Shown: piece after piece, positions 1-64,000 of the stretch
How the letters are laid out: each line of letters starts with the position of its first letter
How positions within the stretch are numbered: the stretch's first letter is position 1
Assembly (NCBI GenBank): GCA_029251785.1
Contig: JAQXCQ010000095.1
Span: 1 to 64,000 of the forward strand
Reading direction: 5' to 3'
Length of the DNA: 64,000 bases
Origin: Maricaulis sp.
GTDB lineage: Bacteria; Pseudomonadota; Alphaproteobacteria; Caulobacterales; Maricaulaceae
The notes under the pieces: model-generated
Seen by the model: the letters and a program-made list of their open reading frames with translations, nothing else
What the model was told of the DNA's origin: nothing
Database searches by the model: none
Translations under genes and position numbers: made by a program

Positions 1-729
1 TTTGAGGATCTGGCGCCGATGATCGCCGCGCTGGGGCGGCGGGTGATCGTCGTGTCGATGCGGGGGCGGGGCCGGTCTGACTACGATCCGCAGCCGGAAC
101 GCTATCAGCCGCTGACCTATGCCATCGATTTGACCGGCATGCTCGACGCGCTGGCACTGGAGAAAGTCGTGTTCATCGGCACCTCGATGGGCGGACTGAT
201 CACCATGATCCTCGCCTCCACCATGCCTGAACGCTTCGCCGCAGCCGTGATCAATGATATCGGCCCGGAAATCAGCCAGGCCGGGATCGATCGGATCATG
301 TCCAATGTCTCAAGCCGTGATCCGGTCGCCAGCTGGGCCGAGGCCGCCCAGCGCACCAAGGACGCCAATCTGGAAACCTTCCCGACCCGCACGGACGACG
401 CCTATTGGGATAATTTTGCGCGCAAGACCTGGATAGAGATGGACGATGGCCGCCTGCGCCTCGACTATGACGGTGCCATCATCGACCAGATGGGTGGCAA
501 TGAGCCGCTCCCGGACCTCTGGCCCTTCTTCAACGCTCTGAAAGACATCCCGACACTCAGCGTCCGCGGCGGCATCACCGACCTACTGACAACCGAGACA
601 ATCGCAAAAATGCGTGCGGCAAAGCCGGATTTGCTGACGGTCAATGTGCCGGATGTCGGCCACGCCCCGTTCCTGACAGAACCGGAAGCGTGGGCGGAGA
701 TTGAAGCATTGCTGGGCCGGGTGGCTTAG
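1..729 (+). CDS. alpha/beta hydrolase fold protein (5' end outside the window)
   Basis: Frame is open from the window edge; GTSMGG nucleophile elbow, RGRGRSDYD motif, C-terminal GHAPFLTEPEAW. Confidence 0.85.
   Translation, partial: FEDLAPMIAALGRRVIVVSMRGRGRSDYDPQPERYQPLTYAIDLTGMLDALALEKVVFIGTSMGGLITMILASTMPERFAAAVINDIGPEISQAGIDRIMSNVSSRDPVASWAEAAQRTKDANLETFPTRTDDAYWDNFARKTWIEMDDGRLRLDYDGAIIDQMGGNEPLPDLWPFFNALKDIPTLSVRGGITDLLTTETIAKMRAAKPDLLTVNVPDVGHAPFLTEPEAWAEIEALLGRVA
700..729 (+). repeat. Copy 1 of a ~31-nt imperfect direct repeat (3' end of the hydrolase gene); copy 2 at 1178-1208
   Basis: gattgaagcattgctgggccgggtggcttag versus gatagaggcgttgctggcccgggtggcttag, about 27/31 identical. 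Confidence 0.7.
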
Positions 730-749
730 TTTTTCCTAACCGCGTTTAC

Positions 750-781
750 GGGGGAGGGGGACCGCGAAGCGGTGGAGGGGG
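750..781. repeat. REP-like G-rich palindromic element
   Basis: gggggagggggaccgcgaagcggtggaggggg: ACCGC-GAA-GCGGT hairpin flanked by G-rich arms, intergenic. Confidence 0.55.
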
Positions 782-783
782 AA

Positions 784-1155
784 ATGGACCAAATTCAATT
801 ATCGCGCAAATTTCAGCTATGGCGGTATGAGGTCGGCCACTCAATGCTTTGGCTTATAAGCCAGAAGAATTTGGGATATGAGACGCGGATGTCGCTTGTC
901 TTCAAGCCCGTTCAAGATCTCTGAATGCCGAGCATGATGTTCATAAATTCCGTCAAACCCGAAGCGCAAGGCCGGGAGCATATCCGCTACGCGATCGACG
1001 GCTATGCGATTGTATATGACACACCCACAGGCAAATTTGTGCGTGATGAGAGCGCTGACAATCCACCGCGCTTCGTCATCGCGATAACGCACAACCTGAT
1101 CGAGGACGACCTAGAATATCATGAGCCGATATCCATGTTTTCAGAATCGATCTGA
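784..1155 (+). pseudogene. Hypothetical small protein interrupted by one in-frame TGA (922-924)
   Basis: Same frame reads MDQIQLSRKFQLWRYEVGHSMLWLISQKNLGYETRMSLVFKPVQDL*MPSMMFINSVKPEAQGREHIRYAIDGYAIVYDTPTGKF... Confidence 0.4.
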
Positions 1156-1177
1156 CTGTACCGGCCTTGTGGCCCTA

Positions 1178-1208
1178 GATAGAGGCGTTGCTGGCCCGGG
1201 TGGCTTAG
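1178..1208 (+). repeat. Copy 2 of the hydrolase 3'-end repeat
   Basis: See copy at 700-729. Confidence 0.7.
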
Positions 1209-1235
1209 GCGCACCAGCCCAGCCACTAAATACAG

Positions 1236-1362
1236 CGTCATTCTGACGAAGGTCAGGACCCAGTTCATAAAGCGATTGCGTGGATAGGTGGCGGACCGTC
1301 AGCGCATCAATCGCCAAGGCACCGCTATACAAACTGGGTACTGACCTTCGTCAGCATGACGG
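1236..1362. repeat. Inverted pair of ~35-nt palindromic repeats (REPIN-like element 1)
   Basis: cgtcattctgacgaaggtcaggacccagttcata (1236-1269) and inverted tatacaaactgggtactgaccttcgtcagcatgacgg (1326-1362). Confidence 0.85.
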
Positions 1363-1390
1363 CATGTGGGGGCGAGTTTTGTGGTGTCGG

Positions 1391-1726
1391 CTAATCAATA
1401 AAGTTCCAGTCCTGGATCGTGTCAAACCAATCCTTCCAGTCCAAATTATTCTCTTCAATCAGATTAATCTTCCACGCCCGATGCCAGTTCTTCAGACGCT
1501 TTTCGCGCGCAATCGCCGTATCGAACGTCTCGTGGAATTCATACCAGACGAGCCTGTGTACGTTGTATTTGCGGGCGAACGCTGAACCCTTGCCTTCTCG
1601 GTGCGCGATCATCCGGCTGGCGATATCACCCGTCACGCCGATATAGAGCGTTCCGTTTCGTCTGCTGGCCAGAATGTAGACGCACGGGTGCTTCGCCAAA
1701 TTATATTCCGCCAATAAAACCGTCAT
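1391..1726 (-). CDS. GIY-YIG nuclease superfamily protein
   Basis: N-terminal CVYILASRRNGTLYIGVT (GIY-YIG-type motif), REKRLKNWHRAWKINLIEENN. Confidence 0.9.
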   Translation of the reverse strand: MTVLLAEYNLAKHPCVYILASRRNGTLYIGVTGDIASRMIAHREGKGSAFARKYNVHRLVWYEFHETFDTAIAREKRLKNWHRAWKINLIEENNLDWKDWFDTIQDWNFID

Positions 1727-1849
1727 GCTGACGAAGATCGGTACCCAGTTTGTAAGGCCCGGCGGATGTTAGTTCGCGCCGTGTTTGACGCTCCACTTCA
1801 ATTGGTCCCCGCCATATAAACTGGGTCCTGATCTTCATCAGGATGACGG
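1720..1849. repeat. Inverted pair of ~35-nt palindromic repeats (REPIN-like element 2)
   Basis: ccgtcatgctgacgaagatcggtacccagtttgta (1720-1754) and inverted catataaactgggtcctgatcttcatcaggatgacgg (about 1813-1849); same consensus as element 1. Confidence 0.85.
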
Positions 1850-1887
1850 TATATACACACGTATAAAGTGTAAAGATAAAAAACGCG

Positions 1888-2520
1888 TTATTCTAACCCA
1901 CGTTTCACCACGTCAACACTCGGCTTTTCATTCCACACAACCCGTTCACCGCCATCGCTGCTAATTTCTGCCACGCAGATATTGCCTGTTTTCACCTTCA
2001 CATCGGCCTCAACACCGCCCAGAGCGCCATACATATAGCGCAGCACGCCGTTGGAGGTCAGCACTAGGGCCAAGCCATCCGTTGCGGCGGCATCCTGCAT
2101 GACAGAGAGCGCATTGGCCTTCACCACGTCCTCGGCGGGGCTCCAGTCGGAGCCGGCGGGGCGTGTGTGGTGGGTGTTCCAGGTGGTGTGTGCCTCCTGG
2201 CCAAATTCGGCGATAATCTCGTCGCAGGACTTGCCGCCCCAGGAGCCGTAATTGATCTCCTTGAGGCGTTCATCGATCTCGATTTCGTCATCAAAGCCGA
2301 TCAGTTCGGCGATAATCTCACAAGCTCGACGGGTGCGGATCAGCGGGCCGGTGATGATGCGGTCCAGCGTGATCCCGGCGGCCTGGAGGGCGTGGCCAAG
2401 TGCGGCGGCCTGGGCCTCACCCTTTTCCACCAGCGGGTAATCCTCACCAGCCCCCACCCAGACAATTTTGTCGCCGGGACCAAATGTATTGCCGTGACGG
2501 GCCAGAAGCAGCTTGCTCAT
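1888..2520 (-). CDS. histidine phosphatase (phosphoglycerate-mutase-like) family protein
   Basis: LLLARHGNT N-terminus (RHG motif), GPLIRTRRACEII, LTSNGVLR; overlaps the kdsB stop by 4 nt. Confidence 0.85.
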   Translation of the reverse strand: MSKLLLARHGNTFGPGDKIVWVGAGEDYPLVEKGEAQAAALGHALQAAGITLDRIITGPLIRTRRACEIIAELIGFDDEIEIDERLKEINYGSWGGKSCDEIIAEFGQEAHTTWNTHHTRPAGSDWSPAEDVVKANALSVMQDAAATDGLALVLTSNGVLRYMYGALGGVEADVKVKTGNICVAEISSDGGERVVWNEKPSVDVVKRGLE

Positions 2521-3299
2521 GCGACCAGCTCCCCCTCTTTTTCGATAATGCTTTCCACCACCGGCACATCATCTGGTGCGTCCACAGACCAGGCCGAGCG
2601 ACCGCGATAATCGGTCAGCACGATCCGGATTGGGATGGCGTTTTCCAGAGCTCGCAATTGTTCCAGCGACTCGGCGCGTTCCAGCGGCGAGGGATCAAGC
2701 GCAACAATCTCCTCCAGCGTGTCCCGGCGATATCCGTACAGGCCGATATGCTGATAAGTCGGCGTGCCGGCCTCGGGATGGCGATGGAAGGGGATCATGC
2801 CCTTGGAAAAATACATCGCATCCATGTGTTTGTTGAATACGACCGTGGTGCCGCCGACGATGCCGCGTGATTTCATCTCACGCATACGGTCGGCCGTCTC
2901 AACGGGCATTTTCACGGCTGGTGTTGCCATTTGAAGCGTCGCGTCCTTGCTCATGGCGGTGGCGATATCGCCAATCACCCAGGGCGGGATCAGCGGCGCG
3001 TCGCCCTGGACATTGACCACCACATCCGCATCCGCCTTCAGCTCACGCACGGCGGCCAGAGCGCGTTCCGTGCCATTGCGACAGGCCGGATCCGTCATCA
3101 CAGCTTCGCCGCCAAAGCCGCGCACCGCGTCGATGATGCGCTCATCATCGGTCGCCACCACAACCCGGTCGACACCAGGTGCCGCCCCGGCACAGCGCCA
3201 GACGCGCTCCACCATGTAGCGGCCGGCAATCCTGGTCAGCGGCTTGCCGGGCAGGCGGGTGGATCCATAGCGGGACGGGATGACAGCGATCACAGACAT
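2517..3299 (-). CDS. kdsB: 3-deoxy-manno-octulosonate cytidylyltransferase
   Basis: MSVIAVIPSRYGSTRLPGKPLTRIAGRYMVERVW...VVVATDDERI...NVQGDAPLI...QHIGLYGYRRDTLEEI. Confidence 0.95.
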   Translation of the reverse strand: MSVIAVIPSRYGSTRLPGKPLTRIAGRYMVERVWRCAGAAPGVDRVVVATDDERIIDAVRGFGGEAVMTDPACRNGTERALAAVRELKADADVVVNVQGDAPLIPPWVIGDIATAMSKDATLQMATPAVKMPVETADRMREMKSRGIVGGTTVVFNKHMDAMYFSKGMIPFHRHPEAGTPTYQHIGLYGYRRDTLEEIVALDPSPLERAESLEQLRALENAIPIRIVLTDYRGRSAWSVDAPDDVPVVESIIEKEGELVA

Positions 3300-3491
3300 G
3301 GTTGTTTTTCCTTGCTTTGCGTCCGCTTTTTCCACATTCGTGCGCCCGTGGGAAGCGCTTCGGGACCGTGCGCGGCGCCCAGCCCTGCAAAATTGCGATG
3401 CCACTTTGATGTCCAGGCGCGTGCGGCAAAGCGTGGCGGATGTTATGGGCCCTGCTAAGAAGATGCATCGAATCAAAGAAGTGACACTGTA

Positions 3492-4493
3492 ATGCGCAAC
3501 TTTCTCTCCACCGCCGACTGGTCCCGCCCCGAGTTGCAGGGCGTGCTGGACCGTGCCGCCGCCTTCAAGGACGGCGCCACCAGCCGTGCCCTGGAAGGCA
3601 AGTCGATCGCGCTTTTGTTTTTCAACCCGTCACTTCGAACCCGCTCCAGCTTTGATATCGGCGCCCATCAGCTCGGCGGCCACGCCATCGTGCTTGATGC
3701 CAAGGGCCAGACCTGGCCGATGGAATTTACAGATGGCACCGTGATGGACGGCACAGCGGAGGAGCATGTCCGCGAGTCGGCCCGTGTGCTGTCGCAATAT
3801 GTCGACCTGATCGCCATTCGCTGTTTCCCGGATTTTGTAGACTGGAAGGTCGAGCGTGAGGATCCGCTGATCACGGCGTTTGCCGCGCACGCCACAGTTC
3901 CCGTCATCAATATGGAAACCATCGTCCACCCCTGTCAGGAGCTGGCGCTGATGCTGGCCATGCAATCACGGCTGGGCGATGTGGCGGGCAAGGAATTCCT
4001 GCTCACCTGGGTGCCGCATCCTAAGCCGCTCAACACGGCTGTCGCGAATTCAGCGCTCCTGATCGCCTCAAAATTCGGCATGAATATTCGCATGCTGATC
4101 CCCGACGACGTCTATCGTCTCGACGAGCGCTATATGGGCGCGGCAGAAAACTTTGTCGCCGAGGGCGGTGGGTCGCTCAAAGTCACCACCGACGTGAAAG
4201 CGGCCTATGACGGTGCTGACGCGGTCTACGCCAAGAGTTGGGGCGCGCTGCCCTTCTTTGGTCAGTGGGACGGTGAGGCACCGTCCCGGGCGAAGGGCGC
4301 AGACTTTATGATCACGCCGGAGAAAATGGCGATGACCAATAACGCCGTCATCAGCCACTGCCTGCCCATGCGCCGCAATGTGAAAATCGCCGATGCCGTC
4401 GTCGACAGCCCCGCCTTTATGGGCATCGAGGAAGCCGGCAATCGCCTGCATGTGCAAAAGGCGATCATGGAAAATCTGGCGGGCCAGGCATGA
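3492..4493 (+). CDS. argF: N-acetylornithine (or succinylornithine) carbamoyltransferase-type enzyme
   Basis: FFNPSLRTRSSFD carbamoyl-phosphate motif, HPCQELALMLAMQ, PLNTAVANSALLIA, CLPMRRNVK; Xanthomonas-AOTCase-like rather than a canonical OTCase. Confidence 0.85.
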   Translation: MRNFLSTADWSRPELQGVLDRAAAFKDGATSRALEGKSIALLFFNPSLRTRSSFDIGAHQLGGHAIVLDAKGQTWPMEFTDGTVMDGTAEEHVRESARVLSQYVDLIAIRCFPDFVDWKVEREDPLITAFAAHATVPVINMETIVHPCQELALMLAMQSRLGDVAGKEFLLTWVPHPKPLNTAVANSALLIASKFGMNIRMLIPDDVYRLDERYMGAAENFVAEGGGSLKVTTDVKAAYDGADAVYAKSWGALPFFGQWDGEAPSRAKGADFMITPEKMAMTNNAVISHCLPMRRNVKIADAVVDSPAFMGIEEAGNRLHVQKAIMENLAGQA

Positions 4494-5833
4494 CCAACGC
4501 CCAAACAACCGGCAAGGCCACCTCAGAGGTTCGCCAGACCATCGTGCAATTGCTGTCCCATATGCGCGATGGCAAGGAAATCCGCGAATATCTGCACCGC
4601 TTTTCCGGCGTCGAACAGGAGCGCTTTGCCGTCATCAAGGTGGGCGGTGCCGTGATCCGCGATGATTTGGACGGCCTCTCGGCCGCACTGGCTTTCCTGC
4701 AGACCGTTGGCCTGTCGCCGGTCGTCGTGCACGGGGGCGGACCTCAGCTGGACGAAGCGCTGTCGGAAGCCGGTATCGCCACCGAGCGGGTCAATGGCCT
4801 GCGTGTGACGCCCGATGCCGCCATCCCGGTCATCCGTGAGACGCTGACCAGCGCCAATCTGTCCCTCGTCGATGCCATCCGCGATTGCGGTGGACACGCG
4901 GCCGCCATCCCGTCCGGCGTTTTCGAAGCCGAGATCAAGGACGAGGCCGTTCTCGGCCGTGTTGGCGAACCCAGTCGAGTGCGTCTGGAATTAGTCGCCG
5001 CGGCCGCGCGGGCGGGTCAGGCGCCGATCCTGGCCTGTCTTGGGGAGACCGCCGATGGGCGCCTCGTCAACGTTAATGCCGACGCCGCCGTACGGGCACT
5101 GGTTCAGGCCCTCCAGCCCTACAAAGTCGTCTTCCTGACGGGCACGGGCGGCCTGCTGGACGCGGCGGGCGAGATCCTGTCCTCGATCAATCTGGCGACG
5201 GATTTCGAAGAATTGCTCGAAGCCGACTGGGTCAATGGCGGCATGCAATTGAAATTACAGGAGATCAAGCGCCTGCTCGACGATCTGCCGCTGTCCTCCT
5301 CCGTTTCGATTACCAAGCCCGCAGAGCTCGCCCGCGAACTATTTACCCATGCCGGTTCCGGCACGCTGATCCGTCGCGGTGAGCGTATCTTGGCCGCCTC
5401 ATCGATGGATGAGATCGACGTGCCTCGGCTCGACCAATTGGTCAGCCAGGCGTTCGGCCGGCCAACAGTGGCCGGGTACTGGGACAGCTTGCGGATGGAG
5501 CAGGCCTTCATCACAGAAAACTATCGCGCTGCCGCGGTCACGACTCGTCTCGATGATTGGGTCTATCTGGACAAATTCGCCGTCCTCGACGACGCCAAGG
5601 GTGAGGGGCTGGGCCGCGCGGTCTGGCATCGCCTGGTCGAGTATGCGCCGAAGCTTTTATGGCGCTCGAAAACAGACAACCCGGTCAATAGCTTCTATTT
5701 CGCAGAATGCTCCGGTGCAGTGAAGCACAATGACTGGACCGTGTTCTGGCGCGGCGAGATGACGCCGGCTGATGTCGATGCTGCCGTGTCCAAAATCTTC
5801 GCGCTACCTGCTACTCTTGAGCCAAAATCATGA
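4490..5833 (+). CDS. bifunctional N-acetylglutamate kinase / N-acetylglutamate synthase fusion (NAGS/K type)
   Basis: Amino-acid kinase domain (VIKVGGAVIRDD, VVHGGGPQLDEAL) followed by a GNAT domain (LDKFAVLDDAKGEGLGRAVWHRLVE...NPVNSFYFAECSG). Confidence 0.9.
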   Translation: MTNAQTTGKATSEVRQTIVQLLSHMRDGKEIREYLHRFSGVEQERFAVIKVGGAVIRDDLDGLSAALAFLQTVGLSPVVVHGGGPQLDEALSEAGIATERVNGLRVTPDAAIPVIRETLTSANLSLVDAIRDCGGHAAAIPSGVFEAEIKDEAVLGRVGEPSRVRLELVAAAARAGQAPILACLGETADGRLVNVNADAAVRALVQALQPYKVVFLTGTGGLLDAAGEILSSINLATDFEELLEADWVNGGMQLKLQEIKRLLDDLPLSSSVSITKPAELARELFTHAGSGTLIRRGERILAASSMDEIDVPRLDQLVSQAFGRPTVAGYWDSLRMEQAFITENYRAAAVTTRLDDWVYLDKFAVLDDAKGEGLGRAVWHRLVEYAPKLLWRSKTDNPVNSFYFAECSGAVKHNDWTVFWRGEMTPADVDAAVSKIFALPATLEPKS

Positions 5834-6762
5834 GCGCGGCGAAGATCGGTCTGGTCGGCGCCCGCGGTCATACCGGCCGCGAACTGATCCGACTGATCAG
5901 CGCCCGCGACGATATGGAGCTGACCTTTGCCAGTTCCAGGGAATTGGGTGGTAAGCGGATCACCGATGTGGCACCGGAAGCCGACCCAACGCTGAAATTT
6001 GTTACGCTGGGGCCGGATGAAATCGCCAAAAGTGGTGTTGATGCGATCATTCTGGCTTTGCCGAACGGGGCGTCTTCCAGCTTTGTCGCGGCCATCGAGG
6101 CCCGGGCTCCGGACATGTTGATCGTCGATCTCTCCGCCGATTATCGCTTCGATACGGATTGGGCATATGGGTTGCCGGAAATTCAAGGCCGCGACCACAT
6201 TGCGGCCTCGCATCGCATCGCCAATCCCGGTTGCTATGCCACAGCAGGTCAGCTGGCGATTGCTCCGATGTTGGAACATCTGGCCGGCGCCGCGCATGTG
6301 TTTGGTGTCTCGGGTTATTCCGGCGCTGGCACCACACCCTCGCGCAAGAATGACACTGAGGCGCTGCGCGATAATTTGATGCCCTACGCGCTGACGGGTC
6401 ACATTCATGAGCGCGAAATGTCCCGGCATCTGGATTGCGACATCCGTTTCTCACCACATGTGGCGGCCTTTTTCCGGGGCATCAGCGCGACCGTGCATAT
6501 GCCGCTGAAATCACCGACCACACTTGAAGAAATTCGGGCGCTCTATCAGGCCTGCTATGAGGGCGAGGCGTTGATCCGCATTCGTGAGAATATTCCTGAG
6601 TTGCGCGAAGGGGCATTTCAGCCCGGCGCGGTGATCGGCGGCTTCTCGCTCAGCGCCGACGGGCACCATCTGGTGGTCGTCAGCGTGCTGGATAATCTGC
6701 TCAAGGGCGCGGCCGTGCAAGCCGTCCAGAATGTGTCGATTGCGCTCGGACTGCCGGAATAA
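5830..6762 (+). CDS. argC: N-acetyl-gamma-glutamyl-phosphate reductase
   Basis: GLVGARGHTGRELIRLI, PNPGCYAT-like ANPGCYATAGQLA, SGYSGAGTTPSRKN; 4-nt overlap with the upstream gene. Confidence 0.92.
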   Translation: MSAAKIGLVGARGHTGRELIRLISARDDMELTFASSRELGGKRITDVAPEADPTLKFVTLGPDEIAKSGVDAIILALPNGASSSFVAAIEARAPDMLIVDLSADYRFDTDWAYGLPEIQGRDHIAASHRIANPGCYATAGQLAIAPMLEHLAGAAHVFGVSGYSGAGTTPSRKNDTEALRDNLMPYALTGHIHEREMSRHLDCDIRFSPHVAAFFRGISATVHMPLKSPTTLEEIRALYQACYEGEALIRIRENIPELREGAFQPGAVIGGFSLSADGHHLVVVSVLDNLLKGAAVQAVQNVSIALGLPE

Positions 6763-6771
6763 CAGCGGACG

Positions 6772-8313
6772 TTATTGTGCTGCGTCGACGGCCAACCAGC
6801 GTTCCTCATAGGCCGCATCACGCAAGACGCGGTTATACCCGCGCGCGTGCCAAAGCGTGAATTCGCGGGTCTTGTCGCCATCGAGTGGGATGCTGATGCT
6901 GCCCACGGCAACAAAATTATCGAAATCTTCCCGCATGCGTGCCACTTCCAGGGGGCGATGCGAGACGATCAACAAGCTGGCATCACTGCCATTTTCGAGC
7001 GGCCAGATCTGTTCGGCGTGATTGGACGGGCCGGAGAAGCGCTGCCACATCGCCAGCGGCTTGGTCAGCAGCGGGGCATAGCGCTGTGTCTGGTGGAAGA
7101 CATTGCGATCGTCAAACACGACCATGTCGAATTCCTCGGCCATGCCCGCTGATGTGATGGCACCGGCCGTTTCATGCCAGCCACGGATTCGTTTGGTGGA
7201 ATTACTGGCACCGACCGCTTCCACCAGGCCGGGATTGGCGACCATGATCATCATCGTTGCCCCCATCACCGAGTGCAGGGCGATCGAGCCAATCAGTACC
7301 ATCCGGCGCCATCGCCCCCCGCGCAGCAAAAAGCTCACCAGCAACAGGGTTCCAGCCACATAGGCGGCGACGGCCCAATTGGCGTGGGCCCGACTGATGA
7401 AGGATTGCACAGACACCACGATCAGGGGCGGCAATGTGTATCCGGCCAGGAGCAGGGCGTTGGGCGATGTGGTGCGAAATTCCCGCAGGGTAACAATGAG
7501 AACCACCAGTAATATCGGGAAAAAGATCAGTCCGAATACACCAAACTGCCCGACGATAAATTCGGCCAATTCCATAGGGTTGCCCAAGGATCCACCCCAA
7601 TTGGCATTCGCGGCCGTATGACTAACCGTAGCGAAATCGTGGGCGGCATTCCAAAGGATGTTCGGCGCAAACAAGACCGCCGCCAGCACGCCCGCGATCA
7701 ATCCATTGCGTGTGAGCAAGGCCAGCCGGGTCGGGGCATCAATCACCATCGCAATACCGGTCCCGACCAGAAAGTAGATCATCGCGTATTTGGACAAAAA
7801 ACCCAGCCCGATGGCCAGACCAAGGCCCACGGCGCTCGGCCAGCCCTCGCCATCGCGCAGGCGCAGCAACGCCCACAACCCACCAGTCCAGGCACACAAG
7901 AGGAGTGCGTCGGTGGAGATGATCGAGCTGGATAGCCAGATGGCGGGCAGGGTGAGATAGGCGAGACAAGTCCAGAACGCGGTGCGCTCATCCCACAGTC
8001 GCAAGGCAATCAACGCGATAAAGCTGGACGTCGCCGCATGCAAAAATGGAGTTGGCATTCGCACCGCCCAATCTGCATTCCCAAAAAGGGAAGTCGACAG
8101 GCCGATTAACCAAGCAATCATCGGGGGTTTGGAGAAATAGCCCCAGTCAAAATTTTGCGACCAGATCCAGTATTGTGTTTCGTCCGCATGCAGGGTGAGC
8201 GGGTTAATCAACAGTGCGATGATCCGCGCCATCGTGGCAATAAGGATCAAGGCGATCGTCGCGCGTTCCCACGACCAGTTGAATGGACGGGCACTTGATT
8301 CGAACTGTGTCAT
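6772..8313 (-). CDS. GT39/ArnT-like membrane glycosyltransferase
   Basis: Multiple TM segments, N-terminal LHADETQYWIWSQNFDWGYFSKPPMIAW motif. Confidence 0.8.
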   Translation of the reverse strand: MTQFESSARPFNWSWERATIALILIATMARIIALLINPLTLHADETQYWIWSQNFDWGYFSKPPMIAWLIGLSTSLFGNADWAVRMPTPFLHAATSSFIALIALRLWDERTAFWTCLAYLTLPAIWLSSSIISTDALLLCAWTGGLWALLRLRDGEGWPSAVGLGLAIGLGFLSKYAMIYFLVGTGIAMVIDAPTRLALLTRNGLIAGVLAAVLFAPNILWNAAHDFATVSHTAANANWGGSLGNPMELAEFIVGQFGVFGLIFFPILLVVLIVTLREFRTTSPNALLLAGYTLPPLIVVSVQSFISRAHANWAVAAYVAGTLLLVSFLLRGGRWRRMVLIGSIALHSVMGATMMIMVANPGLVEAVGASNSTKRIRGWHETAGAITSAGMAEEFDMVVFDDRNVFHQTQRYAPLLTKPLAMWQRFSGPSNHAEQIWPLENGSDASLLIVSHRPLEVARMREDFDNFVAVGSISIPLDGDKTREFTLWHARGYNRVLRDAAYEERWLAVDAAQ

Positions 8314-8594
8314 GACTCGTCCATCGCGCTGAAAAAATGTGTAGCATTTTGGCCGCAGGCTATGCGCTTTTCGACTCCCCTCGTAAAGGGGGCGTGGATA
8401 ACCTTATTGCGAATTTTGCACGAATAACCCCTGCATCTAGGTGTTTTGGTCAACCGAATGGACATATTTTGCGTTTTTGTTAACAATTTCGTTCCCACGG
8501 CATCCGGAGTGATCGGAGGCTGTAATAAAACCATCACAAATCCGTCTTGGATTCTTGTCATCTCCGTCGTAGGACCAAGCCGTTAAGTAATTTT

Positions 8595-8630
8595 GGGGGG
8601 CATTTCCCCCTGGTCGATTCAATTGGGGGA
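8595..8630 (+). promoter_or_regulatory. Candidate mutually exclusive hairpins controlling the TonB-receptor RBS
   Basis: GGGGGG(8595-8600)-CATTT-CCCCC(8606-8610)-N14-GGGGGA(8625-8630), 9 nt before ATG 8640; CCCCC can pair with either G-run. Confidence 0.35.
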
Positions 8631-8639
8631 CACATCTAG

Positions 8640-11600
8640 ATGTCTTTGATGAAAAAACTTGCTATGGGCACAGCGACTGCTGCGCTTCTGGCCGCAGCTC
8701 CAGCAGCTGTTTACGCACAGGAAACAACGTCCGACGTTCGCGGCGTCGTCACTTCTGGCGGAGCACCTGTTAACGGTGCCACAGTCACTATCGTTCACAC
8801 ACCGTCCGGTTCGACTTCGGTCGCAACATCCGGCGCAAACGGTGCATTCAACGGTCGCGGCCTGCGCGTTGGTGGTCCTTACACCATCACGGTCAGCGCT
8901 GCGGGTTACGCGTCTCAGCAGATTGAGGGCCTTCAGCTCTCCCTGGGCGCGCCGCTCAACCTGCCTGTCTCACTTGAGCGCGGTAATGTTGATCAGATCG
9001 TTGTTACAGCCTCCGCCATGTCCTTTGGCGATCTGTCCACCGGTCCTGCCGCCCGCTTCACATCGGACGACATCAATGGTTTGCCATCGATCTCCCGCGA
9101 CCCACGCGACATTGCGCGCCTGAGCCCGTTTGCAAATCTCGACTCGGAAAACTCCGACGCGATTTCACTGGCCGGTGCCAATAACCGCTTCAACTCTTTC
9201 ACCGTTGACGGTGTGGCCCAGAACGACATGTTCGGCCTCAACGCTTCTGGTTTCCCGTCCGAGAACCGCGGCCCGGTGTCAATCGACGCACTGGCAGCGA
9301 TCTCCGTCGAGGTGGCTCCGTTTGACGTTCAGTATAACGGCTTCGGCGGTGGTACAATCAACGCCGTGACCCGTTCCGGTGACAATGATTTCCACGGTTC
9401 ACTGTACTTCTTCTCCACTGACGAAAGTCTCGTTGGCGACACGACTGAAGATGTCACACTGGGCACATCACCTTTCTCCGAGGAAACACTCGGCGGCTGG
9501 ATTTCTGGCCCGATCATCGAAGACAAGCTGTTCTTCTTTGCTTCCTACGAAGAGTTCTCACGCGTTAACCCGCTGAACCGCGCACCACTCGGTGGCCCGG
9601 CTTCCCTGAACGTTGAAAACGACGTTACCCAGGCTGAAGTCGATCAGATCCTTTCCATCATGCAGTCTGTTTACGGTCTTGACCTGACAAACTTTGATGA
9701 AGCGGATCTGGGCTCAACAGACGAAAAAATCCTCGTTTCTGTTGACTGGAACATCAACAATGATCACCGCGCGAAGCTGACCTATAACAGCTCCGAAGGT
9801 GGATCGGTTCAGGAACGTTCTGACCGTGCCGACATTGGTACGCCGTCAACCTGGTACAATCGTTCCGAGACTGTTGATAATCTGTCCCTTCAGCTCTTCT
9901 CTGATTGGTCAGACAATTTCTCAACCGAGCTGAAGATCACACAGTCATCCCAGGAAACCGGTCAGGATTCCCTTGACGGCGCCGATTTCGCCCAGTTCGA
10001 TATCGATACGCCAACCGGTGGTACGGTGTCTGTTGGACCGGATTATTTCCGTCACGCCAACGCACTGTCCAACGATCTCTTCCAGGTGAAGTTGCGCGGT
10101 GAGTACATCTCCGGCAACCACATCTTCTCGTTTGGTTATGAGCACTCCAGCCAGGACGTCTTCAATCTCTTCGTCCCAGGTTCCGAAGGTTCTTACGACT
10201 TCGATTCAATCGTTGATCTACAAAACCAGAACGCAGCAAGCCTGTTCTACAACAATGCTGTGACAAACGACGAGAATGACGCGGCGGCTGAATTCGGCGT
10301 TTCCGTTGATTCACTCTACGCTCAGGACGAGCTGATGGTGAGCGATCAGCTGACCATGATCTTTGGTCTGCGCTATGATCGTTATTCTTCTGACGATGCA
10401 CCGACATTCAACCCGAACTTCATGGCGCGTTACGGCTATGCCAACAACACGACCATCGATGGGCTCGACATCATCATGCCGCGGATCGCGTTCAATTACG
10501 CTTCCGACGCCCAGTTCGAAATCCCGTTTGCTGATCTGTCCGTCAACGACATCGGCTTCCGCGGCGGCTTCGGCCGTTTCTCGGGTGGTAACCCGCTCGT
10601 TTGGATTTCCAACAGCTTCTCCAATGACGGTGTCAACACAGACTCCATCTTCATCGGTGGCGGCCTGGCAGGCGTAGACGCATTCAACCTTCCAGTTGCT
10701 GCGACCACAGGTCTGGTTGCTGGTGATGGTTCCGTTGCGGCCCTGGCTCCAGACTTTGAAATCCCAAGCGTCTGGCGTGCGTCCTTCGGTGCGGATGTCC
10801 AGTTCGACATGTTTGGTTCCGAAGACTGGCAGTTCACCTTCGACATTCTGTACGATACGCAGGATGCCGCGACATTCTTCTCCGATGCCAATTGCCCACT
10901 TCTGGGTGCGTCGGCTGTAGACGGTCGTCCGATTTACGATTGTGAAACCGCCCGTCAGGACATTGTGATGAGCAATGTGGATGAAGGTAATGCCATCATC
11001 ACCACATTCCAGCTGTCCAAGGATTGGGACAACGGCTTCTCGCTCTGGATGGCCTATGCCAACCAGGACGTAACCGACGCCCATTCCGGCACATCATCGA
11101 CGCAGACTTCCAACTATTCGGATTATGCGACCTTTGATCGTCAGAACCCGAACAATGCGACCTCCAACTACGAAATCGAGCATGACTGGAAACTTCGCGC
11201 TTCCTGGCGTCACGCTTTCTTCGAAGATTATGAGACCCGCGTTGAGTTGTTCATGAACAGCCGTTCTGGCCGTCACTTCTCATACACTTATGGCTACTCA
11301 AACGGACTGGGCAACCAGTACCGCAACCAGTCAGCCTTCGGTATTCATGAGAGTGCTGCCGATGATGAAGGCACACTGTTCTACGTCCCAGAAACAGATG
11401 CGAGCGGCAATGTGACGCTCACATCCGATCCAAACGTGACGTACACAGCTGGCTTCGACATTGCAGGTCTGAACAGCTACCTGCACTCAACAGGTCTGAT
11501 CGGTTATGCCGGTGAGATCGCGCCACGTAACGAGTTCGATAGCCCATGGTCGACACAGTTCGATCTGCGCTTCCAGCAGGAATTCCCAGCCTTCTTCCCG

Positions 11601-11843
11601 AATGGCGCACGCGGAATCTTCTACATGGACATCGAAAACCTCGGTAACCTCCTCAATAGTGACTGGGGTCGTTCTGAAGGTATTCGTTACGAATACTTCC
11701 AGCCTGTCGTAGAGCTCTATGACATCAATGGTGCTGGTCAGTATGTCTATGACGACGCACGTGGCGTTCCACACTCTAATGAGAACTCGATCCACCGCTC
11801 TTCACTGTGGCAGATCCAGTTCGGCGTCCGTTACGAATTCTAA
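8640..11843 (+). CDS. Oar-like TonB-dependent receptor with N-terminal carboxypeptidase-regulatory-like domain
   Basis: Signal peptide, DVRGVVTSGGAPVNGATVTI domain, plug (SISRDPRDIARLSPF...FTVDGVAQND), C-terminal IQFGVRYEF. Confidence 0.93.
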   Translation: MSLMKKLAMGTATAALLAAAPAAVYAQETTSDVRGVVTSGGAPVNGATVTIVHTPSGSTSVATSGANGAFNGRGLRVGGPYTITVSAAGYASQQIEGLQLSLGAPLNLPVSLERGNVDQIVVTASAMSFGDLSTGPAARFTSDDINGLPSISRDPRDIARLSPFANLDSENSDAISLAGANNRFNSFTVDGVAQNDMFGLNASGFPSENRGPVSIDALAAISVEVAPFDVQYNGFGGGTINAVTRSGDNDFHGSLYFFSTDESLVGDTTEDVTLGTSPFSEETLGGWISGPIIEDKLFFFASYEEFSRVNPLNRAPLGGPASLNVENDVTQAEVDQILSIMQSVYGLDLTNFDEADLGSTDEKILVSVDWNINNDHRAKLTYNSSEGGSVQERSDRADIGTPSTWYNRSETVDNLSLQLFSDWSDNFSTELKITQSSQETGQDSLDGADFAQFDIDTPTGGTVSVGPDYFRHANALSNDLFQVKLRGEYISGNHIFSFGYEHSSQDVFNLFVPGSEGSYDFDSIVDLQNQNAASLFYNNAVTNDENDAAAEFGVSVDSLYAQDELMVSDQLTMIFGLRYDRYSSDDAPTFNPNFMARYGYANNTTIDGLDIIMPRIAFNYASDAQFEIPFADLSVNDIGFRGGFGRFSGGNPLVWISNSFSNDGVNTDSIFIGGGLAGVDAFNLPVAATTGLVAGDGSVAALAPDFEIPSVWRASFGADVQFDMFGSEDWQFTFDILYDTQDAATFFSDANCPLLGASAVDGRPIYDCETARQDIVMSNVDEGNAIITTFQLSKDWDNGFSLWMAYANQDVTDAHSGTSSTQTSNYSDYATFDRQNPNNATSNYEIEHDWKLRASWRHAFFEDYETRVELFMNSRSGRHFSYTYGYSNGLGNQYRNQSAFGIHESAADDEGTLFYVPETDASGNVTLTSDPNVTYTAGFDIAGLNSYLHSTGLIGYAGEIAPRNEFDSPWSTQFDLRFQQEFPAFFPNGARGIFYMDIENLGNLLNSDWGRSEGIRYEYFQPVVELYDINGAGQYVYDDARGVPHSNENSIHRSSLWQIQFGVRYEF

Positions 11844-11869
11844 GACGACGTAACTTACGTGAAATGATT

Positions 11870-11901
11870 GAAGGGCGGCTCTCGGGCCGCCCTTCTTTTT
11901 T
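11870..11901 (+). terminator. Rho-independent terminator after the TonB receptor
   Basis: gaagggcggctctcgggccgcccttctttttt. Confidence 0.9.
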
Positions 11902-11939
11902 GCCCGAAACTCGGCGAGGGCGTGGTCGCTCCATGACAT

Positions 11940-13229
11940 TTGCGACAGAATCGCATTTCCCCCTATCGCAACACCAAATTCCCGCGCTATCGTTCCGACC
12001 CGGATCATCGACCCGGCCACCAAGTCTCGCGGAGTTGCCTCTTGATCAGAGTTTTGACCCTCACCAGCCTGGCACTGTTTCTATCTTTTTCAGGCCTGCC
12101 CACACCTGCCAAAGCACAACAAACTCAAGTGGGGTCGGCTATCGCCGCGCCCTTGCCGGAATATCTCGAGACCTTCCGAACCCGCCTTGAGCAAGCCGCC
12201 TCCGATAATCGCATGGTTGGCCTGGTCGCCGCCGTAATTCAGGATGGCGAGCCCGTGCTTGTCTTCAGTCACGGCGAAGCGGTCGCCGGGCAAGGCGAAG
12301 CCGTCACCCCGCAAACCCTGTTTCGCGCGGCTTCGGTGTCCAAGACTTTCACCGGCACATTGCTGGCCATGCTCGAGGAAGACGGCGTGATCGATCTGGA
12401 CGACGATATGCCGACGGACGTTCTGACACTGGATGGCACGCGTCCGCCGACTTTGCTGGAAGTGGCCAGCCACCGGACTGGATTGCCCCCCAATGCCTAT
12501 GACAATGACCTCGAAGCCGGTCAAAGCGTGCAGCGGATTCGCCAGCGTCTGTCCGGCGTTGATCTGATTTGCCCGGTCGGTGATTGCTACAGTTATCAGA
12601 ATGTCGCTTTTTCAACGGTCGAAACCTTGGTCGAACGGGCGACCGGGCAAGGTTTCGATGATGTTGTTTCGCAACGGATTTTCGCGGATTTTGACTTCCC
12701 GCGCGCCTCACTCGGTGTCCCCGATTTGCAGGCGGCAGAAGCCTGGGCACGCCCGCACCGTGGTTGGCGTCGCACTGGCAATATCGCTGGTAACCCCCGC
12801 ACAAATTACGACCGCCTCCCGTCCGCGGCGGGGGTGAATGTCTCACTCGAGGACATGATTGTCTGGGCACAGCTACAATTAGGGTCGCGTCCCGGCCTGT
12901 CGCCAGACGTCAGAGATCGCGCCCACAGCCGTTTTACCAATACCGTTCGGGAAACGCGCCGTTTGGGGGATCTGCGCCAACGCATTGATTCAACCTGGTA
13001 TGGGCTTGGCTGGCGGATTTATGATTGGGGCGATCGCACGATCGTGATGCATTCCGGCTATTTGTCCGGCTATGGCGCGCAAATTGTACTGGAACCGGAG
13101 ACCGGGTTCGGATTCGTCGCGCTGTGGAATTCCGATAATCGATCAGCCTGGTGGTTATGGCCGACCCTGATGGATTTGCACACTGGAGACGGCGAGGGCA
13201 ATTGGCTGGATTCTGTCTCGCTGGACTAG
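11940..13229 (+). CDS. serine hydrolase (beta-lactamase / class C PBP family), exported
   Basis: FRAASVSKTFTG (SxxK), YSYQNVAFSTVE (YxN), VMHSGYLSGYGAQI (HSG); start may be TTG 12042 ahead of a signal peptide. Confidence 0.88.
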   Translation: MRQNRISPYRNTKFPRYRSDPDHRPGHQVSRSCLLIRVLTLTSLALFLSFSGLPTPAKAQQTQVGSAIAAPLPEYLETFRTRLEQAASDNRMVGLVAAVIQDGEPVLVFSHGEAVAGQGEAVTPQTLFRAASVSKTFTGTLLAMLEEDGVIDLDDDMPTDVLTLDGTRPPTLLEVASHRTGLPPNAYDNDLEAGQSVQRIRQRLSGVDLICPVGDCYSYQNVAFSTVETLVERATGQGFDDVVSQRIFADFDFPRASLGVPDLQAAEAWARPHRGWRRTGNIAGNPRTNYDRLPSAAGVNVSLEDMIVWAQLQLGSRPGLSPDVRDRAHSRFTNTVRETRRLGDLRQRIDSTWYGLGWRIYDWGDRTIVMHSGYLSGYGAQIVLEPETGFGFVALWNSDNRSAWWLWPTLMDLHTGDGEGNWLDSVSLD

Positions 13230-13236
13230 CGACACA

Positions 13237-13449
13237 TTAGGCGGCCAATTTGTCCTGACGAGACCGGTTTTTGCGTGACGGCGTGGCCAGCCCGATGAGC
13301 AAGGCAATACCAAAGGCCGGCCAGCCAAAAGCGATCGCCTGACCGGTTTCACCGATCGTGAGGCTGTATCCCGTGGCGCTCAACCCAGTCACGAAAACCA
13401 GGGCGGCGGCAATTTTCATGGAAAGACGCAAGCTCATCAGCTTCTCCAT
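13237..13449 (-). CDS. small membrane protein, hypothetical
   Basis: 70 aa, two hydrophobic segments. Confidence 0.5.
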   Translation of the reverse strand: MEKLMSLRLSMKIAAALVFVTGLSATGYSLTIGETGQAIAFGWPAFGIALLIGLATPSRKNRSRQDKLAA

Positions 13450-13539
13450 TCAATTCCCTATCACCGCAACAATCGCACAAAACGGCTAACGCCATGTTGT
13501 GCGTTTCATGACAATTGTTTGTATTTTCCCAAAGCAGGC

Positions 13540-14181
13540 TCAACCGCCCATAAACGCTCCGCGAATTCCGTCGAAGATAAATTGCGTCGCCAGCGCCGCC
13601 AGAATAACGCCGAGAATTCGCGTAATCATCGCGGCCATGGAATCGCCGATAAAGCGCATCACGGGACCGATCAGCAGGAAGACGATCAGGCAGATCAACA
13701 AATTGAGTCCCGCACCGGCCAGCACCACGCCCTGCTCCCAAGCCGAGCTGGTTTGTGACATGAAAAGCATTATCGATGCGATCGCGCCGGGGCCGGCCAT
13801 CATCGGAATCGCCATCGGAAACACAGAGATGTCTTCCAGCGTGCCGGAGATGGATTCGTCCTCGTCTGAAATCCGGTCGGCGCGCTCCTCGCGGCGTTCC
13901 GTGCGCTTCTCGAAGATCATTTCCAGCGCCATCAAAAACAGCAAGACGCCGCCCGCTGCCCGGAACGCGTCCATGGAAATATGCATGGCGTCGAGTAGCC
14001 AGCGCCCACCCAGGGCAAAGCCCAACAGCACGCCGGCCGCCGTCAAGACGGACTTGATCGCCATCTCGCGGCGATGTTTTTTTGGGGATCCCTCGGTCAA
14101 GGCAGCAAAGATCGGCGCCACACCCGGAGGGTCAATGGCGACAAAGAAGGTCACGAAGGCAGTGATAAAGAGTTCAAGCAT
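13540..14181 (-). CDS. MarC family integral membrane protein
   Basis: MLELFITAFVTFFVAIDPPGVAPIFAALTEG; multi-TM; FPMAIPMMAGPGAIASIM. Confidence 0.9.
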   Translation of the reverse strand: MLELFITAFVTFFVAIDPPGVAPIFAALTEGSPKKHRREMAIKSVLTAAGVLLGFALGGRWLLDAMHISMDAFRAAGGVLLFLMALEMIFEKRTERREERADRISDEDESISGTLEDISVFPMAIPMMAGPGAIASIMLFMSQTSSAWEQGVVLAGAGLNLLICLIVFLLIGPVMRFIGDSMAAMITRILGVILAALATQFIFDGIRGAFMGG

Positions 14182-14430
14182 AGCAAAATCCTGATTATGG
14201 CCCCCCATATCCCTGCGATCATCGCGCGTCACGCAAAATATTCGCGGCTGGGATCAATTCGATTATGCGCGAATGCATGGCAACGGCCGAGAATCGCTAT
14301 CCGAGGCCAAGTCATCATGCGTCATCATCATGCCTTGCCGGGGCACAGCTACGATTTACACCAGAATAAATATTTCATTGGTCCGGTCGAAAAGCCGGCA
14401 ATATTCCCGATTCCGGTGTGTTTTTGCAGG

Positions 14431-14447
14431 ATTGCGTGTGACGCAAT
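14431..14447. promoter_or_regulatory. Perfect dyad ATTGCGT-GTG-ACGCAAT, possible operator
   Basis: 7-bp inverted repeat in the 387-bp intergenic region upstream of phnC. Confidence 0.4.
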
Positions 14448-14568
14448 TCCTACAGGTAAAATCATCGTCATCGCTACTGTGATTTTGGCATCGTTTTAGG
14501 CTTGTCACCGCCTGCTTGGCAGCTTAGGGCATCCCGGTGTGGGTGTGTTAACCCTTGGGGGAGTTTCC

Positions 14569-15375
14569 ATGACGACAGCGACCAAATCCGTTCCGGCCAT
14601 GCAGGTCGAGAATGCACGGATGACGTTCGGCACCACGCAGGCGCTAAATGGTGTGGATCTGACCGTAGAAAATGGTGAGATGGTGGCCTTGATTGGCCCA
14701 TCTGGTTCAGGAAAATCGACTCTGCTGCGCGTCGCCGCGGCCCTTCAGATTGCCGATTCAACCAGCGGCAAGGTGTCCGTGCTCGGGCACACCATGCAGA
14801 AGAAGGGCAAGATCGGCTCTGGCGTGCGCTCACACCGCACCCGCATTGGCTTTATTTTCCAGCAATTCAATCTGGTCGGCCGCCTCAGCCTGTTCTCCAA
14901 TGTGATGGTCGGCTCCCTCGGCCGCATCTCTAAATGGCGCGGCACATTCGGTCTCTTCCCGGGCGACGTTAAACAGGCGGCCATGGACGCGCTCGAGCGC
15001 GTCGGTATCGCCCAGTTTGCTGGCATGAGATCCTCAAATCTTTCCGGTGGTCAACAGCAGCGCGGCGCTATCGCCCGCGCGCTTGTCCAGGGCGCCGAGG
15101 TGTTATTTGCCGATGAGCCCATCGCCTCGCTCGATCCGGTGTCTGCGCGCAAGGTCATGGAATTGCTGGATGATCTCAACAAGAATGAGGCGCTCACTGT
15201 CGTGGTGACCCTGCACCAGGTCGATTATGCCCGCGAATTCTGTGCGCGTACCGTTGCGCTCAATGAAGGCAAGATTGTTTTTGATGGTCCCAGCGAAGAG
15301 CTGACCAAGGAAAAGTTGATCGAGATTTATGGTCCCGAATACGAGACCGCGTTTTACGGGGGAGATGATTCATGA
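14569..15375 (+). CDS. phnC: phosphonate/phosphate ABC transporter ATP-binding protein
   Basis: Walker A GPSGSGKST, signature LSGGQQQR, Walker B VLFADEPIASLDP; PhnC-like FIFQQFNLVGRLS. Confidence 0.92.
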   Translation: MTTATKSVPAMQVENARMTFGTTQALNGVDLTVENGEMVALIGPSGSGKSTLLRVAAALQIADSTSGKVSVLGHTMQKKGKIGSGVRSHRTRIGFIFQQFNLVGRLSLFSNVMVGSLGRISKWRGTFGLFPGDVKQAAMDALERVGIAQFAGMRSSNLSGGQQQRGAIARALVQGAEVLFADEPIASLDPVSARKVMELLDDLNKNEALTVVVTLHQVDYAREFCARTVALNEGKIVFDGPSEELTKEKLIEIYGPEYETAFYGGDDS

Positions 15376-17393
15376 CCCGGCTCCTTCGCCGCCTGCTCGG
15401 CGCATTCTTTATCGGTTTGACGTTTTCGCTTGCCGCTTGCTCGGCCGCCGAGACCGATGCCCAAACTCCAACACGGTCTACTTCGGCGCCGGACTATTCC
15501 GATAGCGACGCGCGCCGGGTTATCAATTTTGGTATTATCGCCACGGAATCCTCGGCCAATCTGGAAACCAATTGGCGTCCATTCGTCGAGGCGATGTCGG
15601 AATGGACCGGCTATGATATCCAGCCCTTTTACGCCGCTGACTATGCCGGTGTGATTCAGGGCATGCGCTATAACAGCGTGCAAGTGGCCTGGTTCTCCAA
15701 CTTTTCCGGTTTGCAGGCTGTACGCCTGGCCGGCGGCGAAGTCTTCGCCAAGGCCACCTATCCAGACGGCACACAGGGATATCACTCCGTCTTGCTGGTC
15801 CCGACTGAAAGCGACATTCAGTCGGTCGACGATATTCTTGAATGCGATGGTACGATCGATTTTGGAATGGGCGATCCCAATTCCACCTCCGGCTACCTGG
15901 TCCCATCCGCCTTTATCTTCGCGCCGCGTGGTATCGATCCGGCCGAATGTTTCAATTCCGTGCGGAACGCCAATCACGAGGCCAATGCGGTTTCGGTTGC
16001 CAACTCACAGCTCGATGTTGGTACCAATAACACAACGAATATGACATTGCTGGCGCGCTCGCGCCCAGACATACATGCACGCCTTCGCGAAATCTGGCGT
16101 TCGCCTGCCATCGGTACAGACCCGATCCTGTGGCGTCAGGACCTCGATACGGAAGCCAAGCGCCGCATCCAATACTTCTTCATGAATTACGGGCGCATGG
16201 GCACGCCTGAAGAGCGTGCCGAGGCGCTTGAAGTCCTGGCTCCCTTGTATTTTGGCCTGTTTTTGCCGGCCTCCAATACACATCTTGACCCCATCGTTCA
16301 GCTGGAGATCGTGCGCGACCTCACCGCCGCTCGCATTGATCCCGATCTGACCGAGGAAGAGCGCGATCTGCGAGTCGCTGAACTTGAAGCCCGCCTCGCC
16401 GACGTCGAGGCCGGCAATAGTGGCCTCGTTGATATGGCGAGTTCCGCCGGAGATGATATCGAGACCACAGTCCGCACCGTCGAAGCAAATAATGAATGGC
16501 TGATGCCGGTCATGCTCGGTCTGCTTGGCGTTTTGCTGCTTGCCGGCTTGCTCTGGTTGTCTTCGCCGCGCGGCGCCGGCCCACGCGTGCCACTGATAGA
16601 ACGCCTAGCCAGCGCCTTTATTAGTGCGGGTGTGGTTGTCATCCTGGTCTGGAGTTTTGATCCCGCCGATATGGATCGCTCCTATCTGCTGGTCGAAAAC
16701 AGCGACGATATGGGCGATTTCATTTCCGGCTTCCTGCCCGATGATGCCTCCGACGCTCAGTCGCGTGCCACCTATTGGGTGGAGTTGCGTTCGGGCATTG
16801 AAGAAGCTGTGCCGCAAATGGTCGTGACCGTGCAGATCGCCATTTGGGGCACGTTCCTGGCGATCATTGCAGCGATCCCGTTTGGTCTCTTATGCGCCCG
16901 TAATGTCGCTCCGGGCTGGGTCGTCCAGCCCGTGCGTCGACTTATGGATGTGTTCCGTTCGATCAATGAGCTGATCATCGCCCTGATCTTCATTGCCGCG
17001 GTGGGGCTGGGACCTTTGGCCGGGGTGATGGCGCTGGCCGTTCATACGACCGGCGTACTGGCCAAATTGTTCTCCGAAGCGGTAGAGGCGATCGATAGCG
17101 GACCCGTTGAAGGCATTCGTGCCACCGGTGCCACGCCGCTGCACGAGGTTATCTGGGCCGTTGTGCCCCAGGTCGCTCCGTTGTGGACGTCGTTTGGTCT
17201 GTATCGCTTTGAATCCAATGCCCGGTCAGCGACCGTGCTGGGTTTGATCGGCGCCGGCGGTATTGGCCAGATCCTGTTCGAAGCCGTGCGGGCGTTTGAC
17301 TATACCCGAACAGCGGCGATCGTTCTGGTGATTGTTATCGCCGTCTCGCTGATCGACGTATTGTCGCAATTGCTGCGCAAGCGTCTGATGTAA
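15372..17393 (+). CDS. fused PhnD-type substrate-binding lipoprotein and PhnE-type permease
   Basis: Lipobox LAAC near the N-terminus; PhnD-like NFGIIATESSANLETNWRPFVEAM...; C-terminal permease with MDVFRSINELIIALIFIAAVGLGPLAGVMALAVHTTGVLAKLFSEAVE; one continuous 673-aa frame. Confidence 0.92.
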   Translation: MTRLLRRLLGAFFIGLTFSLAACSAAETDAQTPTRSTSAPDYSDSDARRVINFGIIATESSANLETNWRPFVEAMSEWTGYDIQPFYAADYAGVIQGMRYNSVQVAWFSNFSGLQAVRLAGGEVFAKATYPDGTQGYHSVLLVPTESDIQSVDDILECDGTIDFGMGDPNSTSGYLVPSAFIFAPRGIDPAECFNSVRNANHEANAVSVANSQLDVGTNNTTNMTLLARSRPDIHARLREIWRSPAIGTDPILWRQDLDTEAKRRIQYFFMNYGRMGTPEERAEALEVLAPLYFGLFLPASNTHLDPIVQLEIVRDLTAARIDPDLTEEERDLRVAELEARLADVEAGNSGLVDMASSAGDDIETTVRTVEANNEWLMPVMLGLLGVLLLAGLLWLSSPRGAGPRVPLIERLASAFISAGVVVILVWSFDPADMDRSYLLVENSDDMGDFISGFLPDDASDAQSRATYWVELRSGIEEAVPQMVVTVQIAIWGTFLAIIAAIPFGLLCARNVAPGWVVQPVRRLMDVFRSINELIIALIFIAAVGLGPLAGVMALAVHTTGVLAKLFSEAVEAIDSGPVEGIRATGATPLHEVIWAVVPQVAPLWTSFGLYRFESNARSATVLGLIGAGGIGQILFEAVRAFDYTRTAAIVLVIVIAVSLIDVLSQLLRKRLM

Positions 17394-17405
17394 CGGGTCA
17401 CGAAA

Positions 17406-17434
17406 CTGTCATTGATCTGACACGCAGCTGTCTT
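17406..17434 (+). promoter_or_regulatory. Pho box (PhoB-like binding site), three 11-bp-phased repeats
   Basis: CTGTCAT-TGAT-CTGACAC-GCAG-CTGTCTT, 76 nt before ATG 17511. Confidence 0.8.
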
Positions 17435-17510
17435 GCAAATCGCCTATGTCCCGCCTCGTGGAGGTGGCGACATGGGGTCGATACCTGATTGGACACTGGA
17501 AATCACAGAC

Positions 17511-18695
17511 ATGCGTAAGTTGACACATACGACTGTATTGGCCGCCTTGCTGGCATCTGCAACTCTGCTCGTAGCACCGGCTGCGGCGCAGGAAGATGGA
17601 TCCTTCCCGGCCGCGCGTTGGGACAATCCTGATAACGATAATTTTTTCAAGCTGCGAGCACGTCTCTATGCTGACGCTGCTTTCATCGACTGGAATGGCG
17701 CAGACCTAGAAGAGACGGAGCTCCGCACGGCGCGCCTCGGTTTTGAAGGGCGCTGGTTTGATTGGGCCTATAAGGCCGAATTCGATTTCGCGGGCGATGA
17801 CGTCACGGCGAAAGGCATCGAACTTACCTACCGTGGTGATGGCTACTCGCTGACCGTCGGCAATCTGAAAACCACCAATTCATTGGCCGAGCAAACATCC
17901 TCTCGCTACAGCACGTTCATGGAACGTGGCACTGCGACAGACCTGTTTGGTCTTGATCGTCGCATTGGCGGCATCTTCAGAACCGGCGGTGACAATTATT
18001 CCTTCGCCGCAGGTGTTTTTGGTGGGCGCTTGGATGATCTGTCTGATGGCCTGGACACGGATGACACATCAGCGGCCTCAGCCCGCCTGACCTTCACGCC
18101 GGTCAATGACGACAATCTGGTCTTGCACTTTGGTGGCTCCATTCGCACGTTGGAATACGGTGATAGCGGCACACGCGTCCGCGCCCGGCCGCGCTTCCAC
18201 ACGACCGACCGGATTGTGACGGCCGACTTCCGTCCTGGGAAGCCGCTCGGCCAGGCCGAATCGTCCACATTGTTTGGCCTGGAGGCGGCCTTCGTCTCCG
18301 GCCCATTCCATGGCCATGCCGAATATATGACCCTCGATGTCGATGGTCCTGCCGGCGACCCGGGCTTTGATAGCGCCTTTGTCAATTTCGGTTGGTTCCT
18401 GACCGGCGAGACACGGTCCTATCGCGCCTCTTCCGGAGCCTTTCGCCGCACATCACCTGCCAATCCGGTTTCCGAAGGCGGGATGGGCGCATTTGAACTG
18501 GCGGTTCGCTATGACACATCGGACCTCAACGACGTCGCCGCGGGCGATCTGACAAGCTGGACGCTGGGCCTCAACTGGTATGTCGAATCCCATGTCCGCG
18601 TAATGGCAAACGTAATCGATGCCGAACTCTCCGTACCCGGCGCCCCTGACATTGATGTTTCTGGCGTCCAATTCCGCGCCCAGTGGGACTTTTGA
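17511..18695 (+). CDS. phosphate-selective-type porin (OprO/OprP family)
   Basis: Signal peptide; KLRARLYADAAFIDWNGADLEETELRTARLGFEGRWFDWAYKAEFDFAG; C-terminal VQFRAQWDF. Confidence 0.88.
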   Translation: MRKLTHTTVLAALLASATLLVAPAAAQEDGSFPAARWDNPDNDNFFKLRARLYADAAFIDWNGADLEETELRTARLGFEGRWFDWAYKAEFDFAGDDVTAKGIELTYRGDGYSLTVGNLKTTNSLAEQTSSRYSTFMERGTATDLFGLDRRIGGIFRTGGDNYSFAAGVFGGRLDDLSDGLDTDDTSAASARLTFTPVNDDNLVLHFGGSIRTLEYGDSGTRVRARPRFHTTDRIVTADFRPGKPLGQAESSTLFGLEAAFVSGPFHGHAEYMTLDVDGPAGDPGFDSAFVNFGWFLTGETRSYRASSGAFRRTSPANPVSEGGMGAFELAVRYDTSDLNDVAAGDLTSWTLGLNWYVESHVRVMANVIDAELSVPGAPDIDVSGVQFRAQWDF

Positions 18696-18769
18696 GCGGG
18701 CTCTAACTCGCCAGCTTTACTTGATTTACTGCCCGCAAACGCAGGCCCACGTCTGAAAGGACATTTGAA

Positions 18770-19828
18770 ATGAACAAAATTGCTCAACTCGGCGCCGCGC
18801 TTTCCGGCCTCGCTCTCGTCTCCGCCGCTGCGCTCGCGCAAAGCGGTGAACGTATCCACATCGTTGGTTCATCGACGGTTTTCCCGTTCTCGACAGCGGT
18901 GGCCGAATCCTTCGGCGCCAAAACCGGCCATCCAACACCGGTTGTCGAAGCCACAGGTTCGGGCGGCGGATTGCGCCTGTTCTGTTCCGGAGTGGGGTCG
19001 ACCTATCCCGATATCGTCAATTCCTCGCGCCGTATGCGGGCTTCGGAATACGAATTGTGCCAGGGCAATGGGGTCCGTGAAATCACGGAAGTCATGATCG
19101 GTTTTGACGGCATCGTTATTGGCGCGGCCGATAATGGCCAGGACGTGCTCGAACTTACACTTTCACAGCTCTGGCTCGCTCTCGCCGCACAGACACCGAC
19201 CGACGACAGCTGCTCCAGCTTCGAAGACAATCCCTATGTCCGCTGGTCAGACATCGATGCCTCTTTGCCAAACCAGCGTATCGAAGTTTTTGGTCCGCCT
19301 CCCACATCGGGTACCCGCGACGCTTTTGTCGAATTGGGCATGGAGGGCGGCGCCCGCCAGATTGAATGCATGGATGCGCTGCACGATAGTGACCGAGAAC
19401 GTTTTGACGGATTGGCCGTTCGCATCCGTGAGGATGGCGCCTGGATCGATGCCGGCGAAAATGACAATGCGATCGTACAAACGCTCGCCAACACTCCAAC
19501 CGCGTTTGGCGTGTTTGGTTACTCCTTCCTCGACCAAAACTCCGACCGCGTCGTTGGCGCGATCATTGATGGCGTCGAGCCGGAATTTGATGCGATTGCC
19601 GAAGGCGACTACCCGATCTCTCGCTCTCTCTTTTTCTATGTGAAAAATCAGAACACCGTTTTGGTTCCAGGTCTGGCCGAGTATGTGGCCGAATTTACCT
19701 CCGAAGATGCCTGGGGAGAGTTTGGTTATCTGTCCAGTCGCGGCCTGATCCCGATGCTCGATGATGAGCGGGCTGAAGCGGGTGCCCGAGCCCGCGCTCT
19801 GACGGCGATGACCGAGGCGCCGGAATAG
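18770..19828 (+). CDS. pstS: phosphate ABC transporter substrate-binding protein, PstS-like
   Basis: Signal peptide; HIVGSSTVFPFSTAVAESFG, EATGSGGGLRLFC, SGTRDAFVELG. Confidence 0.88.
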   Translation: MNKIAQLGAALSGLALVSAAALAQSGERIHIVGSSTVFPFSTAVAESFGAKTGHPTPVVEATGSGGGLRLFCSGVGSTYPDIVNSSRRMRASEYELCQGNGVREITEVMIGFDGIVIGAADNGQDVLELTLSQLWLALAAQTPTDDSCSSFEDNPYVRWSDIDASLPNQRIEVFGPPPTSGTRDAFVELGMEGGARQIECMDALHDSDRERFDGLAVRIREDGAWIDAGENDNAIVQTLANTPTAFGVFGYSFLDQNSDRVVGAIIDGVEPEFDAIAEGDYPISRSLFFYVKNQNTVLVPGLAEYVAEFTSEDAWGEFGYLSSRGLIPMLDDERAEAGARARALTAMTEAPE

Positions 19829-19855
19829 CGGTTACACACTTAAAGACTGCCAACG

Positions 19856-19884
19856 AAAAACGCCGCCCTGATGGGGCGGCGTTT
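19856..19884. terminator. Bidirectional terminator between pstS and the glycosyltransferase
   Basis: aaaaacgccgccctgatggggcggcgttt(t). Confidence 0.88.
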
Positions 19885-19896
19885 TGCATTTGATCT

Positions 19897-21075
19897 CTAT
19901 TCGGACGTCTTGCGACGACGCAGGCGCTTCCAGAAGCGTCGGCGTTCCGGCTTGGGTTGGGGCTTGAGATTGACGACAAAGTCGATCGCACACTGTTTCC
20001 AGGAATGCTTTTCCGCATGCGCACGGGGTGCGGCGCGATCAATTTCGAGGCAATCCAGACAGGCTTGGCGAATATCGTCATTGATGAAGCCGCCGCCAGA
20101 GCCGGGAATGATGTCCTTGGGGCCGTGAGCCGGGAAGGCCGCAACCGGCGTGCCGCAGGCCATGGCCTCCAGATTGACCAGACCGAATGTATCCGTCCAG
20201 CTCGGGAAAACAAACACATCGGCGTCGGCAAAATGTCGGGCCAATTCGTCACCAAATTTGGATCCGGTGAACACAGCGTCGGTGTATTTTTTCTTCAGCT
20301 CTTCCAGCAGAGGTCCGTCACCGACAACCACTTTGGTCCCCGGCAGATCCAATTCCAAAAAGCATTCAATATTTTTCTCGACGGCAACCCGGCCGACATT
20401 GATCCAGATCGGGCGCTCCATCCCCTCAAACAGATCCTCGCCATTCATATGGCGTTTGTCCGGGTTAAATAGCTCAACATCCACACCACGCGCCCACGGC
20501 GTGAGATTTTTAAAGCCCCGCGCCATCAAATCGTCGCGCATTGACGGGGTCGTCACCATCATTCGGCCGCCGGAATTGTGGAACCAGCGCATGAAAGCAT
20601 AACCCACGGCCGTTGGAATGAATTTGAACCGGGCATTGATGTATTCGGGCAGTTTGGTGTGATAGCTGGTGGTGAAAGGCAGCTTCCACTTCAGGCAGAG
20701 ACTGCGTGCCGCCATACCAAGGGGGCCTTCCGTGGCGATGTGGATCGCTTCCGGCTCAAACTCCTTGAAGCGTCGTGCGATGTCCTTTTTGGCACCCAGG
20801 GCGATCTGGATATCGGGATAAGTCGGCAGCGGGTAGGTCTTATACCCCAGTCCGGGATGGATGATTTCTACTTCGTGGCCCATCTCCCGACATTCCGCGA
20901 TCGTGCGGGTCAGGGTGCGCACCACACCGTTCATCTGTGGCTCCCAGGCGTCCGTCACCAACATGATGCGTTGCGGCCGCTCTGCAGGCAAATTATCGGA
21001 ATCGGCGGAATCGGTGTGATCCTCAGATGCGGACCCGGCTTGTTCTTCAATGGTGGACACGGTGTTTCCAGTCAT
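19897..21075 (-). CDS. GT4-type glycosyltransferase (MgtA/GlcA-DAG-like)
   Basis: VTDAWEPQMNGVVRTL, FTTSYHTKLPEY, VFPSWTDTFGLVNLEAMACGTPVAA. Confidence 0.88.
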   Translation of the reverse strand: MTGNTVSTIEEQAGSASEDHTDSADSDNLPAERPQRIMLVTDAWEPQMNGVVRTLTRTIAECREMGHEVEIIHPGLGYKTYPLPTYPDIQIALGAKKDIARRFKEFEPEAIHIATEGPLGMAARSLCLKWKLPFTTSYHTKLPEYINARFKFIPTAVGYAFMRWFHNSGGRMMVTTPSMRDDLMARGFKNLTPWARGVDVELFNPDKRHMNGEDLFEGMERPIWINVGRVAVEKNIECFLELDLPGTKVVVGDGPLLEELKKKYTDAVFTGSKFGDELARHFADADVFVFPSWTDTFGLVNLEAMACGTPVAAFPAHGPKDIIPGSGGGFINDDIRQACLDCLEIDRAAPRAHAEKHSWKQCAIDFVVNLKPQPKPERRRFWKRLRRRKTSE

Positions 21076-21211
21076 GTTTTGAAACTTTTTCCTGCTGCCT
21101 ATTAGCGCAAATGACGCCGGGCGCGAAGGGTCACAGCACACTGGACTTGCGAAGCGCAAAACTCGGTATCATTGTCCGGCGCAAATTCTTGTCTGGGAGA
21201 GCGCCCTAGCT

Positions 21212-24200
21212 ATGATTACAAAGTCTCGTGATACGATCAAATGGGATGAACTAGATTCCGCGAAATATGCGGATGAAGACTCGCTCGTTTCTACGTTGGC
21301 TGAACGAACCGGTCTGGACGCCGCCGCGCGGGATCGAATCCGTGATGGCGCGATCGACCTGGTCAAGCGCGCACGTGAATCCAAACGCCAGCGCGGTTTG
21401 ATGGAATCATTCCTCCAGGAATTTGGCTTGTCCAACAAGGAAGGCCTGGCTCTAATGTGCCTGGCCGAAGCCCTATTGAGAGTACCCGACGCTGGCACAG
21501 CGGACAGGCTGATTGCCGAAAAGATCACGAGTGGCGACTGGGGCGAGCATGCGGGCAATTCCGAAAGTTGGCTGGTCAATGCCTCCACGCTCGGCTTGAT
21601 GCTCACCGGTTCAATCATCGATGTAGAGAGTGATGCGCGTGCCAATCCGATGGAATATGTCCGCAAGCTGACCCAAAAAGTCGGCGAGCCGGTCATCCGC
21701 GCTGCTGTCATGCAGGCCATGCGCATTATGGGCGAACAATTTGTGCTGGGTCGCACGATCGAGGAAGCGCTCAAGAATGCGGCACGCGGAGAGGGTGCCA
21801 TGGGCTCGTTTGATATGTTGGGTGAAGGCGCGCGCACCGCGGCCGATGCCCAGCGCTATCATCGTCGCTATATGGACGCCATCGAAGCGGTGGGCGCGGC
21901 GCGCGGTGAGGGGCCGATCGAATCTGTTCACGGTGTCTCGGTGAAATTGTCTGCCCTACACGCGCAGTATCACGCCGTGAAACAGGCACGCGTGATGGAT
22001 GAGCTCTATCCCATGGTGCTCGAACAAGCCCGGGCAGCGAAAGCGCACGATATTGGTTTGTGTCTGGATGCCGAAGAAGCAGATCGGCTGGTTTTATCGT
22101 TGCGGATCTTGGAGCGACTCGCCCGCGAACCCGACCTTGACGGTTGGGGCGGGCTCGGACTGGCAGTTCAGGCCTATCAAAAGCGTGGCCGTCTGGTGAT
22201 CGAAAAACTGATCGCGCTGGGGCGCGATTGCGGGCGCCGCTTTCTGGTGCGTCTGGTTAAGGGCGCCTATTGGGATACCGAGATCAAGATGGCCCAGCAA
22301 ATGGGATGGTCGGATTTTCCGGTCTGGACCACCAAGCCGGCCACCGATCTCAATTATCTCGTCTGTGCCCGCATGATGCTCAGCGCACCGGAGGCGATCT
22401 ACTCACAATTTGCCACGCACAATGCGCATTCTTTGAGTGCTGTTCGGGAAATGGCCCAGCAAGCGGGTGTCGACAGTTACGAATTCCAGCGCCTTCACGG
22501 TATGGGAGACGCGCTCTATGCCGCCGCGGCTGACGCCCATGGTGAAAGGGCTGTGCGGGTTTATGCGCCCGTTGGCAGCCATGAAGATTTGCTGCCTTAT
22601 CTCGTGCGTCGTCTGTTGGAAAATGGTGCCAATACGTCCTTCGTGCATTCCTTCCTGGACCCGGATGTGCCGGTTGAAGATGTGGCACGCGGCCCGTTCG
22701 AGAAAGCTATCGACATCAAACGTCACCCTTCCATTCCGGCGCCGATGGCGCTTTACGGAGATGATCGCATGAACTCCACCGGTACAGACTTGTCACAGAC
22801 CGCCGTATGTGAGCGCGTTGCCAGCGCTGTGAAAGCCCTCCACGCCAGCCTGCCAATCTCGGCGACGGCGATGATCGGTGATACGGCCAGTACCGGCCCC
22901 GCGCAGGCGATCACCAATCCGGCCGATCGTTCAGCAATTATTGGACATATCGTCGAGGCCAGCATCACTGATGTCGATACCGCCTTCAAATTGGCCGAAT
23001 CTGCCCAGCCCTCCTGGGACCAATCAGGTGGTATTGCGCGCGGTGCCATCCTTCGCGCCATGGCGGATGCAATGGAAACGGATACGGATCGTCTGATCGC
23101 CCTGATGGCGCTGGAGGCCGGTAAGACATTGGAGGACGGGATCGCGGAGGTGCGCGAAGCGGTCGATTTCTGTCGTTATTATGCCGCCCAGGCCGAACGT
23201 GAATTCAATGAAGATACGCGCCTGCCAGGGCCAGCAGGCGAGACCAATCATCTGGGATTGAAGGGGCGGGGAGTCTTCGTCTGTATCAGTCCGTGGAATT
23301 TCCCGCTCGCCATCTTCGCCGGCCAGGTTGCGGCTGCCCTGGCAGCTGGAAATACCGTTTTGGCGAAGCCGGCCGAGCAGACTCCGCTGATCGCCTATGA
23401 AGCCGTCAAAATGTTCCGCAAAGCCGGATTGCCCGACAATGTCTTGCACCTGTTGCCCGGACGCGGTGAAACTATTGGTGCCGCGCTCACCACTGACCTG
23501 CGCACGGCCGGTGTCGCCTTTACCGGATCAACCGAAGTTGCGCGCCTGATCAATCGCTCACTGGCCGCCCGTGATGCCGCCATTGCGCCCCTGATCGCGG
23601 AGACCGGTGGTCTCAACGCGATGTTTGTCGACACCACGGCCTTGAAGGAACAAGTCGTCGACGACGCTGTCATGTCCGCCTTTGGTTCCGCCGGTCAACG
23701 CTGCTCGGCCCTGCGAATCATATTTGTGCCAGACGATGTCGCCGATGACTTCATCGAGGGACTGGCCGGCGCGATGGATGAGCTGGCGATCGGTGACCCG
23801 ACGAACCCCGCAACAGATGTCGGCCCGGTGATCGATGAAGAGGCGCGGCTGATACTCGAGCGTCATATGGAGCGCATGCAGGCTGAAGGACGTGTCATCA
23901 AACAATTGGACATCGGCACGCTGGCCAACGAATCGTCTTTCTACGCGCCGGCTCTGGTCGAAATTCCGTCTATGGACCTGCTGGAGCGAGAGGTGTTCGG
24001 TCCGATTCTGCACGTTATAAAATACAAGCCGAAGCAGATCGACGAAATTACCGCCGCGCTCGCAGCGAAGGGATACGGTCTCACACTCGGCATCCACTCC
24101 CGTTTGCAATCTTTCCACAGCCAAGTTCAGTCCGCCGTGCCCGCCGGGAATGTGTATGTGAATCGCAACATGATCGGCGCCGTCGTCGGTGTTCAGCCAT

Positions 24201-24337
24201 TCGGCGGAGAGGGCTTGTCTGGTACGGGTCCAAAGGCGGGTGGTCCTCACTATTTGCACCGGTTTGCCGGCGAAAGAACGGTCACTGTGAACATTGCAGC
24301 CCAAGGAGGAGACCCTGAGCTGCTTAATCTGTCTTGA
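21212..24337 (+). CDS. putA: bifunctional proline dehydrogenase / L-glutamate-gamma-semialdehyde dehydrogenase
   Basis: PRODH domain (RLVKGAYWDTEIKMAQQ) and ALDH domain (FTGSTEVARLINR, AETGGLNAMFVD, GSAGQRCSALR). Confidence 0.96.
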   Translation: MITKSRDTIKWDELDSAKYADEDSLVSTLAERTGLDAAARDRIRDGAIDLVKRARESKRQRGLMESFLQEFGLSNKEGLALMCLAEALLRVPDAGTADRLIAEKITSGDWGEHAGNSESWLVNASTLGLMLTGSIIDVESDARANPMEYVRKLTQKVGEPVIRAAVMQAMRIMGEQFVLGRTIEEALKNAARGEGAMGSFDMLGEGARTAADAQRYHRRYMDAIEAVGAARGEGPIESVHGVSVKLSALHAQYHAVKQARVMDELYPMVLEQARAAKAHDIGLCLDAEEADRLVLSLRILERLAREPDLDGWGGLGLAVQAYQKRGRLVIEKLIALGRDCGRRFLVRLVKGAYWDTEIKMAQQMGWSDFPVWTTKPATDLNYLVCARMMLSAPEAIYSQFATHNAHSLSAVREMAQQAGVDSYEFQRLHGMGDALYAAAADAHGERAVRVYAPVGSHEDLLPYLVRRLLENGANTSFVHSFLDPDVPVEDVARGPFEKAIDIKRHPSIPAPMALYGDDRMNSTGTDLSQTAVCERVASAVKALHASLPISATAMIGDTASTGPAQAITNPADRSAIIGHIVEASITDVDTAFKLAESAQPSWDQSGGIARGAILRAMADAMETDTDRLIALMALEAGKTLEDGIAEVREAVDFCRYYAAQAEREFNEDTRLPGPAGETNHLGLKGRGVFVCISPWNFPLAIFAGQVAAALAAGNTVLAKPAEQTPLIAYEAVKMFRKAGLPDNVLHLLPGRGETIGAALTTDLRTAGVAFTGSTEVARLINRSLAARDAAIAPLIAETGGLNAMFVDTTALKEQVVDDAVMSAFGSAGQRCSALRIIFVPDDVADDFIEGLAGAMDELAIGDPTNPATDVGPVIDEEARLILERHMERMQAEGRVIKQLDIGTLANESSFYAPALVEIPSMDLLEREVFGPILHVIKYKPKQIDEITAALAAKGYGLTLGIHSRLQSFHSQVQSAVPAGNVYVNRNMIGAVVGVQPFGGEGLSGTGPKAGGPHYLHRFAGERTVTVNIAAQGGDPELLNLS

Positions 24338-24483
24338 CCACAGATTCCCTTTTTGGAGGCTTGCAAATCGGGCGCTCAAACGGCTTAACTGACCGTGTTC
24401 AGTGCGGCGAGTGATTCAGTCTTTGTTAACCAAAAAAAGCACTTTCAGGCCCTTCAGACCGTTGACCTCGTGATAAGCCTTGA

Positions 24484-24530
24484 TCACTATATGTTGGGTC
24501 AGCTGGGAACGCCGACACACTATACAGCCT
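24484..24530 (+). promoter_or_regulatory. Tandem NrdR-like boxes upstream of nrdA
   Basis: tcactatatgttgggt (24484-24499) and acacactatacagcct (24515-24530) versus consensus acacwatatatwgtgt; starts 31 bp apart. Confidence 0.65.
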
Positions 24531-24607
24531 TTTTAGAGTGAAATGAGCGTTAGGGGTGATGCCTCGCGCTGACAAGTTTTTGTGCCTGTTTTGGGAGCAG
24601 CATTGTT

Positions 24608-26503
24608 ATGACGCCACTGGATTCTGCCATCAATCAGAAGACCGATATCGACCTTCCGGCCGTCCCGGAACCAAAGCGTGGCAAGCCTCGCTCAAACGGG
24701 ACAAAACACCTGCGCGTCGTCAAGACAGTGACGGTCGATCGAAGCCGGGATGCGCTGCTGACAGATTTCGGCAAGAAGACCATGGAAGATCGCTATCTTC
24801 TGCCAGGCGAAAGCTATCAGGACATGTTTGCGCGCGCCGCCACGGCCTATGCCGATGACGATGAACACGCGCAGCGTCTCTACGATTATATGTCCAAGCT
24901 CTGGTTCATGCCGGCGACGCCGATTCTCTCGAATGGTGGCGCCGATCGCGGACTACCCATTTCATGCTTTTTGAATTCCGTCAGCGATTCGCTCGACGAC
25001 ATTGTGGGCACCTGGACAGAGAATGTCTGGCTCGCCTCCAATGGTGGTGGCATCGGAACCTATTGGGGCGATGTTCGCTCGATTGGTGAGAAGATCGGCA
25101 AGAATGGCCAAACCTCCGGTATCATCCCCTTCATCCGGGTGATGGATTCCCTGACATTGGCGATTTCTCAAGGGTCGTTGCGCCGGGGCTCCGCCGCGGT
25201 TTATCTGGATGTGCACCATCCCGAAATCGAGGAATTTCTGGAAATCCGGAAGGCCTCCGGCGATTTCAATCGCAAATCACTCAATCTGCATCACGGTCTC
25301 AACGTCTCCGACGCTTTCATGGAAGCCGTACGCGACGACAAGGAATTTGATCTGATTTCGCCCAAATCCGGCGAAGTGGTCAAATCCATCAATGCGCGCA
25401 AGCTGTGGCAGAAAATTCTCGAGCTTCGTCTGCAGACCGGCGAGCCCTACATTATTTTCTCCGACACAGTGAACAACGCCCTGCCGGCTCACCAGCGTAA
25501 GCTGGGTCTGAAAGTGCGCCAGTCCAATTTATGCGCGGAAATCATGCTGCCTACGGGCTATGATCATAATGGCAAGGAGCGCACAGCCGTTTGCTGTCTG
25601 TCCTCCATGAATGCGACCAAATTCCTGGAGTGGAAAGATGATCCGATGATCATCGAAGATATCTATCGCTTCCTGGACAATGTGCTGCAGGACTTTATCG
25701 ACCGCGCTCCACCAGAAATGGATCGTGCGGTCTATTCCGCCATTCGCGAGCGTTCCGTCGGTCTCGGTCTCATGGGTCTTCACACATTCATGCAGCAAAT
25801 GAATGTGCCGTTTGAATCCGCCATGGCCAAAGCTTGGAACACTAAAATATTCAAGCATATACGGACCGGTGCCGATGCTGCTTCCGTGACGCTTGCCGAA
25901 GAGCGGGGCGCATGTCTCGACGCGGAAGAGAATGGTGTAAAAGCGCGGTTCTCGCACAAGCTTGCGGTCGCGCCGACCGCGTCAATCTCAATCATTTGTG
26001 GCGGAGTTTCGGCGGGCATCGAGCCTATTCCGGCCAATGTCTACACCCACAAAACTCTGTCCGGTTCGACAACGGTCAAGAACCCGCAGCTCGAGGCCTT
26101 ACTTCAATCGAAGGGTAAAGATACACCGGAAATTTGGTCGTCTATTCTCGAACACGAAGGGTCTGTCCAACATCTCGATTGCCTGGACGAACACGATAAG
26201 GCGACATTCCGCACCGCGTTTGAGATCGACCAGCGTTGGGTGATTGAACACGCCGCCGATCGTGGACCGTACATTTGCCAGTCGCAATCGCTCAATGTCT
26301 TCCTGCCGGGTGATTCCAATAAATGGGACCTGCACATGCTGCATTGGTCTGCCTGGGAAAAGGGTGTGAAATCTTTGTATTATTGTCGCTCGAAGTCTGT
26401 GCAACGTACGGCGTATGCCGGAGCAGATTCGAAATCTGACATGCAAGCATCGCTCGAGGCAGCCGCGCCGACCGATTACGAAGAATGTCTCGCCTGCCAA
26501 TAG
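24608..26503 (+). CDS. nrdA: class I ribonucleoside-diphosphate reductase large subunit
   Basis: MPATPILSNGG, QSNLCAEIMLPT, CCLSSMNATKF, KSLYYCRSK, C-terminal CLACQ. Confidence 0.95.
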   Translation: MTPLDSAINQKTDIDLPAVPEPKRGKPRSNGTKHLRVVKTVTVDRSRDALLTDFGKKTMEDRYLLPGESYQDMFARAATAYADDDEHAQRLYDYMSKLWFMPATPILSNGGADRGLPISCFLNSVSDSLDDIVGTWTENVWLASNGGGIGTYWGDVRSIGEKIGKNGQTSGIIPFIRVMDSLTLAISQGSLRRGSAAVYLDVHHPEIEEFLEIRKASGDFNRKSLNLHHGLNVSDAFMEAVRDDKEFDLISPKSGEVVKSINARKLWQKILELRLQTGEPYIIFSDTVNNALPAHQRKLGLKVRQSNLCAEIMLPTGYDHNGKERTAVCCLSSMNATKFLEWKDDPMIIEDIYRFLDNVLQDFIDRAPPEMDRAVYSAIRERSVGLGLMGLHTFMQQMNVPFESAMAKAWNTKIFKHIRTGADAASVTLAEERGACLDAEENGVKARFSHKLAVAPTASISIICGGVSAGIEPIPANVYTHKTLSGSTTVKNPQLEALLQSKGKDTPEIWSSILEHEGSVQHLDCLDEHDKATFRTAFEIDQRWVIEHAADRGPYICQSQSLNVFLPGDSNKWDLHMLHWSAWEKGVKSLYYCRSKSVQRTAYAGADSKSDMQASLEAAAPTDYEECLACQ

Positions 26504-26736
26504 AAAATCACCAGGCCAACATATCAGCGCCAGACACGTTCAGGACGGCTCCGAATCACGCGGGGCCGTCTGTCATTTCAGGTAAGTTTTCCAGCTCATA
26601 ATCTAATCTGGAGGATAGGCCGTAATCCAATAGACGAAATACAGTCGAATCAAATACAGTTATTCCCCTGAGAGGCGAAAGCACGTGCACCCCGATGGTT
26701 AACGTGCTTGAGTTCGCAACTAGGGGGAGTTGGGAC

Positions 26737-27564
26737 ATGCGTTTGGGACGAGTCCATGAGCTGTTACTGGCAGGTGCCATCGCATTCGGTGGTACGTGTT
26801 ATGTCCTGACCACCCGGAGTGACGCCGATACCAAGTGGGCATCATCCTCGCAAATGATCCAGGAGCAATTCCTGCAGGAGGGCGATGTTCGACCATTATC
26901 GCCGTCCGCCGCTCGGGTGGCTTTGACCGCCTTGTCAATGGATGCTGATCCGATCGGACGCGATTCCGTTGCCGCCTTGTCCAGCGCTCCGGCGGCTCAA
27001 ATAGATTTGGGATCGGCCGGTATGCTCCAGCTTGCCATTCTCAATTCTGACTCCGGCGATATCGCCTACGACCTCTTCGCAGCGGATGCGAATTCTAACT
27101 CCGCAGTGGTCCTTGATCGCGGTCCGAGGGAAGCAACTTTGGCGGTCAATTATCAACGCCCATTCGAAACAATGGGGCGCGGCGCTCAACTGGACGTATC
27201 CTTCACGCCGCGTGCTGCTGTCAGCCTCGGCCCCGACGGTTCAGCCGCCGGTGCCGGTGCAGAAGTTCGCGTCGGCCGGTATTTGGCTGAATCACTCGCC
27301 GACAGACCCAGTTGGTATATGTTTGCCGGCGCCGATCGCCGGGCTTTGTTGTATGATCCCGCGCAGGGAACAGATTTCACCCAGGCGCTCAGTTTGACGC
27401 GGCGTGAGGTGATTGGTGATTTGCAGGCTGGCGTTGCTATGCGCATCGGCGATACAGATTTGTCCGTCGCCTATGTGCGCCGCGACTATAAGCACGTCGC
27501 CGGTGTGACCAGCTTTGATGAGACCGAAAGTTTTGGTGCGGTTTCGCTCAATTGGGCTTGGTAA
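26737..27564 (+). CDS. uncharacterised exported protein, possible outer-membrane beta-barrel
   Basis: N-terminal hydrophobic segment; C-terminal amphipathic strands ending AVSLNWAW; located between nrdA and nrdB. Confidence 0.65.
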   Translation: MRLGRVHELLLAGAIAFGGTCYVLTTRSDADTKWASSSQMIQEQFLQEGDVRPLSPSAARVALTALSMDADPIGRDSVAALSSAPAAQIDLGSAGMLQLAILNSDSGDIAYDLFAADANSNSAVVLDRGPREATLAVNYQRPFETMGRGAQLDVSFTPRAAVSLGPDGSAAGAGAEVRVGRYLAESLADRPSWYMFAGADRRALLYDPAQGTDFTQALSLTRREVIGDLQAGVAMRIGDTDLSVAYVRRDYKHVAGVTSFDETESFGAVSLNWAW

Positions 27565-27699
27565 AAAGCAGGTATTTTACCTGTATTTAAGTGATTGAAT
27601 CAGGTCACGATATTGAAGCCAGCCTGGCCTTGCGATAGATATCAACAGACAAAAGTGCTTATCCCCAGCATCTATCCCTAGACGTTTTGGTAAGCTCAT

Positions 27700-27715
27700 A
27701 CACAATATGTTGTGG
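27700..27715 (+). promoter_or_regulatory. NrdR-like box upstream of nrdB
   Basis: acacaatatgttgtgg, 14/16 match to acacwatatatwgtgt. Confidence 0.7.
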
Positions 27716-27761
27716 GTCGCGCGTGCGCGAACTGATTCTGTTGCCTCAAGGAAATATTGCC

Positions 27762-28799
27762 ATGTCGACCGCTGAAACCAAACTCCCAGGCCTTCTGACA
27801 CCGAGCCATTCCTACAAGCCATTTCACTATCCTTGGGCCTATGAGTTCTGGAAGAAGCAACAGCAAGTCCACTGGATGCCTGAAGAGGTTCCACTCGGCG
27901 AGGATTGTAAGGATTGGGCGACCAAGCTGAATGATGGTGAGCGCAATTTGCTGACGCAGATTTTCCGCTTTTTCACCCAGTCAGACGTCGAGGTGAACGA
28001 CAATTACATGGAGCGCTATTCGCGCGTCTTCAAACCCACCGAAATCAAGATGATGCTGGCCTCCTTCTCCAATATGGAGACGATCCACATCGCCGCCTAC
28101 GCCCTGCTACTTGAAACGATCGGCATGCCCGACAGCGAGTTTTCCGCCTTTATGGAATACGAGGCGATGGCCGATAAACACAATTTCATGCAGGAATTTG
28201 GCGTTGAAACGGATGCGGACGTCCTGCGTACCGTCGCGATGTTTGGCGCCTTCACCGAAGGTCTTCAATTATTTGCCTCCTTCGCCATGTTGATGAATTT
28301 CCCGCGCTTCAACAAAATGAAGGGCATGGGCCAGATCGTCACCTGGTCGATCCGCGATGAAAGCCTCCATTGTGAGGGCATGATCAAGCTGTTCCACGAA
28401 TTTGCCGCAGAGACCGGTGCCCTGACCCAGGAGGTCAAGGATGATATTGTCGAGTGTTGTCGCACAGTCGTCGCACTCGAAGACAAATTCATCGATCTGG
28501 CTTTCGAAATGGGCGATGTCGAGGGCATGACGCCCGACGATATCAAGCAATACATTCGCTACATCGCGGACTGGCGTCTGCAACAGCTCGAACTGTCGCC
28601 CATCTACGGCGTCAAAACGCATCCGCTGCCGTGGCTGTCAGAAATCCTCAATGGCGTCGAACACGCCAATTTCTTTGAAGCGCGCGCGACGGAATATTCC
28701 AAGGGTGCCACCCAGGGCGACTGGCATGGCACAGACGGTGTCTGGGGCATGTTTGACAAACGCAAGACTGAGGAACCGGCCGAAGAATTGGCCGAGTAG
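27762..28799 (+). CDS. nrdB: class I ribonucleoside-diphosphate reductase beta subunit (radical Tyr conserved)
   Basis: METIHIAAY (Glu-x2-His-x3-Tyr), SIRDESLHCEGM metal ligands. Confidence 0.95.
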   Translation: MSTAETKLPGLLTPSHSYKPFHYPWAYEFWKKQQQVHWMPEEVPLGEDCKDWATKLNDGERNLLTQIFRFFTQSDVEVNDNYMERYSRVFKPTEIKMMLASFSNMETIHIAAYALLLETIGMPDSEFSAFMEYEAMADKHNFMQEFGVETDADVLRTVAMFGAFTEGLQLFASFAMLMNFPRFNKMKGMGQIVTWSIRDESLHCEGMIKLFHEFAAETGALTQEVKDDIVECCRTVVALEDKFIDLAFEMGDVEGMTPDDIKQYIRYIADWRLQQLELSPIYGVKTHPLPWLSEILNGVEHANFFEARATEYSKGATQGDWHGTDGVWGMFDKRKTEEPAEELAE

Positions 28800-28812
28800 T
28801 TTCGCCTCAAGT

Positions 28813-30105
28813 CTAGTCTGACGCGACCCGCCGGTAGCGCATGCGACCAAAATCAATGCTGAAACTCTCGCTCTGTCGCACGGCATCATTGCCGACAGAG
28901 GCGAAGTCTGCGGCCGGGATGTCCTCGTCTTCGGCATTGATGGCGATATTTTCATAACTCAGATTAGCGCCGCCAATGCGCATCGTCAGTTCGCCGAGTG
29001 TTTGGACCACAATGTCTTCGGTACCGCCAAGCGCCGTAACAGAATCGGCTCGCTCCATAAGCTGGCGTGTCTGGGGCTCGGTCAGGGCATCGACGAGACC
29101 GTGCCTGAACAATGTGCGTGAAGCACCGGAATCGAACAAAGCAGGGCCGGCTATAGCATTGGTCTCGACGATCAGGCCAACGCCCTCATCGTGCCAGAAA
29201 ATTGGCGTATCGCGAATCGCCAGACGATCCACCGCGTCGCCAAGCAGCAAGCTCTCTCCCTGTCGCTCCCAGCCCATTCGACCGAGTGTTCGGAACACTT
29301 GCAGACCAATAATGCCTTCAATCGTGTAGGCGCCGTCGGCCAGACTCAGCATCGCGTCGGGTAGCACAAGAAACACCACATTGGAGACCGTCATCTCGCC
29401 AATCGTGATCTCGTCGGCGACGGCCAATTGGCCCGTCACATAATCTGTCGGTGTGCCAACCCGGATATTACCATCGAGAAATTCCAGCCCCGCTGTAATG
29501 GCGACGCGATTTGCGATCACACTGATTTCTGCGCCGGTATCGATGATCATATCCAAGGCGATATCGTCGCCCAATCCCACGGTCGTTCGCAGCAATTGCG
29601 CCAGATCAAGGCGTGCCTCAACGCGCGTGCCGCTTTCGCCGGTCGACGTAGACGCCGGAATATTCCGTGCGACGCGCGCCAGTTGCAAAGCATCAGTGAT
29701 ATCGGCTCGATCCTCTTCGTCCGCGTGAGACAAAGCAAGTTCGGCGAAATAGGCGCTATCGGAATAACGCGTCTCAAGATGGGCGCGGGCGGCGAGCAGG
29801 TTGAAGCCGAATGCCAATTGCTCATCATTTAGCGCGGCGGTTAGCTGGAGCCAGTTTTCCAGAGCCAGCAGTCCATTTTGGCCTGCACCGGCCAGAACCG
29901 CTGCGACATGTCGGGAGAGCTCCATTTCCACACTTATACAGTCGGTGTTCGCGGTCGCTTCTGTCAGGTGATTGAATGCCCACGCGTGTCGCAATTCAGT
30001 GAGTACGGCATCGGTCGTGCACTCTGCGTGTTGCGCCGAACCCGGGGCCGTCAAACAGCAGGTCGCCAGCAAAGCAGCAAAAAATCCAGCCCGTCGATTA
30101 CGCAT
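28813..30105 (-). CDS. exported protein with two retropepsin-like aspartyl protease motifs
   Basis: Signal peptide; DTGAEISVIANR...GIIGLQVF and a second FDSGASRTLFRHGL. Confidence 0.82.
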   Translation of the reverse strand: MRNRRAGFFAALLATCCLTAPGSAQHAECTTDAVLTELRHAWAFNHLTEATANTDCISVEMELSRHVAAVLAGAGQNGLLALENWLQLTAALNDEQLAFGFNLLAARAHLETRYSDSAYFAELALSHADEEDRADITDALQLARVARNIPASTSTGESGTRVEARLDLAQLLRTTVGLGDDIALDMIIDTGAEISVIANRVAITAGLEFLDGNIRVGTPTDYVTGQLAVADEITIGEMTVSNVVFLVLPDAMLSLADGAYTIEGIIGLQVFRTLGRMGWERQGESLLLGDAVDRLAIRDTPIFWHDEGVGLIVETNAIAGPALFDSGASRTLFRHGLVDALTEPQTRQLMERADSVTALGGTEDIVVQTLGELTMRIGGANLSYENIAINAEDEDIPAADFASVGNDAVRQSESFSIDFGRMRYRRVASD

Positions 30106-30215
30106 ACTCGTCTCCCCTTGGATCATATCAATGAAAGGGGCAAAATCGCTGATCGGCAAGGGGGAAATCGCCTTCCAATCTCCCCCCGGCCGCTGTCACA
30201 ACAGCGCCGTGTTAT

Positions 30216-31574
30216 TCAGATCACGGATTCCTCTGCCGGCGGACGCATATTATAGTGCGATCCCATCACCCGCCCATAAGCCCCGCCATTATCCACCAGG
30301 ATCACATCCCCTTCGCGCGTTGGCGGCATCGGGCGTTGGGCTCCAAAGCGGTCCGCAGTCTCACATATCGGCCCGACAATCTCGGCGATATGATCCGGCG
30401 TGTCGTGCAATCGGGTCAGATTGACGATGTCATGGTGAGCACCGTAAAGAGCCGGACGGATTAGGCTGTTCATCCCGGCATTGATGCCGATAAACCAGGC
30501 ATCCGGCGTCCGCTTGAGTTGGGTAACGCGGGCCAGCAATACACCGGCCTCCGCGACGATGAAACGACCGGGCTCCATCCACAGGGCATAATCGGGATAG
30601 GCAGATTTCAGGGTCGCCAGTTCGGCATCGAGTGCCCGCGCATTAATGCCTTGAGGGCCGGTCGCGTTATCCACGCCCAAGCCTCCGCCCAGGTCGAGAA
30701 TTCTTATGTCAGGCATCTGACGCGCGATCTCGGCGAGGAATCTCCCGACTCGCCCCCAATGTTGCGGATCGTTTATTCCGCTGCCTGCGTGCACATGCAG
30801 GCCGACAATGCGGCAATGAGCGGCACCCGCCAGAGACTGGGCTTCCACAAGGTCTCCAGCGTGTAGGCCAAATTTGCAATCCGGCCCGGCGGTCTGCACA
30901 TGCCTGTGATGGCCTTCAGGCGTTTGCGGGTTGACGCGCAAAATGATGTCATGCTCGTCAAACAATTCTGGCCAAGCTTGAAGTGGATATAGACCGTCCA
31001 ATGTGAGGTGCACACCCAGAGCCAGCGCCTCGGCATATTCCGCGCGGGCAGTGAAATTCGGCGTGAATAAGATGCGGTCCATATCCAGATCGGGGATCGC
31101 TTCGCGCGCGGCATGCACTTCGGCAATCGACACACACTCCAGGCCAAGCCCGGCCGCGTACGCAGTGCGCAAAACATCGGGGTGTCCGTTCGCTTTCATG
31201 GCATACCAGCCGCGATCCAGATGCGGCAGGTTGGCGATGGTCGTCGCGCGCGCGGACACCGTTTCCAGATCATAGACATAGAGCGGCCGGTCGGGCGGGC
31301 ATAGCGCCAGTAGATCGTCGCGCCGACGTCGCCACCATAATGGACGGGGATCCAGGGGCCCGGACGATGCGTCATTCTGATCAAGCGTGATGCGATCACC
31401 GGCATCAGAAGCATTGGCCTGCTGACGGGCCAGGGTGCGCCAATTTCCCTTCAGCATCGAGCCGATCCGGGAAAGCAGGTGCTTGATCCGTTTTGAGAGC
31501 GCACACCAATCCTGCAGCGATTTCTCGCTGGTTTCACCAAATTTCAGGACGATCCAATTGTGTGCGTTCTCCAT
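30216..31574 (-). CDS. diaminopimelate decarboxylase-like PLP enzyme with remnant N-terminal aspartokinase sequence
   Basis: AMKANGHPDVLRT, HVHAGSGI, LGGGLGVDN, EPGRFIVAEAG, GPICETAD; N-terminus WIVLKFGETSEKSLQDW resembles the aspartokinase KFGGTS start. Confidence 0.85.
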   Translation of the reverse strand: MENAHNWIVLKFGETSEKSLQDWCALSKRIKHLLSRIGSMLKGNWRTLARQQANASDAGDRITLDQNDASSGPLDPRPLWWRRRRDDLLALCPPDRPLYVYDLETVSARATTIANLPHLDRGWYAMKANGHPDVLRTAYAAGLGLECVSIAEVHAAREAIPDLDMDRILFTPNFTARAEYAEALALGVHLTLDGLYPLQAWPELFDEHDIILRVNPQTPEGHHRHVQTAGPDCKFGLHAGDLVEAQSLAGAAHCRIVGLHVHAGSGINDPQHWGRVGRFLAEIARQMPDIRILDLGGGLGVDNATGPQGINARALDAELATLKSAYPDYALWMEPGRFIVAEAGVLLARVTQLKRTPDAWFIGINAGMNSLIRPALYGAHHDIVNLTRLHDTPDHIAEIVGPICETADRFGAQRPMPPTREGDVILVDNGGAYGRVMGSHYNMRPPAEESVI

Positions 31575-31719
31575 AATGTCCTCCTATGACCTTGCCGGAA
31601 CGAACGGGCTCAGTCAGTGCCGCGCCGCGCCGCGTCCACGCAAAGCCGGCGCGCGCATCTGCATGGACAAATGCCTCTCGCGCATTTACCTCGGGACGGA
31701 AATCGGGCATTAACCCCCT

Positions 31720-33183
31720 ATGAAATCATTTAAAATCGCAAAAAATCCTGCCGAAGCGGTCGATCAGCTATCCGAGCTGTACGAGGCCTCGGTTCAAAAC
31801 CTGCGCACGGCGCTTGGACAGTTTCTAGATGGGGGCAAGCCGCCCGGCGCGGATGAACGCGCAGCGGGCATATTTGCCTATCCCGAATTACGGGTGACTT
31901 ATAATCCCGAAGGCCCACCACCTCCGGTCAGCCGCGCTTTCGGTAAATTCACCGATACCGGTTTGTATGCCACCACGGTCACGCATCCAGATTTCTTTCG
32001 GGACTATCTGCTCGAGCAGTTGGACCTGCTGAATGCGGACTATGAAATAACCATAGAAACCGGCCTGTCCGAGACAGAAATTCCCTTCTCCTACGTGCTC
32101 GACGGGGCCGAGGATCTGGACATGGATGCCGCATCGCCGGCCGATCTAGTCCGGCATTTTCCCTATGCCGATCTGAGCAAGATCAATGATGATGTTCCCA
32201 ACGGTTTGCAGCCTTCAGAACCGGGTGGCACGCATCCGCTCAGCCTGTTCGATGCGCCGCGCGAGGATTACTCCTTGCAGCGCATCCGTCATTATACCGG
32301 CACGCCCTATGAGGATGTGCAGAAATTTATCCTGTTCACCAACTATCATCGTTATGTCGATGCGTTCAGCGCCTGGGCGATCAAACAGCTCGGCGAAGAC
32401 AATGAGTATGAGAGTTTCTCGGCGGCCGGGAGTGTGGAAGTCGATGCCAATACACCCAATGCCCACGCCATCGTCGAGGGCGCGCCCTGGAGACGCTTCC
32501 AGATGCCGGCCTATCACCTCAAGGCCCCGGGCGGGCGTGGCATCACCCTGGTCAATATCGGTGTCGGCCCGTCGAATGCCAAAAACATCACCGACCATTT
32601 GGCGGTTCTTCGGCCTCAGTGCTGGCTAATGATTGGCCATTGCGGCGGGCTGCGTCATTCTCAGCGCTTGGGTGATTATGTCTTGGCCCACGCCTATCTG
32701 CGCTACGATGAAGTGCTCGACGAAGACCTGCCCATGGAAGTGCCAGTGCCGCCGATTGCCGAAATCCAGATTGCGCTGACCAACGCCGTCGCCGCCGTGA
32801 GTGGTGACGATGGTGAAACGCTCAAGGGGCGTCTGCGAACGGGCACAGTTGCCACCTATGCCGACCGAAACTGGGAGCTGCGCTACGCCGCCCAGGCGCG
32901 TCGCATGAACCAGTCGCGGGCGATCGCCGTGGATATGGAATCCGCCACCATAGCCGCCAACGGGCTGCGCCTGCGTGTGCCGTATGGAACTTTGCTGTGT
33001 GTCTCGGACAAGCCATTGCACGGGGAACTCAAACTCCCTGGCGCGGCCAATCTGTTTTACCAGCGCTCGGTTTCCGAGCATTTAAGGGCTGGCATAGAAA
33101 CGATCGAAATCCTAAAGCAAGACGAGGGCGCAGCCCTGCATTCACGCAAGCTTCGCAGCTTCGACGAGCCGCCATTCAGATAG
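31720..33183 (+). CDS. amn: AMP nucleosidase
   Basis: 487 aa; N-terminal Amn domain; NIGVGPSNAKNITDHLAVLRP...IGHCGGLRHSQRLGDYVLAHAYLRYD; AVDMESATIAANGLR. Confidence 0.93.
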   Translation: MKSFKIAKNPAEAVDQLSELYEASVQNLRTALGQFLDGGKPPGADERAAGIFAYPELRVTYNPEGPPPPVSRAFGKFTDTGLYATTVTHPDFFRDYLLEQLDLLNADYEITIETGLSETEIPFSYVLDGAEDLDMDAASPADLVRHFPYADLSKINDDVPNGLQPSEPGGTHPLSLFDAPREDYSLQRIRHYTGTPYEDVQKFILFTNYHRYVDAFSAWAIKQLGEDNEYESFSAAGSVEVDANTPNAHAIVEGAPWRRFQMPAYHLKAPGGRGITLVNIGVGPSNAKNITDHLAVLRPQCWLMIGHCGGLRHSQRLGDYVLAHAYLRYDEVLDEDLPMEVPVPPIAEIQIALTNAVAAVSGDDGETLKGRLRTGTVATYADRNWELRYAAQARRMNQSRAIAVDMESATIAANGLRLRVPYGTLLCVSDKPLHGELKLPGAANLFYQRSVSEHLRAGIETIEILKQDEGAALHSRKLRSFDEPPFR

Positions 33184-33191
33184 GTTTCGCC

Positions 33192-33821
33192 ATGACAACA
33201 CCGCGATTGACGATTGCACCCTGGCTGGCGCGTGCCGTGCTCGAGGCGGCCCTGATCGTGTTCGCGGTGGTGCTCGGTTTTGTCGTCAATGAGTGGCGGG
33301 GTGAGGTGCAGGCTCAGGAGCGTGCGCGAGAATCACTGGCCCGGATTGCCGATGAAATGCAGGCGAATGTCGATGAGCTGGAACCGGCGCGTGATTATCA
33401 TCGCACCGTCGCTGCCAGCCTGCGCGAGACCGTCGCTCAGATGGATCGTGGGGAGTTGAGCGTTCAGGGCGTGCTGATCGAAACGATGATGGCCAGTATT
33501 CCCCGCGGCGTCTCCCCGCCTGGGCTGTCCGATATCGCCTGGGAGTATGCCGCCAGCCGCGGTGAGCTGGATGTGGTGGCCTACGAGGATATTTCTCTGA
33601 TTGCGCAGGTGTATTCCGTGCAGGAAGTAGGCGTCGAAACGACCTGGCGGACCATTGCCGAGACATTTTTCCGTAGCGCAGATTCGTTGCGTGAACGCGA
33701 CATACGCGCCGATTTGCTCTTCATGGCGATGGCGTTCAGTGAACTCGCATCCCAGGAGGATTATCTGGTTCAGGTCAGTGGTGAGGCCATTTTGGTCGCA
33801 CGTGCCGCGATCGCACAATAG
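33192..33821 (+). CDS. single-TM uncharacterised protein of the 'VNEWR' type
   Basis: One N-terminal TM followed by VNEWRGEVQAQERARESLARIADEM. Confidence 0.65.
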   Translation: MTTPRLTIAPWLARAVLEAALIVFAVVLGFVVNEWRGEVQAQERARESLARIADEMQANVDELEPARDYHRTVAASLRETVAQMDRGELSVQGVLIETMMASIPRGVSPPGLSDIAWEYAASRGELDVVAYEDISLIAQVYSVQEVGVETTWRTIAETFFRSADSLRERDIRADLLFMAMAFSELASQEDYLVQVSGEAILVARAAIAQ

Positions 33822-33872
33822 AACGCCATTCTTTCTCTTGCAGCAGCTTCCCTGAACGCGTACCTGAAACCT

Positions 33873-34643
33873 ATGAAACGCGTGACCCCCCTTCAAGGTG
33901 TGCACAATTTTCGAACATGGTCCGGATATATCGGTCATGACGGAAAACGGGTTCGTGACGGTTTTTTCCGCTCCGGCCATTTCGCCCGGTCTTCCGAGCA
34001 GGATCGTGAATATTTTGCTGGCTTGAATGTGTCGGTTGTCGCGGACTTTCGCCGTCCACGCGAACGTGAACGCGAACCATCGCCTTGGTTGGAGGCGCCT
34101 AAACTGCGCGTTATTTCATCCGATCAGGACAATGATGGCGAGCCGCCTCATCTCAAATTTCTTCGCGAGGGGAAATACGGTCTCGATGCGATCAATAATT
34201 ATATGATGTCCGCCTATCGCCGGATCCCGATGCAGGCGGGCAATCAATCTGTTTTCCGCGACGGGTTTCGCGCCCTGGCCAATGGCGAGGCAGATAACGG
34301 CTTGCTCGTTCATTGCGCCGCCGGCAAGGACCGGACAGGAATATTTTGTGCTTTGGTCCTCGGCGAGCTGGGTGTGAGCGATGCCGATATTATGGCCGAC
34401 TATCTAATGACCAATGATGCCGTCGATTTTGATGCGCTCATTCCCAACGTTCAAAAAAGTCTCAAAGACGGGTTCGGTGTTGAAATGCCCGCCGACGAGA
34501 TGCGGGTCTTCCTGGGCGTACAAAAAGAGTTTCTTGATGAAGCGCATCGGGTGATCGGACCGCGCGAGACCTATCTGCGCGACGTGCTGGGGATCACAGA
34601 CGAAGAGCGCGACGCGCTGCGCGCACGGTGGTTGGTGGAATGA
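33873..34643 (+). CDS. tyrosine/dual-specificity phosphatase (Y_phosphatase3-like)
   Basis: HCAAGKDRTG P-loop; NFRTWSGYIGHDGKRVRDGFFRSG. Confidence 0.9.
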   Translation: MKRVTPLQGVHNFRTWSGYIGHDGKRVRDGFFRSGHFARSSEQDREYFAGLNVSVVADFRRPREREREPSPWLEAPKLRVISSDQDNDGEPPHLKFLREGKYGLDAINNYMMSAYRRIPMQAGNQSVFRDGFRALANGEADNGLLVHCAAGKDRTGIFCALVLGELGVSDADIMADYLMTNDAVDFDALIPNVQKSLKDGFGVEMPADEMRVFLGVQKEFLDEAHRVIGPRETYLRDVLGITDEERDALRARWLVE

Positions 34644-35956
34644 GCGCGGCGGCCCATCGTTCCGACGTGTCCTCCTTTGAACAATACCGGCCCTGGCGCG
34701 AACCTGCATTGGCGTTTCGAACGCTCGCAGACGAGAATTATGCATTGCTCCTGCACGATGGCAGCAATGGCCGCGCCAGAATATACGCATTTCCCGAGGA
34801 GATCTTCGAGGGTGAGGGCCGCGCCCTGCTCGACCGGATGGCCGCGAGCTTTCGTGATCCACAAACATCGGGTGAGCTGGCCGGATTGTTTGGCTATGAA
34901 TTGGCCTCCGCTTTCGAGCGTATTGCGTCTCCAGACACGACATGGCCGCACATCGCTTTGGCGCGCTACCCCGCCTGGGCGGAGTTTGATCGCCACGCCG
35001 ACACGATATGCGTGCGAGGTGTCTGCGAGAAAGCGGTCGCTCGCCTGTTGGCAGCGCTGACCGGCCCGGTTGCAACGTTTGAAATTCCAAAGGCCGAGAA
35101 CGTTAAGTGGACGCCTAGCTGGTCTCACGATCAATATCTCGAGGCCTGCCAGGCGGCTCGCGATTATGTGCATGCCGGCGATGTCTTCCAGGTCAATCTC
35201 TCACAGAGTTTCACCGTGGATCTCGATCCGGCCGACACGCCGTTTTGCGTTTTTGAACGACTCACAAGGTCCAGCCCGGCACCGCATGCGGCTTATTTCA
35301 GGATCGATGCCGACCGCGTCGTGATGACCAATTCGCCCGAACGCTTTCTCTCTGTCCGCGACGGACGGGTCGAAGCACGACCGATCAAGGGCACGCGGCC
35401 TCGCGCCGACAGTCCGCAGCGTGACGCGGAACTGGCGCAGCAATTATCCAAGAGCGCCAAGGATAATGCAGAAAACCTGATGATCGTCGATCTGATGCGC
35501 AATGATCTGGCGCGGGTTTGTCGGGCCGGCAGTATTGAAGTGCCGCTGCTGTGTGAGGTCGAAAGCTACGCCAATGTCCATCATCTTGTCTCGGTGGTTG
35601 AGGGTGAATTAAGGGCCGATATTGATATCTTCGATCTCATCGCCGCCAGCTTCCCGCCCGGTTCGATAACCGGCGCGCCAAAAGTGCGCGCGATGGAAAT
35701 CATCGCTGAATTGGAAGGCGAGGCGCGCGGCCCCTATTGCGGGGCGATGGGCTGGATATCAAAATCCGGCGACATGGACCTCAATGTCATGATCCGCACC
35801 GCGGCCATGCAACGCAAGGACGGGCGCTGGCAAGCCATCATCCGGTCCGGCGGTGGCATCGTTGCGGAATCCGATCCCCAGTCGGAATTTGAGGAAACCC
35901 TGACCAAGGCATCCGCCCTGCGCCAGGCCTTTGGTGGTGGGGGCGTTCGCTCATGA
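34640..35956 (+). CDS. pabB: aminodeoxychorismate synthase component I
   Basis: Chorismate-binding motifs: VFQVNLSQ, PIKGTRPR, ENLMIVDLMRNDL, FPPGSITGAPKVRAMEII. Confidence 0.92.
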   Translation: MSAAAHRSDVSSFEQYRPWREPALAFRTLADENYALLLHDGSNGRARIYAFPEEIFEGEGRALLDRMAASFRDPQTSGELAGLFGYELASAFERIASPDTTWPHIALARYPAWAEFDRHADTICVRGVCEKAVARLLAALTGPVATFEIPKAENVKWTPSWSHDQYLEACQAARDYVHAGDVFQVNLSQSFTVDLDPADTPFCVFERLTRSSPAPHAAYFRIDADRVVMTNSPERFLSVRDGRVEARPIKGTRPRADSPQRDAELAQQLSKSAKDNAENLMIVDLMRNDLARVCRAGSIEVPLLCEVESYANVHHLVSVVEGELRADIDIFDLIAASFPPGSITGAPKVRAMEIIAELEGEARGPYCGAMGWISKSGDMDLNVMIRTAAMQRKDGRWQAIIRSGGGIVAESDPQSEFEETLTKASALRQAFGGGGVRS

Positions 35957-36774
35957 TTCTCTGGCACGATGGCAGTTGGCTGGACGACGCCAAGGCGTCG
36001 CGCCCCATTGCCGACCGAGGTGGGCTTCTGGGCGACGGGCTATTCGAGACCATGCGCGTTCGTGGTGGCCAATTGGTCCGGGGCGGGGCCCACGCCGCGC
36101 GCCTGATGCGCAGTTGTCAGTCTCTGGGCCTGCGCTGCCCGGTCGATGAACCGGGATTGGAAGATTTGGCGGCCGAACTGGTACATCGAAACGGCATGCG
36201 AGATGCCGCGATACGGCTGACCGTCAGTGCGGGAACCGGGGCTCGAGGATTGCCACGCGCGGAAGACGCCATGACAATCATGACGCTCGTCGCACACAAG
36301 CCTGCCCTTCCTCCAAAATCTGTCAGCTTGCAGACGTCCAAAATCAAACGCTCACCCAGCAGTCCGGCCACAGCCCACAAGACGCTCAGCTATATCGACA
36401 ATATTTCAGCGCGACGGGAAGCGAAAACCGCTGGGGCCGACATGGCGCTGATGCTCGACACTGCGGGAAATCTGTCCGGCAGCGATTGTGCCAATTTATT
36501 CTGGTATATCGGTGACCAGATTTTCACCCCGGCACTGGGGTGCGGCGTGCTCGCTGGCACCGTGCGTGAGGGTATCCTCGCAGGCATGTCCGTGAGTGAG
36601 GGCTGTTTCCATCCGCGCGATTTGCAACAGGCGAACACGATGTTTTTGACCAATGCCCTCATCGGCATTGTTCCGGTTGATCGTCTTGATGGATCCAAAG
36701 TTGCCTGTGACCCCGCCCGCATTGAACAGGTCCGGCGTCTGGTGGGTTTCACCGAGCCCGCATCGCAGGATTAG
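35953..36774 (+). CDS. pabC: class IV aminotransferase (ADC-lyase/BCAT-like), probable pabC
   Basis: DRGGLLGDGLFETMRV, KTLSYIDNISARREAKTAGADMALMLD; ATGA overlap with pabB. Confidence 0.82.
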   Translation: MILWHDGSWLDDAKASRPIADRGGLLGDGLFETMRVRGGQLVRGGAHAARLMRSCQSLGLRCPVDEPGLEDLAAELVHRNGMRDAAIRLTVSAGTGARGLPRAEDAMTIMTLVAHKPALPPKSVSLQTSKIKRSPSSPATAHKTLSYIDNISARREAKTAGADMALMLDTAGNLSGSDCANLFWYIGDQIFTPALGCGVLAGTVREGILAGMSVSEGCFHPRDLQQANTMFLTNALIGIVPVDRLDGSKVACDPARIEQVRRLVGFTEPASQD

Positions 36775-37310
36775 TCTCGCATCACCAAAAGCGAGCGCCG
36801 CGGTCGCAGATAGAAAACTTCCCTGATATCGAATTTGGACATGCCCAATTCGCTGAACATCGTCTCATAACTGTAGCTAACTTCCACCATTATCACCGAC
36901 CGGTTTGTCTGCATCACGCCGGCCGGCATGGATACGCTGCCACCTTCAGTCAAGGGAGGCATCCCGTCGGCATCACTCCATTGCACAGAGACATCGCCGG
37001 AAGAATCCATCATCACGCTGGAGATGCGAACCTCAAGTGGAGCCGTATCAAACGGCGCGACAATGGCACTGCCCGCTGTCATGATGGAGGCCATTTCACC
37101 ATCGGTGATCACATCGTCCTGGGCGACCAGGTCAGCCAGGGCACTTGCGGCACTGGTGATCTTGCGATCAATGGACAGGGCCAGGCTTACTTCCACGGCG
37201 CCAAGATAAAGGGAGACCATGAATGGCGCGATCAAGGCAAACTCGAGCGCCGAAACGCCGCGCTGGTCTCCGTGCCATCGACGAAGAAATGTGCGCACCC
37301 GTCTAATCAT
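36771..37310 (-). CDS. TadE/TadG-like pseudopilin
   Basis: WHGDQRGVSALEFALIAPFMVSLYLGAVEVSLAL. Confidence 0.88.
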   Translation of the reverse strand: MIRRVRTFLRRWHGDQRGVSALEFALIAPFMVSLYLGAVEVSLALSIDRKITSAASALADLVAQDDVITDGEMASIMTAGSAIVAPFDTAPLEVRISSVMMDSSGDVSVQWSDADGMPPLTEGGSVSMPAGVMQTNRSVIMVEVSYSYETMFSELGMSKFDIREVFYLRPRRSLLVMRD

Positions 37311-37851
37311 TGAACGGCTCGTTCCTGAAAACGGTCGCTGCGGTGATCAAACGATCATTGCCATTCATATTCGACAGGGCCCCACCAAAATTGGGGGTCA
37401 TCAGTGACCATCGGTAGAATACGCGCACCAACACAATGTCTCCGGCCGATCCCGGATCAAAGCCGAAACTTCCAGAGGACACATTTCCGTCGGCATCGAT
37501 CGGGCTGCTCTGATCTATGGAGCCGAAATTCGGAAAGACCTCAACATCGATCAACAAACGATCGCAATTTCCAACAACCGCGATACGTTCACAGATTTGA
37601 TTGCGAAATTCCGTTGCGGACATGCTGGAGTTCTGGGCCTGGCCGGTGCGAATTTGGCGCGCGGTTTCCAAGACGGCGTTTTCCAGCACCGTGCCGGTGA
37701 AGAACACGGCGGCCACTTCGATCATCGCAAACAGCAATAAGAAAAACGGGGCGGCGATCATGGCAAATTCGACAGCAGCCGAGCCCGACCGGTCGCGGCG
37801 CCAGCGGGTAAAAATACTTGGCCTGATTGTTTTGCTGTCCCGCGCGGTCAT
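37303..37851 (-). CDS. TadE-like pseudopilin
   Basis: WRRDRSGSAAVEFAMIAAPFFLLLFAMIEVAAVFF. Confidence 0.88.
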   Translation of the reverse strand: MTARDSKTIRPSIFTRWRRDRSGSAAVEFAMIAAPFFLLLFAMIEVAAVFFTGTVLENAVLETARQIRTGQAQNSSMSATEFRNQICERIAVVGNCDRLLIDVEVFPNFGSIDQSSPIDADGNVSSGSFGFDPGSAGDIVLVRVFYRWSLMTPNFGGALSNMNGNDRLITAATVFRNEPFND

Positions 37852-37901
37852 GCCCGAGGCTCCGTTCAGAATGTTAGTTTCGGATAGGGGCGGGCAGGTA
37901 A

Positions 37902-38360
37902 TCACTCGCCGCCATCATCGCCCAAAGCAACATTCGCGGCCGACAGGCGATCTTGCTGCTGCTGGGACAGAGCGTCTGCACGACCGGAATCATCACCCGT
38001 GCGCGGTACCTCATCGCAGGTTTCACCGCAGGAGAGCGTAAAGCGGTCGGGACCACGGAACAGTGCGACTTGACCATCGACCGGGCTGCCGACCACGATT
38101 TCCTGAGAGTAAATGGTGCGGCCGACCCGATCCAGGGCGATCACATTCGTCCGTCCCTGGAGTCGACCCGTCAAAATGAGGGTACGTCCATCATGGATCA
38201 TGGCGTCCGCGATGGAGGGGTTGCCCACCACAACAACAGACGCATCAGCCGGCAGGCGAACAACATGGGCGTGTTCTGTTGGAACCAGCAGGTCCGATGC
38301 CGCGGCCGGGGCAATCATCGCGAGCGAGAAAACAATAGATGCGGCGAGATGGCGGATCAT
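37902..38360 (-). CDS. stand-alone secretin N-terminal (CpaC-like) domain protein, exported
   Basis: Signal peptide; VVRLPADASVVVVGNPSIADAMIHDGRTLILTGRLQGRTNVIALD parallels the CpaC N-terminus. Confidence 0.8.
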   Translation of the reverse strand: MIRHLAASIVFSLAMIAPAAASDLLVPTEHAHVVRLPADASVVVVGNPSIADAMIHDGRTLILTGRLQGRTNVIALDRVGRTIYSQEIVVGSPVDGQVALFRGPDRFTLSCGETCDEVPRTGDDSGRADALSQQQQDRLSAANVALGDDGGE

Positions 38361-38632
38361 GATGCACTCCTACAGGGGCTCTAACAGATTATGGAGCTGA
38401 TCCTGACGCGCGCGGGTGAATCTTTCATAAACATCACTGAAATTTTTTTACTTGTATCATATTGGCACATTAGCAATCTGTTCACTATAGATTACTGAAA
38501 ATGCAATAAATCTTTTGTTAAGCAAGCTTTTTTACCTCATCGAAATGCTTCTTGTGTTTACTGATCATCATTCAGAAGGGGTCGGGACTGATCGACTTCT
38601 GAGGGTGTAGAAAAATCACGGGAGTTGATGTT

Positions 38633-38791
38633 ATGAAATTTGTATCACGCTTTTTTAAAGACGAATCCGGTGCCACTGCTATTGAGTATGGCCTGATTGC
38701 CGCACTTATTGCCGTTGTAATCATCGGTGCTGTTACCGCTCTTGGTACAGGCGTAAGCGACAACTTCAACACAGTCGCCGGCGCCCTTTAA
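38633..38791 (+). CDS. Flp-type pilin (52 aa; not in the ORF track)
   Basis: MKFVSRFFKDESGATAIEYGLIAALIAVVIIGAVTALGTGVSDNFNTVAGAL. Confidence 0.95.
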   Translation: MKFVSRFFKDESGATAIEYGLIAALIAVVIIGAVTALGTGVSDNFNTVAGAL

Positions 38792-38825
38792 GCGCTGACA
38801 GACAGTTGAATTGAGTATCAGGCAC

Positions 38826-38849
38826 GGCCGCCCCGATCGGGGCGGCCTT
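38826..38849 (+). terminator. Terminator after the flp pilin gene
   Basis: ggccgccccgatcggggcggccttt. Confidence 0.85.
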
Positions 38850-39049
38850 TGTCTGTTTAAATGTGGCCGCGCCCACCTTGATCTGTCGCGATCCAGCCAG
38901 GTCAATCTATTTCAATCTGGACCCGTATTGCGCAGAATCCCTCCTGTTGAATTCCGTTCCGCAGGGCGTTCAAAATCAATTTCGTGGGCGCCAACCTCAA
39001 ATTAAGGCTCTCGATCTAGACTTGCTCAAAATCAGATGTGGGAAATATA

Positions 39050-39547
39050 ATGTTGCTTCAAGTCACACTTTTACTTTTCGTCGCGCTGATGCTTTTGGCT
39101 GCGGTCTCAGATTTGGTGCGATTTACGATTCCCAACAAGCTTTGCATCGCTATCGCTGCCCTGTTTCCGGTGGCAGCGATGATGGCGGGGTTTAGTTTGC
39201 CGCTTTTCGGCTTTCATTTATTGGGCGGAATCCTCGCTCTGGTGCTGGGCATGGCTCTGTTTGCGCCCGGCTGGATCGGTGGCGGCGATGCGAAATTATT
39301 CGCTGCAGCCGGCTTCTGGTTCGGAATCTCTGGCTTGACTGCATTTTTAATGTACACGGCTTTGATCGGCGGGGGGCTGGTCATCGTCCTCCTCGTGGCG
39401 CGGAAATTCGCGCCAATTATGGGCTTGCCGACCGCCTGGACCTATGAAACAGCCTTGTCTGATGGTGCGCCTGTGCCCTACGGCGTGGCCCTCGCAGGCG
39501 GTGCAATGTGGGCTCTGCCATCATCGGTCTGGCTAATGATCGCTTGA
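39050..39547 (+). CDS. cpaA: prepilin peptidase CpaA/TadV
   Basis: DLVRFTIPNKL, GWIGGGDAKLFAAAGFWFG. Confidence 0.9.
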   Translation: MLLQVTLLLFVALMLLAAVSDLVRFTIPNKLCIAIAALFPVAAMMAGFSLPLFGFHLLGGILALVLGMALFAPGWIGGGDAKLFAAAGFWFGISGLTAFLMYTALIGGGLVIVLLVARKFAPIMGLPTAWTYETALSDGAPVPYGVALAGGAMWALPSSVWLMIA

Positions 39548-39666
39548 GGTCCAATCCAGATTTTCTCGAATTAGAGCGCACTGAACCTTTAGTATTAACG
39601 CGACCTTGATGAATTCGGCGTTTGATCTGAAACGTATTTGTGCGTTTGAGAGGTTTGAAGCGTCCA

Positions 39667-40500
39667 ATGAACGCGGTTCGTATTGCCATCCTTGCAGCAG
39701 CTGCCTTGGCTGCCGTCGCTGTCGCCTTCTTCGTTCGTCAGGCGATGACGAGCGAAATTCCTCAAACTGTGCGGGTTGAGGCACGTCCTGATCTGCGCAT
39801 ACTCGCGGCGCGTCAGGATCTGGTTATCGGCCAGCAGGTCAGTGCAAATGATTTGTATTGGCAAGCCTGGCCAGAAGAGGCCACCGGCCCGGGATATATC
39901 ATCGAAAACCGAGGGCAATCCGCAGCCGACTTCGCCGGCGCGATTGTTCGCAGTGCGATCAGCCAGGGTGAGCCAATCACTGGCCGTCGACTGGTGCAGG
40001 CCGGCGATGCCGGCTTTATGTCCGCCATTTTGACACCGGGCATGCGCGCAGTGGCCGTGCCCATTTCTCCGGAAACGGCAGCGGGCGGTTTTATTCTGCC
40101 CAATAGCCGAGTGGACGTTATCGTCTCTTATGAGCAGGAGAGCGAAAATGGTCGTAGTACACGACGTAATTTTGTCGCCCAGACCCTGGTAGAAAATGCC
40201 CGCGTCCTGGCGATCGACGGCACATTTGGAGAGGCCGAGGAAAATGTGCTCGGTGACACTGCCACTTTGGAATTAACACCCGATCAGGCGCGTGCGGTCA
40301 CGCTGGCGGTCGCGCGCGGTGAGATCGCCCTCGTCTTGCGCAGTCTTTCCGATGGAAATGGTGGGCCTCAGCTTGTCGCCAGTGGCAATGCATCTGAAGC
40401 AGCCATGTCCCAGCTCAATGCGGACGACAATGTCAGCAGATCGGTCACCATCGTTCGATACGGTCATGCGCGACAAGTCGCGTTGGCGGACGGCAATTGA
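39667..40500 (+). CDS. cpaB: Flp pilus assembly protein CpaB/RcpC
   Basis: SAF-like domain LAARQDLVIGQQVSANDLYWQAWPE; PGMRAVAVPISPETAAGGFILPNSRVDVIVS. Confidence 0.93.
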   Translation: MNAVRIAILAAAALAAVAVAFFVRQAMTSEIPQTVRVEARPDLRILAARQDLVIGQQVSANDLYWQAWPEEATGPGYIIENRGQSAADFAGAIVRSAISQGEPITGRRLVQAGDAGFMSAILTPGMRAVAVPISPETAAGGFILPNSRVDVIVSYEQESENGRSTRRNFVAQTLVENARVLAIDGTFGEAEENVLGDTATLELTPDQARAVTLAVARGEIALVLRSLSDGNGGPQLVASGNASEAAMSQLNADDNVSRSVTIVRYGHARQVALADGN

Positions 40501-40511
40501 GGGAGATGGTG

Positions 40512-41984
40512 ATGTTTCGGTCCATAGCAATTGCTGTTTCCTTGATGCTGAGCGCCCCGCTTGTCTCGCAGGCCCAGAGCCTCGCCGACAATAATGAGCG
40601 CGGCAATACCATGCAGGTTCACATCCGTGCGCCGGGTGTGGGCCCCGTATCCGAGACGCTCAATCTACCGCTGAGCAAGGCCGCAGTGATTCATTTGCCG
40701 GTCGACGCCGCCGATGTGCTGGTCACCAATCCCGAGATCGCGAATGCGGTCGTCCGCACGCCGACACGCGCCTATGTCCTCGGTATGAGTGTTGGCCAGA
40801 CCAATGTGTTTTTCTTTGATGGTGACGGTCAGCTTATTCTGGATCTGGATATCCGCGTTGAACGCGATCTTGCACCATTGCAAGAAGCGCTCATACGATT
40901 TTTGCCCGACTCCCGCGTTACTGCCGAAGCCATGAATGATCACATTGTCCTCTCTGGCTCTGTGCCCAGCGCCAGCGCGGCAGACACGGCCCTGCGTATC
41001 GCTCAACGCTGGTCGGCCGATCCCGAGCATGTGATGAGCATGTTGTCGATCGAGGCACGGGAACAGGTGATGCTCAGCGTTCGCATCGTCGAGATGCAGC
41101 GCACGATTGTTCGCCAGCTGGGAATTAATCTGTCGACGGCAGGCAGCTCCGGTGAATTCAATTTCGCCGTTGCGACCCAAAACGAATTTTCGCTGGTCGG
41201 GCGCTTCCTCAACGGACTGTCCGCCGGCGTCGACTGGACCAGTGGCAATCCGGGCGGCATCACGGGTGTGAGCTCGCTTCTGCAAGCCATGGAGCGTGTC
41301 GGTCTGGTGCGCACACTGGCTGAGCCAACATTGACTGCAATTACAGGCGAGTCTGCCAATTTCCTGGCCGGAGGTGAATTCCCGGTCCCGGTTGGTCGTG
41401 ACCGCGACGGAAATGTGGTGATCGAGTACAAATCATTCGGTGTCGGCCTTGGCTTTACGCCGCTGGTATTGTCGGAAGGTCGCATCAGCCTGCGCATCTC
41501 TACCGAGGTCTCCGAGCTGACCACGCAAGGGTCGCTGACATTGTCTTCAACGGCTGTTACGGATGATGCGGGCAATATCATCGGAACCGTGCCCGGGCTC
41601 ACCATTCCGGCCCTCAACGTCAATCGCGCTGAGACAACCGTCGAGCTTCCCTCCGGTGGCAGCTTGGTTCTGGCGGGTCTGATTCAGGAAGAAACGCGTC
41701 AAAATCTCGACGGCGTGCCGGGTGTTCAAAACATTCCGATCCTGGGAGCCCTGTTCCGTTCTCGTGATTTCGAGAGTCAGGAAACTGAATTGGTCGTCAT
41801 CGTGACACCTTATCTGGTGGATCCGGCCAACCCGAACGGGTTAAGCACACCCGCCGACGGTCTCCAAAATGCCGATGAGGCCAGTGCCCTCCTCTTTGGT
41901 CGTATTAATCGTGTGTACTCAGTTCCCGGTTCCGATACCGGCGAGCAGAGCTGGAATGGCCCCGTTGGCTTCCTGTTTGAATAG
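40512..41984 (+). CDS. cpaC: Flp pilus outer-membrane secretin CpaC/RcpA
   Basis: Secretin domain: AEPTLTAITGESANFLAGGEFPVPV, GLTIPALNVNRAETTVELPSGGSLVLAGLIQ. Confidence 0.95.
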   Translation: MFRSIAIAVSLMLSAPLVSQAQSLADNNERGNTMQVHIRAPGVGPVSETLNLPLSKAAVIHLPVDAADVLVTNPEIANAVVRTPTRAYVLGMSVGQTNVFFFDGDGQLILDLDIRVERDLAPLQEALIRFLPDSRVTAEAMNDHIVLSGSVPSASAADTALRIAQRWSADPEHVMSMLSIEAREQVMLSVRIVEMQRTIVRQLGINLSTAGSSGEFNFAVATQNEFSLVGRFLNGLSAGVDWTSGNPGGITGVSSLLQAMERVGLVRTLAEPTLTAITGESANFLAGGEFPVPVGRDRDGNVVIEYKSFGVGLGFTPLVLSEGRISLRISTEVSELTTQGSLTLSSTAVTDDAGNIIGTVPGLTIPALNVNRAETTVELPSGGSLVLAGLIQEETRQNLDGVPGVQNIPILGALFRSRDFESQETELVVIVTPYLVDPANPNGLSTPADGLQNADEASALLFGRINRVYSVPGSDTGEQSWNGPVGFLFE

Positions 41985-42667
41985 TGGAGTTTGTAATCGT
42001 GACGTATCGCCTCGTTAAATCACTGTTCGCCGCTATTGCTGGATCGCTGGCCCTTTCGGCCTGCGCGACTGTTCCTGCCAATACCGATTTGCCGCGGGCA
42101 AGTGCTGTTGCCGAGACGTTCCGTGCCGATATGCCGGTCAACCCGGCCGACAATGGGCTGACATGGGCCCAGCTTGATCTGCTGGCGGCTGTCGCCGACG
42201 AATACAATGTCCGGGGCCATGGGCCATTGGTCATCACCTTCCCGCAGGGCTCAAATAATGAAGAGGCGGCCATCGGCGCGATCGCTGAAGCTCGCACCTA
42301 TCTTTATGGGCGCGGGCTCGACTGGCGTCAGATTTCCGGCGGTCACTACAATGCGCAGGGTCAGCATAATGCGGCCGTCATCTTTTCCTTCACGCGCTAC
42401 CAGGCAATTGCCCCCGATTGCCCGGAAGGCTGGGGTGATCTGGCCCGAGAATTCAATAATCGCCCCGGGCCGCGCTTCGGTTGCGCCATGGCGACCAATT
42501 TGGCGGCAATGGTCAGCGACCCGCGCGATCTAATAAGCCCCCGTAATCAGCAACCCGCCGATACCGGTCGACGTCAGACAATCCTCAACGAATACCGGGC
42601 CGGTGAATCAACAGCGAGTGAGCGCAGTGACTACGAAAGTGGAACTGTTAGCTCGGTCGGTAATTAG
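41984..42667 (+). CDS. cpaD: Flp pilus lipoprotein CpaD
   Basis: Lipobox LSACA; FGCAMATNLAAMVSDPRDLISPR. Confidence 0.92.
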   Translation: MEFVIVTYRLVKSLFAAIAGSLALSACATVPANTDLPRASAVAETFRADMPVNPADNGLTWAQLDLLAAVADEYNVRGHGPLVITFPQGSNNEEAAIGAIAEARTYLYGRGLDWRQISGGHYNAQGQHNAAVIFSFTRYQAIAPDCPEGWGDLAREFNNRPGPRFGCAMATNLAAMVSDPRDLISPRNQQPADTGRRQTILNEYRAGESTASERSDYESGTVSSVGN

Positions 42668-42686
42668 GCGGGCAGGGAAGAACACA

Positions 42687-44231
42687 ATGAACGACGCAAA
42701 CCGCGCCCTCAAAAATGATCCCCTGATGGAAGATGATGATCCGTTTATGGATGCGTCCGACATCGAAAGATTGATGCTGGGTGAGGCAACCCGTGAGGAT
42801 ATTCTCGTTGAGGATCGCGCCCAATCGCCCGGCAAGGCATTTGGTGCCGGTGCGACGTTGGATCCGGACGTTCTCGACGAGTCGGCGGATCCCTATATGT
42901 CCGAACCCCATTTCGACGCGCCCGAAGAGGCTGTCACGGTCGATCCCGCCTTTGATGAATTGCGCGAGGAAGTCGCCCAATCTACGGCCGCGATGCCCGG
43001 TGGGGAAACGTTATACGGCGAAGTTGATGCCGAGGTCTCCGAACAGCCTATTCCACGTATTGCCATAGCCGCATTCTGCGAGCGGCCGGAAACCGGAGCT
43101 CTGATCCACAATGCCGCTGATGATCGCCGTCTTGCGCGGGCCCATGTTGACGTAGAGCTCGGCGGTCTACCGGCTGCGATTGAACGTTTTCACGACGCGA
43201 CAACCCCGAACTTGCTGATCGTTGAGAGCGGAATGCGTGGTCGCGGCCTGTTTGAGCAGCTCGAAGAACTGGCTGCGGTTTGTGATGCCGACACCAAGGT
43301 TGTTGTCATCGGCGCCTCTAACGACATTTCCCTGTATCGCAGTTTGATGAAGCGCGGGGTCAGTGAATATCTGGTGCCGCCAATGACACCGCTGCACCTG
43401 ATCCGGACCATCTCAGATTTATTTCTTGATCCCGAGCAGCCCTTCGCCGGTAAAACCGTTGCCTTTATCGGTGCCAAGGGTGGGGTTGGCTCGTCAACGA
43501 TTGCACACAATGCGTCCTGGGCACTGACTGAGGGGCTGCAATCGGATGCCGTTCTCGTCGATATGGATTTGTCATTCGGAACGGCAGGGCTCGACTTCAA
43601 TCAGGACCCGGCCCAGACATTGGGTGACGCCTTGGCAGAACCTGACCGCCTGGACGAGGCCCTTCTGGATCGGCTTTTGGTGCGGTGTACCGATCGCCTG
43701 AGCCTGTTCTCCGCCCCCGCCACTCTTGAGCGGGATTGGGAGTTTTCTCCGGTCGCGTACGAAATGGTGCTCGAAAAGGTTCGCCGCCAAGCGCCGAATA
43801 TCATCCTTGACTTGCCTCATTTCTGGATGCCGTGGGTGAAACAAACCCTGCTTTCCGCTGATGAGGTCGTTGTTACGGTGACGCCGGATCTGGCGTCGCT
43901 GCGCAATGCGAAGAATTTGTTCGATCTGGTTACCGGCGCACGTCCAAATGATGATCCGCCCAAGGTTGTCATCAATATGGCCGGCATTCCGAAACGACCC
44001 GAAATTCCGATCAAGGATTTCGCCGATGCGCTTGGCGCGCCGCCGGTTCTGGTTCTGCCGTTTGAGCCGATGCTGTTTGGCAAGGCTTCGAATAATGGTC
44101 AGATGATCACCGAGGTCGACCCGAAATCCAAGGCGGCTGAAGGTTTTGCCCATTTGGCAAGTATGATCACGGGGCGTGTTGCTGCTCCCAATAAGAAACG
44201 CTCCCTGTTCGGGAATCTTTTTGGAGGCTAA
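42687..44231 (+). CDS. cpaE: pilus assembly ATPase CpaE/TadZ
   Basis: Receiver-like domain then FIGAKGGVGSSTIAHNASWAL (deviant Walker A). Confidence 0.93.
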   Translation: MNDANRALKNDPLMEDDDPFMDASDIERLMLGEATREDILVEDRAQSPGKAFGAGATLDPDVLDESADPYMSEPHFDAPEEAVTVDPAFDELREEVAQSTAAMPGGETLYGEVDAEVSEQPIPRIAIAAFCERPETGALIHNAADDRRLARAHVDVELGGLPAAIERFHDATTPNLLIVESGMRGRGLFEQLEELAAVCDADTKVVVIGASNDISLYRSLMKRGVSEYLVPPMTPLHLIRTISDLFLDPEQPFAGKTVAFIGAKGGVGSSTIAHNASWALTEGLQSDAVLVDMDLSFGTAGLDFNQDPAQTLGDALAEPDRLDEALLDRLLVRCTDRLSLFSAPATLERDWEFSPVAYEMVLEKVRRQAPNIILDLPHFWMPWVKQTLLSADEVVVTVTPDLASLRNAKNLFDLVTGARPNDDPPKVVINMAGIPKRPEIPIKDFADALGAPPVLVLPFEPMLFGKASNNGQMITEVDPKSKAAEGFAHLASMITGRVAAPNKKRSLFGNLFGG

Positions 44232-44237
44232 CCGCCC

Positions 44238-45719
44238 ATGTTCGGCAAACGCGCCGGTGCTGCATCTCCTAAACGTGCCCCCACAGCCCCGGCTACCGCC
44301 GCGGCGGCCGTCAATGATGCGCCAAAATCCGCCACGCCCGCACCCCAGGTCCCGCACAAGGACGCCGGGGCGGAAAAACGCCGGCAGCCCAAGGCGGCTC
44401 CGGTGCCTAAAAGGACAGTCTCGGCCGCAGAACCGGGCGGACGATCGGAAGAATATTACGCGGTAAAAACCACAATTTTTAATGCGTTGATCGATACCAT
44501 CGATCTCGGGCAGTTGGCGCGTCTCGATCAGGAGACCGCCGCCGAGGAAATCCGTGACATCGTCACCGAGATCATCTCGATCAAAAATGTTGCCATGTCG
44601 ATCGCCGAGCAGGAGCAGCTCCTTACCGACATTTGCAACGATGTGCTCGGTTATGGCCCTCTTGAGCCTCTGCTGGCGCGCGATGATATCTCCGATATCA
44701 TGGTCAATGGCGCCGACGACGTTTTCATCGAGGTCAATGGCAAGGTTGAACGCACCAATATCCGTTTCCGCGATAACGCTCAGCTGATGAATATCTGTCA
44801 GCGAATTGTGAGCCAGGTTGGCCGACGTGTGGATGAAAGTTCGCCCGTCTGTGATGCCCGCCTCGCGGATGGTTCTCGCGTCAATGTGATCGCGCCGCCA
44901 CTGGCGCTTGATGGTCCGACATTGACCATCCGGAAATTCAAAAAAGACAAGCTGACAATGGATAAGCTTGTCGAATTCGCTTCTATCACCCCGGAAGGTG
45001 CCAAAGTACTCGCCGTGATCGGGGCCAGCCGATGCAACGTCCTCATCTCTGGCGGTACCGGTTCGGGTAAGACGACCCTGCTCAATTGTATGACCGGCTA
45101 TATCGAGGAAGATGAGCGCGTTGTGACCTGTGAGGACGCCGCTGAATTGCAACTTCAGCAGCCACATGTCGTCCGCCTTGAGACTCGTCCGCCCAATCTG
45201 GAGGGCGCTGGTGAGGTCACCATGCGTGATTTGGTCAAGAACTGTCTGAGGATGCGTCCGGAACGCATTATCGTGGGTGAGGTGCGTGGACCTGAGGCGT
45301 TTGATCTCCTGCAGGCCATGAATACCGGCCATGACGGCTCCATGGGCACGCTGCACGCCAACTCCCCGCGCGAGGCGATGTCGCGGATTGAATCCATGAT
45401 CACAATGGGTGGTTACGGCCTGCCGGCCAGAACCATTCGCGAAATGATCTCGGGCTCAATTGATGTCATCATCCAGGCCGCCCGATTGCGCGACGGATCG
45501 AGAAAAATTACCCACATCACCGAAATTATCGGCATGGAGGGCGAAGTTATCGTCACTCAGGATCTGTTTGTCTACGAGATCCAGGGCGAGGACGCGGACG
45601 GCAATATCGCCGGCATTCACTGCTCCACTGGTATCGCGCGTCCAAAGTTCTGGGACCGCGCACGTTATTTCGGCCTCGAGCGCGAACTGGCCAACGCCCT
45701 GGATGAATCGGAGGCCTGA
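44238..45719 (+). CDS. cpaF: pilus assembly ATPase CpaF/TadA
   Basis: [18 protein letters not shown] Walker [44 protein letters not shown]. Confidence 0.97.
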
Positions 45720-45721
45720 GC

Positions 45722-46717
45722 ATGAATGAGGACATGGCTTTCATTTTCGCCGCCGTCGCGGCGTTTGTTGCGATCGCCGGTGTCGGCTGGGTCGCGGTCG
45801 GTGCTGCCGGCGATGCGCAATCCAAACGTCGTATGCAGACCGTGGTTGGTGCCGGGGGTTTGGAGCGGGGCAAGCGTCACCACTCGGCGCTTGATGCCGC
45901 AGCGCAGCGCAAGCGTCACGTCCAAGAATCGCTCAAGGATATGGAGCAGCGCCAGAAAGACCAGCGCAAGAAAAACCTGACATTGAAATCCAGGATCCAA
46001 CAGGCGGGCATGGATTTCACGCCAGCACGTTTCTGGTTGGCATCCCTGGGCATGGCAGTTTTGGGATTTGTCCTCGCCTATGTCACAGGGCAGACAATGT
46101 TGATGTCAGGTGGATCGGCCGTCATTGCGGGGTTGGGCTTACCGCGCTGGTGGCTCGGTTTCATGTGTTCGCGACGCAAGAAAAAATTCACCCAGGAATT
46201 TGCCAATGCGCTCGACGTTATCGTACGCGGCATCAAATCTGGCCTGCCACTTAATGAGTGCCTCAAAATCATTTCACGGGAATCACCTGAACCCGTTGCT
46301 TCCGAATTCCAGCTTCTGGTTGAGGGCATAGCGCTCGGCGTCTCACTGGAAGACGGATTGCGCCGCATGTGCGAACGCATGCCGCTGCCGGAATTGAACT
46401 TCTTCACAACGGTATTGGTGATTCAACAAAAGACAGGCGGTAATCTCGCCGAGGCGCTTGGCAATCTGGCCATGGTGTTGCGCGCGCGAAAGATGATGCG
46501 GGAAAAAATTGGTGCCCTATCCGCAGAGGCCAAGTCCTCTGCCGGCATTATCGGTTCGATGCCACCGGGTGTGGGCGGCATCGTCTATCTGACCACGCCT
46601 TCCTATATGAGCCAGATGGTCACCGACCCGACAGGTCAGCTCATGCTGCTCGGCGGTGCCACCTGGATGGCGATCGGCATTTTCGTCATGCGCGGCATGA
46701 TCAACTTCAAGATCTAG
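45722..46717 (+). CDS. tadB: pilus assembly inner-membrane protein TadB
   Basis: T2SS F domain: FANALDVIVRGIKSGLPLNECLKII...QQKTGGNLAEALGNLA. Confidence 0.93.
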   Translation: MNEDMAFIFAAVAAFVAIAGVGWVAVGAAGDAQSKRRMQTVVGAGGLERGKRHHSALDAAAQRKRHVQESLKDMEQRQKDQRKKNLTLKSRIQQAGMDFTPARFWLASLGMAVLGFVLAYVTGQTMLMSGGSAVIAGLGLPRWWLGFMCSRRKKKFTQEFANALDVIVRGIKSGLPLNECLKIISRESPEPVASEFQLLVEGIALGVSLEDGLRRMCERMPLPELNFFTTVLVIQQKTGGNLAEALGNLAMVLRARKMMREKIGALSAEAKSSAGIIGSMPPGVGGIVYLTTPSYMSQMVTDPTGQLMLLGGATWMAIGIFVMRGMINFKI

Positions 46718-46726
46718 GAGTTCGTC

Positions 46727-47725
46727 TTGCCCGGCTTTACCGAAATACGCGATTTCCTGACCGACCCGCAAATGCTGCTGACCCTTTTGTCCGGCATCTT
46801 GGTATTCGCCACGATTGTCACGATCGCCGGACCAAGTCTGGGCGGCGGTGGAATGGATAAGCGAATCAAAGCTGTCCAGAACCGTCGCGAGGAATTGCGT
46901 CGTAAGAGTCGCGAGCAATTGAAGGTCAAGGTCAAGGCCAAGGAAGGTGGTCGGGGCACTATTCGCGATGAAGAAGCCAAGGGTATCATGCGCCGGGTGG
47001 TGGATGCCCTCAACTTGCAAAAAGCGTTCGAAGACCCCGCCCTTCAATTGAAGCTGCAACAGGCCGGTTTGCGGGGCAATCGACCGACCGTGACATTCTA
47101 TTTCTTCCGGTTGGCCGCACCGATAATCTTGCTCCTTGGCGGCTTGTTCTACCTCTTTTTTATCAATGATTTCGGGCTGCCAACGATCACCCGATATTGT
47201 TATGCATTCGCCCTGGGCATGCTGGGTTATTACGCCCCGAATGTGTATCTCTCCAACGCGGCGACAAAGCGCCAACAATCAGTAATGGGGGCGTTTCCGG
47301 ACGCGCTTGATCTGCTGTTGATTTGTGTCGAATCGGGCATGTCTGTTGAGGCCGCCTTCCACAAGGTTTCTACAGAAATTGGTAGCCAGTCGATTGAACT
47401 CGCTGAGGAATTGTCGCTAACCACCGCGGAGTTGGCCTACCTGCAGGACCGGCGCGTCGCCTATGAAAATTTGGCCAAGCGGACCAATCATCCCGGCGTG
47501 AAAGCGGTCTGCACCTCGCTCATTCAGGCGGAAAGTTACGGCACCCCGCTGGGGCAAGCCCTGCGTGTGATGGCAAAGGAAAATCGCGACATGCGCATGG
47601 CTGCGGCCGAAAAAAAGGCCGCTTCCTTGCCGGCTCAGCTGACCGTGCCGATGATTATCTTCTTCCTGCCCGTCCTGTTCGTGGTTATCCTCGGCCCAGC
47701 CATCATTCGTGTAAACGCGATGTGA
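46727..47725 (+). CDS. tadC: pilus assembly inner-membrane protein TadC
   Basis: T2SS F domain: FPDALDLLLICVESGMSVEAAFHKV...; follows tadB. Confidence 0.93.
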   Translation: MPGFTEIRDFLTDPQMLLTLLSGILVFATIVTIAGPSLGGGGMDKRIKAVQNRREELRRKSREQLKVKVKAKEGGRGTIRDEEAKGIMRRVVDALNLQKAFEDPALQLKLQQAGLRGNRPTVTFYFFRLAAPIILLLGGLFYLFFINDFGLPTITRYCYAFALGMLGYYAPNVYLSNAATKRQQSVMGAFPDALDLLLICVESGMSVEAAFHKVSTEIGSQSIELAEELSLTTAELAYLQDRRVAYENLAKRTNHPGVKAVCTSLIQAESYGTPLGQALRVMAKENRDMRMAAAEKKAASLPAQLTVPMIIFFLPVLFVVILGPAIIRVNAM

Positions 47726-47787
47726 CGAACGCCGTTTGGCGCGTTATTTGAATGGCACGGTGAATGTTGAACAGGTGGACACAGCCC

Positions 47788-48300
47788 ATGTTTTCCGGGC
47801 CCATGTTTTCGGGACGCAAGTCGGCGGAGAAACGCCGCGAGCAAATCGACGCGGCGGACCAGGCCGCGGGTGCCGCGATGGCCGCGCTGTTTGGTGATGA
47901 TGTCGAGGCTGCCCGCAAGGCACTCTCCAGCGCTCCGAAAACTCATTACGCAGACATGGGCTGGAAGGTCGATCTGGCCTACGCCATGGTCGAGCTGAAA
48001 TCGGAGAGACGCAAGTCCGGTACACAAAGGCTTGTCTCAGTCTGTAGTCGGCTCGACGAAACGTCACTCAGCCTGGATGACAAGAATTATCTTCGCCTCT
48101 ATGCGCTCTACCGCGCCAGCGAAGTGTCGAAAACCGGCAAGCCACCTATGGAATTACGCGATTTGGTTGAGGATTTTCGCTTTGATCATACGCAGATTAC
48201 GCCGTTGATCCGTCAGGATTTCCCACTCAAGAAAGTCGACGATATCGTCGTCGCACCGCCCCCGCCGCCACCGCCGCCAACCGATGAAGCGAGCGAATAG
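47788..48300 (+). CDS. uncharacterised protein downstream of tadC
   Basis: 171 aa with a poly-Pro C-terminus (APPPPPPPPTDEASE); RBS-like aggtgg upstream. Confidence 0.65.
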   Translation: MFSGPMFSGRKSAEKRREQIDAADQAAGAAMAALFGDDVEAARKALSSAPKTHYADMGWKVDLAYAMVELKSERRKSGTQRLVSVCSRLDETSLSLDDKNYLRLYALYRASEVSKTGKPPMELRDLVEDFRFDHTQITPLIRQDFPLKKVDDIVVAPPPPPPPPTDEASE

Positions 48301-48321
48301 GCTGTCGCGTTTGGTGGTTTG

Positions 48322-49122
48322 CTAATTGGCAGTAACCGCATCATAGCGACGCTGACTGGTCAGCATGGCCCGGACATAGTTCATATTCGCTTCGGCCATT
48401 TCCGGCGTCACATCAACACGCGCCATTTCCTCGGCCTCCTCGAAACGTCCCTGAAGAGCAATCACCAGCGCCAGGTTTTGTCGGATCGCCGCAGCGGCCC
48501 CGGGGCGGATCATGGCTTCGCGTAACATTTGCTCGGCCACCTCCACATCACCTGATAAGGCATGTGACAACGCCAGGTTTGAAAGCACGGAAGGATCGCC
48601 GGGATTGAGGCTGAGCGCGGCCCTGAACGCATTGCGCGCGGCGGGCGCCTGTCCCGCCTGCTCCAGCGAGATACCCAGGGTATTGTGAACCTGCCAATTG
48701 GATGAATTGGATGCTGCCGAACGCTGCAGAGCCTCAATAGCGCGCGCACCGCGTCCAGACGACGCCAGGGCCATGCCATAGGCCAGCAACATATCGGCGT
48801 CTTCAGGGTATAGCGCCAGAGCCTGTTGGGCGATAATCGCCGAGCGATCATGATTGCCCATACGGCGCAGCGCGATCGATAATTCCAGCGCCGCTTCCTG
48901 GTCAGACGGGTTGAGGTCATAGGCCTCGGCCCAGAACGCCGCCTGTGATAACAGGTCACGACTGTGGATTGCCGCGCGCTCTTCCGCCGTGGCGGGAATT
49001 ATATTGCCCGCATCCTCCATCGTGACTGCGAGCGCCTGCTCGCCGTCAGTGCGGGCAGTGGTCGTCGCGCAGGCGGAAATTGCCAGGGCTGCGAGCGGGG
49101 CGATGAAGATAAAATTTCGCAT
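48322..49122 (-). CDS. tadD: TPR lipoprotein, TadD-like
   Basis: Lipobox ISACA; TPR repeats (WQVHNTLGISLEQAGQAPAARNAFRAALSLNPGDPSVLSNLALSHAL). Confidence 0.82.
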   Translation of the reverse strand: MRNFIFIAPLAALAISACATTTARTDGEQALAVTMEDAGNIIPATAEERAAIHSRDLLSQAAFWAEAYDLNPSDQEAALELSIALRRMGNHDRSAIIAQQALALYPEDADMLLAYGMALASSGRGARAIEALQRSAASNSSNWQVHNTLGISLEQAGQAPAARNAFRAALSLNPGDPSVLSNLALSHALSGDVEVAEQMLREAMIRPGAAAAIRQNLALVIALQGRFEEAEEMARVDVTPEMAEANMNYVRAMLTSQRRYDAVTAN

Positions 49123-49224
49123 CTTGGAACCGATCAACTGAGAGCGTCCCTTGAAACTGCTCGCCTGCCGTCAAGAATGCGTTAATCCAGAGCCTGAAAT
49201 TGAACACCGATGCGAGGAACAAGC

Positions 49225-50583
<1,359 letters not shown>

Positions 50584-50618
50584 ACCCGTATCGACGGGAC
50601 GGGTCTGGGAGTGGAAGT

Positions 50619-51020
50619 ATGGCGTCACAGGCGATGATATCGCTTGAGATGATGCGGCGGGTATCGACCCAGTCCGTGCGCGGCGCTGTGGCAGATCTCA
50701 GCGCCCGCCAGTTTGCTCTGCTTTTGAGTATATTCATGCGGGAGGGGCCGCATTCGGTACGGGATCTGGCCGAGGAGCTTGATCTTCCGAAGCCGGCGGT
50801 AAGCCGCGCTCTCGACGTGCTGGAGGGCAATGGTTTTGTTTGCCGCAAGAAAGATCAACAAGACCGCCGGGATGTTTCCGTGCACCGCACTGTCAAAGGT
50901 GCGCTCTTCCTGTACGATTACGGCTCAAGCCTAGCATCCTTTGCCCAGGAGACTGCCGAGTGCCTGTCATGGATCCACGCCTTACACCGGCCCGCCCCGA
51001 TCTCGCCGCAGCCCATCTGA
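50619..51020 (+). CDS. MarR-like winged-helix regulator
   Basis: HSVRDLAEELDLPKPAVSRALDVLEGNGFVCRKKDQQDRRDVSVHRTVKG. Confidence 0.85.
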   Translation: MASQAMISLEMMRRVSTQSVRGAVADLSARQFALLLSIFMREGPHSVRDLAEELDLPKPAVSRALDVLEGNGFVCRKKDQQDRRDVSVHRTVKGALFLYDYGSSLASFAQETAECLSWIHALHRPAPISPQPI

Positions 51021-51811
51021 AAGGATTGGTAGAGGCCGAGCGCTTTGTTGAGCCGGTCTTATGGCAATGCGCCATTGCCGCGGCCCCGATCAGACGCACA
51101 CCGGCTGCCGACGGGGCCATGGACGACCAATTGCTGGCCGGTGAACAATTTGCGGTGCTCGACCAATCGGACGGCTGGGCCTGGGGATACGCCAAAAGCA
51201 GCGGTTATGTCGGGTGGGTTGATCTGGCGGGCTTGTCGTCAAAGACGCAGAATCCCGACCGTCGCATCACCGTCCTGCGGACGTACGGATTTTCCCGGCC
51301 CGACATGAAGTCGGCGCCTGTCGTCCTGTTGAGCCTCAATTCTGGTATTTCCACGGGTGAGCGGGAAGCGAGCTTTGTCCATGCCGGAGATCTGGGGTGG
51401 ATCCACGAAGCGCATACCGCGCCTATTGATCAAACCGCCAGCGACTTTGTTGCCGTCGCCGAAGCATTCCTGGGCGCTCCCTATCTCTGGGGTGGAAAGG
51501 AAAGCTTGGGGTTGGACTGTTCCGGGCTTTTGCAGATGGCCCTTGTGGCGACAGGTGTGCCGGCGCCTCGCGACGCGGATCAGCAAGAGGATTTCCTCCG
51601 CGATAGCTGGCAAGACGTGACAGGCGATGTCGGACGCCAGCGAGGCGATGTCGTCTTCTGGCCCGGACATGTTGGCATTATGACGGATAGCGAACACTTG
51701 CTGCACGCAAACGCCCATACGATGGATACGACGCTGGAAAGTTTTCGAGAGGCCGAGGCACGCATTGCGGACAAGGAAAATCCGGTGCGTTCAATTTTTC
51801 GGGCCGCCTGA
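50969..51811 (+). CDS. SH3 + NlpC/P60 family peptidoglycan hydrolase
   Basis: GAPYLWGGKESLGLDCSGLLQMAL catalytic Cys motif; QRGDVVFWPGHVGIM His. Confidence 0.92.
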   Translation: MDPRLTPARPDLAAAHLKGLVEAERFVEPVLWQCAIAAAPIRRTPAADGAMDDQLLAGEQFAVLDQSDGWAWGYAKSSGYVGWVDLAGLSSKTQNPDRRITVLRTYGFSRPDMKSAPVVLLSLNSGISTGEREASFVHAGDLGWIHEAHTAPIDQTASDFVAVAEAFLGAPYLWGGKESLGLDCSGLLQMALVATGVPAPRDADQQEDFLRDSWQDVTGDVGRQRGDVVFWPGHVGIMTDSEHLLHANAHTMDTTLESFREAEARIADKENPVRSIFRAA

Positions 51812-51837
51812 CCGAGAATTTATCGTTCCGGCGCGCA

Positions 51838-51873
51838 CAAAAAAGCCCCGCGGCCGGAACCGCGGGGCTTTTT
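51838..51873. terminator. Bidirectional terminator
   Basis: aaaaaagccccgcggccggaaccgcggggctttttg. Confidence 0.88.
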
Positions 51874-51893
51874 GTGTGTAATGGGGCAGGGCG

Positions 51894-52607
51894 CTACTGG
51901 TCGTCGTCGCCAGTCGGTGCTTCAGTCGGTGCTTCTGCTGGCGCTTCCATTGACGTTTCTGCCGGCGTGTCTGCCAGTGTTTCTGCCAGTGTTTCTGCAG
52001 GCGTATCTTGCATGACGTCTGCGGCTACGTCCTCGACCATGTCAGCCAATGGGGCTGGCAGCGGAGCCGGGTTAGCCGAGAGGCTGCGAAGATAGGCAAT
52101 GACATTCATGCGGGTCGATTCGCTTCTGATTCCGGCAAACGACATCGCTGTGCCCGGAGCGTATGCTCGCGGCGATGTCAGGAAATCATTGAGAGCGGCA
52201 TAGTCCCAGCCGCCCGCGATACCCGACAGAGCCGCCGAGTAGCTATAGCCATCGGCAGAGCCGATGCCGCGGTCAACAACGCCCCAAAGGTTTGGTCCGG
52301 TGCTGTGGCCAGCGCCGTCAACAAACGTATGGCATGACGAGCACTGGCGAATAGCGCTTTCACCACGCGAAACATCCGCAGCAGCGAGAAGAACGCCGTA
52401 ATCGACCGCCGGCATGATTGCGGGGCCACTCTCGGCCGCGTCACCACCGATTGCGGCCCAGTCGACCGGGTAGGCAGTGTTGTGTTCATCAAGGTCATGC
52501 GCTGCATGTGTGGGGACGAGCGTGTGTCCCAATTCCTTGATGACCAAGACGATTAGGATGCCTGCGATAAGGACGCCAGCAACCTTGTTCCAGAAGAGAT
52601 CGCCCAT
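51894..52607 (-). CDS. membrane-anchored c-type cytochrome with Ala/Pro/Glu/Thr repeat tail
   Basis: CSSCHTF haem motif, N-terminal TM anchor, PGTAMSFAGI; tail ADTPAETLAETLADTPAETSMEAPAEAPTEAPTGDDDQ. Confidence 0.9.
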   Translation of the reverse strand: MGDLFWNKVAGVLIAGILIVLVIKELGHTLVPTHAAHDLDEHNTAYPVDWAAIGGDAAESGPAIMPAVDYGVLLAAADVSRGESAIRQCSSCHTFVDGAGHSTGPNLWGVVDRGIGSADGYSYSAALSGIAGGWDYAALNDFLTSPRAYAPGTAMSFAGIRSESTRMNVIAYLRSLSANPAPLPAPLADMVEDVAADVMQDTPAETLAETLADTPAETSMEAPAEAPTEAPTGDDDQ

Positions 52608-52884
52608 GGACGCCCCCCAATCTAATCCAGTTGAAAGTTGGCTGTGTTTGGCATGGTCAGCTCCTGCAGGCAACCGTCAAAGCATCGTCCGATACATTCG
52701 GTCGCAGTCCGGATGAGTGCGTCGCCTTTGTTGCCCCTCACAGCGATGCAGCCTTCCGTCTTCCCTCCAAGCTCACCGTCCTGTGAAGCACAAGCTGCAC
52801 TGCGCCCCTTGAACCTGCACCCCTGCGTTCGCAAATGCCCCAATGGCTGGGATTATTGTCATTCAAATAAGGACCTTGATCGCC

Positions 52885-53418
52885 ATGTTGCGTTCCATAC
52901 TTTTCACTGCTGCATCCTCAATCGCCTTCGCGGGCATCGTCACACCTCATGCCGGGGCTCAAGATGCGAATTTCAACGCTGGGGTCGGTTATTCCCGAAT
53001 CGATATTCAGGACGTGGACTTTGATGCGATTTCGCTTCGCGCTGGTTACGATTTCAACGAAACCTTCGGCCTTGAAGGCCAGGTTGATTTCGGCCTCGGT
53101 GATGAAAGTGTCTCGCTGGGTCTCGTCACCGCTGATGTCGAATTAAATTATAGCGCCGGACTCTACGGTATCGCGCGCTTCCCGCTTGCCGAAAATGTCA
53201 ATGTGTTTGGGCGTCTCGGATACGTAACAACCGAGCTCGAAGGGTCCGTTGCCGGGTTTGTCGCAGATGAGAGCGATGACGGCTTTTCCTTTGGTGTCGG
53301 CGGTGAATACAATTTCGACGCGTCCAACGGCGTTCGGGTCGAATATACGCGTACAGATTATGATTCCGGCGAGGCCGACAGTTTCGGTATTTCCTGGGTG
53401 CGTCGTTTCGGCGGCTAA
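52885..53418 (+). CDS. outer-membrane beta-barrel protein
   Basis: Signal peptide; alternating beta strands; SFGISWVRRFGG end. Confidence 0.82.
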   Translation: MLRSILFTAASSIAFAGIVTPHAGAQDANFNAGVGYSRIDIQDVDFDAISLRAGYDFNETFGLEGQVDFGLGDESVSLGLVTADVELNYSAGLYGIARFPLAENVNVFGRLGYVTTELEGSVAGFVADESDDGFSFGVGGEYNFDASNGVRVEYTRTDYDSGEADSFGISWVRRFGG

Positions 53419-53460
53419 GCCCTACCGCTAAGTGCGGGGAGAAATCCGCCACCTTCAGAG

Positions 53461-53486
53461 CCGCGTCCCGTTTGGGGCGCGGTTTT
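53461..53486 (+). terminator. Terminator after the beta-barrel gene
   Basis: ccgcgtcccgtttggggcgcggtttt. Confidence 0.75.
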
Positions 53487-53653
53487 GTGTGGTTGCTTGG
53501 TTATGCGTGCCGACGTGTTGGCGGGCCAGCTGTGTCGAGTTGTGTTAAGCCAAATTCACTGGGCCAAGTGCAAGCTGTTCACAAGGTTGATTACAAGGCA
53601 TGACGGCACGGAATTGGCGCACGCCGTAGTGCCTGCTGGTGAGGCCAGGTCGA

Positions 53654-54574
53654 TTAAATCGCGCCATCAACCCATAATTCGGTCAGCCGCCGGGCAATGG
53701 CAATCGATGGCGGCATCACTGCCTCTGCATGGGTTCCATCCAACATGGTGATGACCTCGGCTCGGGAAAACCACCGGGCCTGTTCAAGCTCATGCGTGTC
53801 GATCGTTAGGGTCGTGTCTGTCACTGGCGCGACCAAACCCACCATCAAGGAGTGGGGCAGGGGCCAGGGTTGGCACATGACATAGCGAATGCCGGCAATG
53901 TCGGCGGTGACGCCTGCTTCTTCCAGCAATTCACGCGCGCAGGCTTCCTCGAGCGTCTCGGCAGGCTCCACAAACCCCGCCAGTGCAGACCACACACCGT
54001 CAGGCCAATTTTCCTGTCGCCCAAGGAGGCAATTATCCCCGTCCACGGCCAGCATGATGACGACAGGGTCGACCCGGGGGAAATGCTCCGCGTCGCACGC
54101 ATCACACACGCGCTTCGCGCCGCCTCCGGCTTGACGAGTCGGAGAGCCGCAATTGGCACAGAACTGATGGCGTTCGCGCCAGGCGAACAGCGAGCGGGCC
54201 TGCGCGAAAATGGCGGCATCCGCATGGATCATGAGGCGTGCGGCCTGCCGGGCGTCGAAAAATTCGGTGCCATGTGGGGCCGGAGTTTCGATCTTGTTTT
54301 CGCATGCGAAGAGCGGTTGGCCCGCGGTTTCACCAAGATAGACCAGCGGCCCGGTCGCGTCCCAGTTTGCGGTGTCCGACATCTCGAATCTGTGGAGCGT
54401 ATTGTCGGCCGACATCGCTGGTTCGCCTGCCCGCAACAAAATACAGCGCGCATCCTGGTGATGAGAGGCCGCGACAAGCATGTCCGGATCACGCCGGATT
54501 AGATCGCCGCGGTCCAGGGGAGAGCCGGTAAACGTCAGGGCGGGGCGATCTTTCAGGATGGTGCGGTCATTCAT
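53654..54574 (-). CDS. nudC: NAD(H) pyrophosphatase (Nudix, NudC type)
   Basis: Zinc ribbon CANCGS...CDACDAEHFPR; Nudix box GFVEPAETLEEACARELLEEAGV; QPWPLPHSLM. Confidence 0.95.
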   Translation of the reverse strand: MNDRTILKDRPALTFTGSPLDRGDLIRRDPDMLVAASHHQDARCILLRAGEPAMSADNTLHRFEMSDTANWDATGPLVYLGETAGQPLFACENKIETPAPHGTEFFDARQAARLMIHADAAIFAQARSLFAWRERHQFCANCGSPTRQAGGGAKRVCDACDAEHFPRVDPVVIMLAVDGDNCLLGRQENWPDGVWSALAGFVEPAETLEEACARELLEEAGVTADIAGIRYVMCQPWPLPHSLMVGLVAPVTDTTLTIDTHELEQARWFSRAEVITMLDGTHAEAVMPPSIAIARRLTELWVDGAI

Positions 54575-54750
54575 GGGCGCTGTCTGCCTTTTCGGAAGGG
54601 GCATTATTCGCGAAACCTGCTCGTGCAGATAGCGAGCTTAGGTGCCGGCTTCAATCATAGATTTGCATGATCACCGCAACATTATAACTTGCAATTAAGA
54701 ATGAGTCGCAAATATGCTGTGTTTGAAGCATGTAAAATCAGGAGGAAGCC

Positions 54751-54975
54751 ATGTCCCAAATGCAGGTTGAAATACAAGATACACGTCGATCCGCCCATGT
54801 GCGTCTCGCCGTCCGCGATTGGCTGGAAACCCAGTCCCGCATGATCGCCTATTGGCGTGATGTGCTTGTTTCTGCGGGCGAGTGCGACGACCTGGTCGAG
54901 ATCCTCGATGACCATGCGGACGTCCTGCTGATGGCGGCGTTACAGGGGGATGGTGAAAACCCAGTACATCAGTGA
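54751..54975 (+). CDS. small hypothetical protein (74 aa)
   Basis: RBS aggagg before ATG; MSQMQVEIQDTRRSAHVRLAVRDWLETQSRMIAYWRDVLVSAGECDDLVEILDDHADVLL. Confidence 0.55.
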   Translation: MSQMQVEIQDTRRSAHVRLAVRDWLETQSRMIAYWRDVLVSAGECDDLVEILDDHADVLLMAALQGDGENPVHQ

Positions 54976-55019
54976 AGCGACATCTTGCGCCGCGCGGCTG
55001 GGCAGGCGATATAGAGGGC

Positions 55020-55115
55020 GGAAGATCGGCGGTGGACGAGCGCCTCGCGAACCCGGTCAGGTCCGGAAGGAAGCAGCCGCAACGAGTTTTCGTTCGGGTC
55101 GCCGTTCGGTCTTCC
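55020..55115 (+). ncRNA. ffs: bacterial small signal recognition particle RNA (4.5S)
   Basis: ggtcaggtccggaaggaagcagcc signature; terminal stem ggaaga/tcttcc closes a 96-nt hairpin; immediately upstream of dnaX. Confidence 0.93.
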
Positions 55116-55159
55116 ACTTATTCCTCGCTTCGCGCGATCTTTAAGCCCCGGGAGTCGAC

Positions 55160-56950
55160 ATGGACGACACGCCGATCGCATCGGACGATAACGGGTCTTC
55201 TAACGACAGCAGTGACCAACAAGAAGCGCTTATGCCCGGGCTGGATTTGCCCGAGACAGCAGAGGCGGCACCCTATCAGGTGCTCGCGCGCAAATATCGA
55301 CCGGACAATTTCGAGGATCTGATCGGCCAGGACGCCATGGTGCGCACCCTGACCAATGCCTTTGATGCGGGCCGCATTGCGCACGCCTATATGCTGACCG
55401 GCGTTCGCGGTGTTGGCAAAACCACCACCGCCCGCCTGATTGCCCGTGCCCTCAACTTTCAGACCAATGAAATTGATGCACCCTCCATGGCGCTGTCGGC
55501 CCGCGGCGCGCATTGCGACGCTATTGCGCGATCTACGCATGTCGATGTGATGGAAATGGACGCCGCCTCGCGAACCGGCGTCGGCGATATTCGGGAGATC
55601 CTCGATGGTGTGCGCTACGCGCCGGTGTCTGCCCGCTATAAGGTCTACATCATCGATGAAGTGCACATGCTCTCCAACAACGCCTTCAACGCTCTGTTGA
55701 AGACACTGGAGGAACCGCCTGAGCACGCCAAATTTATCTTTGCCACGACAGAAATTCGCAAAGTTCCCGTCACCGTTCTGTCGCGCTGCCAGCGCTTCGA
55801 TCTCAAACGCATTGATCGCGACGTCTTGACCGATCATCTCGAGCGAATCTGCGGTCTGGAAAGTGCCGCTGTTGAGCGCGACGGCCTGTCCCTGATTTGC
55901 CGTGCAGCTGAGGGTTCGGTCCGTGATGCCTTGTCCTTGCTGGACCAGGCCATCGTACAGGGGGCCGACACCGATACTGCTGTCACGGCGCCCCAAATTC
56001 GCGACATGCTGGGCCTCGCTGATCGGGGTCGCGTACTCGACCTGCTTGAGCACGCAGTATCCGCAAAGACCGTCGAGGCCCTTGCGGAGCTGAGCTCACT
56101 CTATGACGCGGGTGGAGACCCCGCCGTCATAACACGCGATCTGCTCGACTACGTTCATGCGACATCCCGTGTGAAGGCTGTTGGTCCCAATGCTGATCTG
56201 GGCGAGGCGGCAGACACGGTTGCGCGCATAACAGCCCTGGCCGACTCGCTGAGCCTCGCGCAATTGACTCGCCTGTGGAAATTGCTGCTCGGTGGACTCG
56301 ATGATGTCCGCACCGCACCGGATCAATTAGCCGCAGCGGAGATGACGATCCTGCGGCTTGTGGCGGCGTGCATGCTGCCATCGCCCGAGGATGCGGCACG
56401 TTTGCTGTCACAACACCCCGCAGCGCCCGCCGACAGGGAGGCGCCGGGAAAGCCTGAGGCGACAGCGCCCGAGCCGGCTCCGGATCCTGTCAGCGCAGCC
56501 CAGCCCGCATCGACTGTTTCAACTCCGGAACCCGTCGCCGACGGCCCTGGCACATGGGAAGAGCTGATGGCCTTCCTGCAATCGCGCCGAGATATCCATC
56601 TTCAGCTTGATGTCGAACGGTTCGTCCGGCCGGTCTCCGTCAAGGCGGGATCGATGACCTATCAGCCTGTTGATGGCGCGCCGCAGGATTTGGCGCAACG
56701 CCTGGCCAAGCGTTTGCTGGAATGGACCGGCGTTACCTGGGCGATCCTGGCCGACGCCGATTTGGTGGGCGGTGAGACCTGGTCAGAAAAGCGCAAGCGC
56801 GACGGCCGGGAACGGCTCGAAAATATTAGTCGGGAGCCCGCTGTCGCCGAGGCGTTGCGTTTATTCCCCGGGGCTGAAATCATTAAAATAACCGATCCGG
56901 AACCCGTATCCGAGAGCGATAACGAAGAGACAGCGGAGAATCGTGCATGA
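55160..56950 (+). CDS. dnaX: DNA polymerase III gamma/tau subunit
   Basis: YQVLARKYRPDNFEDLIGQDAMVRTL; GVRGVGKTTTARLIARALN; VYIIDEVHMLSNNAFNALLKTLEEPP. Confidence 0.97.
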   Translation: MDDTPIASDDNGSSNDSSDQQEALMPGLDLPETAEAAPYQVLARKYRPDNFEDLIGQDAMVRTLTNAFDAGRIAHAYMLTGVRGVGKTTTARLIARALNFQTNEIDAPSMALSARGAHCDAIARSTHVDVMEMDAASRTGVGDIREILDGVRYAPVSARYKVYIIDEVHMLSNNAFNALLKTLEEPPEHAKFIFATTEIRKVPVTVLSRCQRFDLKRIDRDVLTDHLERICGLESAAVERDGLSLICRAAEGSVRDALSLLDQAIVQGADTDTAVTAPQIRDMLGLADRGRVLDLLEHAVSAKTVEALAELSSLYDAGGDPAVITRDLLDYVHATSRVKAVGPNADLGEAADTVARITALADSLSLAQLTRLWKLLLGGLDDVRTAPDQLAAAEMTILRLVAACMLPSPEDAARLLSQHPAAPADREAPGKPEATAPEPAPDPVSAAQPASTVSTPEPVADGPGTWEELMAFLQSRRDIHLQLDVERFVRPVSVKAGSMTYQPVDGAPQDLAQRLAKRLLEWTGVTWAILADADLVGGETWSEKRKRDGRERLENISREPAVAEALRLFPGAEIIKITDPEPVSESDNEETAENRA

Positions 56951-57273
56951 CAGACCTGATGGGCCTCATGAAGCAGGCGCAGGCGATGCAGCAGAAAATG
57001 GCCGAAGCCAATGAGAAGCTGTCCGAGGAAGAAGTGATCGGCGAGGCCGGCGCGGGCTTGGTCACGGTGACTTTATCAGCCCGCGGCGAAGCGCGGGGGA
57101 TTTCAATTGACCCCTCCTTGCTGGATCCCGCTGAAGTCGAGGTTGTCGAAGATTTGCTGGTCGCTGCGCATAACGAAGCCCGCCGCAAGGGCGAGGCTCG
57201 TCAGCAGGAAATCATGGGCCAGGCCGCCGGTGGTCTTCAAATGCCACCCGGCATGCCAAATCCTTTCGGATAA
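56947..57273 (+). CDS. YbaB/EbfC nucleoid-associated protein
   Basis: MGLMKQAQAMQQKMAEANEKL; C-terminal GGLQMPPGMPNPFG. Confidence 0.95.
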   Translation: MTDLMGLMKQAQAMQQKMAEANEKLSEEEVIGEAGAGLVTVTLSARGEARGISIDPSLLDPAEVEVVEDLLVAAHNEARRKGEARQQEIMGQAAGGLQMPPGMPNPFG

Positions 57274-57291
57274 CCTCCAAGCAATCGGAAC

Positions 57292-57903
57292 ATGTCCATG
57301 AGCACAGCGTCCGCCGGCCCGGAAATCGAACGGCTTATTACTTTGCTGGCCAAATTGCCGGGACTCGGTCCGCGCTCGGCTCGACGAGCGGCCCTCCATC
57401 TCCTTGGTCGTCGGGATAATTTGATGAGCCCGCTGGCCGACGCTTTGTCCGATGCGGCGAGCAAGATCCAACCGTGCGCGCAATGCGCTAATCTGGATGT
57501 GACCGACCCGTGCATCGTTTGCGCTTCGCCGCGGCGACAGGAGCAGACAATTTGCGTTGTGGAAACTGTTGGTGATCTCTGGGCCCTGGAGCGCGCCGGA
57601 GCGTTCAAGGGTCGCTACCACGTACTCGGCGGTGTTCTGTCTGCCCTCGACGGAATTCGCCCCGAAGACCTCAATATTGCCAAATTGATAGATCGTGCCT
57701 CCGACGAGTCTATCGACGAGATCGTCCTCGCACTCAACGCGACGGTCGATGGTCAGACGACAGCCCATTATCTGTCTGACAAATTGGCGGATTGCTCAGT
57801 GAATGTTACGTCGCTCGCGCGTGGTGTGCCGGTGGGTGGTGAGCTGGATTATCTTGATGATGGAACGCTGATGGCGGCTTTCAAAAGTCGATCAACGGTC
57901 TGA
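57292..57903 (+). CDS. recR: recombination mediator protein RecR
   Basis: [53 protein letters not shown]. Confidence 0.96.
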
Positions 57904-57971
57904 TTTTTCTATCTTCAAAAGTCAATTTTCGTTAGAGTTCAGTCCTTACAGGGGATTTCGGGGGAGTTTCC

Positions 57972-58694
57972 ATGACGCAGGCCGGGGCCAAGGGGAATAT
58001 GGTGCCAGAGCCGTTGCGTCGCAAGGATATCGTCCTCTATTTTTGTATTGCTCTGTTCATCCTGTCCCTGATTGCCGCTGCGGTGACAGCGGCGAAAATT
58101 CACACCTTTACGCTGGGCGGTCTCACCGTTCTTGTCCCGGCCGGCACGCTGGCATTCGGGCTGACCTATCTGGCAACAGATGCGATCAGTGAAATATTTG
58201 GTCGTTCCCACGCTCTGGCAGTTGTCTTCATCGGCTTGCTGATGCGCGGCGTGATGTTCCTATTGTTTATGTACGCCCTGCACATTGAGACGAGTGTCGA
58301 TTTCATCGGTACCGCCGATCAATGGACCCCGGAGCGACAGGCGGCATTTGCCGCCGTGCTGGAGAGCAGTAATCGAATTAACCTGGCCGGGGCGGTGGCT
58401 TTTGGGATCAGTGCGGTGAGCGATGTGTTGATTTTTCATCATCTGCTGGTCCGCGATGAGGGTAAAAATCTGCTCTGGTTGCGCAATAATATTTCCACCA
58501 TTGCCTCGCAAACGCTCAATAGCCTCGTATTTATCACCGTGGCTTTTGCCGGCATTTACAGCTGGTCCGCAATCGGCAGTCTGATTCTGGGCCAAATTCT
58601 GGTAAAAATCTGTGTCGCGGCATTTGACACACCCGCAATATATTTGCTGCGCAATATCGCCCAGGGCCGCAAAATTTTCGATGTGAGTGGCTGA
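57972..58694 (+). CDS. VUT family queuosine-precursor transporter-like protein (YhhQ-like)
   Basis: Multi-TM; AGTLAFGLTYLATDAISEIFGRSHALAVVFIG. Confidence 0.82.
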   Translation: MTQAGAKGNMVPEPLRRKDIVLYFCIALFILSLIAAAVTAAKIHTFTLGGLTVLVPAGTLAFGLTYLATDAISEIFGRSHALAVVFIGLLMRGVMFLLFMYALHIETSVDFIGTADQWTPERQAAFAAVLESSNRINLAGAVAFGISAVSDVLIFHHLLVRDEGKNLLWLRNNISTIASQTLNSLVFITVAFAGIYSWSAIGSLILGQILVKICVAAFDTPAIYLLRNIAQGRKIFDVSG

Positions 58695-58718
58695 CTGTCT
58701 GCCCACGCCTCGGCCTGC

Positions 58719-59873
58719 CTACTGGCCCGCCGGCCGAAGCTGCAAAACCCGGCCGTTCCGATCATCCGTCAGGAGATAGATCATCCCGTCCGGCCCGGTC
58801 TGAACGTCGCGTATGCGTTCGCCAAAATTCGCCAGCAACACTTCCTCTGACTGAATCCGGTCACCATCGAGTTCGTAGCGGACCAAACGTTGGCCTGCCA
58901 GTGCCCCGACAAAGACATCGCCATTCCAACCAGGAAAGGCATCGCCTTGATAAAAATCCATCCCCGACGGTGCGATGGATGGCACCCAATACCAGATGGG
59001 TTGCTCCATGCCGTCAGATTCGGTCAGTTCGGAGATCGGTGTGCCATCATAATCGATCCCATAGGTGATCCGTGGCCAGCCATAATTGCGTCCGGGTGAG
59101 AGAATATTGATCTCATCGCCGCCATAAGGGCCATGCTCATGCGCCCAAATGGAGCCGGTGGCCGGATTGCGCGCCAAACCCTGAACATTTCGATGGCCAT
59201 ATGTATAGATTTCGGGCTGTGCTAGGCGCGCACTGACAAACGGATTATCGAACGGCACGCTGCCATCGTCATTGAGGCGAACCACAGACCCGAGGTGATT
59301 ACCCAGGTTTTGCGCCTCATTGAGATACATTGAACCATCGCCCAGTGTCAGCAATAGCGTGCCATCAGGACGGAATAAAATGCGTCCGCCAAAATGAAAT
59401 CCGCGCTGCTTTTCGAAATTAACTTGGAACAGTATTTCCTGGTCGCGGAGCTCGGTGCCATCTTCGCTCAAGCTGCCTCGCGACAAGGTCGTGTGATTGG
59501 CGCGGCGATTGCCCTCGGAATAGGCGTAATAAACCCATCTGTTTTCGGCAAAATCGGGGTGCAGGGCGAGGCCGAGCAGGCCGCCTTGCCCGGACGCATA
59601 AACCGCGGGCAAGCCGACGATCGGGGTTGGCCGAATTTGGCCGTCATCAATGTATCGCAATTGCCCGGAGCGCTCACTAACCAGCATGTCCCCGTTGGGA
59701 AGAAAGGCCAGAGACCAGGGATGATTCAACCCGTCCGCGAATGTGATAACACGGAAATCTTCCTGTTCGGACTCGACCAGAAGGTTTTGGGCGTGAGCTG
59801 TTGAAGGCAGGGAGCCGCACGCAAACAGGCAACATGCAAGCAGGCAAATCGCCAGGACCATTTTTAGACGCAT
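58719..59873 (-). CDS. PQQ-dependent sugar dehydrogenase-like lipoprotein
   Basis: LNHPWSLAFLPNGDMLVSERSGQLRYI; GHRNVQGLARNPATGSIWAHEHGPYGGDEIN; lipobox LFACG. Confidence 0.93.
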   Translation of the reverse strand: MRLKMVLAICLLACCLFACGSLPSTAHAQNLLVESEQEDFRVITFADGLNHPWSLAFLPNGDMLVSERSGQLRYIDDGQIRPTPIVGLPAVYASGQGGLLGLALHPDFAENRWVYYAYSEGNRRANHTTLSRGSLSEDGTELRDQEILFQVNFEKQRGFHFGGRILFRPDGTLLLTLGDGSMYLNEAQNLGNHLGSVVRLNDDGSVPFDNPFVSARLAQPEIYTYGHRNVQGLARNPATGSIWAHEHGPYGGDEINILSPGRNYGWPRITYGIDYDGTPISELTESDGMEQPIWYWVPSIAPSGMDFYQGDAFPGWNGDVFVGALAGQRLVRYELDGDRIQSEEVLLANFGERIRDVQTGPDGMIYLLTDDRNGRVLQLRPAGQ

Positions 59874-59953
59874 GTAGAAGCTCCGGATCAACATCGTCAT
59901 TACTATGCGCCGGTTGCGGCCAGTTAAAGGCACATCCTGATCAAAGTCGCAGA

Positions 59954-61111
59954 TTAAAGGGAAATAGACGCAGCCATATTGCCGAGACGACTGAAGAGCT
60001 GTGGCTCGAACGCGCAGGCTTGCGACCAGCGACGACGCAGGCGCCCGGGAATTTCTGCAATTTTGCCCGGCATAATGCCGGCGGCTGATTCGGCAATTTC
60101 CCAGGTGCGGACTTTGGCCGCGCCCAGGCCGCCCGTCAAAAGGCGACCATGGTCTAGCGGCACTTCATAGCTGGAATAGTATTTTTTGTAGTGGGCACCG
60201 CCGCCACCGCCCAGATCAATTCGAGCGAGATCTCGAGTGTGGGCTTGTTCAAACAGGCCATGCAGAAGCAAAAGGCCCGGGGAATATTTCGACATTTTCG
60301 GGTCATAGGCAGGGAACCAGGAGTGGTAGACCTCTCCCGCGACCAGCCCAAACTCAACGGCGGCGAGCGTATCACCAAACCAGAGAGAGGCGGTCAGTCC
60401 ACTGAAATCCTGGCCTTCGCGCCGGCGCAAATCGTCGAGAACCGTGCGCACCCAATCGATGCCCAGAACATTGAGTTTTTGTGTTTGACGATACTGGGTT
60501 TGCTTCCAGTCAAGCAGAGCCTCGAAACGGTCACCGCTTGCATCGCCCAATTCAACACGCACCGGTCCAAAATCGCGCTCGGCCGCGCGCTTTCGGCGCG
60601 CTGTTTTCTTGAAGTGATCTTTGAAGACAGCTCGCTGGCACTCGAAATAGCTTTCGGCCCCGGCGCGCAAATCCACAATCACGGAACCCTCGCGACCACG
60701 TCGTGCAGAGGGGTCCCCGCCCTGCGGGCAGTACCAATTTTCAAAGATGCAAGCGGATGCACCCGTCGAGCGAACAATTTCCGCCGGGTCGAGATCTGTA
60801 TAATCTCGAGCGATCACACCCTGATAATCGCTCATCGGTGCCCCGATCGGGCGCACGACACCACCCTGGGGATGATGATGCGGGAAGAACCCGACGAGTT
60901 CATCGTCCTGCTCGAGCACAACAACCCGCACATCGCTGCGCGCCCGGGAGACAACTTCCGCAAACTCAAATCGAAAATACGGGCTGATTAAGTGCCCATT
61001 TGGGGCAGCCCACTGGTTCCACTTGACGATCATGTCAGGTGTAATGTCCTCGATTGAAACAATTCTTGCGCGCACAGCTCGTCTCCACTTTCTCCCATAG
61101 GGGGAAAGCAA
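59954..61111 (-). CDS. GNAT/CelD-like (FemAB-fold) acetyltransferase
   Basis: SPYFRFEFAEVVSRARSDVRVVVLEQDDELVGFFPHH; CelD-like C-terminal half; start uncertain. Confidence 0.75.
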   Translation of the reverse strand: MLSPYGRKWRRAVRARIVSIEDITPDMIVKWNQWAAPNGHLISPYFRFEFAEVVSRARSDVRVVVLEQDDELVGFFPHHHPQGGVVRPIGAPMSDYQGVIARDYTDLDPAEIVRSTGASACIFENWYCPQGGDPSARRGREGSVIVDLRAGAESYFECQRAVFKDHFKKTARRKRAAERDFGPVRVELGDASGDRFEALLDWKQTQYRQTQKLNVLGIDWVRTVLDDLRRREGQDFSGLTASLWFGDTLAAVEFGLVAGEVYHSWFPAYDPKMSKYSPGLLLLHGLFEQAHTRDLARIDLGGGGGAHYKKYYSSYEVPLDHGRLLTGGLGAAKVRTWEIAESAAGIMPGKIAEIPGRLRRRWSQACAFEPQLFSRLGNMAASISL

Positions 61112-61330
61112 GATACGGGCCGGGATGCGGACGGGAGGGCGAAAATGGCCGAGATGAAATGACGGTCATCAACTTCACCACCGACGTGTTGTCCTGGTAA
61201 CGCCATCACACACAATTGTTAGCTGACGAAGCGCTTGCCGAAGTTTAACTCAACCCTACATATCGGATCAGTTACAGATATGCGGACCAAATTGATCCGC
61301 GCATCGCTGGGTCACCGTCGAAAGTGCGCT

Positions 61331-61498
61331 ATGAAGACGTCACAAAAAATCGGCCTGTTCGGGCTTTTGACACTCGGCACAATGTGTTTGGTCGGAGCGT
61401 TCATGATTTCCGGATTCAGTGAGCCCGTGCACTATTTTGGCGGTCTCGCGCTATTGATGTTGGCGGCAATATTCATGTTGGATAGCAAGGCGTCCTGA
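61331..61498 (+). CDS. small two-TM hypothetical protein
   Basis: MKTSQKIGLFGLLTLGTMCLVGAFMISGFSEPVHYFGGLALLMLAAIFMLDSKAS. Confidence 0.45.
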   Translation: MKTSQKIGLFGLLTLGTMCLVGAFMISGFSEPVHYFGGLALLMLAAIFMLDSKAS

Positions 61499-61511
61499 AC
61501 AGGCTTTCCTC

Positions 61512-62645
61512 TCAGGCATCCAATTTTGCAGCAGGTAGGGCGGCCGGTTCCTCGCCCTCATCAAACTCGACTTCGGCGATGCGTTCGCCTTTTTTCATGA
61601 TTTTCTCCGCCGAAGTACGGATCAGGCGGATATCTTTTTCCGCCATGGCAAAGTGCTTATCCAAGGCTTCCACGCGGGTATCCAGACGGTGAACATCATC
61701 CATCATCTTGCCCACTTCCGACTGGATCAAATGCGCCTGCTTGTGCATCTCCGCATCGCGCATGACCGCCCGGACCGTATTCAGGATTGCCATCAACGTC
61801 GTCGGTGAAACCACCAGCACGCGCTTTTTGCGGCCCAGCTCCACCAGATCCGGGAAATCGGCGTGGATGGTGGCGTAAACGGCTTCGGAGGGCACAAACA
61901 TCAACGCGGTGTCGGATGTTTCACCCGCGATCAGATATTTGTCGGCGATATCGGTGAGGTGCTTTTTCACATCGGTCGTAAAGGCCCGTCGCGCCGTCTT
62001 GCGGGTCTCATCATCGGGCGCATCCGCCAGCTGACGATACGCCTCGAGTGGAAATTTGGCATCCACGGCCACCGGCCCGGGAGGGTCCGGCAGCAGAATC
62101 AAGGCATCCGGACGCTTTCCATTCGACAAAGTGTGTTGGAATTCATAGGCATTGGGAGGCAGTAGGCCCGAGATTACGTCTTTGAGCTGAACTTCGCCAA
62201 AGGCACCGCGGGCCTGGTTGTTGGAGAGAATTTGCTTCAACCCTGTCACTTCGCCGGTCAGCTCGGATATGTTTTTTTGCGCATTGTCGATGACGGCCAG
62301 ACGTTCATAGAGATGGCGCAGCGCTTTGGTGGAGTTCTCCTGGTTCTGCACCAGACTGTCGCCCACTTTTTTCGACACAGAATCCAGCCGCTCATCGAGC
62401 GATTTTCGCATGCCGGCCTGCCCCGTCTGGTTGGACTTGTCCATCTGCTCCATACGGCCCTGTAGAGCAGCCTGCATTTGACCCAGCTCGGTGAGACGCT
62501 CCTTGAGCCCTTCATTGAGCGTGTCATCGACTTTCGCCGGCGCTGCAAACAGGCGAGCAAGCACGGCACCGCCCACAGCAGCAAGAAGGATCAAACCGCC
62601 AATAACGGCGAGACTTACAGGGTCAAAACTGGCTGGCACGGGCAA
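61512..62645 (-). CDS. rmuC: DNA recombination protein RmuC
   Basis: N-terminal TM, coiled coil, GAFGEVQLKDVISGLLPPNAYEFQHTLSNGKRPDALI...VDAKFPLEAYRQL. Confidence 0.95.
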   Translation of the reverse strand: MPVPASFDPVSLAVIGGLILLAAVGGAVLARLFAAPAKVDDTLNEGLKERLTELGQMQAALQGRMEQMDKSNQTGQAGMRKSLDERLDSVSKKVGDSLVQNQENSTKALRHLYERLAVIDNAQKNISELTGEVTGLKQILSNNQARGAFGEVQLKDVISGLLPPNAYEFQHTLSNGKRPDALILLPDPPGPVAVDAKFPLEAYRQLADAPDDETRKTARRAFTTDVKKHLTDIADKYLIAGETSDTALMFVPSEAVYATIHADFPDLVELGRKKRVLVVSPTTLMAILNTVRAVMRDAEMHKQAHLIQSEVGKMMDDVHRLDTRVEALDKHFAMAEKDIRLIRTSAEKIMKKGERIAEVEFDEGEEPAALPAAKLDA

Positions 62646-62733
62646 ATGTTCCTTAAGTGTTCTAATCGAGAAAACACACTAATACCGATTCGCAACGCTT
62701 GACGCGAGGCCCAAGGAAAACTAGCTCAACACT

Positions 62734-63261
62734 ATGGCTATTCGTGACGTTCTGACAGTACCCGATCCGCGCCTCAAGCAGGTGTCCAAACCCGTCGATA
62801 AGGTGGACGATGCCCTGCGCGCTCTGATGGATGACATGCTGGAAAGCATGTACGCCGCCGATGGTATCGGCCTGGCGGCCATTCAAATTGGTGAGCCGGT
62901 TCGCGTGATTGTCATCGATCTGGCCCGCGAAGACGAAGAGCCCAACGTCAAATATTTTGTCAATCCGGTCCTCTCCGAACCGTCCGAGCAATTGGAGCCC
63001 TATGAAGAGGGCTGCCTATCCGTGCCAACTGTCTACGACGAGATCGAACGCCCCGATCGTGTCCGGGTGACCTATCTCGACTATAATGGCAAGGAAGTTA
63101 GCGAGATTGCCGAGGGCATGTATGCCGTCTGTATCCAGCACGAAATGGATCATCTCGAGGGCGTGCTTTTCATCGACTATTTGTCGCGCCTCAAGCGCAA
63201 TCGCGCTGTCCAGAAGGTCAAGAAGCTGGAAAAAGAAAAAGAGCGCGATGACGCGGCCTGA
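62734..63261 (+). CDS. def: peptide deformylase
   Basis: [41 protein letters not shown]. Confidence 0.97.
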
Positions 63262-63380
63262 GCAGGTTCGGTTCTAAGCCCTGGCCTGACGCACGAATTT
63301 GGCATGAATATCCGCAACCCCGCTTGACCACGCGCGCTCGACGGGTGATCGTCAGGTGATTAACCAAGGGGATTGGAAAC

Positions 63381-63977
63381 ATGTCTGTTCGCGCCGCAAT
63401 AATTGTCTCATCACTGGCTTTGGGCGTTGCTGCCTGTTCGGGTAGCGAAGTGGCCGATGACCCAACCGGCGCTGACCTGTTCACCAGCCTCAGCATTTTT
63501 TGTGGCCAGTCCTTCGAAGGTGCTGTCTCCTCCGATGATCCGCGCGATGCGGACTGGGCCGCCCAGACACTGACCATCGAGTTTCGCTCTTGCAGCGACA
63601 CGGAGCTGCGTATCCCGCTCCATGTCGGCGAAGACCATTCGCGCACCTGGATCATCTCGCGCACCGAAACCGGCCTGCGCCTCAAGCATGATCACCGGCA
63701 CGAAGACGGTTCAGACGACGTGCTGACCATGTATGGCGGCGACACCGCCGAAGCACCAACCGAGATTAGTGCCAGTTTCCCGGCAGACCAGTATTCCAAG
63801 GATTTGTTTGAACGTGAGGGCATCCCCGCCAGCATGGAAAACACCTGGACGGTCTCACTCGACGGCAGCAATCTCGTCTACGCCCTCGACCGCCCCGAGC
63901 GCCATTTCGCCGCGACGTTTGATCTGAGCACACAGGTCGCCACGCCGCCGGCACCGTGGGGTGCCGAGGAGGGATAG
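63381..63977 (+). CDS. hypothetical lipoprotein
   Basis: MSVRAAIIVSSLALGVAACSGSE lipobox. Confidence 0.7.
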   Translation: MSVRAAIIVSSLALGVAACSGSEVADDPTGADLFTSLSIFCGQSFEGAVSSDDPRDADWAAQTLTIEFRSCSDTELRIPLHVGEDHSRTWIISRTETGLRLKHDHRHEDGSDDVLTMYGGDTAEAPTEISASFPADQYSKDLFEREGIPASMENTWTVSLDGSNLVYALDRPERHFAATFDLSTQVATPPAPWGAEEG

Positions 63978-64000
63978 AACGCAGCGCGGCCCAATTGCGC

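Follow-up and report, generated by a model that had tools for sequence, protein, structure and literature searches.

A small GIY-YIG nuclease gene in Maricaulis lies between two inverted pairs of a repeated hairpin, an arrangement that raises the question of how gene and hairpin belong together. The window, the whole 64,000-nt stretch analysed, comes from a genome that we call G000. An earlier note on this DNA had proposed that the nuclease may recognise, propagate or domesticate the palindromes. We read the locus, with a probability of about 0.72, as the gene of an Ssn-type GIY-YIG endonuclease accompanied by the enzyme's cognate family of CGTC-tagged hairpins in inverted pairs (REPIN-like head-to-head, or HH, dimers), the repeat-bounded gene being a mobile unit.

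A GIY-YIG gene between two inverted repeat pairs

The features of the locus, in window coordinates, are these.

1236-1265, plus strand: CGTC-REP unit 1, outer arm of pair 1 (tag CGTCA, hairpin TTCTGAC-GAAG-GTCAGGA, tail CCCAG)
1332-1361, minus strand: CGTC-REP unit 2, inner arm of pair 1
1721-1750, plus strand: CGTC-REP unit 3, inner arm of pair 2, overlapping the ATG of the nuclease ORF
1819-1848, minus strand: CGTC-REP unit 4, outer arm of pair 2
1236-1361: REPIN-like HH dimer 1, 126 nt
1721-1848: REPIN-like HH dimer 2, 128 nt
1391-1726, minus strand: GIY-YIG (Ssn-like) nuclease gene, 111 codons from the repeat-borne ATG (PF01541, E = 3.5e-18)
1209-1887: stretch with the REP-dimer/nuclease/REP-dimer block, which 14 Maricaulis genomes lack where their orthologous hydrolase and PGM genes meet

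The 30-nt unit CGTCATnCTGAcGAAGrTCrGnACCCAGTT has four copies and no further matches in the 64 kb, where none is expected by chance (0 of 100 shuffles). This search confirms the four copies, the two inverted pairs and their position around the gene as the earlier note had described them; its arm spacing of 56-60 nt came from longer arms, and with 30-nt arms the two convergent pairs have spacings of 66-69 nt. All four units start with CGTC and have a 4-nt loop (GAAG) and a 7-bp stem in which the first A stands opposite a C. Hairpin pairing reaches 98% among 32 distinct units, which were gathered with a mild stem filter that inflates pairing, and double-changed cells number 44 versus 11 in shuffled units. 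The outermost T-A/C-G pair, which lies outside that filter, covaries too (28 UA, 4 CG, 0 unpaired).

The only clear gene between the two pairs is the nuclease gene, whose identity as GIY-YIG was borne out by the Pfam match. It retains the catalytic Y17, Y28, R38, H42 and E75, which are conserved across phyla, and its predicted fold, fixed by the Pfam match and these residues, is GIY-YIG. The UPF0213 proteins (PDB 1zg2, 1ywl) match it by sequence (E = 9e-4) and have the GIY-YIG domain in common with it, a distant likeness; we know of no repeat association for them. The suggestion that the repeat supplies the start codon holds weakly: the ATG at 1726-1724 does belong to the inner repeat (...GTCAGC/ATGACGG), and one relative (G092, C4), the only other case, also has a repeat-borne ATG, but the conserved start in relatives is the downstream M-A-(K/R)-H-P-C, whose equivalent in the window is a TTG at 1699-1697, codon 10. 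A repeat-derived start is therefore possible but optional.

Individual nuclease copies elsewhere in the genus decay. One, adjoining an intact REPIN, has its catalytic Glu changed to Lys (E75K; G076 C3, L124:3030-3326), and its orthologue in G084 (L126) is frameshifted; both are probably dead. Together with copies found on one side only at one orthologous site, this indicates that retention of the nuclease gene is not strong. A second nuclease clade has, immediately before its start codon, a conserved dyad close to GCAATTTATAATTGC (L111, L112, L115, L116, L117, L122, L129, L130, L173, L174), perhaps a promoter with an autoregulatory site.

Relation to known repeats and nucleases

The earlier note had called the system a candidate for an undescribed one, which comparison with the literature does not support: the repeats belong to the superfamily of CGTC-tagged REPs, family CGTC-1, which includes the Neisseria dRS3 repeat and occurs in several bacterial phyla (Di Nocera et al. 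2013, PMC3733652). CGTC-1 repeats have an unpaired CGTC tag at one end, a 4-nt loop, a CCA tail, an 8-bp stem with complementary AT in the first two positions "almost invariably", and head-to-head dimers (PMC3733652). The window repeats share the tag, the loop, the CCA tail (as CCCAG), the head-to-head dimers (as convergent pairs), variable stems and a mostly alphaproteobacterial distribution; they differ in a stem of 7 rather than 8 bp and in a first pair A-C instead of A-T. They also bracket a GIY-YIG gene, whereas CGTC REPs were reported to have no dedicated transposase and not to flank any transposase gene (PMC3733652).

Two other arrangements are comparable. The GTAG REPs moved by RAYTs also form inverted pairs of fixed length, with a gene between its own REPs and repeat-specific paralogues; here the enzyme is GIY-YIG rather than Y1 HUH, the tag CGTC rather than GTAG, and the genome has no RAYT. 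The neisserial intergenic mosaic elements (dRS3 + RS, PMC3898611) likewise place CGTC-1 repeats around a short spacer in intergenic DNA. Their RS spacers are sequence families, whereas the spacers here are alike in length more than in sequence.

On the enzyme side the nearest known parallel is Ssn (site-specific single-strand nuclease), a Neisseria GIY-YIG nuclease reportedly described by Chenal et al. in Nat Commun in 2025. It is said to cut a repeated sequence in single-stranded DNA, its homologues having matching sequences, and its target in Neisseria is reportedly the NTS/dRS3 repeat, a member of the CGTC-REP superfamily. The window nuclease resembles Ssn, as reported, in being a small stand-alone GIY-YIG protein with catalytic Y, Y, R, H and E and with a cognate repeated hairpin in the same genome, the presumed target sequence being repeated both genome-wide and beside the gene. 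It differs in its paired putative target, in the bracketing of the gene and in having several paralogue-specific systems per genome. The two halves, CGTC REPs and Ssn nucleases, are known separately, and we assign the locus to Ssn-like nucleases with putative CGTC-REP targets, as a variant distinguished by its paired, paralogue-specific and gene-bracketing arrangement.

Most nuclease genes are flanked by repeats of their own

Repeats common to both flanks are present at 50 of 65 homologue loci from several phyla, compared with 15 of 392 control intervals (4%) drawn from the same loci; about 23% of the homologues have no shared flanking repeat. For 30 Maricaulis nuclease genes, the upstream flank scores a median of 37 against the gene's own downstream flank versus 11.5 against those of paralogues in the same genome (p = 1e-4). 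Paralogues within one genome have different repeats, each matching its own other flank.

The flank of a nuclease gene also predicts what is repeated elsewhere in its genome. The palindrome CTGAACTTGTTTCAG has 10-111 copies in 9/9 genomes predicted to be rich in it from a CTGAACTTGTTTCAG-flanked nuclease (Sphingomonadales, Bacteroidota, Gastranaerophilales and CPR); five genomes whose nucleases have other flanks have 0, 0, 0, 0 and 11 copies, and a reversed-pattern control gives 0. Similarly, repeats of the dRS3 pattern ATTCCC(N8)GGGAAT (taken from PMC3898611) flank the nuclease in two bacteria of the window's taxonomic family (L050, L053), a further likeness to Ssn, and have 17 and 6 copies in those two genomes and none in six others.

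The link between nuclease and repeat is more than chance. REPs are indeed abundant and intergenic in Alphaproteobacteria (PMC3733652), so small genes in repeat-rich intergenic regions could come to lie beside them, but the control intervals of the same loci, the paralogue-specific matching and the correct genome-wide predictions leave this explanation with hardly any weight.

Repeats and paralogues across the source genome

In G000 we find three clear homologues of the nuclease (window, C143, C52) and one weak match. Pairs of the window repeat recur at 124-126 nt on contigs C17, C117, C134 and C209. Their spacers are of near-equal length and mostly unlike in sequence; the exception is the C117 dimer, whose spacer matches that of dimer 1, inverted, at 93% over 43 nt. 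A related repeat directly brackets the second nuclease (C143, 56% identical) in two inverted copies, and two pairs of another palindrome, CCCCGGACTTGTTCCGGGG, enclose the third (C52, 48%). The gene itself can fill the spacer of a REP pair, as on C143 and in G056, and single REPs bracket it in L121 and L035.

Across Maricaulis clade A, pair lengths fall into discrete classes of about 81, 102, 113, 125 and 146 nt (for example the REPIN pairs of L136-L155) and are alike upstream and downstream of many genes. Helical phasing of these lengths was considered and dropped, since by eye 67, 68, 83, 99, 107, 116, 119, 130, 149, 165 and 197 misfit. We also looked for remnants of nuclease genes in REPIN spacers and found no similarity except in G111. 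A further dispersed element of ~70 nt, with tens of copies in G076, G026 and G084 (e.g. G076:C1:362378-362516), appeared as extra matches of a flank query.

Repeat load follows the nuclease in Maricaulis

Counted with a covariance model of the hairpin, copies have a median of 26.5 in ten Maricaulis genomes with the window's nuclease clade versus 3 in nine genomes without it (one-sided p = 0.008, kinship ignored), so that copy number goes with the clade, in line with the earlier note's interpretation. RAYTs are established as the enzymes that move GTAG REPs (PMC3733652), and the architecture here fits REPINs, which makes it natural to ask whether a RAYT or other HUH transposase moves these repeats, with the GIY-YIG gene a passenger or an insertion into a REP cluster. 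Y1_Tnp genes (PF01797) do occur in G009, G046, G099, G111 and G116, and two of these genomes, G046 and G111, hold many repeats without an intact nuclease. Yet G000 has no Y1_Tnp gene, nor do nine of the ten genomes that carry the window's clade, which upholds the earlier contention that the repeat's companion is a GIY-YIG nuclease and not a RAYT. For G000 we reject the RAYT as mover. The reported lack of transposase genes beside CGTC REPs also speaks against it, and a passenger gene would leave the linkage in many phyla unexplained; we regard this account as very improbable in general and largely refuted for G000.

G111 is an apparent exception that can be accounted for, because a gene-deleted version sits there between two intact REPs: the nuclease has an internal deletion, with flanks about 94% identical to G056. 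G046 carries 36 CGTC-REP copies, more divergent, along with two Y1_Tnp genes and no intact close nuclease, so repeats can persist without the nuclease. G066 has 8 copies and no nuclease homologue.

Empty sites and possible mobility

If the block is mobile, orthologous sites should differ in its presence, and empty sites, which the earlier note had asked for, do exist. In 14 Maricaulis genomes the hydrolase and phosphoglycerate mutase (PGM) genes that flank the block are adjacent and convergent, with no nuclease or REP between them; in 12 of these 14 the two stop codons lie about 5-32 nt apart, against 1158 nt in the window. Two REPINs are polymorphic as well, one of G092 being missing in G123, G084 and G076, and one of G076 in G084 and G026. 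The edges at these two REPIN sites are inexact, in that 20-40 nt past the repeat differ too, and we see no target duplication there, the edges being blurred by divergence. Exact insertion boundaries at older empty sites were given up, the intergenic divergence being too high. In G009, the similarity between two paralogous gene-plus-dimer units runs as far as the outer edge of the downstream dimer and stops there abruptly.

The site itself has a further history. The hydrolase gene's 3' end is present as a degraded direct duplicate of 57 nt (about 75%) at window positions 673-729 and 1152-1208, and the 422-nt segment between the duplicates holds two short ORFs with no Pfam match. The relatives lack this segment too, so two insertions may have hit one site. 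Elsewhere in the genus, homologous nuclease units stand on opposite sides of the same neighbour genes in different genomes (L113 around 11473-11772 versus L130 around 3025-3309; L035 versus L121), as if by local re-insertion.

Gene-bearing elements share their ends with non-autonomous copies, as the gene between single REPs in L121 and L035 and the gene-deleted version in G111 show. Together with the findings above, this suggests that REP-gene-REP units and gene-free dimers are related as transposon and MITE. Most likely, the nuclease would recognise the single-stranded hairpin together with its CGTCA tag and cut beside it when the DNA is single-stranded, as in replication or natural transformation. 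Each paralogue would be confined to a stem sequence of its own, the gene with its bounding repeats would behave as a mobile unit, and the gene-free pairs may be non-autonomous copies of that unit, the counterparts of MITEs.

A competing account keeps the nuclease and its target and dispenses with mobility. The enzyme would serve the host by cutting single-stranded DNA at REPs, whether incoming or replicating, for instance to tune transformation. Gene conversion, recombination or other enzymes would then spread the repeats, and the gene would simply stay close to its targets. We give this account substantial weight, a little short of even odds. The work on Ssn in Neisseria reportedly found modulation of transformation and did not report transposition, and the imprecise REPIN edges and the repeats that outlive the nuclease in G046 and G111 fit it as well. 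A host factor with a shared target, however, explains poorly why the repeat on both flanks differs from one paralogue to the next, and dimers bound the paralogous copies while the gene block is absent from most relatives. Against our preferred reading, a mobile repeat-bounded gene with its cognate hairpin, speak the repeats of G046 and G066, the inexact REPIN edges, the homologues that lack a shared flanking repeat and the weak retention of the gene. What the earlier note had proposed is partly supported. Binding and cleavage of the hairpin, a preference for single strands, and a spread driven by the nuclease rather than by general recombination are things we infer, the last of them plausible but unproven. 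The most specific version, in which CGTC REPs are the ends of GIY-YIG-driven mobile elements, with autonomous REP-nuclease-REP units, dimers as deletion derivatives and each paralogue propagating its own hairpin family, we put forward tentatively, as somewhat more doubtful than probable.

Implications

The evidence points to a partner for the CGTC REPs, which the 2013 survey concluded apparently lack a dedicated transposase (PMC3733652), and the GIY-YIG nucleases are the best candidate for that enzyme. One Maricaulis genome (G000, G026 or G092) carries several nuclease/hairpin pairs, which makes swap tests of their specificity feasible. If the nuclease does drive the spread of its hairpins, unrelated nucleases would have given rise to REP-type replicators on separate occasions, and the system here would be a counterpart of REP/RAYT that evolved on its own from another nuclease fold.
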